The notes under the pieces were generated by a model. That model saw only the letters and a list, made by a program, of their open reading frames with translations. It did no database searches and was not told the origin of the DNA. From assembly GCA_900313115.1 (NCBI GenBank), contig OMPX01000189.1:1-38378 (forward strand): DNA of 38,378 nt, read 5' to 3'. Made by a program: the position numbers and the translations under genes. Source of the DNA: an uncultured bacterium. GTDB lineage: Bacteria; Cyanobacteriota; Vampirovibrionia; Gastranaerophilales; Gastranaerophilaceae. Of the stretch, positions 1 to 38,378 are shown piece by piece. Numbering within the stretch: position 1 is the first letter of the stretch; each line of letters opens with the position of its first letter.

Positions 1-18
1 AACTTGTTACAACGAATA

Positions 19-49
19 TTACCCTCTCCTAAATTATAGGAGAGGGTAA
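19..49. repeat. 13-bp hairpin, A module of the left-end intergenic repeat
   Basis: Perfect inverted repeat: arms 19-31 and 37-49 (TTACCCTCTCCTA and its complement) around a 5-nt loop. A short A/T tract follows on the plus side (50-57), so it could terminate transcription entering from the left. A degenerate counterpart (CCTCTC...GAGAGG) lies near 38230-38245 at the other end of the window, also about 30 nt before the same conserved block. That suggests it is part of a dispersed repeat rather than only a terminator. Confidence 0.6.
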
Positions 50-60
50 AAATTTTTAAT

Positions 61-180
61 ATAATGATAATATTTATTATGTACAACGAAACTGTCATTA
101 AATGGTTAAGAATAATTTTCTTAGTCACTTAGTCACGATTCACTTAGTCACCGTTTAGCAAACAAAGTTTGCTAAACTAT
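61..180 (+). repeat. Intergenic repeat, left copy (B and C modules plus variable hairpin)
   Basis: Block 61-104 matches 38273-38316 at 36 of 44 positions. Block 120-157, built on the unit CACTTAGTCA, matches 38090-38127 at 37 of 38. After the shared CCGTTTA, the left copy has a perfect 11-bp hairpin (153-163/167-177, GTTTAGCAAAC arms). The right copy has a different hairpin at the same place, and both then resume with TAAACTAT. No ORF is apparent in the repeat. The next gene starts at 218. Confidence 0.75.
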
Positions 181-182
181 AA

Positions 183-217
183 TTTACCATTTAACGATTT
201 TAATGTATAATAATTTT
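183..217 (+). promoter_or_regulatory. Candidate leaderless promoter of the PSP1 gene
   Basis: TTTACC (183-188) and TATAAT (206-211) are spaced 17 bp apart. Exactly 6 nt separate TATAAT from the ATG at 218, so transcription should start at or next to that ATG. There is no Shine-Dalgarno sequence. The in-frame ATG at 203 overlaps the -10 box and is therefore unlikely to be the start. Confidence 0.55.
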
Positions 218-1153
218 ATGAAGTATGCTGTTTATTATTTAAAAAATAGTTTCAATCCTGTCAATGTTCCTGATAATATTACGTTAGAACATGGGCAAAT
301 GATTCTTGTCAGAACTGAAAAAGGTGAAGAAGCTTTAAAAGTTACCATTGTTAATGATGAAATATCAAAGATTTGGGAAAATTCAAAAGCAAAACCGCAA
401 CCGTTTGAGTTTGTAAGAATTATGTCTCAACGTGATTTACAGACTTTAGAAGAAATAAGAAAAGAAGAAGTTGAATCATTTTTTAAATGTAAAGCACTGG
501 TTGAAAAACATAAGCTTGCGATGAATTTGACTCAATGCAGACTTACGTTTGACAAAAGAAAAATAACTTTTTATTATACTGCTCCCGAGAGAGTTGATTT
601 TAGAGAACTGTTAAAAGACTTAACACAAACATTTAAACGTGTTCGTATTGATTTAAGACATATTGGTGTACGTGATGAAACCTCAATTATGGAAGGTGCA
701 GGACCATGCGGACAGCCATTCTGTTGTAATACATTTAAACGTAAATTTGAACCGATAAACATAAAACTCGCAAGAGATCAGGGGATGCCTATTTCTCCAA
801 CAAAGATATCAGGAACTTGCGGTCGTTTATTATGTTGTTTAACTTATGAATATTCAAACTATATCAATGCTGCAAAAGGTATGCCTCCAATCGGTTCATC
901 TGTTATGACTCCTGACGGACTCGGAAGAGTTTGTTATATCAAGTTCTTGAACGGAACTGTTGCCGTTAAACTTGAAGACGGAAAAACTCACGAATATTCA
1001 AAATCTGAGGTCGATATGGTTGATGCAGATGTTAATGTTGAAATTGATTTACCTATCAGCAATATGAATAACTATTCTCAAGATGAAAAAGTTGATATGA
1101 AACAACTCAAACAACTTGAAGATGACAGAAATTCTTCAACAGGAAATGTATAA
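218..1153 (+). CDS. PSP1 domain protein (RicT/YaaT-like)
   Basis: About 311 aa when started at the ATG at 218; an ATG 15 nt upstream lies inside the putative -10 box. The family hallmark is visible as two cysteine clusters: GPCGQPFCC (C164, C169, C170) and CGRLLCC (C201, C206, C207). In Bacillus the homologue RicT (YaaT) joins RicA and RicF in an Fe-S complex that affects RNase Y-dependent mRNA processing, and the clustered Cys fit cofactor binding. Whether that role holds here is inference, because no ricA or ricF is in the window. The C-terminal tail (after about residue 275) is acidic and low-complexity. The gene's stop codon abuts the stop codon of the convergent dehydrogenase gene with no base between and no terminator. 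Family assignment is firm; cellular role is moderate. Confidence 0.9.
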   Translation: MKYAVYYLKNSFNPVNVPDNITLEHGQMILVRTEKGEEALKVTIVNDEISKIWENSKAKPQPFEFVRIMSQRDLQTLEEIRKEEVESFFKCKALVEKHKLAMNLTQCRLTFDKRKITFYYTAPERVDFRELLKDLTQTFKRVRIDLRHIGVRDETSIMEGAGPCGQPFCCNTFKRKFEPINIKLARDQGMPISPTKISGTCGRLLCCLTYEYSNYINAAKGMPPIGSSVMTPDGLGRVCYIKFLNGTVAVKLEDGKTHEYSKSEVDMVDADVNVEIDLPISNMNNYSQDEKVDMKQLKQLEDDRNSSTGNV

Positions 1154-2188
1154 TTAAGGCTTTATTAAATATTTGATAGCGTTACCTGCAATATGTTGTT
1201 TCATTGCAAATTCAACATCTTTAAGCGGAAGTGTATCCGTGATTAACTTTTCGACTTCCACATCACCTGATTTGATATATTCAAGAGCCTGTCTAAAATA
1301 TTTAGGTGTGTGATGAAATACGCTCATTAGCTTGATATCGCCATAATGCATTCTGGTTGTGTCAAATGTAACTTTAGAGCCTGATTTACAACCGCCAAAG
1401 AAATGCACTGTCCCTCCCGGTCTTACACAGGCAAATATTCTCTCCCATATTTCAGGAAGCCCGACACATTCTACGGCAACATCTAAACCTTTCTTTTCAT
1501 CAGTATATTCTTTAAATATTTTTTCAGGATTAGGATATTTCTTTAAATCAACGATTTCATCAGCGTGTGCGAACTCATCAGCCATTCTTAATTTTAGAGG
1601 ATTTCTGCCTGCGACAATTACGTTTGCACCCTTTAATTTTGCAAGTCTTGCAAACATTAGGCCAATTGGTCCAATACCGATAATACCTACTGTTTGTCCC
1701 GGTTTTATACCGGTTCTTTCTACACCGTGAACAACATTTGCCAAAGGTTCACAAAATGCAGCTTTATCAAAACTTAAATCGTCAGGCAAAATTAACATAT
1801 TCTTTTTGACAATTCTTGCAGGAACTACTATGTATTCTGCATAAGCACCATTTAATAAGTCTAAATTTTCACAAAGATTGTACTCTTCTCTTTTGCAATA
1901 AAAGCATTCTCCGCACGGCGCAGAATTAGCTGCAACAACTCTGTCTCCGACTTTAACATTATCAACTCCGTCTGCAACTTTTTCTACAACACCTGCAAAC
2001 TCATGTCCAAATCCTGATGGAATTGATTTTATCAATACGGGATGACCGCGTCTGTACGTTTTAACATCCGTTCCGCAAGTTAATGCAGATTTTATTCTGA
2101 CAAGAACTTCACCGTGTTCAAGTGGTTTTACTCGAACATTTTCTTCATATTTTATATTTTCCGGTCCATAGAATAATACTGCTTTCAT
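1154..2188 (-). CDS. Zinc-dependent medium-chain dehydrogenase (polyol/threonine-type)
   Basis: 344 aa, normal length for the MDR alcohol/polyol dehydrogenase family. Catalytic zinc ligands are C38 (TCGTD), H62 and E63 (GHE), with E147 in FCEPLA as the usual outer residue. A full structural-zinc lobe is present (C92, C95, C98, C106). The Rossmann motif GIGPIG lies at 171-176. The strand after it ends in AGRN rather than an acidic residue, which weakly favours NADP(H). It oxidises or reduces a small alcohol or polyol; the substrate cannot be read from sequence. It is last in a three-gene minus-strand run (SMR exporter, second dehydrogenase, this gene), 110 nt after its neighbour. That gap contains a G-rich tract. 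The start ATG has AAGGAA 14 nt upstream, a rather distant ribosome site. Confidence 0.88.
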   Translation of the reverse strand: MKAVLFYGPENIKYEENVRVKPLEHGEVLVRIKSALTCGTDVKTYRRGHPVLIKSIPSGFGHEFAGVVEKVADGVDNVKVGDRVVAANSAPCGECFYCKREEYNLCENLDLLNGAYAEYIVVPARIVKKNMLILPDDLSFDKAAFCEPLANVVHGVERTGIKPGQTVGIIGIGPIGLMFARLAKLKGANVIVAGRNPLKLRMADEFAHADEIVDLKKYPNPEKIFKEYTDEKKGLDVAVECVGLPEIWERIFACVRPGGTVHFFGGCKSGSKVTFDTTRMHYGDIKLMSVFHHTPKYFRQALEYIKSGDVEVEKLITDTLPLKDVEFAMKQHIAGNAIKYLIKP

Positions 2189-2271
2189 AACTTTGTTTAA
2201 TTCCTTTTATACTTACTTTTGTTTACATCTATTTCATTCTAACTGAGGTATTACTAATATTTAAATATTTA

Positions 2272-2298
2272 CCCCTATTTACCCCTTTACCCCTACCC
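2272..2298 (-). promoter_or_regulatory. Four-run G tract (potential G-quadruplex) between the two dehydrogenase genes
   Basis: On the minus strand, runs of 3, 4, 4 and 4 G are separated by TA, TAAA and TAAATA. This meets the simple G3+N1-7 rule and is striking in a genome this AT-rich. It begins directly after the stop codon of the upstream dehydrogenase (stop at 2299-2301), so it would sit in the mRNA between the two coding regions. Function is unknown. Confidence 0.5.
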
Positions 2299-3306
2299 TT
2301 AGAATTTAATGTAGGCTTTCATTATTTTATTTGACATTGTATCATCAAATGCTTTTTGAATATCCTCAGCTTGATAAACTGTTGATAAATATTTTACATT
2401 AACTTCGCCGTTTGTTAGTAATTGGAGAGATGTTTCCAAATCCTGCGGTCTTGGAGAATAACTGCCAAGAACAGTTAATTCTTTATAATAAATATCGTTG
2501 TTTGTATAGCCAAGATTTTTAGGTGTGCTTGAAAATACAAGTATTTTTCCGCCCAATCTTACTGTATTTAGTGCAACATCAATAGCAGCATCTGCGCCTG
2601 ATGTCATAAATACGCAATCTACACCGATATTATCAGTGTGTGAAAAAATATGTCTGTGCGCAAACTCTAAATCAGCAGAATTAAATGCATTGATTCCCAA
2701 TTTTTGAGCTTTACTTATTCTATCTGGCATAATATCGCAGCCATGAACAGTCATCCCAAAAGCTTTTAAAGTTTGCCCCATAAGAAGTCCGATTGTGCCC
2801 AATCCTACAACCAAAACATTTGATAAAGGTGATAATGAGGCTCTTTTTACTGCTCTGACACAGCAACCTAAAGGTTCATAGAAAGATGCTTCCTCATCCG
2901 ATAAATTTTTTGGTTTTAAGTGTGTAACGTATTGCAAATGTTCTTCACTTAAAAATACATATTCACTAAATCCACCCGGTTCAAGATTTGTTTCTTTGAA
3001 ATGCTGACACATTGAATAACTTTTACCTTTACAATATGCACATTTAAAACAAGGTATATGATGTGAAGCAACAATTTTATCACCGGCTTTAAAACCTGAG
3101 TTTGAATTGATTTCAACAATTTCTGCAACGATTTCGTGTCCTAAAACTGTGCCATCGTTAGAGATATGTTCTTTAAATTTAACGATATCAGAACCGCAAA
3201 GACCACATCCGACTACTTTTACTATTGCACCTTCTCTGCCGTTCAGTTCTACTTTATCTCTGTCTTTTAAAACTATTTTATTATCGTGAATTTCCGCTAC
3301 TCTCAT
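2299..3306 (-). CDS. Zinc-dependent medium-chain dehydrogenase (second copy)
   Basis: 335 aa MDR-family dehydrogenase. Catalytic zinc ligands are C37 (GLCGSD), H57 and E58 (GHE), with E144 in FYEP. The structural zinc site is C86, C89, C92 and C100. The Rossmann loop GLGTIG (168-173) is followed by a strand ending in CD (D191), which favours NAD(H). It is clearly paralogous in architecture to the next gene but only distantly similar, so this does not look like a recent duplication. AGAGG lies 7 nt before the ATG. It sits 33 nt after the SMR exporter gene on the same strand, so all three are probably one transcript. The substrate is unknown; sorbitol-, threonine- or galactitol-phosphate-type activities are all possible. 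Confidence 0.88.
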   Translation of the reverse strand: MRVAEIHDNKIVLKDRDKVELNGREGAIVKVVGCGLCGSDIVKFKEHISNDGTVLGHEIVAEIVEINSNSGFKAGDKIVASHHIPCFKCAYCKGKSYSMCQHFKETNLEPGGFSEYVFLSEEHLQYVTHLKPKNLSDEEASFYEPLGCCVRAVKRASLSPLSNVLVVGLGTIGLLMGQTLKAFGMTVHGCDIMPDRISKAQKLGINAFNSADLEFAHRHIFSHTDNIGVDCVFMTSGADAAIDVALNTVRLGGKILVFSSTPKNLGYTNNDIYYKELTVLGSYSPRPQDLETSLQLLTNGEVNVKYLSTVYQAEDIQKAFDDTMSNKIMKAYIKF

Positions 3307-3339
3307 TTTATACCTCTTTTTTATTATTTTATCATAAAG

Positions 3340-3657
3340 TTAATGGACAGATTTTAAAATAATAACTCCTGAAATTATTAGAAGTACCCCAAAAAATCTT
3401 AATAAGCTTGCGGTGTCGTTAAAAAATAAAACACCTGCAAGAAAAGTGCATGTTGCACCGATTCCTGTCCAGATTGCATAGGCTGTTCCTATAGGGATTT
3501 CTTTTTGTGCATAATAAAGGAATACTCCGCTCAATGCCATTGTTACAATTGCACATAATATCCATAGCATTTTGTATGAGGTAATGTCAGCCATTTTCAT
3601 ACTGATTGGCCAGCCCACTTCGAATATTGATGCTACTAATAAATAAACCCATGCCAT
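3340..3657 (-). CDS. SMR family transporter, guanidinium exporter (Gdx/SugE) type
   Basis: 105 aa with four hydrophobic helices, the standard small multidrug resistance size; it works as an antiparallel dimer in the inner membrane driven by proton exchange. E13 is the conserved proton/substrate carboxylate. The context E13-V-G-W16, K21 and the stretch AYAIWTGIGA (W63) matches the Gdx/SugE branch better than the EmrE branch. Gdx proteins export guanidinium and some also carry quaternary ammonium compounds. No guanidine riboswitch can precede it if the predicted leaderless start is right. It heads a run with two dehydrogenase genes; the functional link is unclear. Confidence 0.87.
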   Translation of the reverse strand: MAWVYLLVASIFEVGWPISMKMADITSYKMLWILCAIVTMALSGVFLYYAQKEIPIGTAYAIWTGIGATCTFLAGVLFFNDTASLLRFFGVLLIISGVIILKSVH

Positions 3658-3672
3658 AAATAAATTATAACA
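3658..3672 (-). promoter_or_regulatory. Leaderless extended -10 promoter of the SMR exporter
   Basis: On the minus strand TGT-TATAAT (3672-3664) is followed by exactly six bases (TTATTT) and then the ATG at 3657. There is an extended -10 TGN, no Shine-Dalgarno sequence and no convincing -35. Confidence 0.6.
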
Positions 3673-3690
3673 TTAAAAAAATATATGCTA

Positions 3691-3710
3691 AAATAGGGGT
3701 AAATAGGGGT
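3691..3710 (+). repeat. Tandem decamer AAATAGGGGT x2
   Basis: Two perfect copies of AAATAGGGGT. The same unit occurs on the opposite strand at 2269-2288, inside the G-rich tract, so inverted copies bracket the dehydrogenase and exporter genes. A single related copy (GGGGTAAATA, minus strand) lies at 9227-9236. Confidence 0.6.
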
Positions 3711-3755
3711 AAATGTATTGATAATTATTTACTCAAAATATATTGAGGTAAACAA

Positions 3756-4412
3756 ATGAAAAGATTTTTAATAATATTGCTGGCAGGCATGTTTTCAGTT
3801 TTGAATGTTTATGCGCAAGACACAGAGCAAGTTGAAACAGTTGAGCAGGAAGCTCCTTCCATTGATTTACAATTAACTCAGCCGCAAAAAACGTATGATT
3901 TATCACGTACAAAGTATCAAAAAAAATTAAGTGCCGATAAAACAGTTGTAAATGAACAACAAATTCAGGATTATTCAAAAACTAATCCAAATCAAAAAAG
4001 AACGGCTACGTTTAAGAATAAAAAGAAGTTCAAAGATGTGTCGGTAGGTTCAAACAGTACCCATACAACAACCTCCGATACATATTCAGGTTCAAGTACG
4101 TTATATACAGAGTATGAAAAGAAAAATTTTAAACTTAATTCCGGATACACAAAAAATACCACTCCAAATCAGGCAAATCAAGATAAAGGAACTCTTTCTG
4201 TTACTCCTGAATATAAAATCAATAAACACGTTTCTATTCAAAACAAATATTCTACTGATTTGAATAATAACAGTAAAAAAGGAGAAGTAAAGGTTAATGT
4301 TCAGCCTTTCAAAGATGACAGAATGGATATGGGTGTAGGTGTCGGACAAAAATTTTCAGGTTCTTCACAATCAAGTTCACAGGTTAATTTTTCAACAAAT
4401 ATCAGGTTTTAA
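3756..4412 (+). CDS. Exported protein of unknown function, possibly outer-membrane beta-strand type
   Basis: 218 aa, not recognised. The N-terminus is a clear Sec signal peptide (MKR, hydrophobic core, VYA|QD, cleavage after residue 20). Residues 40-90 are Lys/Thr-rich and polar. The C-terminal half alternates polar and non-polar residues and ends in NIRF, with the terminal aromatic typical of outer-membrane beta-barrel proteins. It has too few strands for a full barrel alone, so that idea is tentative. TTGAGG gives a ribosome site 8 nt before the ATG. The next gene starts 3 nt after the stop and has a similar signal peptide, so the two are very likely co-translated partners. Confidence 0.72.
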   Translation: MKRFLIILLAGMFSVLNVYAQDTEQVETVEQEAPSIDLQLTQPQKTYDLSRTKYQKKLSADKTVVNEQQIQDYSKTNPNQKRTATFKNKKKFKDVSVGSNSTHTTTSDTYSGSSTLYTEYEKKNFKLNSGYTKNTTPNQANQDKGTLSVTPEYKINKHVSIQNKYSTDLNNNSKKGEVKVNVQPFKDDRMDMGVGVGQKFSGSSQSSSQVNFSTNIRF

Positions 4413-4415
4413 TAA

Positions 4416-4676
4416 ATGAAAAAAATAATTATTATAGCTTTAATATTTATAACTGCATCTTGTGTTAATGCTCAGGATATGACTCTTCAGGAACAAGAAA
4501 TCAATCTTGATTTGAACACCGAAGTAAAACAGTATAATACAAATAATCACAAATATGATGACGGACATCAATATAAATATAACAAAGATGATGACGACGA
4601 TATGCCGCTGAATTTTGCTTCCCCAATTCAAATACTTCAAATGTATAAGCAACAGCAGGAAGATATGTTACGCTAA
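4416..4676 (+). CDS. Small exported Asp/Lys-rich protein
   Basis: 86 aa, not recognised. The signal peptide ends in SCVNA|QD (cleavage after residue 19), closely like the VYA|QD of the preceding gene. C16 lies in TASC, a poor lipobox, so signal peptidase I processing is more likely than lipidation. The mature part has a His/Lys/Asp-rich stretch (NNHKYDDGHQYKYNKDDDDD, about 43-62) that could bind divalent metal. It starts 3 nt after the upstream stop and overlaps the 3' end of the convergent HEAT-like gene by 9 nt. Confidence 0.65.
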   Translation: MKKIIIIALIFITASCVNAQDMTLQEQEINLDLNTEVKQYNTNNHKYDDGHQYKYNKDDDDDMPLNFASPIQILQMYKQQQEDMLR

Positions 4677-5093
4677 ATAATCCAAAATAGCTCCGCCGAT
4701 TTCTTCATTCGGATCAAACAATTGGGGTTCTTTAGGAGGATTGATAGAATTTTGGATTAACATTTTGCACAGTGGCCCAAATGCATCAGGTACTTTAGTT
4801 TTTCGGTATACACCAGCTAAAAAGGTCTGAATATTTGGCGATTTTGTATCATTAAAACGTGCAAAAGTCGGATACATTTTATCCACACCTTTGACACCAT
4901 TTTCGATTAGTCTGTCAGCTATGTACAGTGCTTCGCAAACTTCTTTTTCATCATTAGTATTTTTCAGAGTGTTATCTAAGAGAGGAAGTGCATCTTCTTT
5001 TTTTTGTAAATAATACAAGACTTTAACCCCGTCAAACTGACAGTAGTTGCGATTTATAGTTGGCATTTGTACATTTACATTGCAATTTTCCAT
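4668..5093 (-). CDS. Small helical protein, HEAT-repeat-like
   Basis: 141 aa when started at the ATG at 5093; a TTG two codons upstream is the alternative. It is not firmly recognised. From about residue 20 the protein is a series of short amphipathic helices (ALPLLDNTL, EVCEALYIADRLIENG, PNIQTFLAGVYRKT, AFGPLCKMLI) that look like HEAT/ARM repeats, so a scaffold or binding role is likely. It is the last gene of the minus-strand operon starting near 7450, 20 nt after the 502-aa membrane protein. The start codon lies inside a perfect 14-bp tandem duplication (5088-5115) that also creates a decoy ATG. No good Shine-Dalgarno sequence is visible, so translation may depend on coupling. Confidence 0.68.
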   Translation of the reverse strand: MENCNVNVQMPTINRNYCQFDGVKVLYYLQKKEDALPLLDNTLKNTNDEKEVCEALYIADRLIENGVKGVDKMYPTFARFNDTKSPNIQTFLAGVYRKTKVPDAFGPLCKMLIQNSINPPKEPQLFDPNEEIGGAILDYLA

Positions 5094-5115
5094 TTTCAAT
5101 TTTCCATTTTCAATT
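5088..5115 (-). repeat. 14-bp tandem duplication at a gene start
   Basis: Two perfect copies of TTCCATTTTCAATT (plus strand) at 5088-5101 and 5102-5115. They span from the stop codon of the 502-aa gene to the start of the HEAT-like gene. Each copy carries an ATGGAAAATTG on the minus strand. The 5107 copy reads ATG GAA AAT TGA and stops; the 5093 copy opens the real gene. Confidence 0.8.
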
Positions 5116-6622
5116 ATGAATAAACGTATGGAGCACCATTTTTGATTTCATTAAGTATTCCGTCTGCAACAATTTTTAATTCTTCATTAGATTTTCCGTT
5201 CTTCTTTTGACGATAAAATTCATCACATAAAGGTTGTATAGACGAATCTTTTTTAGATTTAAAATTCCTTAATTCTGTTGAAACAAGTCGTTTTTGCAGA
5301 TTTAATTCGGTTTCTGCGTTATATTTTTTAACCTGAACATCTTTGATTGCACCAATTGAGAGTTCGCCTAAATAAGCAGTTGCGGTTGCGCCTGTAATAC
5401 CAAAGAACAAGTTTTTAAACTGTTCATTTTTTGAATCAATCAGCCAATTATAGAAAAAGGCTTTGTAGTCAGAAACGTGTGAATAGAATGTATTTCTGTC
5501 TTGACCCGAACCGCCTAATGCACTGTTTGCACGTTCTGTTGATTTATTTATATTAAAGATATTATCAGCAATAAATTTTTGTTTTTCTTCATCATTGTTC
5601 CATTTCATTCGTTCGGCTGTAGATGCAACAAAATCAGAGTCAGCCTGAATATCTACAAACAGGTTTGATATTTTCTCTTTATCCATTTTATTTGCCAAGT
5701 TATAGCCTTCTTCGCCCATTTGCTCAGGAGTACGTTTCCCGACATTATCTGCGATTTCGGATATTATACCTTTTACTTTGTCAACTCCACGTTTCATTTC
5801 ATTGTTGCTTGCTCTTAAATTTTTCATTGAAGCATAGCCTAAACCTACAATTGCAAGAGAAGATGCTGCCCCAAGTGCAAGATAACCAAGATTTTTCAAA
5901 AATCCGTTTTTCTCTTTCTTTTCTTCAGGTTTGTCCCCTCTGAAACTTATCTGATGACTGTTAAAACTGTTTTTTGATAAATTTTGATTTTCAGGAGTTA
6001 ATGCTCCGTTAAATTCTTTAGCTTTATCTGCAAGCATACTTCTTATAATTTGCATTTTTCCAGAGAAGGATTGAGTTTCAACGGCAATAAGATTCTCTTG
6101 CAAATCTTTTTGGATATCCGCTTCTTTTTTCTTTACCCAAACATCTCTAAAACCTTCACAAAAAGTTTTACCCATAAATGCCATAGAACTCAATACCCCG
6201 AGCCCTGCTGCCGCCATAGCGGTTTTTTTGTTCGGGTTTGCTACAAGTCTGTATATTGCCTGATCCATCTCCTTGTTGATACAGACATTACGTGTTAATG
6301 AAGGTAATTTTTTTGCCAAATCAACATCAATGGCATCTTTTGATGATTTTTTTATTAAACCTGTAATTCCTGTTAACACTGCCATAAAACCAACCGTAGC
6401 ACCTGCTATCGGAAGAAGTCCTTTTTCTCTTTTGGTATTCTTTTCATATAATTTGTCAGGTAATTCAACAGTATCTGCTATAAGCAAAGAATTATAAGAT
6501 TCACTGAGAGGTAAATTTGAATTTACTAACACACCTTCTTTTACAGAATCAGCAACTTTTTTCTGAGTCTGAGTTAAATTTCTTTTTATTCGTTGGCTTT
6601 CAATATCGTTTGTGATTATCAT
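5114..6622 (-). CDS. 502-aa multi-pass membrane protein, lineage-specific
   Basis: Not recognised as a known family. Predicted membrane segments lie near residues 69-90, 134-153, 245-263 and 405-425, each Gly/Ala-rich, separated by long charged and helical regions. The two halves look roughly alike (each has a membrane pair followed by KKKEADIQKDLQENL or KKYNAETELNLQKRL), which suggests internal duplication. Two copies of a short motif shared with other proteins of the window occur at 184-189 (QSFSGK) and 225-231 (ISFRGDK). AAGGAT gives a ribosome site before the ATG, and the gene starts 3 nt after the CPHG gene ends, so the two are tightly coupled. Likely an inner-membrane protein; its role is unknown. 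Confidence 0.75.
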   Translation of the reverse strand: MIITNDIESQRIKRNLTQTQKKVADSVKEGVLVNSNLPLSESYNSLLIADTVELPDKLYEKNTKREKGLLPIAGATVGFMAVLTGITGLIKKSSKDAIDVDLAKKLPSLTRNVCINKEMDQAIYRLVANPNKKTAMAAAGLGVLSSMAFMGKTFCEGFRDVWVKKKEADIQKDLQENLIAVETQSFSGKMQIIRSMLADKAKEFNGALTPENQNLSKNSFNSHQISFRGDKPEEKKEKNGFLKNLGYLALGAASSLAIVGLGYASMKNLRASNNEMKRGVDKVKGIISEIADNVGKRTPEQMGEEGYNLANKMDKEKISNLFVDIQADSDFVASTAERMKWNNDEEKQKFIADNIFNINKSTERANSALGGSGQDRNTFYSHVSDYKAFFYNWLIDSKNEQFKNLFFGITGATATAYLGELSIGAIKDVQVKKYNAETELNLQKRLVSTELRNFKSKKDSSIQPLCDEFYRQKKNGKSNEELKIVADGILNEIKNGAPYVYS

Positions 6623-6625
6623 ATT

Positions 6626-7342
6626 TTATCCTTTATTGGTTAATGCTTTTTTATTTTCTTCTTCGACTTCTTTTTCTATTTCTTTTTTTAGTTTGTCAGA
6701 AATCTTTTCAAGAAGTCCTTTTAGTTTATCTAAATGTTTTTCAAAAGCAATCATAATTTCATTTTCATCTTCATCGTTGTCAGCAGTGAAAATTTCAAAA
6801 ATAGATTTGATTTTTTTCTTGATTGCTTTGGCAAATTCTGACACTTTTTTACTTATTGCAGCTTTTAATTCACCATATACCGCAGTTAATTTATCTGAAA
6901 TATCAACTAATTTTGTAGTTATGTTTGCGACTGTCTGCATAACATTAGCCGGTAAATCTTTTATTGTCTGAAGGATTGGCATCAGAACTTTTTGTGCAAC
7001 AACTGCAAGAGGTTTTGTTAAAGTATGCTGACTCATAGTTTGAATAAATTGGTTTAATCTTTCCGCAGATTTAGCCATATTTGCTTCAAATTGAGCGATA
7101 TTAACTAATCTTTGTTGGAAGTCGGCTTCTTTTGCCATTCTTGCATTTTGTAAAGATTTCAAAAACGCACCAATTGCAGCGCATTCATTCCAACTCATTT
7201 CTCCGGGTTTTGCAGAAAAATCGGCAGTCTGAACTTTAGAGCCTCCTCCCATTCCTGAACAGATAGGGCAAGCTCCCGGTGGTAATCCGTGAGGACATAA
7301 TCCTGCACGAACAGAACCTACTGCTGTTACACTTGCTGTCAT
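6626..7342 (-). CDS. CPHG/CPIC-motif protein with amphipathic helices
   Basis: 238 aa, no known function. Near the N-terminus is a compact Cys/His motif, CPHGLPPGACPICSG (C16, H18, C25, C28), which looks like a metal-binding knuckle. My recollection that similar motifs recur in gut Melainabacteria proteins is unverified. Residues 60-230 are almost wholly helical and amphipathic, ending in a Lys/Glu-rich coiled coil. No signal peptide is seen; it may bind a membrane peripherally through the helices around 95-150. AGAGG lies 7 nt before the ATG. The gene sits 9 nt after a 32-codon small ORF and 3 nt before the 502-aa membrane protein, so the three probably act together. Confidence 0.75.
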   Translation of the reverse strand: MTASVTAVGSVRAGLCPHGLPPGACPICSGMGGGSKVQTADFSAKPGEMSWNECAAIGAFLKSLQNARMAKEADFQQRLVNIAQFEANMAKSAERLNQFIQTMSQHTLTKPLAVVAQKVLMPILQTIKDLPANVMQTVANITTKLVDISDKLTAVYGELKAAISKKVSEFAKAIKKKIKSIFEIFTADNDEDENEIMIAFEKHLDKLKGLLEKISDKLKKEIEKEVEEENKKALTNKG

Positions 7343-7351
7343 TTTAACCTC

Positions 7352-7450
7352 TTAGATAGTTGTTTTATCTCTGACAGAATTTTGCAACGAAATTCTGTTA
7401 AATTCGAGTATTCCGACTTTTACGGCTCCGGCAGAGTTGGAGATATCCAC
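7352..7450 (-). CDS. Putative 32-aa small protein, GTG start
   Basis: A 32-codon frame opens at GTG 7450 with CGAGG seven bases upstream. The peptide starts (M)DISNSAGAVKVGILEFNRI and ends VRDKTTI. Its stop is 9 nt before the CPHG gene, giving operon-like spacing. Upstream on the same strand is TATAAT (about 7478-7473), which would give a short leader. Support: good ribosome site, correct position, non-repetitive composition with several GC-richer codons unlike nearby intergenic DNA. Against: short, with a non-ATG start. It could instead be a leader region. Confidence 0.42.
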   Translation of the reverse strand: MDISNSAGAVKVGILEFNRISLQNSVRDKTTI

Positions 7451-7542
7451 CCCATTTCCTCGTACAATTATTCTATTATATAAAAAGTCCTAATCAATAG
7501 TTTGTAAATTATTGTTTAGCGTATGATATTTTATTATTAAAT

Positions 7543-7574
7543 AAAAAAGTACACCTTGATTGGTGTACTTTTTT
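7543..7574 (-). terminator. Rho-independent terminator after the NfnA-like gene
   Basis: Perfect 13-bp stem (AAAAAAGTACACC, 7543-7555; complement 7562-7574) with a 6-nt loop. The minus-strand arm ends in six Ts. It lies 18 nt past the stop of the flavoprotein gene and is symmetric enough to work in both directions. Confidence 0.9.
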
Positions 7575-7591
7575 AGTATTATTCTTTAGAT

Positions 7592-8422
7592 TTATAATTT
7601 TAATAAATTGCAATTTTCAGAACGTCTGCGTTCTTCATCCTTATAAATACGAGTTCTGTTAATAACCTCATCAAAATCAATCTGATGTGCATCAAAATCA
7701 GGTCCATCAACACATGCAAACTTTGTTTCTCCGCCGACTGTAAGACGACAAGCACCACACATGCCTGTCCCGTCAACCATTATAGGATTCATAGAAGCTT
7801 CTGTTTTAATACCCGATTCTTTTGTCATATTGGCAACTGCTCTCATCATAGGCATAGGACCTACAGCAATAACATAATCAACGGTTTCCTTATTCATAAT
7901 ATCCTGAAGAACAGTTGTCCCGTAGCCTTTTATACCCAATGAACCGTCATCGGTTGTTATAAATAGTTCTGTGCAAGCATCTTTCATTTTATCCTGCCAG
8001 AAAATAAGTTCTTTTGTTCTTGCACCCATAATCATATAAACTTTATTACCTGCATCTTTAAAAGCTTTTGCAATAAGATAACAAGGTGCAGCACCATAAC
8101 CGCCTGCCACACATACAACAGTGCCGTATTTTTCAATATGAGTTGGTTTTCCTAATGGCCCAACCAAATCAACTAATTCATCGCCAACTTCTAAAGAAGC
8201 CAATTTCTTTGTTGAATACCCCACTGCCATAAACACAAGTGTAAGAATACCTTTTTCTTTATCTACATCGGCAATAGTCAAAGGAACTCTTTCGCCGTCT
8301 TCTTCCGCTCTGAATATGATAAACTGACCTGCACGTGCATTTCTGACTACGAATGGTGCGTCAATTGTAATTTCATATTGATTTGGACATAATTCTTTTT
8401 TAGATAAAATTTTATAAGCCAT
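7592..8422 (-). CDS. NfnA-like FAD/NAD-binding, [2Fe-2S] electron-transfer subunit
   Basis: 276 aa from the ATG at 8422, which is preceded by AGGAAG. The longer frame opens only at a TTG without a ribosome site. It has an N-terminal ferredoxin-reductase-type FAD barrel (ERVPLTIAD, FAD-binding R-x-x-L-T), then an NAD-binding domain (VCVAGGYGAAPC, residues about 100-111), then a C-terminal Cys cluster (DGTGMCGACR...FACVDGP, about 215-240). This is the layout of NfnA (sulfide dehydrogenase/dihydroorotate dehydrogenase-like small subunit), where an Asp and three Cys hold a [2Fe-2S] cluster. NfnA normally pairs with NfnB to move electrons between ferredoxin, NADH and NADP. NfnB is not adjacent here, so the partner is encoded elsewhere or the protein has another redox role. 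Confidence 0.88.
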   Translation of the reverse strand: MAYKILSKKELCPNQYEITIDAPFVVRNARAGQFIIFRAEEDGERVPLTIADVDKEKGILTLVFMAVGYSTKKLASLEVGDELVDLVGPLGKPTHIEKYGTVVCVAGGYGAAPCYLIAKAFKDAGNKVYMIMGARTKELIFWQDKMKDACTELFITTDDGSLGIKGYGTTVLQDIMNKETVDYVIAVGPMPMMRAVANMTKESGIKTEASMNPIMVDGTGMCGACRLTVGGETKFACVDGPDFDAHQIDFDEVINRTRIYKDEERRRSENCNLLKL

Positions 8423-8486
8423 AATTGATATCTTCCTATTTCCGTACAACTATCTATATTCTACCACCAACAAATAAATTCATTAA

Positions 8487-9200
8487 TTATCTGTTATATC
8501 CGATAATATCTTTTATAACTTCACCTGCAATAATCAATCCCACAACCGAAGGGACAAAAGAAATACTCCCCGGTAACTGATGCTTTACTGTTTCTTCTTC
8601 ACTTTTTGCAGGTTTTATCGGTAATTCTTTTGAATAAACAACTTTTACTTTTTTTATCCGTCTCTTTTTTAATTCCTGACGAATAACTTTTGCTAAAGGG
8701 CATACTGACGTTTTTGAAATATCTGCAACTTCAAATTTAGTAGGATCCATTTTATTTCCTGCACCCATTGAACATATTATAGGCACATTATACTCTTTTG
8801 CTTTTTCGATTAGAGATAATTTGCCTACAACCGTATCAATCGCATCAATAATATAATCATATTTTGAAAAATCAAATCCATCAGCAGTTTCAGGTGTAAA
8901 AAAAGTATTATATTTTACAATATTAACTTCAGGATTTATTTCACGTATTCTTTCTTCTGCTACATCAACCTTATATTTTCCAATAGTCTTTGTAGTTGCA
9001 AGTAACTGACGGTTTAAATTGGTAACGGATACAGTGTCATTATCAATTATATCAACATTCCCGACACCACTTCTGATTAAGGCATCCAAAGCGTGCCCTC
9101 CGACACCGCCAAGCCCAAAGATAGCAATATGCGTTTTTTTTAGTTTCTCAATACCTTCTTTACCTATTAATAATTCCGTTCTCGAAAATTGATCTAACAT
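8487..9200 (-). CDS. tcdA: tRNA threonylcarbamoyladenosine dehydratase (TcdA/CsdL, ThiF family)
   Basis: 237 aa E1-like adenylating enzyme. The nucleotide-binding loop GLGGVGG is near residue 29-35, followed by the acidic strand IIDNDTVSVTNLNRQ with the conserved Asp and Arg. The CSMGAGNKMDPTKF stretch and short C-terminus fit TcdA rather than ThiF/MoeB, which carry extra zinc Cys pairs. It cyclises t6A to ct6A at position 37 of ANN-decoding tRNAs. The start at 9200 is part of a 23-bp sequence duplicated 55 bp upstream. AAAGGT is the likely ribosome site. It is fourth in a run with the phosphohexomutase, coaD and the RDAC-like gene. Confidence 0.9.
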   Translation of the reverse strand: MLDQFSRTELLIGKEGIEKLKKTHIAIFGLGGVGGHALDALIRSGVGNVDIIDNDTVSVTNLNRQLLATTKTIGKYKVDVAEERIREINPEVNIVKYNTFFTPETADGFDFSKYDYIIDAIDTVVGKLSLIEKAKEYNVPIICSMGAGNKMDPTKFEVADISKTSVCPLAKVIRQELKKRRIKKVKVVYSKELPIKPAKSEEETVKHQLPGSISFVPSVVGLIIAGEVIKDIIGYNR

Positions 9201-9258
9201 AATGCATTACCTTTTGAACTACCTTATATTTACCCCTCGAAAATCGATCTAACATAAT
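9181..9258 (-). repeat. 23-bp direct repeat duplicating the tcdA start
   Basis: 9181-9203 and 9236-9258 are identical except for one base (CTCGAAAAT[T/C]GATCTAACATAAT, plus strand). The first copy encodes the start of tcdA. The second holds a decoy ATG (9255), out of frame by 55 nt, and supplies the stop codon and last codons of the RDAC-like gene. Confidence 0.85.
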
Positions 9259-9476
9259 CTCATATCCTCTAAATGAAATTCGATTTCTTTATCAAAAATA
9301 ACTCTGTAATTTCTTTCCATAAAATAATTTTCAATAAAATCTTTTGCAGAAGGTTCAAGATTATCAACAGAAAAATACTGTCCTCCGCAAGTATCGTGAA
9401 CATGAAGCTGAATATCGAATTTATCATTTAAAACTTGTTTTAATTCGATTATTTTTGTTATATCAATTATTGACAT
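9249..9476 (-). CDS. Small protein resembling the RDAC family
   Basis: 75 aa. The central [16 protein letters not shown] resembles the RDAC-type small proteins of Firmicutes (their LRDACGGQ region), but with HDTC in place of RDAC. It has an alpha/beta feel, no membrane segment and a single conserved-looking Cys-Gly-Gly. Function is not known for the family as far as I am aware. It overlaps the 3' end of coaD by 14 nt, implying translational coupling. Its last three codons and stop fall in the duplicated tcdA start sequence, so its C-terminus was probably reshaped by that duplication. Confidence 0.7.
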
Positions 9477-9972
9477 TTTTCACCTTATTTATCAGGTAAT
9501 CATTAACTTCAGGAGAAACAAATTTTGATATATCACCGTTATGCATCAAAATTTCTTTCACCGTGCTTGAGGATATAAAGTTATACTCAGGTTTTGTCAT
9601 AAGAAAGACAGTCTTTATATCTTCGGATAAAGCTCTGTTTGTCTGAGATAGCTGCATTTCGTACTCAAAATCAGAAACAGCTCTTAAACCTCTTAAAAGT
9701 ATAGTTGCATTTTTCTTTTTTGCATATTCGACAGTTAGTCCGTCAAAACTATCCACCTCTACATTAGGCAAATCTTTTACACATTCTTTTATAAGCTGTA
9801 CCCTTTCTTCGACAGTCAAAAATCCTTTTTTGGAAGAATTTTTTAATACTGCAATAATGACCCTGTCAAACATTTTTGCGCCATCCGAAAGCACGTCTAA
9901 ATGTCCTAATGTAATCGGATCAAAACTTCCGGGGTAAATGGCTATTTTAATATTTTCTGATTTTTTATCCAT
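9463..9972 (-). CDS. coaD: Pantetheine-phosphate adenylyltransferase (CoaD)
   Basis: 169 aa, typical CoaD length. It shows the nucleotidyltransferase motif T-x-G-H in [12 protein letters not shown] (about 13-24), the [13 protein letters not shown] segment that binds pantetheine phosphate (about 88-100), and the second signature ISSSTVKE near residue 132. It catalyses the penultimate step of coenzyme A synthesis, adenylating 4'-phosphopantetheine. It follows the phosphohexomutase by 14 nt (site GGTAAA before the ATG) and overlaps the next small gene. No other CoA gene is in the window. Confidence 0.96.
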
Positions 9973-9986
9973 ATTTTACCAACTTT

Positions 9987-12248
9987 CTAAAAAGAATATT
10001 CAGGGATATCAAATTTCTCGTTATTTGCATCTTTTTCGACAAATTTTAAATAATCATCAAGAGCTGTTTCTTTTGAATTTTCGTAAAATTCTTCAGAAAT
10101 AAATTGCTTATGCAAATCTGTTCTTTCGCCTGAATAATTACCCAAAATACGCGCATAATCACAAATATCTTTTAATGATTTACCTCCGCCGTATGCTTTT
10201 GTTTTCGCATCTGTACCTGACGGACGTATTTCAATATATTTATCAGTAAATTCAATATATGTACCATCCCCGACAAATTTTATTGATTTTACATTTGTAA
10301 AATCTAACCCTGAAAATGCGTCATTTAAAACCAAAATTGCATCATCAAGTGTCATAACACCTTTATTTATTGCAATAGCTAACGATAAGAAGAATAAATC
10401 ATTCTTAGTTCTTTGTTTTTCACCTTCTGTTTTTGCTATTTTCAGTTTTTCGATATCAGGCTCAGATTCATTGTAGTATGCGATATCTTCTCTTGTATCA
10501 AATATTGATTCAATATTATTTTGTTCAAAAACTTCAAGCAAATATTGAGATAAAGTTGTATTATCTTCTTCTAACTGAGCAATCAAAGATGATGCAACTA
10601 TTATTGCTTCTGTTGCACTCTTTTCTCTCATTGCAATTGCTTCTCTGCCGATAAGAGATTTTACGGTATCTTCTGCACCCATAATCATACCGCCTGATTC
10701 TTCTCCACCAAAGATTAAACGCGGTTGAACACCTAAATCAATGGTATTTCCAAACACATCATCAACTTTAACGGAAGAGTTTGGATTATTTTTAAGCTGA
10801 AGTTCAACTTTTTTCATAATATTTGCAATTTCTTTAAACCCAACAGGAACATTAACAACTTTTATACCGTTTGCCTCTGCCCATTCATCCCAGGATAAAG
10901 CTGATGCTGTCGTTTTAATCATGAATCTTGAATGATTATTCCAACGGTGAGCTTGTTTTAACTGTTTCATTCTGTAATCCATTAACATCAAAAATGCCTG
11001 ATTTGCAGTGAATACAGTAAGAACTCTACCTAAACCTAATTTGATATAAGAAATACCGTTTTCATCTAAAGTTGGAATATTCCCTTCACTTTCAAGTTGA
11101 CAAATTGTCAATCGGTCGTGGTCAGGGTCTGTAATCAAAACGGCCGTTCCAATTGGATAATCTCTTAAAACAACATCATAATCTAACGATTCAATAACAG
11201 GAAAGAAGGTTTCCCCGTTTTGACGCTTCGCAACAACCGTTGCATCTACGGAGTAATCATAAAATGTTTTATTACCCTTTGGATCTGTATCATATTTTCC
11301 TATTGAATGGAAAAACGGATCTTCTTCCGTATTATTCCAATCAAACTTATCAGTTAAACCAAGTTTTTCCAATACTCTGCTTAATGTTCTGTAAGCACAT
11401 CCGCCAACACTTTCAATAACGATTTTGTTTTGCATTGATTTTAATTTTGTTAAATCCTCTGCAACGCCATTTTTCAAATATTCAACATAAAGATTTATAC
11501 CGTCTTCTAACTTTTCCATAACGCTTTCATCAATAAGCGGATTATCTTTAGCTGAAATCTTTATTTCATAACTTCCTTCTTTTTCGACTTTTTCAAATAT
11601 CATTTGAATTTTATTAACAAATTCTAATGATTCTTCAGGCAAATACTGACTTCCTTGAGAATTTAAATCTTTTGTCGCAGTCTTAACAGATATACCGTGA
11701 CTTGAAGTAATATATTCTCCGCCTACCAAATCAAGTTTGAAAGCCAAAAATGATGCAAGCCAGATAGGAATAGTTTGTCTGTCTTTTGATGTTAGAGTTC
11801 TGATACCTTGAGCAGCTTGTATTCTTGCAATTGCATCAAGATATAGCTGTGAATTATATCTGACTTCACTTCCAACTAATTTTATAATTTCTTTTCCTTC
11901 ATATTTTTCTTTTACGACAAGAGCTTTTGCAAGAGTTGCCAAAACAATACCAACAAGGTTTATAGGAAACCTTGTGTCTTGCGGGAACAAAATGTTTTGA
12001 GGACCTCTTATACCTGCAGTTGAAACTTTTGCCTCTTTTGAATAGTTTGCAAACCAATCTAAAAGATTTAAACCTTCAGGATTACTAATTTCATCGTATG
12101 GGTAAAGATGTTCTTTTTTTAAGGTAAACGTAAACTCTCCCTCATTAGAAAAGTCCATCAGCTTATTATTTTTTATATACTCAGGTGTCTTATCAAAGAC
12201 ATTTTTAAATAATTCATTTTCTAAATCACAACTCGCACTTATATTCAT
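9987..12248 (-). CDS. Phosphohexomutase (phosphoglucomutase/phosphomannomutase family), long form
   Basis: 753 aa, far longer than the usual 450-580. All four family elements are present in order: the N-terminal TAGIRGP stretch; the phosphoserine loop TSSHGI (about 181-186), which keeps the Ser and His but not the canonical TASHNP; the metal loop DPDHDR (about 372-377); and the sugar loop GGEESGG (about 509) with the phosphate loop RPSGTDAK (about 671). It should interconvert hexose 1- and 6-phosphates. Extra length comes from insertions between domains and a C-terminal extension of about 60 residues. AAGGATG precedes the ATG and TATAAT lies at 12285-12280, a plausible promoter for the five-gene run. 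Substrate (glucose or mannose) is uncertain. Confidence 0.9.
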   Translation of the reverse strand: MNISASCDLENELFKNVFDKTPEYIKNNKLMDFSNEGEFTFTLKKEHLYPYDEISNPEGLNLLDWFANYSKEAKVSTAGIRGPQNILFPQDTRFPINLVGIVLATLAKALVVKEKYEGKEIIKLVGSEVRYNSQLYLDAIARIQAAQGIRTLTSKDRQTIPIWLASFLAFKLDLVGGEYITSSHGISVKTATKDLNSQGSQYLPEESLEFVNKIQMIFEKVEKEGSYEIKISAKDNPLIDESVMEKLEDGINLYVEYLKNGVAEDLTKLKSMQNKIVIESVGGCAYRTLSRVLEKLGLTDKFDWNNTEEDPFFHSIGKYDTDPKGNKTFYDYSVDATVVAKRQNGETFFPVIESLDYDVVLRDYPIGTAVLITDPDHDRLTICQLESEGNIPTLDENGISYIKLGLGRVLTVFTANQAFLMLMDYRMKQLKQAHRWNNHSRFMIKTTASALSWDEWAEANGIKVVNVPVGFKEIANIMKKVELQLKNNPNSSVKVDDVFGNTIDLGVQPRLIFGGEESGGMIMGAEDTVKSLIGREAIAMREKSATEAIIVASSLIAQLEEDNTTLSQYLLEVFEQNNIESIFDTREDIAYYNESEPDIEKLKIAKTEGEKQRTKNDLFFLSLAIAINKGVMTLDDAILVLNDAFSGLDFTNVKSIKFVGDGTYIEFTDKYIEIRPSGTDAKTKAYGGGKSLKDICDYARILGNYSGERTDLHKQFISEEFYENSKETALDDYLKFVEKDANNEKFDIPEYSF

Positions 12249-12315
12249 AATACATCCTTATTATCGTATAACTTATGATATTATACCGCAAATATAATTT
12301 GATGTATTTAATACA

Positions 12316-13431
12316 TTATGTTATAGTAAACACTTTTCTATAATAAAGCCAAGTTCCCACAACTGTTAGTATTATATTAGGTAAAAATGCAGCTAAAAAC
12401 GGGTGTAAACTGCCGGCTTCTCCAAAAGAAAGAGAAAGTGCCCTAATCAGATAATATGCAAATATAATTAAAATACTAAATAGAAATCCTCTGTTATAAC
12501 GAACCCTTGGCGGTGTAATTGCTAACGGAACACCTATCAGAACGAGAACAATGGTAGTGAGAGGAAGTGCCAGTTTATCAAATAAATCGATAATCAAATC
12601 TCGCCTGTATTCTAATGTTTTATTTTTGGATATAAACAGACACAACTGCAGAAAATTATGTTCGTTTGCCACATTTCGATTCAGTTCTTTTTTCAAATCT
12701 ATCCCGAATTGAGCGATTGTTTTACCAAAATATGTTGCATTTAAGACTTTTCCTTCATCAGCAATGGTATAAACAATACCGTTATTAAAAATCCAACCTT
12801 TAGGAGAAGAACCGCCTGATTGTGCCTGCAATACGTGTATTGCATCAGGTTTTGCCATATCTAAAACAGTAACGTTATGAAATTGTTTATCCTCACACGA
12901 TTCAACATAAAACAGCCTTTTTAAAGTTCTATCATCATTTACCTCTTGAAAAGTAAAATCATGTTTTCCTTCAGGAATATTTTTCTGACAGAAAGCCCAA
13001 AGAGCCAAATCTTTTGACTGTTTTGTCATAATTGGCACTACTGTTTCATTTATAAAAAAGCTAAACAAACACATAACAGTAGCAAAAACAAATACAGGTT
13101 TTGCAATACGGTTAAACCCGATTCCGCAGGCTCTCATAACAGTAAGCTCTGAAGCAAGACTCAGCTTGTTTAACGTCATAACAGTTGATAACAATACTCC
13201 CATAGGAATTGTCATAACAAAAATAGAAGGCAAACTCAAAACAACCATTATAAAGGCAACCTTAAAAGGAATACCATATTTTGCAATTTGCTTAATCAAA
13301 GTCATAAAAGTATCTGATGCAAAAATAATAGAAGTAAAAACAAGTACACCCATTATAAACATCTCTATTATATGTTTAAGAATGTATTTATCAAGCAATT
13401 TTAAATTTTCAATTTTAAAATTTTTAATCAT
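12316..13431 (-). CDS. LptF/LptG-family permease (YjgP/YjgQ)
   Basis: 371 aa. There are three hydrophobic helices in the first 110 residues, a soluble beta-rich domain (about 130-265), then three more helices to the end (FDKLALPLTTIVLVLIGVPL region), the standard LptF/LptG topology. LptF and LptG form the inner-membrane part of the ABC machine that extracts lipopolysaccharide. Cyanobacteria-type genomes often have a single such gene. Presence of this gene supports an outer membrane. A TATAAT at 13453-13448 and AAGG before the ATG suggest its own promoter. No other Lpt gene is nearby. Confidence 0.9.
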   Translation of the reverse strand: MIKNFKIENLKLLDKYILKHIIEMFIMGVLVFTSIIFASDTFMTLIKQIAKYGIPFKVAFIMVVLSLPSIFVMTIPMGVLLSTVMTLNKLSLASELTVMRACGIGFNRIAKPVFVFATVMCLFSFFINETVVPIMTKQSKDLALWAFCQKNIPEGKHDFTFQEVNDDRTLKRLFYVESCEDKQFHNVTVLDMAKPDAIHVLQAQSGGSSPKGWIFNNGIVYTIADEGKVLNATYFGKTIAQFGIDLKKELNRNVANEHNFLQLCLFISKNKTLEYRRDLIIDLFDKLALPLTTIVLVLIGVPLAITPPRVRYNRGFLFSILIIFAYYLIRALSLSFGEAGSLHPFLAAFLPNIILTVVGTWLYYRKVFTIT

Positions 13432-13551
13432 GCAAACCTTCTATTTTATTATACTTTTTTCTTAACCGAATCTAACCACATCATCTAATGTAAAAGAATT
13501 TAAAGCAATTATTATAGAACTATATATAATCCTCATCGCTCATTCCTCTCT

Positions 13552-14628
13552 TTATATCAGGAGAGGTTTTCTTTCATTTGCAAAAGCATTCTTGATAGAT
13601 TCATTATAATCAGGTTTCAAAATACCAACTTCCGTAATAATACCTGTAATTAATTCATGAGGTGTAACATCAAATCCCGGATTTATAACATTAACACCCT
13701 CAGCACAAACAAGCTTACCATTGATTGTAGTAACTTCATCGTGCGAACGCTCTTCAATAGGAATTTCTTCTCCTGATTTGATAGAAGTATCAATCGTTGA
13801 AAGCGGAGCTGCAATATAAAAAGGAATATTATGATATTTTGCGGCAATTGCAACCGTATATGTCCCGATTTTGTTTGCAGTATCACCATTTGCAGCAATT
13901 CTGTCAGCTCCTACAACAACCATATCTATCATACCTTTTTTCATAAAATATGAACACATTCCGTCTGTTATCATTGTTACCGGAATACCGTCCATTTTTA
14001 GTTCAAAAGTCGTAATACGTGAACCTTGTTGTCTTGGTCTTGTTTCATCTGAAAATACCTGAATAGAATTATCTCTTGCATAAGCAGATCTGACAACACC
14101 TAAAGCAGTACCATATCCGACAGTAGCAAGTGCACCTGCATTACAGTGCGTAAGAATAGTTGCACCCTTTGGTACAACATCCGCACCATATTCACCGATA
14201 CTTTTATTGATTGCGATATCATCATTTTCCATTTTAATACCGTTTTGTTTTAACTCTTCAACCATACCTTTTATATCAGAAGTTGAGTTATGCAAGATTT
14301 CTAACTGTCTGTCCACACCCCACATAAGATTAACTGCAGTTGGTCTGGATGTTTTTAAATATTCTGCCTTTTGAGTTAATTGAGAAATAAATTCTTCTCT
14401 TGATAACCCTTTATTCATCAATTCCTGAGCATATAAAACAACACCGTGAGCCGCAGACACACCGATTGCGGGTGCTCCTCTGACTATCATGGTTTTTATT
14501 GCATCATACATTTCATCTCCTGTTTTGATATCAACCATGACGTATTCATAAGGAACTTTTGTCTGATCAACCATTCTTGAAACATTATCAACCCACTGAA
14601 TTGTTCTTATTTTTGATTCAAATACCAT
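13552..14628 (-). CDS. mtnA: S-methyl-5-thioribose-1-phosphate isomerase (MtnA)
   Basis: 358 aa eIF2B-like isomerase. The catalytic Cys is in THCNAGALATVGYGTALG (about 161) and the catalytic Asp in VGADRIAANGD (about 241). The N-terminal R-G-A-P-A-I-G phosphate-binding motif is present. It converts methylthioribose-1-phosphate to methylthioribulose-1-phosphate in methionine salvage and can also act on 5-deoxyribose-1-phosphate. A TAGGAG ribosome site precedes the ATG. It lies 13 nt after the small membrane protein gene. The window also holds an MTA/SAH nucleosidase at 35542, an upstream step of the same pathway; the kinase step is not seen. Confidence 0.95.
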   Translation of the reverse strand: MVFESKIRTIQWVDNVSRMVDQTKVPYEYVMVDIKTGDEMYDAIKTMIVRGAPAIGVSAAHGVVLYAQELMNKGLSREEFISQLTQKAEYLKTSRPTAVNLMWGVDRQLEILHNSTSDIKGMVEELKQNGIKMENDDIAINKSIGEYGADVVPKGATILTHCNAGALATVGYGTALGVVRSAYARDNSIQVFSDETRPRQQGSRITTFELKMDGIPVTMITDGMCSYFMKKGMIDMVVVGADRIAANGDTANKIGTYTVAIAAKYHNIPFYIAAPLSTIDTSIKSGEEIPIEERSHDEVTTINGKLVCAEGVNVINPGFDVTPHELITGIITEVGILKPDYNESIKNAFANERKPLLI

Positions 14629-14641
14629 TTATATTTCACTC

Positions 14642-15118
14642 CTATTGTAATTTATCTTCATTTTGTAAAGTAGTTAATAATTCATATATATAAGCAGTTA
14701 CACCACCTGCAAAACTATTCATCAAGCCGCACAATAACGCACCTAAAATCAATAGAAAGATTAAAGTGAATAAATTTAGTGGATTTGTAAACCCGTAAAG
14801 AACAAGATTTGCAATTAACGGATTGTAATTAGCATTAATCAATGAAATTATTAACAACAAAGGTAAGAATGAACCATAGAATCCTATTAAGGAAGTAGTA
14901 CCGATTACAGCACCTAATATGCCCCCTTCTTTAACCGTAATATCACCTATAACATTATTTTTCTTGAGATAAACAATCATGCCTGCAGCAAGCAGTAAGA
15001 AATATAACACAAAGACCAAACTTCCGATAAATGGAATAAGCGTAATTAATCCTACCCCCAAACCAACTAAAACACTAAATAAGCTAATTTGTTTTATAAA
15101 TACTGCATTGATTTTCAT
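14642..15118 (-). CDS. Small four-helix membrane protein
   Basis: 158 aa from the ATG at 15118, chosen because AGAGG sits 7 nt upstream; the ATG five codons earlier overlaps that site. Hydrophobic segments cover about residues 8-32, 34-50, 64-95 and 105-142, with Gly-rich turns. No motif was recognised. It directly precedes mtnA and is probably co-transcribed. An integral membrane protein of unknown function; a transporter role for a salvage metabolite is only a guess. Confidence 0.72.
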   Translation of the reverse strand: MKINAVFIKQISLFSVLVGLGVGLITLIPFIGSLVFVLYFLLLAAGMIVYLKKNNVIGDITVKEGGILGAVIGTTSLIGFYGSFLPLLLIISLINANYNPLIANLVLYGFTNPLNLFTLIFLLILGALLCGLMNSFAGGVTAYIYELLTTLQNEDKLQ

Positions 15119-15204
15119 AATAAAACCTCTCATTCGTAACCAACTTTATAATATCATAAAAACGGTAGCAGATAACATCATAAGAAAGAATTAGCTTAAT
15201 AAAT

Positions 15205-16239
15205 TTAAGCGATTGCTAAGGTATTATCAACATTTTTTTTATCTTTATTTCCGTTTCTGTATCCGATTCCCGCACGATAACCCGAAATCCCGTATAGTAT
15301 AGGAAGTGCCGGCTCCATCCATTTTAGACCCGACATTACGGCAATAGTGGCAATATCATCTGAGTGTAAGCAGATGTCGAGGACCTCGGGCTTTCGTTCG
15401 GAATTTAATTTTTTATCACTATTTTTATCAAAAATAGGGTTTACTACTTTTTTACCTATGTAATTGGCAATAGCACTGCCGCCAATCACACCTGTTGTCA
15501 GAATACCTGTAACCATGCCTGCAACACGCCCTGCTTTTGACTTAACATTTGTTTTTTCCATAATACCAAGAGCAGCAGCAGCACCGACATTACATAAAAA
15601 GATATTTGCTAAATACTGGTATGCACCTTCTTTAACACGATTTGCCGTGTGTTCTTTTGAAAGCTTTCCGTCAGATATTTTTTCGCCTGCCAAACCACCT
15701 GCGACTCCGCCTGCAACAGGAATAGCACCCAGTACGGATAAACGACCGATTTCATTTACAATATCTTTTGAAGTAACATTCTCGGGCTCAGGAATAAGCG
15801 TATTAAACAACTTTTTCCCATTTTCTGTTTTAGAGGTTTCTTCATGAAGAGCTTTTACTTCTTTAAAATTTAATACATTTGTTTTCGCTTTTTCTAAAAG
15901 AGAGCCAAGCTTATCCGACACTTTCTCTTTTGACACAAATTCATCCACAATCTGTGTATTTTTTTTGATAATATCTTTAGATGCAAATTTTTCGTAAGTT
16001 TTGCCGACAACTTTTGCTGCAATCCTCGGAGCAGCAAGAGCAGAAACAACTGTCGCAGATAAAACGGACGCATCTCTTATTGCAACTTTTTTTCTGTTTT
16101 CAGGTTCTGCCTCTATAACATTTCCGACACCGTAAGCCGTAGCACCTGCTGTGAAAATAGTAGGCACTGCTTGTTTAAATTTTGAAACAAGTAATGGCTG
16201 ATCTAAATATTTTCCGGCTAATTTAACACTCTTTATCAT
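15205..16239 (-). CDS. Gly/Ala-rich membrane-associated protein in the dtxR operon
   Basis: 344 aa, not recognised. Several Ala/Gly-rich hydrophobic stretches (about 58-76, 168-187, 210-228, 240-262) look like membrane hairpins or glycine-zipper helices, separated by charged helical regions. It starts one base after the stop codon of the metal-dependent repressor, so the two are certainly co-transcribed and share the operator at 16636. This makes it a candidate metal-responsive membrane protein, though no metal-transport signature (NRAMP, ZIP, FeoB, ABC) is visible. It resembles the 502-aa protein at 5114 in style. It may instead be a cell-envelope structural protein. Confidence 0.7.
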   Translation of the reverse strand: MIKSVKLAGKYLDQPLLVSKFKQAVPTIFTAGATAYGVGNVIEAEPENRKKVAIRDASVLSATVVSALAAPRIAAKVVGKTYEKFASKDIIKKNTQIVDEFVSKEKVSDKLGSLLEKAKTNVLNFKEVKALHEETSKTENGKKLFNTLIPEPENVTSKDIVNEIGRLSVLGAIPVAGGVAGGLAGEKISDGKLSKEHTANRVKEGAYQYLANIFLCNVGAAAALGIMEKTNVKSKAGRVAGMVTGILTTGVIGGSAIANYIGKKVVNPIFDKNSDKKLNSERKPEVLDICLHSDDIATIAVMSGLKWMEPALPILYGISGYRAGIGYRNGNKDKKNVDNTLAIA

Positions 16240-16240
16240 T

Positions 16241-16627
16241 TTATTTTTCCATATGCAATAATGTGTATTCTTTTAGTTTGCTGAATGCATTTTTTGTAAT
16301 GACGTGTTCTATACGACACGCATTTTCGGAGGCTTCATCATTGGATAAGAATAAAACTTTCTCAAAAAAACTTTTTAAAATATTATGCTTATCAATAACA
16401 TCTTTAGCTTTCTCAATCCCTTTTGAGGTGATTTCAATAGCACCATATCTTTCATAGTTGATATATTCTTTTTTTGCCAATCTATGCAGAGCATCAGTAA
16501 CCGAAGCTCTTGAAACTTCCAATTCTTTGGAAATTTCTACAGCTTTTACACTCCCTTTTGATTGAATGTTATTGTAAATACATTCTATATAATCTTCAAG
16601 TCCTGAGCTTAGATTTTTGTCGTCCAT
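16241..16627 (-). CDS. DtxR/MntR-family metal-dependent repressor
   Basis: 128 aa, short form without the SH3-like domain. An N-terminal winged helix (residues about 8-70, recognition helix VSRASVTDALHRLAKKEY) is followed by a dimerisation/metal domain. Putative ligands are D12 and E15 (LEDYIECIY), the His in IDKHNIL, and C, E and H of ACRIEHV. The Asp/Glu pair is MntR-like and the C-x-x-E-H set DtxR-like, a mixture common in clostridial-type members, so Mn2+ versus Fe2+ cannot be decided. GAGG precedes the ATG. The promoter carries a perfect palindrome, so autorepression is likely. The downstream membrane-protein gene is the obvious regulated target. Confidence 0.9.
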   Translation of the reverse strand: MDDKNLSSGLEDYIECIYNNIQSKGSVKAVEISKELEVSRASVTDALHRLAKKEYINYERYGAIEITSKGIEKAKDVIDKHNILKSFFEKVLFLSNDEASENACRIEHVITKNAFSKLKEYTLLHMEK

Positions 16628-16635
16628 AAAAACCT

Positions 16636-16669
16636 CATATAATTGTTAGCCTCATCTAACAATTATATG
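16636..16669 (-). promoter_or_regulatory. Operator of the DtxR/MntR-type repressor
   Basis: Perfect inverted repeat: 14-bp arms CATATAATTGTTAG (16636-16649) and its complement (16656-16669), spacer CCTCAT. The core GTTAG-N6-CTAAC is in the style of DtxR-family boxes. It covers the putative -10 region and lies 9 nt before the start codon. Confidence 0.8.
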
Positions 16670-16694
16670 ATAACATTTAAATTTCTAATGTCAA
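16662..16694 (-). promoter_or_regulatory. Promoter of the repressor operon
   Basis: On the minus strand TTGACA (16694-16689) is followed after 16 bp by TATCAT, which overlaps a TATAAT (16667-16662). Both -10 candidates touch or enter the operator palindrome, consistent with repression by promoter occlusion. Confidence 0.6.
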
Positions 16695-16733
16695 GCAAGT
16701 CTAACATTTTTATTTATACAAAGTTTACAATAA

Positions 16734-16760
16734 AAAAGGTTAGATTTAATCTAACCTTTT
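16734..16760 (-). terminator. Terminator after the PSYTG small-protein gene
   Basis: A 13-1-13 palindrome (AAAAGGTTAGATT, T, complement) whose left arm ends in a T run on the minus strand. The stop codon of the 88-aa gene (16751-16753) is inside the right arm. It shares the GTTAG...CTAAC core with the repressor operator 65 bp away, so it might also bind the repressor. Confidence 0.75.
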
Positions 16761-17017
16761 ATATCTATATGCTTATTTCTTGATAATTTTATACCTGCTT
16801 GTTGTAAGTCTTTCTTTAAAGAATGTGCCATTATTTTTGTTTCCGGACTTAAAACTATTTTACTGTCAGAGCCCATTTCAAATACAGCAGGAATACCTCT
16901 ACCTGTAATAATGTCTTTTACCTGATTAAACAAGTACGGAACTTTCTTGTTTTCATTGCATCTTACAGTATATTTGTAACCTGTATATGATGGGCTGTTG
17001 CTGATTGTAAGATTCAT
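16751..17017 (-). CDS. 88-aa lineage-specific protein with PSYTGYK motif
   Basis: 88 aa from the ATG at 17017, chosen because AAGGGG lies 6 nt upstream; the longer frame starts without a site. No known family. It is a small alpha/beta protein with PSYTGYK at residues 9-15, one of the short aromatic motifs shared by several proteins of the window. The rest alternates strands and helices (YLFNQVKDIITG, AHSLKKDLQQAGIKLS). No signal peptide or membrane helix. TTTACA and GACAAT 17 bp apart (about 17061-17033) give a plausible promoter just upstream. A Fur-type palindrome lies further upstream. Confidence 0.7.
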   Translation of the reverse strand: MNLTISNSPSYTGYKYTVRCNENKKVPYLFNQVKDIITGRGIPAVFEMGSDSKIVLSPETKIMAHSLKKDLQQAGIKLSRNKHIDIKG

Positions 17018-17103
17018 ACTTACCCCTTTTCTTATTGTCACACTTCTAGTAAAACATGTAAACAAAATATTTTCTCTACATTTATCAGCAATCGTTACTA
17101 AAA

Positions 17104-17120
17104 TTTACAATAATTGTAAA
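17104..17120. promoter_or_regulatory. PerR/Fur-like 7-1-7 palindrome
   Basis: TTTACAAT-A-ATTGTAAA is a perfect 8-1-8 palindrome. Its 15-base core TTACAATAATTGTAA differs from the PerR-type consensus TTATAATnATTATAA by one symmetrical base in each arm. A further half site (TACAATTATT) follows at 17124. It lies between the 88-aa gene (minus) and mscL (plus), about 45 bp upstream of the likely -35 of the former. AT-rich DNA makes such palindromes fairly easy to find by chance. Confidence 0.4.
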
Positions 17121-17307
17121 AAGTACAATTATTATTTAATTTTTATGTTTGTATCAGAGATATAATCAGAAAAAATATTATTTCCTATTGTAGCATTTAT
17201 TCAACTTTGCAAGGTTAATTTGATAATAAGATTTGTATCATAATTCAAAATAATTATTTACGTATAATCACACTATTTGATAATATATATATGAAAGGAG
17301 AGAGTTC

Positions 17308-17769
17308 ATGTTCAAAAATTTATCAAAAGAATTAAAAGAATTTATTTTGCGCGGCAACGTGCTTGATATGGCAGTAGGTATCATTATTGGTGCTTCTTTT
17401 GGGAAAATAGTCGATTCTTTGGTTAAAGATGTAATCATGCCGCCTATTGGTGTTTTGTTAGGTAAAGTTGATTTTTCTAATTTATATTTTCCTATTTATC
17501 CGTTTGGAGAACATTATAACAGTTTAGCTGATGCGCAGGCGGCAGGTGCTGTAACAATTAACTATGGCTTATTTTTAAATACCGTAATAAGTTTTATCGT
17601 TGTTGCAATTGCAGTATTCTTTGTAATTAAAGCAATTAACACCTTGAAAACAAAAATGTGTAAAGAAGAACAAGTAGAAGAAGAGGCAACAACAAAAGAA
17701 TGCCCGTTCTGTTGTTCATCAATTCCTTTAAATGCAAAAAAATGTCCAAATTGTACATCAGATTTATAA
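17308..17769 (+). CDS. mscL: Large-conductance mechanosensitive channel MscL with C-terminal zinc ribbon
   Basis: 153 aa. The first 115 residues are standard MscL: N-terminal amphipathic [23 protein letters not shown], first helix with [25 protein letters not shown], a periplasmic loop, and the second helix (about 85-108). It forms a pentameric inner-membrane valve that opens under hypo-osmotic stress. Instead of the usual short charged bundle, the C-terminus ends in CPFCC...KKCPNC, a C-x2-C...C-x2-C zinc ribbon (about 131-150), preceded by a Glu-rich linker. The ribosome site is GGAGAG, 6 nt before the ATG. A shared bidirectional terminator follows at once. Confidence 0.95.
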
Positions 17770-17771
17770 AT

Positions 17772-17798
17772 AAAGCCTGACATTAGTCAGGCTTTTTT
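17772..17798. terminator. Bidirectional terminator between mscL and the TPR-glycosyltransferase gene
   Basis: Perfect 10-bp stem AAAGCCTGAC (17772-17781) with loop ATTA, then complement and Ts to 17798. The loop holds the stop codon (17783-17785) of the minus-strand gene. An A/T tail is present on both sides, so it can end both convergent transcripts. Confidence 0.9.
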
Positions 17799-19528
17799 AA
17801 ATTAAAATCTTCTATAATTGCTTTTTGAATATCTTTTACAACATTATTCCAATCATTAAAAGTCTTTGCCTTAAATGGTCTGACCGATTTATACCAACCG
17901 ACATCGTTACCTTCGGTCTTATACCATCTGCCTTCAGGATAAACATTGAAAATACCGTAAGTTTTAATACCAAGTGCTCCTGCTAAGTTCATAACCACGT
18001 TATCCGTAGATATAATTAAATCCATACAGTTCATAGCACAAGCAGTGTCTTCAAATGTTTTCAGATAAGGCTTAAGATTTTTTACTTTGAAGTGTTTATC
18101 AAGTTTATCAATTTCTTTTGAATATTCGTCAACTTGCAGAGAATAAAATTCCAAATTTTTCATTTTAAATAACGGAATAAATTTTTTCACCTGCAAGTCA
18201 CGATAAGTTTGTATAGATTTGTTTGTTCCGTGATATGCAATCCCTATTTTTATTTTATTATTCTTATTTATATATTTTTTTCTAAAAAGTTCAACCTTCT
18301 TTGAATCTGCTCTCAAATAACCTTCTGAATGAAGCATTTTATCAGGCGATTCTTTAAAAAGATACGGAAAATCCGCAAGCGGAATATGGTAATCGTGAGG
18401 GATTCTGTTCATTCCGTTACCTGTATTAAACATTACGGAGCCCATACCATTTTTTGTCGAAAAATTCGGATTAACATCTGCTTCATGAGATAACAATTCA
18501 CAAAAATTTTCATATCCGGAGGATTTAAAAACAGGAATCAAGTTTTTTTGTACCACAAAAACAACTTTTTTAGCTAACTTTGCAATATCCGGAATATATC
18601 TTGAAAACATTACTGAATCACCAAAACCTTGTTCATAATGAGCAATTACCGTTTTGTCTTTCAAATCTGATGTCCCATCCCACCTTTTATCTTGAGTTAA
18701 TACTTGCGGATACATAACTTTGTTAGATTCAAATCTGGTTTTATAAACCTCATAACCTTTTGTAAGTTCTCCTATTGACATTAGGAAATGAGAATATCCT
18801 AATTTTACATCCGGTGATTCTGTATTTTTATATGCGGTGCTATATAGTTTCTTTGCTTTATCTACATTCCCTTGATGATAATATAATTTTGCTAAAAATG
18901 CTGTTGCTCCGGAATTATCTTTGATTATATCCAAGGCTTTTTTACATAATTCAATTTGCTTATCGATATATTTATCTTGATATACACGTTCGTATATATA
19001 AGAAAGTTTATAATACAAAGTATAAAGAACCTGATTTCCAGAACATATTTCTAATAATTTTTCATAAATAGGCAATGCTGTTTTATATCGTTCTTGAACA
19101 AAATATACTTCTGCCAATAAATTCAACATATCAGGATTATCATCTGCATGTTTCTTGATAACAGGCAAAAATTTATTTATAGCATATTTTGAATTTTTCA
19201 TTTTTAATAATGATAATACTATAGGACTCACATATTTTATGTCACCGGTTTTCTTATACATAAATGTTGCATCTAAAAAACATTTTTCATATTGAGAATG
19301 AGCATACTTTTCAATAATTGTTTCATTTGTTATATCTTTCTCTTTTTTTATTTGAAAATATTTCCCATTTTTTATACTGTTAAAATCATTTACTAAATTT
19401 TTATCCGCATATTTTTGTATCTTATTATTTTCAACAATCAATTCATCCGTAAACTGTTTTTTTTCGTGAAATGCGGAAATTAAAATATTGTTTAGATTAA
19501 ATACAGCATTATTCTTAGATTGTTTCAT
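17783..19528 (-). CDS. TPR protein with C-terminal GT-B glycosyltransferase domain
   Basis: 581 aa. TPR-like helices run from about residue 85 to 265 (PDMLNLLAEVYFVQERYKTALPIYEKLLE is the clearest). A GT-B-like catalytic region follows from about 290, with YEQGFGDSVMFSRYIP (about 298-313), GIAYHGTNKSIQTYRD (about 430) and DLIISTDNVVMNLAGALG (about 506-523). These are the landmarks of bacterial TPR-linked glycosyltransferases related to GT9/GT41; the usual His of the last motif (DTxxAHLAGALG) is Asn here. It probably glycosylates a protein or cell-surface glycan in the cytoplasm. It is third of three minus-strand TPR genes with no base between it and the previous stop. Confidence 0.82.
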   Translation of the reverse strand: MKQSKNNAVFNLNNILISAFHEKKQFTDELIVENNKIQKYADKNLVNDFNSIKNGKYFQIKKEKDITNETIIEKYAHSQYEKCFLDATFMYKKTGDIKYVSPIVLSLLKMKNSKYAINKFLPVIKKHADDNPDMLNLLAEVYFVQERYKTALPIYEKLLEICSGNQVLYTLYYKLSYIYERVYQDKYIDKQIELCKKALDIIKDNSGATAFLAKLYYHQGNVDKAKKLYSTAYKNTESPDVKLGYSHFLMSIGELTKGYEVYKTRFESNKVMYPQVLTQDKRWDGTSDLKDKTVIAHYEQGFGDSVMFSRYIPDIAKLAKKVVFVVQKNLIPVFKSSGYENFCELLSHEADVNPNFSTKNGMGSVMFNTGNGMNRIPHDYHIPLADFPYLFKESPDKMLHSEGYLRADSKKVELFRKKYINKNNKIKIGIAYHGTNKSIQTYRDLQVKKFIPLFKMKNLEFYSLQVDEYSKEIDKLDKHFKVKNLKPYLKTFEDTACAMNCMDLIISTDNVVMNLAGALGIKTYGIFNVYPEGRWYKTEGNDVGWYKSVRPFKAKTFNDWNNVVKDIQKAIIEDFNLKKPD

Positions 19529-20146
19529 TTATTTTAATACTTCCTTATATATATTTTTTATATTTTTCAAGATTTCGACATCACTGTCATTTCGCTTTAT
19601 ATAACAATTATATGCTTCTAAAGCTTTACCATATTGTTTTAATTTATAATAAACATGACCTAAAAAGTTCCAGATTGTTGCGATGTTTGATACTTTTGCA
19701 ATATCTTCACCTATTTTAATCGCTTCTGCATATTTTTTATTTTTAATTAAAATTGCCATAATATTCAAATATGCAAGTTCTTCTTTTGAATTAAATTCTA
19801 TACTCATTTTGTTTATTTTTAAATAATCAAATTGATTTTTTACTTTTGTATAAGCATAATGCAATGCTAATATTTCCTGATATTCTTTTACAATTTTTAT
19901 CGATTGCAAATATTCGGGAAGATTTTCTATATCAAATTCTTCTACCGCTTTTTGCTCATCTTTAGTGCATAACTGTTGAACAATATTTAAAATTTCATCA
20001 TATATTTCTTTAAGTTCTTCATACATTTTTTTTATTGGCACAAAGTCTTTATGTATAATAGGAACAAGAGATAATATCGCTACTGCCTTATAGCGATTTG
20101 TTAATTCTTCAATATTATTTTTAATAAACAGTTTTTTCTTATCCAT
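19529..20146 (-). CDS. TPR-containing protein, 205 aa
   Basis: The C-terminal third has clear tetratricopeptide helices (YLNIMAILIKNKKYAEAIKIGEDIA and TIWNFLGHVYYKLKQYGKALEAYNCYIKRN, about 125-190). The first 120 residues are helical and charged and may be a coiled coil or degenerate repeats. No signal peptide. It overlaps the upstream TPR gene by 8 nt and abuts the downstream TPR-glycosyltransferase gene, so the three are made together. It likely acts as an adaptor for the glycosyltransferase or its substrate; this is inferred only from context. Confidence 0.72.
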   Translation of the reverse strand: MDKKKLFIKNNIEELTNRYKAVAILSLVPIIHKDFVPIKKMYEELKEIYDEILNIVQQLCTKDEQKAVEEFDIENLPEYLQSIKIVKEYQEILALHYAYTKVKNQFDYLKINKMSIEFNSKEELAYLNIMAILIKNKKYAEAIKIGEDIAKVSNIATIWNFLGHVYYKLKQYGKALEAYNCYIKRNDSDVEILKNIKNIYKEVLK

Positions 20147-20807
20147 TACCTGCTTTTATCCTGTCAGCTTGTTGAATGCAAGCATTATAACTAACTTCAT
20201 CATTCAAATTTTTAAATATTTTTGCAAGTTTCAAATATATTTTAAAATTATTTTCACTTAATTCTGCGACATTCAAATAATAATCTAAGGCTTTTTCATA
20301 CTCTTTTTGTTTTACGTAAATATCACCAATTTTTTCACAACTTTTTGGATCATAAGTATAATAGAAAACCACTTTATATAACTCTATTAATTCACTATTA
20401 AAATGATATTTTTTATAATATTTTTCAAATGGATATATTAGTTTAGAATTTTTTAAACTTATTTTTAAAGCTTTTGTTAAATATGGCAGAGCTTTTTTAT
20501 AGTTATCTTCTTTCAGATATAAATTAATCTTTTTTTGCGCTGAACTGTTCGCATATTTTATTAGTTTGTTGATTGATTTAAGCTCTAAATATTCTTTTGG
20601 TAAAACCACATCGTCTGTATTTTCTGATATAAATTTAAAAACATTTTCATCAAGATTATCTGTTTTTATTAAATCCAGCTTTAATTGTTTATAATATGTG
20701 ATAATTCTGTCAAAATCAGGATTTAAGATACTTTTTTTCTTTGATATAAATTTATCTATATCTTCACTTAAAATTTTCAGTTGATTTTTTATGGCTGCCA
20801 TATTCAT
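20139..20807 (-). CDS. TPR-containing protein, 222 aa
   Basis: First gene of the TPR operon. TPR units are visible from about residue 95 (KINLYLKEDNYKKALPYLTKALKIS), then CEKIGDIYVKQKEYEKALDYYLNVAEL and FKIYLKLAKIFKNL to near the end. The N-terminal 80 residues are helical. There is no signal peptide. The start ATG at 20807 has no ribosome site; instead TGC-TAATAT ends exactly 6 nt upstream, so it may be leaderless. An in-frame ATG two codons on is an alternative. Confidence 0.72.
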   Translation of the reverse strand: MNMAAIKNQLKILSEDIDKFISKKKSILNPDFDRIITYYKQLKLDLIKTDNLDENVFKFISENTDDVVLPKEYLELKSINKLIKYANSSAQKKINLYLKEDNYKKALPYLTKALKISLKNSKLIYPFEKYYKKYHFNSELIELYKVVFYYTYDPKSCEKIGDIYVKQKEYEKALDYYLNVAELSENNFKIYLKLAKIFKNLNDEVSYNACIQQADRIKAGNG

Positions 20808-20822
20808 GCGTAAATATTAGCA
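20808..20822 (-). promoter_or_regulatory. Candidate leaderless promoter of the TPR operon
   Basis: Minus strand: extended -10 TGC-TAATAT (20822-20814), six bases, then ATG at 20807. TAATAT matches TATAAT at only 4 of 6, so this is the weakest of the seven such sites. Confidence 0.4.
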
Positions 20823-20861
20823 TATTTTATGCATTTATGTACCATTTATATAGACTATTTA

Positions 20862-21719
20862 TTATATACTTTTAGGGTAAGTGCCTAAATGTTTAAACAT
20901 TATTACGTGCTGCAAGATTTCAAACATAGCTTTTGAAACTTTCATATCTAGAATTTTACCGTCAATATCAATATAGAAGGTATACTCGCCTAATTCTTTC
21001 TTTGATGGTCTTGAAGAAATATGTGTCATATTTATATCATATTTTCTTAAAATTGACAGGATATCACATAACGCCCCGGGCTTATTGTCTGTTGAGAAGG
21101 TTATACTTGTTTTGTACTCGCAATCCTGTTTTGGAAGATTTAATTTACCGATTAGCAAAAATCTTGTACTGTTGTGCGGTTCATCATTTATTCCGATATC
21201 TTTAAGTGGTTTTTTATAGTAATTGGCAGAATATTCGCTACCTATTGCAGCAATAGTTTTATCATCTTCTGATAAATGTTTTATTGCGTGAGCAGTTGAT
21301 GAATCAGGCTTGTAAACAACATTTTCACCAAAAGTTTTGTAGATATAATCAAAACATTGAGATATTGCCTGCGGATGTGAAATAATTGTTTTTATATCAC
21401 TTAAATTTTCAGCATAAGATACAAGGCAGTGTTTAATAGGTATAACACACTCGCCTAAAATTTTTATGTCCTTATCTTCAATTCTTGAGATGTTGTCGAT
21501 TGATTCTTTTACAACACCCTCAATAGAATTTTCAATAGGTAAAACTGCCAAAGACTCAGAATTATCTAAATGGGACAATTCGGCAGAAACAGAAGTTATC
21601 GTTGGTTTTTCAACGTCTTCATATCCCTCTAAGTTAAATCTTTTTTTTAGTTCTTCCTTTGCAACATCCGTATATGATGTCTTTGGACCTAAAAAATATA
21701 TCTTTTTATTATTTACCAT
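20862..21719 (-). CDS. pheA: Prephenate dehydratase with ACT domain (PheA)
   Basis: 285 aa from the ATG at 21719; upstream in-frame codons are hydrophobic, unlike the family, and lie beyond the promoter. The catalytic half shows GPKTSYTD near the start, LPIENSIEGVV (about 60-70), ISHPQAISQC (about 113) and the signature N-S-T-R-F (about 181-185), which includes the catalytic Thr. The ACT domain follows (GALCDILSILRKYDINMTHI...SRPSK), which binds Phe for feedback inhibition. It makes phenylpyruvate from prephenate. No chorismate mutase domain is fused. The start is preceded by a -10 box 6 nt away and no ribosome site. Confidence 0.94.
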   Translation of the reverse strand: MVNNKKIYFLGPKTSYTDVAKEELKKRFNLEGYEDVEKPTITSVSAELSHLDNSESLAVLPIENSIEGVVKESIDNISRIEDKDIKILGECVIPIKHCLVSYAENLSDIKTIISHPQAISQCFDYIYKTFGENVVYKPDSSTAHAIKHLSEDDKTIAAIGSEYSANYYKKPLKDIGINDEPHNSTRFLLIGKLNLPKQDCEYKTSITFSTDNKPGALCDILSILRKYDINMTHISSRPSKKELGEYTFYIDIDGKILDMKVSKAMFEILQHVIMFKHLGTYPKSI

Positions 21720-21754
21720 AATTAAATTGTAATTAAAAATCAGTGAATAGTAAA
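21720..21754 (-). promoter_or_regulatory. Leaderless promoter of pheA
   Basis: Minus strand: TTTACT (21754-21749), 17 bp, TACAAT (21731-21726), six bases (TTAATT), then ATG at 21719. No Shine-Dalgarno sequence. Confidence 0.55.
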
Positions 21755-21784
21755 TAGTGAAAAGATTTACAGCAGTTATATTTT

Positions 21785-21988
21785 TTAATAAGAATTTGAT
21801 ATTAAACTGCGACATTCTTCTATATCATTAAAAACTTGAATTAAATTTTTTTTAACAAGTGATAATAATGTGTACATTTTTCTTTCTCCATCAACCATGT
21901 CTTCTAATATTTCTACAAATATTTTAGCTTCAATTATTTTAGATGAAGATTTTTCACATAATTGTTCTAAATTATTTATTTTCATCAT
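21785..21988 (-). CDS. 67-aa helical protein, divergent partner of the XRE regulator
   Basis: Not recognised. Two or three amphipathic helices (LEQLCEKSSSKIIEAKIFVEILEDMVDG and YTLLSLVKKNLIQVFNDIEECRSLI) with no membrane segment. An AGGAG site is 5 nt before the ATG at 21988. It is divergent from the 69-aa XRE gene, and the 71 bp between them contain an inverted repeat and a repeated half site, so the XRE protein probably controls it. The arrangement resembles small phage- or plasmid-type regulator modules, but no toxin family is recognised. Confidence 0.6.
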   Translation of the reverse strand: MMKINNLEQLCEKSSSKIIEAKIFVEILEDMVDGERKMYTLLSLVKKNLIQVFNDIEECRSLISNSY

Positions 21989-22002
21989 AATATCTCCTAA
22001 AT

Positions 22003-22058
22003 CCTATTTGGACAAATAGGTCAATGACTTTTATTTAAATATATGGAAAAATAGGTCA
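22003..22058. promoter_or_regulatory. Operator pair between the 67-aa gene and the XRE gene
   Basis: Site 1 is an inverted repeat, CCTATTT (22003-22009), GGAC, AAATAGG (22014-22020). AAATAGGTCA occurs at 22014-22023 and again at 22049-22058, in each case with ATG within a base or two; the second copy ends just before the XRE start codon. Binding at the second site could block XRE translation or initiation (autoregulation), and at the first the 67-aa gene. Confidence 0.6.
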
Positions 22059-22059
22059 T

Positions 22060-22269
22060 ATGTCAAGACTAAAAAATTTGGGATTAAATATAAAAAAATA
22101 TAGAGAATTAAAAAAATGGAGTCAAGCTTTATTGGCGGAAAAGCTTGATTTTTCCGTTGAATATATTTGCCGAGTGGAACGTGGTCAAAAATATATAAGT
22201 TTGAGAAAACTATTTGAGTTAGCAGATATTTTAGAAGTTGATTTTAAAGATTTAACTAATTTTAAATAA
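22060..22269 (+). CDS. XRE-family HTH regulator
   Basis: 69 aa, a single helix-turn-helix domain of Cro/CI type: LNIKKYRELKKWSQALLAEKLDFSVEYICRVERGQKYISLRKLFELADILEVDFKDL, with the usual S-x-x-x-L-A-E...S-x-x-x-I-x-R-x-E-R-G pattern. It has no other domain and would bind DNA as a dimer. The ATG at 22060 directly follows the second AAATAGGTCA copy. The stop is 3 nt from the convergent SNF2 gene's stop. Isolated small regulators like this usually come from mobile elements. Confidence 0.88.
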   Translation: MSRLKNLGLNIKKYRELKKWSQALLAEKLDFSVEYICRVERGQKYISLRKLFELADILEVDFKDLTNFK

Positions 22270-22272
22270 ACA

Positions 22273-25260
22273 TTATATAGCCGATAACGTAAAGATTTCG
22301 TAAATTTCTTCGTCTGAAAGTTCTGTGATAATCTTTTCGCCTTCGAATACAGCAAGGTCTGCTAATTCTTTTTTAGACTTCAGCATTTCATCAATCTTTT
22401 CTTCAAACGTACCTAGTGTAATCATACGGTGAACCATTACGTTTTTATCCTGCCCGATACGATACGTACGGTCGGTAGCCTGTTCTTCAACCGCAGGATT
22501 CCACCATAAGTCATAGTGAATAACATTTGTTGCCTTAGTAAGGTTCAGACCTGTACCGCCTGCTTTTAGTGAAAGCACCATAATATGCTTATCATCATTG
22601 TTTTGGAAATCTTCAATCATTTTTTCACGTTGACCTACAGTTAATGAACCGTGGAAGAAAAGCGGGTCTTCATTAAATTCTTCTGCAAGAATATGAGTCA
22701 TAACATCGCCCATTTCTTTATATTGAGTGAAAATAAGTGTTTTTTCATTATTATCAAGAATATTTTGAACAAGATCGACGCATTTTTCCATCTTCCCTGA
22801 CATTTCTTTTGTCATTTCACCGGCTTTTAAGAACTGATACGGGTGGTTACATATCTGTTTCAAAGATGTAATAAGCTTAAAGATATTACCTCTTCTGTTT
22901 ACCCCCGTAAATCCGCTGATTTTATCCATCATTTCGTTAAGAGTTTTTTCATAAAGAATAGATTGTGCCTTGGTAAGATAACAATAATCATTAATAACAA
23001 TCTTATCAGGAAGGTCAGAAATAACAGATTTGTCAGTTTTTAAGCGTCTTAATACGAAAGGTGAAACCGACATTTTAAGTTTTGAGGCTCTTGATTTTTC
23101 CTTAAATCTTTCAATAGGAATAGCATAACTCTTCTGGAACTCTTTCAGTGAACCTAAATATCCCGTGTTTATAAAATCAAATATACTCCACAATTCGGTT
23201 AGTCTGTTTTCAACAGGAGTACCCGTCATTGCAATCTTGATATCTGATTTCAAAATCTTGATAGACATAGTTTGAGCTGTGTCAGGGTTCTTGATATTTT
23301 GTGCCTCGTCAACAATAATCATTCCCCAACTATGCTTTTTCATTTCTTCTATATCAATACGCATAATTGCATAAGTTGTAAGAATTACATCAAGTTTTGT
23401 ATCTAATTTTCTTTCAAGACCGTGGTATTTACCCACTTTAAGGTCTGGCGCAAACATCTGTAACTCTTTCATCCAGTTACCCATAAGAGTAGTAGGACAA
23501 ATTACAAGAGCAGGCTCTTTCAGTTTGCCTTCTTCTTTTAATTTAAGAATGAGCGATATAACCTGAATGGTTTTACCAAGTCCCATATCATCAGCCATAC
23601 AACAGCCAAAACCTTTTGAAACATTTGTCCAAAGCCATTTTAGACCTGTTTGTTGATAAGGTCTGAGTTCACCTTTCAAATCTTTTGGTGGATCGACTTC
23701 AACAGACTTTGCAAAGTCTTTAATAACATTTGCGTATGCTTCATCATAGTTGAAATCATATTCCTGCAGGCGACCTGACATTGATGCGTGTAATAATTGA
23801 AGTCTTGTCATTTTCTTGTGGTCTGCCGTTAATATTTGTTCTGCAAGTTTTGCACTCTCATCTTTATCAACAAGCACATACATATCTTTGTATTTGATTA
23901 GACCATTATTTTCTGCAACAAGTTTATTAAATTCTTCAACGGATATTCTTTCATCACCAATAGCCACTTCATAATTAAATTCAAGAATGTCATCGAGTGA
24001 AATTTTGCTTGTGGATACTGTATTAAAGATATCCATAAGTTCACCTGAGCGAGATGCTTTGACCTTAGCATTTATAGATGCTCTCGGAATAATAATATTG
24101 TTTAATTCCTCAGGCAGAATAACCTCAATTTGAGCCTTTTGAAGATAATATGAAGTCTGAGCAATTATTTTATACACCTCTGCAAGATTAAGTTTCAAAG
24201 ATAAATTTTCTTCATCCTCAAACAATTTTTCAAGCTCAGGCATATAACGATTTGCAAAATTTAGCTGCTTTTCAACAATTTTTGCGATATCTGCGCTTTC
24301 TGCATCCCAAACAGTGTCTTGAACATACAAATCGTCTATCAGGACTGATTCGTTTAACTTTCTGTTTTTGATATAAATTTTTAATTCAAAATTATCATCA
24401 TCAAGCTTGTTTATTTTGAAGAACGGAATAACATCATATTTACCTAAATATAATTCGTCAAACCATTGGTCAAAATCTTCTGCAACATCTTTTCCCTTTA
24501 GCAAAGATTTCTGTTCTAAGTCTTTAATTAAGTAATTTCCTGATTTTACGTCTTTAAATCTGTAGCTTTTGATACTTAAAAATTTATAAACAATATAATT
24601 CAAATAGTCATGAACAAAATCATTGACAAACTTTTTAGGTTTTACCCCTTTAATAAAGAGATTTTCCGGCATACAGCGTTCTAAATCGTTTATAATTCTT
24701 GCAATTTTTTGATTGGATATGATTGGTTCATAAACAATCCTAAAAGAATGACTTTTTCGCTTTACTGTTGGTATAAAGTACAGCTTTTCAACCAACTTCA
24801 TTACAAACTGAGTAAGTTTGTTAAAGTATGCAAAAGTTTGAGTAAGCGATGAAAAATCAACAATATCACCAAACCCGCCAAAATAGTCCAAAACCAAATC
24901 TAAAGGCATAATATAACCGATTTCGCCGTTAACCTCTTTTGAAGAAAATCTAAACATTGAACCTTTTGATTTTAAATAATATTGAAAATTATTTGTCGGG
25001 GTGACAAAGAAGGACAACTTGCTATCAGTTTCAGTTCCTTCATTTATTAAAAAGAAATCAGTGTTCCTTACGGGAGAATTTGGGCTTAGAAAAATCCCTT
25101 CAAACTCATCTTCTATAAGTTGATAAATTAAACTTAAAGTATATCTAAAATCTTTATTCTTAAAACCATTCGGATTTTCACTTAAATTAAAAAATAATTC
25201 GTCTACGTTATTCTTTTTAAAGGACAAATCAATATCTAATTCTTTTGTTTCAACTGCCAA
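22273..25260 (-). CDS. SNF2-family DEAD/H ATPase (helicase-like)
   Basis: 995 aa. The SNF2 ATPase occupies the C-terminal half: motif I DDMGLGKT (about 556-563), motif II DEAQ (about 650), motif III TGTPVEN, and motif VI QATDRTYRIGQ (about 925-935). These are the residues for ATP-driven translocation on double-stranded DNA. The N-terminal 500 residues are not recognised and probably act in substrate or partner binding; no SWIM zinc finger is evident. Proteins of this class remodel protein-DNA complexes and assist RNA polymerase recycling or repair. Translation starts at TTG 25260, with AAGGGG 7 nt upstream. Confidence 0.93.
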   Translation of the reverse strand: MAVETKELDIDLSFKKNNVDELFFNLSENPNGFKNKDFRYTLSLIYQLIEDEFEGIFLSPNSPVRNTDFFLINEGTETDSKLSFFVTPTNNFQYYLKSKGSMFRFSSKEVNGEIGYIMPLDLVLDYFGGFGDIVDFSSLTQTFAYFNKLTQFVMKLVEKLYFIPTVKRKSHSFRIVYEPIISNQKIARIINDLERCMPENLFIKGVKPKKFVNDFVHDYLNYIVYKFLSIKSYRFKDVKSGNYLIKDLEQKSLLKGKDVAEDFDQWFDELYLGKYDVIPFFKINKLDDDNFELKIYIKNRKLNESVLIDDLYVQDTVWDAESADIAKIVEKQLNFANRYMPELEKLFEDEENLSLKLNLAEVYKIIAQTSYYLQKAQIEVILPEELNNIIIPRASINAKVKASRSGELMDIFNTVSTSKISLDDILEFNYEVAIGDERISVEEFNKLVAENNGLIKYKDMYVLVDKDESAKLAEQILTADHKKMTRLQLLHASMSGRLQEYDFNYDEAYANVIKDFAKSVEVDPPKDLKGELRPYQQTGLKWLWTNVSKGFGCCMADDMGLGKTIQVISLILKLKEEGKLKEPALVICPTTLMGNWMKELQMFAPDLKVGKYHGLERKLDTKLDVILTTYAIMRIDIEEMKKHSWGMIIVDEAQNIKNPDTAQTMSIKILKSDIKIAMTGTPVENRLTELWSIFDFINTGYLGSLKEFQKSYAIPIERFKEKSRASKLKMSVSPFVLRRLKTDKSVISDLPDKIVINDYCYLTKAQSILYEKTLNEMMDKISGFTGVNRRGNIFKLITSLKQICNHPYQFLKAGEMTKEMSGKMEKCVDLVQNILDNNEKTLIFTQYKEMGDVMTHILAEEFNEDPLFFHGSLTVGQREKMIEDFQNNDDKHIMVLSLKAGGTGLNLTKATNVIHYDLWWNPAVEEQATDRTYRIGQDKNVMVHRMITLGTFEEKIDEMLKSKKELADLAVFEGEKIITELSDEEIYEIFTLSAI

Positions 25261-25336
25261 ACTTAAACCCCTTAATCAAGATATTTTCTTCTCCTGATTA
25301 TATCAGATAAATGACTTTTTTTCAATATTTTTAGTA

Positions 25337-25348
25337 TATAATGAGATT
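25337..25348 (+). promoter_or_regulatory. Leaderless promoter of smpB
   Basis: TATAAT (25337-25342) is followed by six bases (GAGATT) and the ATG at 25349. The GAG triplet is too close to serve as a ribosome site. The -35 is weak. Confidence 0.55.
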
Positions 25349-25795
25349 ATGGGCAGAAAAATAATTCATACAAATAAAAAAGCTTTTCATGATTATACAA
25401 TTCATGAAAAATACATTGCAGGTATCGTTTTGACAGGTACTGAAATAAAATCTGTCCGACGTAATGCTGTTAATTTAAAAGATAGCTATGCAAGAATTGA
25501 AAAAGGCGAAGTATTCTTATACGGCTGTCACATTTCCCCGTACGAACAAGGAAACAGATATAATCATAAACCTGACAGAATCAGAAAATTATTACTTACA
25601 AAAAAAGAAATTCTAAAACTTGATATCAAGATTAAAAAAGAAGGATATACAATTGTACCTACCGAAATGTTCCTTCAAGACGGGCTTGCCAAGTTGGAAA
25701 TAGCTCTTGGCAAAGGTAAAAAACTGTATGATAAACGTGAAGATTTGGCAAAAAAATCTCAGATGCGAGACATACAGAGAGGGATAAGAAAATAA
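25349..25795 (+). CDS. smpB: SsrA-binding protein SmpB
   Basis: 148 aa, family length. [29 protein letters not shown] at the N-terminus is the conserved OB-fold opening. The central [11 protein letters not shown] and the C-terminal tail [24 protein letters not shown] are the elements that bind tmRNA and enter the mRNA channel in trans-translation. The tmRNA gene itself is not in the window. A compact structured element lies just downstream (25820-25879). The start seems leaderless. Confidence 0.97.
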
Positions 25796-25819
25796 TAATG
25801 TAGGTATTATAAAAGTACA

Positions 25820-25879
25820 AGCGGAGATTGCTCTTGTTATTTATGCGGGCACTAATGTGCCTGAGTCAGCATCTCCGCT
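25820..25879. other. Two-tier structured intergenic element downstream of smpB
   Basis: Outer stem: AGCGGAGAT (25820-25828) pairs with 25871-25879, extended by GCT/AGC (25830-25832/25868-25870) past one bulged base. Inner stem: GGCAC (25848-25852) pairs with GTGCC (25857-25861) around TAAT. It is GC-richer than its surroundings. There is no strong T run on either strand, so it is not a classical terminator, and it is too short and irregular for a tRNA. It may be a small RNA, a 3' UTR element of smpB or of the convergent 76-aa gene, or a weak terminator. Confidence 0.5.
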
Positions 25880-25894
25880 AATTCTTTGTTTGAG

Positions 25895-26125
25895 TTATGC
25901 GAAATAATTTATAGGTTGGGCAGATTTTTTCTTTTCACTAAAGAGTGATGTAATTCTTTCCTTTACATTAACCAATGTTTCATAAATTTCCTGATTTGAT
26001 AAACCTTCATTCACTTTAGTTTTAGGAACAGATGTGCAGGTTACTTGCGGTTTTGACGTACAGCTTGCCGGCAAAATGTCCTTTGAAGTAAAACCAAACC
26101 CGTTAATGGGATATGTCACTTTCAT
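25895..26125 (-). CDS. 76-aa lineage-specific protein with GFTSK motif
   Basis: Start at ATG 26125, with ACGAGGTG placed 6 nt upstream; the frame extends only three codons further to a GTG inside that site. No known family. GFGFTSKD lies at residues 9-16, matching the shared aromatic motif. The middle (SCTSKPQVTCTSVPKTKV) is Cys/Thr/Pro-rich with an imperfect internal CTS repeat. The end is an amphipathic helix (EIYETLVNVKERITSLFSEKK). No signal peptide. Transcribed convergently to smpB. Confidence 0.62.
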   Translation of the reverse strand: MKVTYPINGFGFTSKDILPASCTSKPQVTCTSVPKTKVNEGLSNQEIYETLVNVKERITSLFSEKKKSAQPINYFA

Positions 26126-26314
26126 AACAAACACCTCGTTTTAGACCACACTTTTATTATAAACTATAATAAATTTGTTACAAGCCTACAATTCAAATCT
26201 GATAAGGTTTTTAGCCTGTTTTAAAGTGTATGTTTTACAATTCAATTCGCCATGAATTAGGTATATTTTGATTTTATATTTTATATTATTAGTATATATT
26301 TTTTAAATTTACTA

Positions 26315-26809
26315 CTAACCAAGGTAGGTAGGTGCTTTCTTCGGACTGTTACCTTTTTTTACTTTGTGGTAATAATCATACGTCATAGGGACTTTAGACT
26401 CATCAATAAAATCCCCGTCCAAGATTTTACCAAGAAAAATTGTATGAGTTTCAGTATCTAATTTATCAATCACCTCACATATAAGGTATCCGACAGAGTT
26501 TTTTACAATAGGCAGTCCGCTGACTTCAATTGTTTCAATTTTTTCAAATTTATTTTTTTCTCTGCCTGATTGAAAACCTAAAAATGCAATTGTATTCATT
26601 TCTGTATCTTCAGCAAAAATTGATATGGCAAATTTCTTATTTTTTTCCATACATTCGTGAGTAAAGTTTTCATGATTCATACTGACGGCAACAGTATCGT
26701 ATGTAACTTGAATAATACTGTTAGCAATGCAGCCGACAGCTCTTTCCCCATCTAAAGTAGAAACTGCATAAACACCGTAAGACATGCTTCTTAAAATATT
26801 TTTGTTCAT
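26315..26809 (-). CDS. Flavin reductase-like FMN-binding protein (flavoredoxin type)
   Basis: 164 aa. It has the FMN-binding split-barrel fold: a start of the type LRSMSYGVYAVSTLDGERAVGCIANSIIQVTYDTVAVSMNHENFTHECM is diagnostic (family G-x-x-V-x-T, N-S-x-x-Q-V). The same domain forms the N-terminus of high-molecular-weight rubredoxin in clostridia, but no rubredoxin domain follows here. It probably uses FMN to pass electrons to an unknown acceptor. TAGGAG lies before the ATG. It follows the HI0933-type flavoprotein on the same strand by 29 nt. Confidence 0.87.
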   Translation of the reverse strand: MNKNILRSMSYGVYAVSTLDGERAVGCIANSIIQVTYDTVAVSMNHENFTHECMEKNKKFAISIFAEDTEMNTIAFLGFQSGREKNKFEKIETIEVSGLPIVKNSVGYLICEVIDKLDTETHTIFLGKILDGDFIDESKVPMTYDYYHKVKKGNSPKKAPTYLG

Positions 26810-26838
26810 TATTAAACTCCTATTTTTCTAATTATATT

Positions 26839-28002
26839 TTAATTTTTAAAATCACACAATCCCTGAGAAGCTATATAAGCTGTAGACCAACAATTTTGCA
26901 GGTTAAACCCGCCGCAAAAACCGTCAACATCAATAACTTCTCCGCAAAAATATAAGCCTGATACTTCTTTTGACTCCATCGTTTTTGAATTTATTTTATC
27001 TAAAGATACACCGCCCGCACTAACTGTTTCTCCGTCTTTTTTGGTAGACTTGATATTGACAGTAAAATTATTTAATTTATCTAAAATTAAATCTCTCATT
27101 TCTCCATTAACTCTATGTGATTTTGTTTCCGATAAAATGTTTAACTTGTCTAATAAAAGTTCTGCAAATTTGTGAGGAATATATTCTGATAAAACATTTT
27201 TCAATAATTTGTGCGGATTATCATTTAAAATCTGTTGAAAATTCATTTTATCTAATTCCGGACAAATATTGAAGGATAATTGATATGGATGTTTCCGACG
27301 TGCATATATTGAAGATACAGTATAAATCAAAGGACCGGATATCCCAAAATGAGTAAATAACATATCATCAGTTATGCCCGTTTCATTATTCATTACATTC
27401 TTCAAAGTAGTGCCCATCAAACTTGAAAAATTTTCAGAAGTAACCAATCCAACAAGTGCCGGCTTAGGCTCAACGACAGATACCCCAATGCGTTCAATCA
27501 TCTCATACCCGTTATGACCGCCAATTGAAAAAACAATCTTATCAAATTTGTAAGCATTCATATCCGTCACAACTTTAAAACCAATACCATTTTTTTCAAT
27601 TCTTAAAGCTTTTTCCTTAATTATTTTACATTGTTTTATTGCTTGTAACATTTTTTCCTGAACTTCTTTTGATGAATTGGAAACAGGAAAAATTCTTCCG
27701 TTCTCTTGTGTATATGTTTCTATTCCAATATTTTTAAACATTTCTAAAGTTTCAGATGTCCCGAATTTTGAAAAAACTGAATATAAAAATTTTTCTCCTC
27801 TAGGATAATTTTTCGCTAATTCTTTAAAATCAAATTCTGCATGCGCAAGATTACACCGTCCTCCGCCTGTCGGAAGAATAGTTCTTAATGGGTAGGAATA
27901 ATCTATAAGTGTTGGTTTAAATCCGAGTTTTGTTAAAAAAAATGCACACGCACATCCTGCAGGACCTGCCCCAATTATACCGATATTAAAATCTTGTACC
28001 AT
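26839..28002 (-). CDS. HI0933-type FAD/NAD(P)-dependent oxidoreductase (BaiN/YhiN-like)
   Basis: 387 aa from the ATG at 28002; a further ATG eight codons upstream is also possible. The FAD motif GIIGAGPAGCACAFFL is at about 7-22, followed by PTGGGRCNLAH (about 42-52) and the C-terminal CGEVIDVDGFCGGFNLQNCW (about 356), together diagnostic of this flavoprotein family. Substrates are largely unknown; relatives have been linked to bile-acid and aminoacetone chemistry. It overlaps the end of folK by 17 nt, so it is translationally coupled to it, an odd but tight link. Confidence 0.9.
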   Translation of the reverse strand: MVQDFNIGIIGAGPAGCACAFFLTKLGFKPTLIDYSYPLRTILPTGGGRCNLAHAEFDFKELAKNYPRGEKFLYSVFSKFGTSETLEMFKNIGIETYTQENGRIFPVSNSSKEVQEKMLQAIKQCKIIKEKALRIEKNGIGFKVVTDMNAYKFDKIVFSIGGHNGYEMIERIGVSVVEPKPALVGLVTSENFSSLMGTTLKNVMNNETGITDDMLFTHFGISGPLIYTVSSIYARRKHPYQLSFNICPELDKMNFQQILNDNPHKLLKNVLSEYIPHKFAELLLDKLNILSETKSHRVNGEMRDLILDKLNNFTVNIKSTKKDGETVSAGGVSLDKINSKTMESKEVSGLYFCGEVIDVDGFCGGFNLQNCWSTAYIASQGLCDFKN

Positions 28003-28498
28003 ATAAACAAACCGATTCGGGATCATCTATTTCATCATATATATCAGAAATTGTTTTCTTCAAAACGGGATGAACATACGCAGGTGCAACTTCTAACATT
28101 GGAACAAGTACAAATGCACGTTCATGAGCATGCGGATGAGGTATAATCAAATCTATTCCATTTTCACGCTCATCAATGATTTTATCGTCGTAAAATAATA
28201 TATCTATATCAATTGTTCTGTCGTTATATCCGGACTCATCATTTCTTTTTCTGCCAAGCTGATTTTCAACCCTTCTGCATACCTTTAACAACTCTTCAGG
28301 ATAATATGTTGTTGAAATAATCAAAACAGCATTAACAAACCAATTGTCTGTTTTAAAGTTCCATGGTTCTGTTTCGTAAAAAGAAGAAGTGCTTACTATT
28401 TTAATTTTTTCATCACCGGATAACAGACTTGTTGCCTGCTGAACAAATCCAACCCTATCTCCTAAATTAGAACCTAAACTCAAGTATGCAATTGACAT
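27986..28498 (-). CDS. folK: 2-amino-4-hydroxy-6-hydroxymethyldihydropteridine pyrophosphokinase (FolK)
   Basis: 170 aa. The N-terminal LSLGSNLGDR (about 6-15), YETEPW, and the signature GYNDRTIDIDILFYDD (about 91-106) with its two Mg-binding Asp are all present, followed by IPHPHAHERAFVLVPM. It transfers pyrophosphate from ATP to the pterin in folate synthesis. folP and folB are not adjacent. The start looks leaderless (TAAAAT 6 nt before the ATG). The 3' end overlaps the flavoprotein gene. Confidence 0.96.
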   Translation of the reverse strand: MSIAYLSLGSNLGDRVGFVQQATSLLSGDEKIKIVSTSSFYETEPWNFKTDNWFVNAVLIISTTYYPEELLKVCRRVENQLGRKRNDESGYNDRTIDIDILFYDDKIIDERENGIDLIIPHPHAHERAFVLVPMLEVAPAYVHPVLKKTISDIYDEIDDPESVCLYGTRF

Positions 28499-28510
28499 AA
28501 CTTAATTTTA
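28499..28510 (-). promoter_or_regulatory. Leaderless promoter of folK
   Basis: Minus strand: TAAAAT (28510-28505), six bases (TAAGTT), then ATG at 28498. No ribosome site. An overlapping TATAAA gives an 8-nt spacing instead. Confidence 0.45.
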
Positions 28511-28548
28511 TAATCTATATACAATCTAGTCAAGAATAAACATCTAAT

Positions 28549-28881
28549 TTATGCCAATATTGAAAAATCTATTGTTGACGCGTCAGATTTCATCTCAGGT
28601 GCATCATCAATATATTTTACGTTTTTATCGATTTCTTTTAGACGTCTGAATATAAAATTATCTGCTGATTTATCTTTTCCAACAACAACAAAACCTTCTT
28701 TTGAAGGAGTAACTCCTGCTTGACCTAAATTTATTGAATTTCTTACTTTTTGAGCTGAGCCCACAATACCTTTTACCTCAAAGCAGCTATTTAATTGGTC
28801 TACAAATTTTCCCATATTTTTCATTGCTTGCTTAGGTATGATTGTAGATGTAAATGCCGGTGTTGATTGAATGTTATTCAT
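28549..28881 (-). CDS. 110-aa lineage-specific protein with PAFTS motif
   Basis: No known family. The N-terminus MNNIQSTPAFTSTIIPKQAM carries PAFTS at residues 8-12, identical to the motif in the 410-aa nucleotidyltransferase. The remainder is a small alpha/beta domain (FVDQLNSCFEVKG, GFVVVGKDKSADNFIFRRLKEIDKNVKYI) of a size and style like the 88-aa protein at 16751, which may be a distant relative. No signal or membrane segment. AGGAG precedes the ATG at the usual distance. Confidence 0.68.
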   Translation of the reverse strand: MNNIQSTPAFTSTIIPKQAMKNMGKFVDQLNSCFEVKGIVGSAQKVRNSINLGQAGVTPSKEGFVVVGKDKSADNFIFRRLKEIDKNVKYIDDAPEMKSDASTIDFSILA

Positions 28882-29092
28882 AGATTTCTCCTGTTATATA
28901 TTTAATCGCTTTTATATAAAATATGAACATAAAAAATTTTGCTATCTGCTCATATTCAATACATGTCAAATGCATGCGGCTATTGCGTTACAGGAATGTT
29001 AACTTTTGTAACAATAAGAACTTTCTCTGAAATCAACCTTTTAAAAATAACTTTATATACATGTAAGATTTAATACGTAAGGTAAGAGAGCA

Positions 29093-29521
29093 ATGGCAAC
29101 TGCATCATTAAATGAGACACTGTTATCGTATATTTATCGACGTAATCAGATTAATACACAGATAACACAACATCAAAACAGCAAAACACTTGCTGCTGCA
29201 GAAAGTGCTGATTTAGCCGATTGGAAAAATGCTAAATATCAAGCTTTACGTACTCAATGCAAAAATTTATTTTCAACTACATATGTAAATTCTTCTTATG
29301 TTGATTACACTCAAATACCTGAATATAAAGAAGAGGTAGAATACATTGACAGCTATTATGAAGCTGAAGAAGAAGATATGACAAATTGGGAAAACGCATT
29401 AGAAAACCAAATTACAACATTATCTGTTGAATTGTCTGAAATCGACTCATATACAGAATCATTCAAGAGTATGTTATCAGAAAATGCTAAGAATGATTAC
29501 AACTATGCTGAGGGATTATAA
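29093..29521 (+). CDS. 142-aa helical/coiled-coil protein
   Basis: Not recognised. Two long helices (LLSYIYRRNQINTQITQHQNSK and ENALENQITTLSVELSEIDSYTESF) flank an acidic Tyr/Glu-rich middle (DYTQIPEYKEEVEYIDSYYEAEEEDM). Net charge is strongly negative. No signal peptide. It could be a chaperone-like or filament-type secreted protein, but that is a guess from composition. AGGTAAGAGAG gives a ribosome site. A strong terminator follows 43 nt after the stop. Confidence 0.65.
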   Translation: MATASLNETLLSYIYRRNQINTQITQHQNSKTLAAAESADLADWKNAKYQALRTQCKNLFSTTYVNSSYVDYTQIPEYKEEVEYIDSYYEAEEEDMTNWENALENQITTLSVELSEIDSYTESFKSMLSENAKNDYNYAEGL

Positions 29522-29564
29522 TAGATTTTTTTACTTACCTAATCTTACTAAATCGATATTTATT

Positions 29565-29592
29565 AAGTCGTTCCACGGAACGACTTTTTTTT
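29565..29592. terminator. Bidirectional terminator after the 142-aa gene
   Basis: AAGTCGTTC (29565-29573), loop CACG, GAACGACTT (29578-29586), then Ts to 29592. The minus-strand gene on the right ends with its stop codon at 29591-29593, so it also terminates that gene. Confidence 0.9.
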
Positions 29593-30823
29593 ATATTCTG
29601 ACCAGTAATTTAGACGGGTCTTTTAATTTCAAAGCTATATTTCTTGCCAGAGCAGAAATAGCGTTGTGACCCCCAAATTTTTCAGCACGTTTCGCTTTTT
29701 TCATGAATCGGTTAAATTTAAATGCTAATACTTCAATATTACTCAAACCTTCCGGCATTGCATCAGAGGCAGGATTTAAAATTGTTTTGAAAATATCGGC
29801 TTCATATTCTTTGTTAGCAGGAACATCTATTTTTGTTCCGAGATATTTATTTGAAAGATTTGTAAAAGCATAAGTAAATTCTTCTAATTTGGTTCCATTA
29901 AGTTCTTTAGGGAAATTTAGACCATTTTCCTTAATATGCATTCCCCAATCTGTTAAATGATGGAGATCTATACCTCCAAAAACATAATGCTGAAATGCAT
30001 GTTGGGCTAAAAATACTGTGTTAAATTCTTTAGACGGAACTAAAATTTTTGTACCGTTTGGTAAAATTTGTTTTCTTGGATTTAATGTTTTATGCAAATA
30101 TTCATCAATTTTTCCCGCTTCCAACAAAATTTCTTTATTAACGAAGTATCTGTGATTTTCAATTCTGACTCCATTGTATTCAAACTCACTATGTTTAATT
30201 TTAGGCATCTTATAATCATCAATAGAGTAACCCTCAGAAAACATCATATTGTCAATTATGTCAGAAGCATTTGATCTGTTTTGGGTAACAGTTCCTTTTA
30301 TTCTGGTAAATACATCAATATCACCGCCAAATCTGTGTTGCGGAACGGGATAATTCATAGATAACCCAACCCCTTTTAGTTGGACTGTTTCTATATTTTC
30401 TTTTTCAAATTTTTTAGATAATGTATCTAGTATTTTTTCCTGAAGTTCGTGTTTTTGTTCAGTTTCTTTTCGGACTTCAAACATTTGAATTGCAATATCT
30501 GTCGGAATTGTTCTCTTAGGAAGTTTATAGCATGAATCCGATGCAATAGCTGTAACAGAGGCCTCATTTGCTATTTCTAAAAGTTTTTCCCAGTCGTAAC
30601 GATTTGCACCTTTAAAAGCTTCTGTATCAACATTTCCACCCATCAAAGATGATTTTAGTAATGACAAAAGCATCTTTGTCGGTTTCTCGTTTGGAGAAAT
30701 ATTATTTATTTTTTCAACTTTATCAACGTTTAAAGTTTGTTTTTGAGATGTAAATGCAGGTCTGTTCCATGCAATATCAGATGGTCTATATGAATTTTTA
30801 TAATTTTGTGTAACGGGGTACAT
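29591..30823 (-). CDS. NTP_transf_5-like nucleotidyltransferase with PAFTSQK N-terminal extension
   Basis: 410 aa. The core (about 95-330) matches the uncharacterised nucleotidyltransferase family: helical start, then LKGVGLSMNYPVP and R-F-G-G-D-I-D-V with the paired catalytic Asp (about 168), and the later HHLTDWGMHI segment. Such enzymes move nucleotides or modify proteins and glycans; the substrate is unknown. The first 60 residues are an unstructured extension that includes PAFTSQK (22-28), the motif shared with unrelated small proteins here. No signal peptide. AGGAGAAA lies before the ATG. It ends in a shared terminator with the 142-aa gene. Confidence 0.78.
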   Translation of the reverse strand: MYPVTQNYKNSYRPSDIAWNRPAFTSQKQTLNVDKVEKINNISPNEKPTKMLLSLLKSSLMGGNVDTEAFKGANRYDWEKLLEIANEASVTAIASDSCYKLPKRTIPTDIAIQMFEVRKETEQKHELQEKILDTLSKKFEKENIETVQLKGVGLSMNYPVPQHRFGGDIDVFTRIKGTVTQNRSNASDIIDNMMFSEGYSIDDYKMPKIKHSEFEYNGVRIENHRYFVNKEILLEAGKIDEYLHKTLNPRKQILPNGTKILVPSKEFNTVFLAQHAFQHYVFGGIDLHHLTDWGMHIKENGLNFPKELNGTKLEEFTYAFTNLSNKYLGTKIDVPANKEYEADIFKTILNPASDAMPEGLSNIEVLAFKFNRFMKKAKRAEKFGGHNAISALARNIALKLKDPSKLLVRI

Positions 30824-30880
30824 ATATTTCTCCTATAATAGAAATAATGTACCTAAAAATAAAATTTGCCGGATGTAATT

Positions 30881-31216
30881 TTATTTCTTTAATGCCTCAT
30901 CTAAAGCTTTTTCCAAAACCTGTATTTTTGACTCTAAAACCTTAACCCTTGAAGAATTTTCCGTCTTATCAATACTTTCTTTTTCTAACTCTCTTTTATA
31001 TACTTTCAAAGAATCCGATGTCCCCGACAAAATAGCTTCATAAACCAAAGAGGCAACAGCTACTCCTGCTAATAATGCACCAACAATCATTTGAGCAACC
31101 AATTGAACAACATCAGCACCTACAGATTTGTATAATTGAACAGTTAATCCGTATTCAAAATAAATTACAGCCCCTAATACTAATATCCAAAAAATTGCAA
31201 CGATATATTGTTTCAT
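30881..31216 (-). CDS. Small two-helix membrane protein with C-terminal coiled coil
   Basis: 111 aa. Hydrophobic helices at about 4-24 and 38-62, then a charged coiled coil (LKVYKRELEKE...VKVLESKIQVLEKALDEALKK, about 72-110). The plan is reminiscent of LapA/DUF1049-type proteins, but no clear match can be claimed. AAGGAG precedes the ATG. It lies 10 nt after the pseudouridine synthase and is probably in the same operon. Likely an inner-membrane protein with a cytoplasmic coiled coil for partner binding. Confidence 0.7.
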   Translation of the reverse strand: MKQYIVAIFWILVLGAVIYFEYGLTVQLYKSVGADVVQLVAQMIVGALLAGVAVASLVYEAILSGTSDSLKVYKRELEKESIDKTENSSRVKVLESKIQVLEKALDEALKK

Positions 31217-31226
31217 AATTTCTCCT

Positions 31227-32135
31227 TTATAAATTTCTTAAATAATTTAATACTCTTTTTATTTTATCATCTTCATCAATTTGTAAATCAATAAGTTGAT
31301 TATTAAACGGATTAACAAATTTCAGTTTGTATGATTGTAAAACTTGTTCTTCTGTTTTTATTTTTATTTTACCAAAACCATACAGTGTGTCATTAAAAAC
31401 GGGGTGACCGATATGTGATAAATGAACCCTTATTTGATGCGTTCTGCCTGTCTTTAAATTAACATCAAGATACGTAGCATTATCAAATTGTTCTATTATT
31501 GACACATCCGTCAGGCTTGGTTTCCCATCAGGTGTCACACACATTTTATTTGGGTGAGATTTACTTCTGCCGATAGGTTCGTTTATAGAACAGTTTTCTT
31601 CCATTCTTCCTTTTACAATAGCTCTGTAATGTTTTTCTATTTCTCTGTCTTTAATCATTTGAGCATATTTTTCGTGTGCAATATTATTTTTAGCAATAAT
31701 CAGTAATCCTGATGTATTTCTATCAAGTCTGTGTATTATCCCCGGACGATACACTCCGTTTAAGTCAGATAATTGTTCAAACCTGTATAATAAAGCATTA
31801 ACTAATGTCCCCGTTTTTTCCAGTGATGTTGGGTGTGTTAACATGCCTGACGGTTTGTTAACAACAGCGATATTATCATCTTCATATACAATTTCAATAT
31901 CAATTTTTTCAGGTTTAATTACAATGTTTTCGATAATATCAAAATCACACTTTATTTCATCATCCGTTCGGGTAATGTATGATGGTTTTACAGTTTTATT
32001 ATTTACTTTTATAAGTTCATTTTTTATATAAGTTTGTAATTTTGTGCGTGATACATCAGAAAAGACACCTGAAAGATATGTATCCAGACGCATATCAGAA
32101 TCTGATTCATCAACTTTAAAATAATAATTACTCAT
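31227..32135 (-). CDS. RluA/RluD-family rRNA or tRNA pseudouridine synthase
   Basis: 302 aa. It has an N-terminal S4 RNA-binding domain (about 13-75, MRLDTYLSGVFSDVSRTKLQTYIKNELIKVN) and a catalytic domain with GIIHRLDRNTSGLLIIAKN, whose Asp (about 138) is the nucleophile. The later RTHQIRVHL motif completes the family pattern. It converts specific uridines to pseudouridine in 23S rRNA or tRNA; the exact target (RluD-like positions versus others) is undetermined. It overlaps lspA by 8 nt, a very common lspA-rluD pairing in bacteria. Confidence 0.94.
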   Translation of the reverse strand: MSNYYFKVDESDSDMRLDTYLSGVFSDVSRTKLQTYIKNELIKVNNKTVKPSYITRTDDEIKCDFDIIENIVIKPEKIDIEIVYEDDNIAVVNKPSGMLTHPTSLEKTGTLVNALLYRFEQLSDLNGVYRPGIIHRLDRNTSGLLIIAKNNIAHEKYAQMIKDREIEKHYRAIVKGRMEENCSINEPIGRSKSHPNKMCVTPDGKPSLTDVSIIEQFDNATYLDVNLKTGRTHQIRVHLSHIGHPVFNDTLYGFGKIKIKTEEQVLQSYKLKFVNPFNNQLIDLQIDEDDKIKRVLNYLRNL

Positions 32136-32610
32136 AACGCTTATACTTTTTTGTAATCAACAAAATTATTATAACAAGAACACCTGCGTTAATTAAGATA
32201 TCAGATACATTAAATACAGGGAACTCGATAAATTTAAGACTGATGTAATCTCTAACATACCCTAAAACTATGCGTTCATAAGTATTACAATAAATACCTG
32301 ATATCAACATAGCTGTTGCAAAATACATTGGAATTGAATATTTATATTTATCTCTGAATAATTCATATAAAATAAAAACAATTGCTAAGATTGATATGAC
32401 AATAAGCGGTATTGTAAAATGCTGAAAGGATGAAAATGCAGCTCCGGTATTTTGAACATACACAATATCAATCAGATTAAATGTATCAGTAGATGTAAAA
32501 AGATTTTTTAGCACGTGATTTGTAAGAATAAAATCAAACGTAATCATTGCAATTAAACAAACAAAAAAATAGATTATTGGATTTAACTTATTTTGTTTGT
32601 TTGTTGTCAC
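32128..32610 (-). CDS. lspA: Signal peptidase II (LspA), divergent
   Basis: 160 aa with four membrane helices. The catalytic pair is kept: D121 (GYVRDYIS) and D137 (FNVSD). NTGAAF (54-59) is the canonical loop. The usual GNxxDR is CNTYER here, with Glu at the third non-catalytic Asp position, and the first helix has D26-F-I-L-T-N instead of DQxTK. It removes signal peptides from lipoproteins after lipidation. It overlaps the neighbouring genes on both sides (23 and 8 nt). Likely functional despite the substitutions. Confidence 0.9.
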   Translation of the reverse strand: MTTNKQNKLNPIIYFFVCLIAMITFDFILTNHVLKNLFTSTDTFNLIDIVYVQNTGAAFSSFQHFTIPLIVISILAIVFILYELFRDKYKYSIPMYFATAMLISGIYCNTYERIVLGYVRDYISLKFIEFPVFNVSDILINAGVLVIIILLITKKYKRYE

Positions 32611-33475
32611 TTTTTACCTCGATATAGTTATTTTTAGGTACAACATTGACTCGTCTTATCAGACAAGCATAACCTGACAAGTTCATATTTAGACCTGTGG
32701 CAGATGACATTGTTGGTCTTGTAAATCCGATTGATGCAACGACATATTCATTAGTATTTTTAGTATTTGCCATTAAAATTCTTTCAAGAGAGTAATCTTG
32801 AGCAAACTTTTTAAATACATCTTTTTGAGGTTTTTGCGGATAAGAAACAATTTCAGAGCTAATTGAACCAATTGCAAAAATTCCGCTAGGCGGTGCGATA
32901 TATAGTTTTGCGCTATATTCTTCTCCTGCTCCTACAAGTTGAGGAGTTTCCAAAAACATAGCAACACTCTTTGCGTCACCCCACGCAATGAGAATTTCTT
33001 CTGATATTACGTTTTCACCTGTGATAATCCAGCTTTTTCCTTTTCGTTGTATGTAATATATTACATCAACACAGCTTCTTAACTCACCTCTTTTGTTGTC
33101 ATTTGCTATAGCGGCACTTGCAATTTCAGATACGTTAACTGTTGCTGTATCGCCACAAAAAGAAATTGAATGGACTTTGTTTTTATAGTGAATTCCGTTA
33201 TATTGTTTCCATAAATGGGTGAATAAATCTTTTGTAGATTCAAGTTTAAAACCATCATTGCTGACATATTCAGGAGCGTATAATTTTATGAAATTACTTA
33301 AATCATTTTGATTAGCATAGTATACGTGATCTTGAAAAAATTTTACAACAGAATACTTATTTGCATAAGTTGGCTTTGAGTTTGTAAATTTTTGTTTGAT
33401 AGGCAAATCTTCCGCAAAAACTGCTGACAAACCTAAACTAAATATCATTATAAATACTAATACAATCTTCTTCAT
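32588..33475 (-). CDS. Exported NTF2-like/SnoaL-fold protein
   Basis: 295 aa. The signal peptide is cleaved after residue 21 (AVFA|ED). Residues about 45-155 look like an NTF2-like domain (VVKFFQDHVYYANQNDLSNFIKLYAPEYVSNDGFK...DVIYYIQRKGKSWIITGENV), a fold often used for small-molecule binding. The remaining 130 residues are beta-rich and unrecognised. It directly precedes lspA and overlaps it by 23 nt. Periplasmic or surface-exposed; role unknown. The ribosome site is weak. Confidence 0.72.
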   Translation of the reverse strand: MKKIVLVFIMIFSLGLSAVFAEDLPIKQKFTNSKPTYANKYSVVKFFQDHVYYANQNDLSNFIKLYAPEYVSNDGFKLESTKDLFTHLWKQYNGIHYKNKVHSISFCGDTATVNVSEIASAAIANDNKRGELRSCVDVIYYIQRKGKSWIITGENVISEEILIAWGDAKSVAMFLETPQLVGAGEEYSAKLYIAPPSGIFAIGSISSEIVSYPQKPQKDVFKKFAQDYSLERILMANTKNTNEYVVASIGFTRPTMSSATGLNMNLSGYACLIRRVNVVPKNNYIEVKSDNKQTK

Positions 33476-33561
33476 TTCTTTGTGACATTTTGAATATTAC
33501 ACTGCGGATATTTTAATATCCATTCAGATTATACTATAAACTAATATTTTTCACAAATATT

Positions 33562-34014
33562 TTAGTATTTCAGATTAGATTGAGAATTATGTTTAAAAGT
33601 TTTATATTGTCTTTTGTCGATATTTTGTCTGAAAACTTTTCCTGATATTGTTTCAAAAGAATACAAATTGTCCAGTTGGTCATAACCGTTTCCGTTAAGC
33701 TTGTCAAATCGTGGTTTTGTCATTGTGATACGTGCTCTTATAAGTGTTTTGTCAGAACAACCCAAATCAATATTTCCATCAATTGGAGAGTTGATTAAGT
33801 AATATAATTTTTTATCAGGTCGCAGAAAAATTTCGCCATTGCATATTATGTTTGAATTTTTCTTATACATTATGACTTCAGCATTGATTAAATCTCGTGT
33901 CTTATATGTCCCATAGAAATCTGAAGTTGCGCAAGAAGCGTGGATATATTTTGTGCATCCTGATGAAAACACAGATATAAAACAAATCAACAATAAAATT
34001 ATATTTTTTTTCAT
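33562..34014 (-). CDS. Putative lipoprotein, 150 aa
   Basis: Type II signal peptide with lipobox FSSGC, Cys at residue 20 (the -3 position is Ser, acceptable but not ideal). The mature protein is Tyr/Asp-rich and beta-strand prone, with further cysteines (C28, C58, C85). No known family. Its start ATG shares its A with the stop codon of the upstream exported-protein gene (TAATG), so the two are tightly coupled. Being encoded two genes before lspA fits a locus for envelope proteins. Confidence 0.7.
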   Translation of the reverse strand: MKKNIILLLICFISVFSSGCTKYIHASCATSDFYGTYKTRDLINAEVIMYKKNSNIICNGEIFLRPDKKLYYLINSPIDGNIDLGCSDKTLIRARITMTKPRFDKLNGNGYDQLDNLYSFETISGKVFRQNIDKRQYKTFKHNSQSNLKY

Positions 34015-34628
34015 TATCTTTTTGCTCCTATCCTTAATTCATACATTTCTTTTAAATCATAAGATATATTTGATATAACAATTTCTTCAATATCAAATTC
34101 TTTTGGAGCATATATTATGATATTGTATTGAGAATTTGTGTCAAATTTGATTGGTAAAGGATTTTCATAAAATACTTCTTTTGATATTTTTACATTATTC
34201 TTTATTGCTAAATCAGCAGGAGCAGACATTGCCAAATCTATGCCTGTTCCAAGAGAAGCACAAGTATACAAGGTACAATACGTTACAACTTTTGAAGCTA
34301 TTTTCCCCGGTATTGCAAAAATACAATATTTACCCCTGTCAGCTTTTCTTGTTTTTTTATATATTTGTTTTCTTGTCTCAGATTTTATAACACTCCCATT
34401 TTTTAAAACAAAAAATATTTCTGAATCTGATGATAATAAAACCGGTGCGACACTATTATTTCTTATCGTAACTTTATAAGCTTTATATTGTTTTTCAAGA
34501 TTTTTTTGACTGAACTCCAAAGGAGTAGCCTGAGTAAAATCCGCATCTAAATTCATACCTGCATTATGAGCAAATGTAAAAGTCGTTGTAACAAATAAAG
34601 ATAATACCAATAATAAAAACTTCTTCAT
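34014..34628 (-). CDS. Exported protein of unknown function, 204 aa
   Basis: Signal peptide cleaved after residue 20 (FTFA|HN). The mature region looks like a beta-sandwich (YKAYKVTIRNNSVAPVLLSSDSEIFFVLKNGSV) with a Gly/Ala-rich, partly hydrophobic stretch in the middle (SKVVTYCTLYTCASLGTGIDLAM, about 112-134) that may insert into a membrane. Not recognised. AGAGGA lies before the ATG. The next gene, a lipoprotein, starts inside its stop codon. Confidence 0.7.
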   Translation of the reverse strand: MKKFLLLVLSLFVTTTFTFAHNAGMNLDADFTQATPLEFSQKNLEKQYKAYKVTIRNNSVAPVLLSSDSEIFFVLKNGSVIKSETRKQIYKKTRKADRGKYCIFAIPGKIASKVVTYCTLYTCASLGTGIDLAMSAPADLAIKNNVKISKEVFYENPLPIKFDTNSQYNIIIYAPKEFDIEEIVISNISYDLKEMYELRIGAKR

Positions 34629-34695
34629 AAGTCCTCTGATAGAAATATATTATTAGAGATTATACATCATTCACTGCATTAAAACAACAAATTAA

Positions 34696-35337
34696 CTAAA
34701 ACATCTGAGGAAATTTTATTTCTACGGTTTTTGGTTGTAGTTTATTAGCTTTTAGTTCTTTTATGTGCTCTTTTTTCATTTTTAAGAACTGTTTTTCTTC
34801 GGGAGTCTTTGGAGAAAATGCTTTATAAACACGGTATTGCAAACTTTTTTTCATTATATGAGCTGCCATTCCAACGGGAATACCGGTGAATTTAACGTGG
34901 GGAATATCTTTGTATGTTTCAAAATCATTTACGGCTAATTTTGCCAGTTGTTTTTCAGATTCTCGTGCTTCTTTAAAATTGCCTGTAACAACATTCAACA
35001 AAGCCATTTTTTGATAATTAAACATCTCATTAACTTTTACCATTTTTTTGTAAAGCGGAGATTTTTGTTTTCCTTCAGCGATAGCATATCCCGCCATTTC
35101 TTCAAAATTTTGTTCGTTTTTGCGTACAAAGTATGAAGTAGTTCCTTCTACGTTTGTTGAAAGAGAAATAGTTTTTTTATTTTTACTTTGTTCAACAAAT
35201 AAATCAAACGGCATTTCTTCTATCATCTTATCAAGATTGGGCTTGTGTTTTTTAAACAAACTGTTTTGTTGAACACTTATCTTATTCTTTAAAACAACTT
35301 TACCTTCAAAATTTTGTTGATTTGCAATTATTTTCAT
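34696..35337 (-). CDS. 213-aa lineage-specific protein with QNFEGK motif
   Basis: No known family. MKIIANQQNFEGKVVLKNKI carries the shared motif at residues 8-13. The rest is helical and very basic (many Lys), with a Met-rich middle and a Pro/Lys-rich C-terminus ending in KFPQMF. It has no signal peptide or membrane helix. GGGG lies 11 nt before the ATG, further away than usual. It is next to, but probably not co-transcribed with, the exported-protein run on its left. Confidence 0.65.
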   Translation of the reverse strand: MKIIANQQNFEGKVVLKNKISVQQNSLFKKHKPNLDKMIEEMPFDLFVEQSKNKKTISLSTNVEGTTSYFVRKNEQNFEEMAGYAIAEGKQKSPLYKKMVKVNEMFNYQKMALLNVVTGNFKEARESEKQLAKLAVNDFETYKDIPHVKFTGIPVGMAAHIMKKSLQYRVYKAFSPKTPEEKQFLKMKKEHIKELKANKLQPKTVEIKFPQMF

Positions 35338-35526
35338 AACACAATACCCCTATAATTAGCGTACGCTTATAATATCATAAAAAAATATTTAAATATTTTT
35401 TGTTATTTTATTACAAAATTAAGTGTTATTGTTACAATTAATGGTAATCAGATGCTTTCATAATATATGTATATTTTTAGTATTTTTATCTTTACCATAG
35501 CCTGAACAAAAAATAGTTAATATGCG

Positions 35527-35541
35527 TGTTATAATTTTATT
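35527..35541 (+). promoter_or_regulatory. Leaderless extended -10 promoter of the nucleosidase gene
   Basis: TGT-TATAAT (35527-35535) is followed by six bases (TTTATT) and then the ATG at 35542. No ribosome site and no clear -35; the extended -10 element would compensate. Confidence 0.6.
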
Positions 35542-36303
35542 ATGAAGCATAAATTTATATATATTTTTTTGTTGATAATATTAGTTACGGCTGTATTTAT
35601 CTATTTTGACAACCAAAAGGAAAGAGTTGCAATAATTGGTGCGATGGAAAATGAGATTGAAGAAATTCAATCACATCTTTCTTTTGTAAAATATAGTCAG
35701 AAAAACGATTATCAAATAATTACAGGACAAATTGGAAAAAACAAAATTATATTAGCTAAATCAGGAGTTGGGAAAGTAAGTTCCGCAACAACTACGCAAT
35801 ATATAATTGATAGATATCATCCGACATATATTGTAAATATTGGTATTGCAGGAAGTTTATCACCTGATTTAAAAGTGGGAGATACGATTATTGCAAAAAA
35901 AATGGTTCAACACGATTTTGACGTTACAGCATTTGGGTGTCCAAAAGGATATATTAGTAACGGAATTGAACCAAATAAGCCAACAATATTTTATTCCGAT
36001 AAAAAGCTTATTGATAAATTCAAAAAAGGAAATTGTGTAAAACAAGGGACTATTGCTTCGGGTGATATATTTGTAATGGATATAAGATTAAAAAATAGTA
36101 TAAAAAGAGAATTTGGTTCTGATGCAATAGATATGGAAAGTGCTGCAATTGCACATACCGCAAAAAGAAACAATATACCTGTAATCGTAGTCAGAACAAT
36201 ATCAGACGGAGTAGTCGATAAAACAAATGTGTATAACAAAAATAAACTTGATATCGCAAAGAAACCCGCACAAGTAGTTATTGATGTGCTCAAAGCTGAT
36301 TAA
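35542..36303 (+). CDS. mtnN: Membrane-anchored 5'-methylthioadenosine/S-adenosylhomocysteine nucleosidase
   Basis: 253 aa: the usual enzyme (about 230) plus an N-terminal hydrophobic helix (residues 4-21, IFLLIILVTAVFIYF) after MKHK, i.e. a signal anchor. Active-site residues align with E. coli Pfs: E36 (GAMENE, cf. E12), E198 (DMES, cf. E174) and D222 (RTISDG, cf. D197). It cleaves MTA, SAH or 5'-deoxyadenosine to free adenine. The anchor would place the enzyme on the outer face of the inner membrane, unlike the normal cytoplasmic form. Its 3' end is 28 nt from the convergent glycosyltransferase gene. It complements the mtnA step at 13552. Confidence 0.9.
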   Translation: MKHKFIYIFLLIILVTAVFIYFDNQKERVAIIGAMENEIEEIQSHLSFVKYSQKNDYQIITGQIGKNKIILAKSGVGKVSSATTTQYIIDRYHPTYIVNIGIAGSLSPDLKVGDTIIAKKMVQHDFDVTAFGCPKGYISNGIEPNKPTIFYSDKKLIDKFKKGNCVKQGTIASGDIFVMDIRLKNSIKREFGSDAIDMESAAIAHTAKRNNIPVIVVRTISDGVVDKTNVYNKNKLDIAKKPAQVVIDVLKAD

Positions 36304-36331
36304 TTATTATATCTTGTTTTAATCGTGTCCG

Positions 36332-37816
36332 TTAATTTTGCGGAGGAACAATATGATAATATATGTCATACTGTCGTCTTTGTCCGAATGCATTTGTTAA
36401 CTCAAAACTGTACGGATGAGGTGTAATTACATAATCTTTATCAAGATATGGACAAGACTTTTTGGTATCTTTGTATATATCTCGTTTTTTTCTGCCTATG
36501 ATAAGTATTCCTGATTTTTTTAAATCTTCTTCATCAATCCACGGATTTTTATAACCAAAAGTATCAAGAATTATTTGTTGATGGTCTTTTCCGTATATGG
36601 ATAACGGCAAAGTCCATTCTATATATCCGCCGAAATATTTTAGTGGAGTTTTATATTCTGATGACCAAATTGCGTTCAAATCAGAATATACTTTGGGAAC
36701 AGGATATCTGCTCCTGTAATTTTTTTCAACTGCTAAAAGCCCGCCTAATGATAAGAAGATTATTAGCATAATCGAATAAGCGAATTTTAGTGAGAATTTA
36801 AAATCGTCTTTTGTAATTTCTTTTGTAGGGAAGAAATAAAACATCATAATTGTACTCAAATAAAGAAACTCAAAGCCCCAACGAAAACGTCCTGCTCCGC
36901 TTAGTCCAACCATTACTAAGGTATATATTAGCGGAAAGAAATAAAATAATAATAAAAACCAAACTTTGTCTTTTTCAAGGTTTTTGAAAAGTTTAAACTC
37001 TGATTTCTGTCGAATTTTAAGACAAGCAAATATTAAAAACGAACCGACAATTGTGCTCATTTGTATTAACAATAACCACAATGGAGCTTGAATATGATCA
37101 TATAATGTTACCCCGCCAAGTTCACCTTCAAAATACATTAATGGGAAAAAGTCATATTTTATCATCCATAATAGATGAGGAAGGAAGATAACAAAGGAAA
37201 TTATAACTGAAGCATAAAACATTTTGTTTTTAAAGACATCACGTTTAAACATCAGAGCCCAAATAAACATTGGGATAACAAGTAAAGCTGTTTGATATTT
37301 GTTAAGGAAACAAATACCCGTAATCAAACCAAGGTTTATCCAGTCAATATTTTTGCCTTTTGTCATACATTGATAGAATATGTAAGTTAGAAGCGGAAAT
37401 AGACAAAGAAGTATTACATCAGGATTGAATCCATAATAACCTGTAATATAACTATACACCCAGCAGGCTTCAAGTAAGATTACAGAAAGCATTGCTCTTT
37501 TTTCATCAAGGAATATTTTACCTAATTTGTATATAAAATAAAAACCTCCGATAATAAACGCTTGACTAACAAAATAAATCGAAAAATCAGATTTAAAAAT
37601 TGAGTATATCCAATATGTTACCCAACCTGCAAAAGGCGGATGTTTTGGAGTGCCCCAATCATTCAGCCCGCCCCAATATATTCCTTCTAATGCATCTGTT
37701 GGCAAAATGGTTCTGATAAGACCTGTCGTTGACCAAACTATAAAGTGAACAAGTAAAAATATGCAAAATGCTTTTTTTTCAAAGCTCATATCTTTTATTT
37801 TTTTTATAACTTCCAT
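36332..37816 (-). CDS. GT39-like (ArnT/PMT-type) membrane glycosyltransferase
   Basis: 494 aa with about 11 hydrophobic helices, typical of undecaprenyl- or dolichyl-phosphate-sugar-dependent glycosyltransferases. The first loop has GGLNDWGTPKHPPFAGW (about 50-66), the D/E-rich loop where the catalytic acid normally sits, and the last 100 residues form a soluble domain. It would transfer a lipid-linked sugar to an acceptor (protein, lipid A or glycan) on the outer face of the membrane. GGGGAAG lies 7 nt before the ATG. No sugar-lipid synthesis gene lies next to it. Donor and acceptor are unknown. Confidence 0.86.
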   Translation of the reverse strand: MEVIKKIKDMSFEKKAFCIFLLVHFIVWSTTGLIRTILPTDALEGIYWGGLNDWGTPKHPPFAGWVTYWIYSIFKSDFSIYFVSQAFIIGGFYFIYKLGKIFLDEKRAMLSVILLEACWVYSYITGYYGFNPDVILLCLFPLLTYIFYQCMTKGKNIDWINLGLITGICFLNKYQTALLVIPMFIWALMFKRDVFKNKMFYASVIISFVIFLPHLLWMIKYDFFPLMYFEGELGGVTLYDHIQAPLWLLLIQMSTIVGSFLIFACLKIRQKSEFKLFKNLEKDKVWFLLLFYFFPLIYTLVMVGLSGAGRFRWGFEFLYLSTIMMFYFFPTKEITKDDFKFSLKFAYSIMLIIFLSLGGLLAVEKNYRSRYPVPKVYSDLNAIWSSEYKTPLKYFGGYIEWTLPLSIYGKDHQQIILDTFGYKNPWIDEEDLKKSGILIIGRKKRDIYKDTKKSCPYLDKDYVITPHPYSFELTNAFGQRRQYDIYYHIVPPQN

Positions 37817-38054
37817 TTATTAACTTCCCCAAAATAATTAACTTTTTATATTTTAGCACAGATAAACAGATGGTGCGATTGACATTACAGGAATATTTTT
37901 TATAAACAAATAGGTATAAAATTTCTAAAATTCACTCTAAAAGTTGACAAGTTTGGAACTTTGTCAGGAAAAATATTTTATAATCTATTTTTATACCAAA
38001 CTTCAAAATTTTTTATTTTATTTTTTAATTCATTATAATCATCGTTAAAATTTG

Positions 38055-38086
38055 TACATCTGGTGCAAATAGTTGCACCAGATGTA
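38055..38086. repeat. 14-bp perfect hairpin
   Basis: TACATCTGGTGCAA (38055-38068), loop ATAG, complement 38073-38086. No T run follows on either strand, so a simple terminator is unlikely. It directly borders the left end of the MITE-like element. Confidence 0.7.
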
Positions 38087-38089
38087 TAT

Positions 38090-38345
38090 CTTAGTCACTT
38101 AATCACGATTCACTTAGTCACCGTTTATCAGTTGTAGGTTGGTGAAAACCAACAATAAACTATTCACTTGAATTATCACCCCTCACCCAAATTTCTAATA
38201 TTTTATAAATAAATCACAAGAAATTTGACCTCTCCCACTGAGAGGTTATTTATAAGGCTATAAATTTTCAACATAACGATAATATTTACTGTGTATAACT
38301 AAACAGTCATAAAGTGACTAAGTGAATCGTGACTAAGTGACTAAG
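38090..38345. mobile_element. MITE-like element with 32-bp terminal inverted repeats
   Basis: The left end 38090-38121 (built on CTTAGTCA) and right end 38314-38345 are inverted repeats with one mismatch in 32. The right end is the exact reverse complement of 120-151 at the other window edge. The 192 bp between hold a hairpin (38138-38153, GTTGGT/ACCAAC), a CCTCTC...GAGAGG hairpin and the 44-bp block matched at 61-104. No ORF and no clear target duplication, so it may be a REP/MITE-type repeat rather than a transposon. Confidence 0.55.
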
Positions 38346-38378
38346 AATAATTTACTTAGTCACTTAATGACCTAGTCA

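Follow-up and report, generated by a model that had tools for sequence, protein, structure and literature searches.

What purpose is served by three adjoining minus-strand genes whose products resemble no recognised family? They lie in a 38,378-nt stretch of DNA (contig OMPX01000189.1, here called the window) from an uncultured member of the Gastranaerophilaceae. The source draft genome is 2.05 Mb in 226 contigs and 94% complete, and its nearest named relatives include Candidatus Gastranaerophilales. The genes form an operon, CPHG-MEM-HEAT, spanning 4668-7342. The features of the region, from the leader downstream, are the following.

7470..7497, minus strand: sigma-70-like promoter match (TTGATT, 16 nt, TAGAAT) from a consensus scan
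7398..7475, minus strand: AdoCbl-II (cobalamin) riboswitch aptamer RF01689, Rfam 40.2 bits
7352..7450, minus strand: 32-codon frame proposed earlier; overlaps the aptamer and is not a gene by this analysis
7374..7398, minus strand: 9-bp hairpin after the aptamer, from the minimum-free-energy fold of the leader
6626..7342, minus strand: CPHG gene, 238 aa; Cys/His motif (CPHG-x5-CPIC) close to the N-terminus, followed by a long helical stretch
5114..6622, minus strand: MEM gene, 502 aa; two related halves and four hydrophobic peaks
4668..5093, minus strand: HEAT gene, 141 aa from ATG; predicted ARM/HEAT-type helical stack

An earlier note on this DNA had described four minus-strand frames separated by gaps of 9, 3 and 20 nt, and these coordinates match, the 20-nt gap holding with the HEAT start at the ATG (an alternative TTG start at 5099 gives 143 aa). 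It had also recognised no family among the proteins. This still stands: CPHG, MEM and HEAT have no match over cut-off to any curated family in Pfam or NCBIfam, and known-family membership was rejected after searches of Pfam, NCBIfam, PADLOC, PHROGs and PDB sequences returned only coiled-coil-type or low-score matches. Two further known routes of cobalamin import use an ECF module with an S component (CbrT) or a BacA-type ABC protein; no domain of either was found in the three proteins with Pfam and NCBIfam, and curated-family searches detected no enzyme-like domain in them. A literature search of open-licence papers, in which the proteins were not searched by name, turned up no publication describing an operon of this kind.

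The leader and the B12 regulon

By score, the window leader is a member of the AdoCbl-II riboswitch class. The RF01689 match reaches 40.2 bits against a gathering score of 36.5 (E 2.4e-8 in a short search) and is the sole Rfam match of the window; with a covariance model built in this analysis the aptamer scores 77.6 bits. The aptamer lies over the 32-codon frame that had been counted as the first gene of the operon, and the length of this frame is not kept in relatives. The same GTG can be placed at 59 switch matches; at least 32 codons are open in 23 of them and a stop falls within 20 in 22. The peptide reading of 7352-7450 was dropped because the conservation is accounted for by RNA structure and relatives do not preserve the frame. 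With a cobalamin riboswitch in place of the supposed first gene, the operon falls within the B12 regulon and is more than a mere structural assembly. Its control by B12 is near certain.

The hairpin at 7374..7398 is probably part of the expression platform, as judged from the predicted fold; taken whole, the leader has no better fold than shuffled sequences (z 0.52). The leader scan found no terminator on the minus strand in the window, so control there is probably exerted at the translation start. The promoter match is weak taken alone, because the region has 8 such matches, no more than the 11.3 expected from shuffled sequence. Its position just ahead of the aptamer fits.

Across 81 loci (the window and L103-L182), the switch closely precedes CPHG in 80, as detected by the same covariance model, which was built from 39 of these leaders, so that those 39 match by construction. 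The sole miss (L133) is on a contig starting inside MEM. The distance from these 80 switches to the CPHG codon ranges from 88 to 418 nt, with a median of 120, and four more matches are located elsewhere. Among loci L063-L102, the model gives a switch for 34 of the 35 family loci and none for the five look-alikes, with positions compared by eye. Six loci of family f3 carry a different Rfam class, RF00174 (Cobalamin), in the same position instead of RF01689. In an alignment made from leaders selected by motif, five of the eight predicted stem pairs have changes on both sides, in up to 16 of 39 sequences; these changes are compensatory and preserve the stem.

A simple terminator is present in 50 of 93 relatives' leaders. 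With a stricter scan, the terminator arm is complementary to the aptamer 5' strand in 39 of the 45 leaders with a strict terminator, versus 5% for shuffled strands. As the arm could pair with this strand, the unbound strand could block the terminator, and the complementary arms in relatives suggest an OFF switch in B12. B12 riboswitches of NrdDG-, Btu- and MetE-like genes usually repress in B12.

Twenty regions around other RF01689 matches in the order were read. The NrdD-NrdG pair comes first in 13 of them, a Btu-like locus (TonB receptor, FecCD permease, ATPase, binding protein) in four and MetE in one; of the two remaining regions, L193 and L195, the former has switches facing CobT and a tetrapyrrole-like cluster. 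One NrdDG, one Btu-like and one MetE example were named by NCBIfam, the Btu-like proteins scoring below the cut-offs of the Btu families. Because the other switches precede NrdDG, a BtuBCDF-like locus and MetE, the regulon comprises B12 uptake and B12-independent isozymes. In the regions read, MEM is the only membrane protein under RF01689 outside the rare Btu-like loci.

Conservation and distribution of the operon

The genes adjoin in relatives, so that the proposal of the earlier note withstands the first of its two refuting conditions. Among 58 searched genomes (the source genome counted), CPHG is present in 47 and MEM in 46. The 121 loci read (the window, L063-L102 and L103-L182), several of which are the same genome place reached twice, comprise 77 CPHG-MEM-HEAT, 37 CPHG-MEM and one CPHG-HEAT-HEAT arrangement. 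The rest are one MEM-HEAT, cut upstream by the contig end, and five coiled-coil look-alikes without the motif. HEAT is absent from the sampled g22 and f3 genomes; in all eight loci read for a detached HEAT, the gene is found elsewhere, without a riboswitch. A single physical complex of all the parts is hypothetical.

Of 329 genomes sampled from the phylum, 139 match MEM, and every full-length match listed falls in the order Gastranaerophilales; in another family of the class it was found in none of the seven genomes listed. The earlier note had proposed a lineage-specific membrane assembly. The lineage restriction holds in this phylum sample, whereas a purely structural assembly is contradicted by the B12 riboswitch in front. 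In a scan of named genomes, the best 80 of 393 related stretches are mostly labelled Gastranaerophilales or uncultured; a few titles among these 80 name other taxa, the titles being depositors' labels. A scan of viral contigs with MEM returned no relative, and a viral origin was rejected.

The distribution was surveyed in 192 genomes of the order that are at least 90% complete, with CobQ as the marker of B12 synthesis and NrdJ as a B12-dependent protein. MEM is found in 177 and HEAT in 163, while RF01689 is matched in 181 at E 0.01 and in 146 over cut-off. Over cut-off, NrdJ is present in 134 genomes, CobQ in 4 and FecCD in 16; the TonB-receptor Plug is found in 15. The importer search covered two families, FecCD and Plug. 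MEM and NrdJ occur together in 127 genomes, about 120 of which are without FecCD over cut-off and none of which has CobQ (counted from the listings). The source genome is among these; it possesses NrdJ and a MetH-like fragment, and has no FecCD, Plug or CobQ over cut-off.

The 15 genomes without MEM include all four CobQ genomes (G035, G037, G041, G049). By eye, the CobQ neighbourhood in G037 and G049 is a cobalamin synthesis cluster. Within family f3 (G036, G042, G046, G049, G051), MEM is missing in the CobQ genome G049 alone. Eight other MEM-less genomes are without NrdJ (G023, G033, G128, G158, G163, G168, G193, G199); RF01689 is absent in seven of these, and G199 has one, before NrdDG. G032 and G201 lack MEM and retain both the switch and CPHG; HEAT is matched two or three times in them. 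The last genome, G122, encodes NrdJ, with MEM, HEAT, RF01689 and FecCD all absent. In Fisher tests, which ignore relatedness and use counts from the listings, the operon is associated with the NrdJ-positive, CobQ-negative state (p 6e-6) and with CobQ status (p 1e-5). The within-genus contrasts are few: G023 vs G131 and G199 vs G034 fit a role in B12 acquisition, but G122 vs its genus does not.

The three proteins

In CPHG, eight residues (C16, P17, H18, G19, G23, C25, P26, C28) do not vary in any of the 33 aligned proteins. These include the four (C16, H18, C25, C28) whose invariance the earlier note had set as a check, so that its second refuting condition, unconserved Cys/His, is also withstood. 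The zinc-knuckle ligand set (C-x-H, C-x-x-C) conserved in all 33 marks a putative metal site, whose ligand might be zinc but also cobalt or cobalamin. The strict motif is found in 112 of 115 CPHG matches (a redundant set with five look-alikes removed); the three others (L093, L095, L142) were read as keeping C-x-H and C-x-x-C, L142 being partly visible. The look-alikes (L089, L094, L096, L097, L099) are CPHG-profile matches in which the motif, MEM and the switch are all missing. They are excluded from the family counts; an initial CPHG alignment of 41 matches still included them. CPHG has no evident signal peptide by eye. PADLOC matches of CPHG to LmuB, ZorA and LeoBC (E 1e-4 to 6e-3) covered the helical stretch alone and were set aside.

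The apparent internal duplication of MEM was confirmed: residues 100-215 align with 385-490 over 82 columns (hhalign probability 98.4, E 6e-15). The AlphaFold2 model of MEM is weak (pLDDT 65), and the fold search returned long-helix matches alone, none at E 0.001 or better and no transporter. There is no Cys among its invariant columns.

HEAT, in its 143-aa form, is confidently predicted as a six-helix ARM/HEAT-like stack (mean pLDDT 92.3), in agreement with the helical-repeat protein proposed earlier. Like HEAT/ARM repeat proteins, it is modelled as a stack of helix pairs, and its best VIA matches are to ARM/HEAT chains (Z 11.5), with Z about 11 to many solenoids, values no higher than a common arrangement of helices gives; unlike them, no Pfam HEAT or ARM profile matches in the 24 HEAT members here. 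A Foldseek match to CpcE/CpcF (E 0.44, rmsd 8.7) was too weak to be retained.

Possible functions of the operon

The switches belong to the known classes, RF01689 in the window by score and RF00174 in the operons of family f3, but the genes they control here match no curated family searched. In the order, BtuB-BtuCDF-type uptake also has a switch of this class (L187, L189, L191, L192, L209), but its TonB receptor, FecCD permease, ATPase and binding protein are missing from the products of CPHG-MEM-HEAT as searched with Pfam and NCBIfam. One paper (PMC6072759) describes BtuM as a small B12 transporter of about 22 kDa and six helices, with an invariant, cobalt-ligating Cys, proposed for B12 auxotrophs without BtuCDF; it also describes an E. 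coli strain with metE, btuF and btuC deleted. The likeness lies in such a membrane protein and in Cys chemistry within the system. The difference is that MEM is a 502-aa protein with four hydrophobic peaks and without any invariant Cys, the invariant Cys residues being in CPHG.

In most sampled members of the order an AdoCbl-II riboswitch heads a conserved CPHG-MEM(-HEAT) unit. The best explanation is that the locus serves B12 auxotrophs as a module, repressed by B12, for acquiring or handling cobalamin, a reading given an even chance of being correct. When B12 is plentiful the switch would turn the operon off, judging from the regulon and the relatives' terminators. Less surely, when it is scarce the cell would make MEM, its partner CPHG with the putative Cys/His metal site and usually HEAT as a presumed solenoid adaptor. 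CPHG-MEM(-HEAT) would capture cobalamin, import it or receive it once imported, and the cobalamin so obtained would feed NrdJ and MetH-type enzymes where BtuCDF and TonB-dependent receptors are missing. CPHG-MEM-HEAT would then presumably have an import function. Acquisition is ranked ahead of the readings that follow because the operon would be made in B12 shortage, mostly in non-makers that need B12, with MEM the only membrane protein under the switch outside Btu-like loci in the regions read.

Several results stand against acquisition. The operon contains no ATPase, periplasmic or outer-membrane part, so the energy source and the outer-membrane step are unexplained. The MEM model is weak and has no transporter match, 50 of the 177 MEM genomes are without NrdJ over cut-off and 14 also carry a FecCD/Plug (Btu-like) locus. 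The exceptional genomes count here as well: G032 and G201, with the switch, CPHG and duplicated HEAT but no MEM, and G122, with NrdJ but without MEM, HEAT, switch and FecCD. In several lineages HEAT is either dispensable or separated from the operon.

The composition of the regulon fits a B12-independent bypass too, in which the proteins would replace or compensate a B12-dependent process in shortage, as NrdDG and MetE do. B12-independent isozymes are the commonest co-regulated genes (NrdDG in 13/20 regions, MetE in 1/20) and the three proteins have no transport hallmarks. A bypass is nonetheless unlikely: no enzyme-like domain was found, and it should help B12 makers too, yet the four CobQ genomes are without the operon, although in G035, one of the four, MetE is still preceded by the switch. 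Intracellular handling of cobalamin or cobalt at the membrane (storage, release, delivery or salvage), with the importer being something else, is likewise improbable. It would suit the invariant Cys/His site of CPHG, a protein with no evident signal peptide, its cytoplasmic-looking partners and the coexistence with Btu-like loci in 14 genomes; however, it leaves unexplained where the many genomes that have NrdJ but neither FecCD nor Plug get their B12, and the metal or corrinoid link of CPHG is putative. A membrane assembly for surface, envelope or host contact that merely uses B12 as a signal, which comes near the idea of the earlier note, would agree with the helical, scaffold-like proteins and their confinement to one order in the sample, but is very improbable, as the remaining regulon is B12 metabolism and operon presence follows CobQ absence.

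A more specific form of the acquisition reading can be put forward only tentatively: CPHG-MEM-HEAT may be a new cobalamin acquisition machine without an ABC importer or TonB receptors, in which CPHG ligates the corrin cobalt or a MEM-gating metal. If true, it would explain how a whole order of B12-dependent bacteria gets the vitamin; by the counts of this analysis NrdJ is common in the order, and few of its genomes have FecCD permeases, TonB receptors or CobQ. With the riboswitch, the three uncharacterised proteins become a definite candidate, open to experiment, for acquiring or handling B12, and PMC6072759 describes an assay of B12 import by complementation in E. coli.

Riboswitch class and operon composition in relatives

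In several relatives the Rfam search detected RF00174, the classical Cobalamin riboswitch, in place of RF01689 (AdoCbl-II) ahead of the operon (loci L088, L090, L092, L093, L095 and L098). The riboswitch class is thus a different one at the RF00174-led loci, with B12 control most likely kept. At L070, L136, L150 and L161 there is an additional riboswitch approximately 100-300 nt upstream, which lies on the opposite strand and points away from CPHG, the gene of the Cys/His-motif protein.

The gene content of the operon is also variable. In two genomes (L080, L203) the riboswitch is followed by CPHG and two genes for the helical-stack protein HEAT, without the membrane protein gene MEM. HEAT genes are also found at other places in genomes, apart from the operon (L211-L218), and at none of these eight detached genes was there a riboswitch match. 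The CPHG-profile look-alikes at L089, L094, L096, L097 and L099 have neither the Cys motif nor the riboswitch, and they adjoin a family of secreted-looking proteins of 270-326 aa.

Genes flanking HEAT

Directly 3' of HEAT in L067, L070, L073, L075 and L078 is a gene for a protein of 332-394 aa starting with MGMAASQARFLGLTARK. It is followed by polyprenyl-synthetase-like and signal-peptidase-I-like genes (names assigned by eye), all on the operon's strand. All three are absent from the corresponding place in the window, where two ORFs converge on HEAT:

3756-4412, plus strand, ORF with a signal-peptide-like start
4416-4676, plus strand, ORF with a signal-peptide-like start; its end at 4676 overlaps the HEAT end (4668) by 9 bases

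A shared N-terminal motif

Elsewhere in the window, the unrelated ORFs 16754-17065, 28552-28881 and 29594-30823 have in common a short N-terminal motif, P-x-[FY]-T-[GS] (instances: NSPSYTG, STPAFTS, NRPAFTS). In this lineage the motif might act as a signal for sorting or processing.
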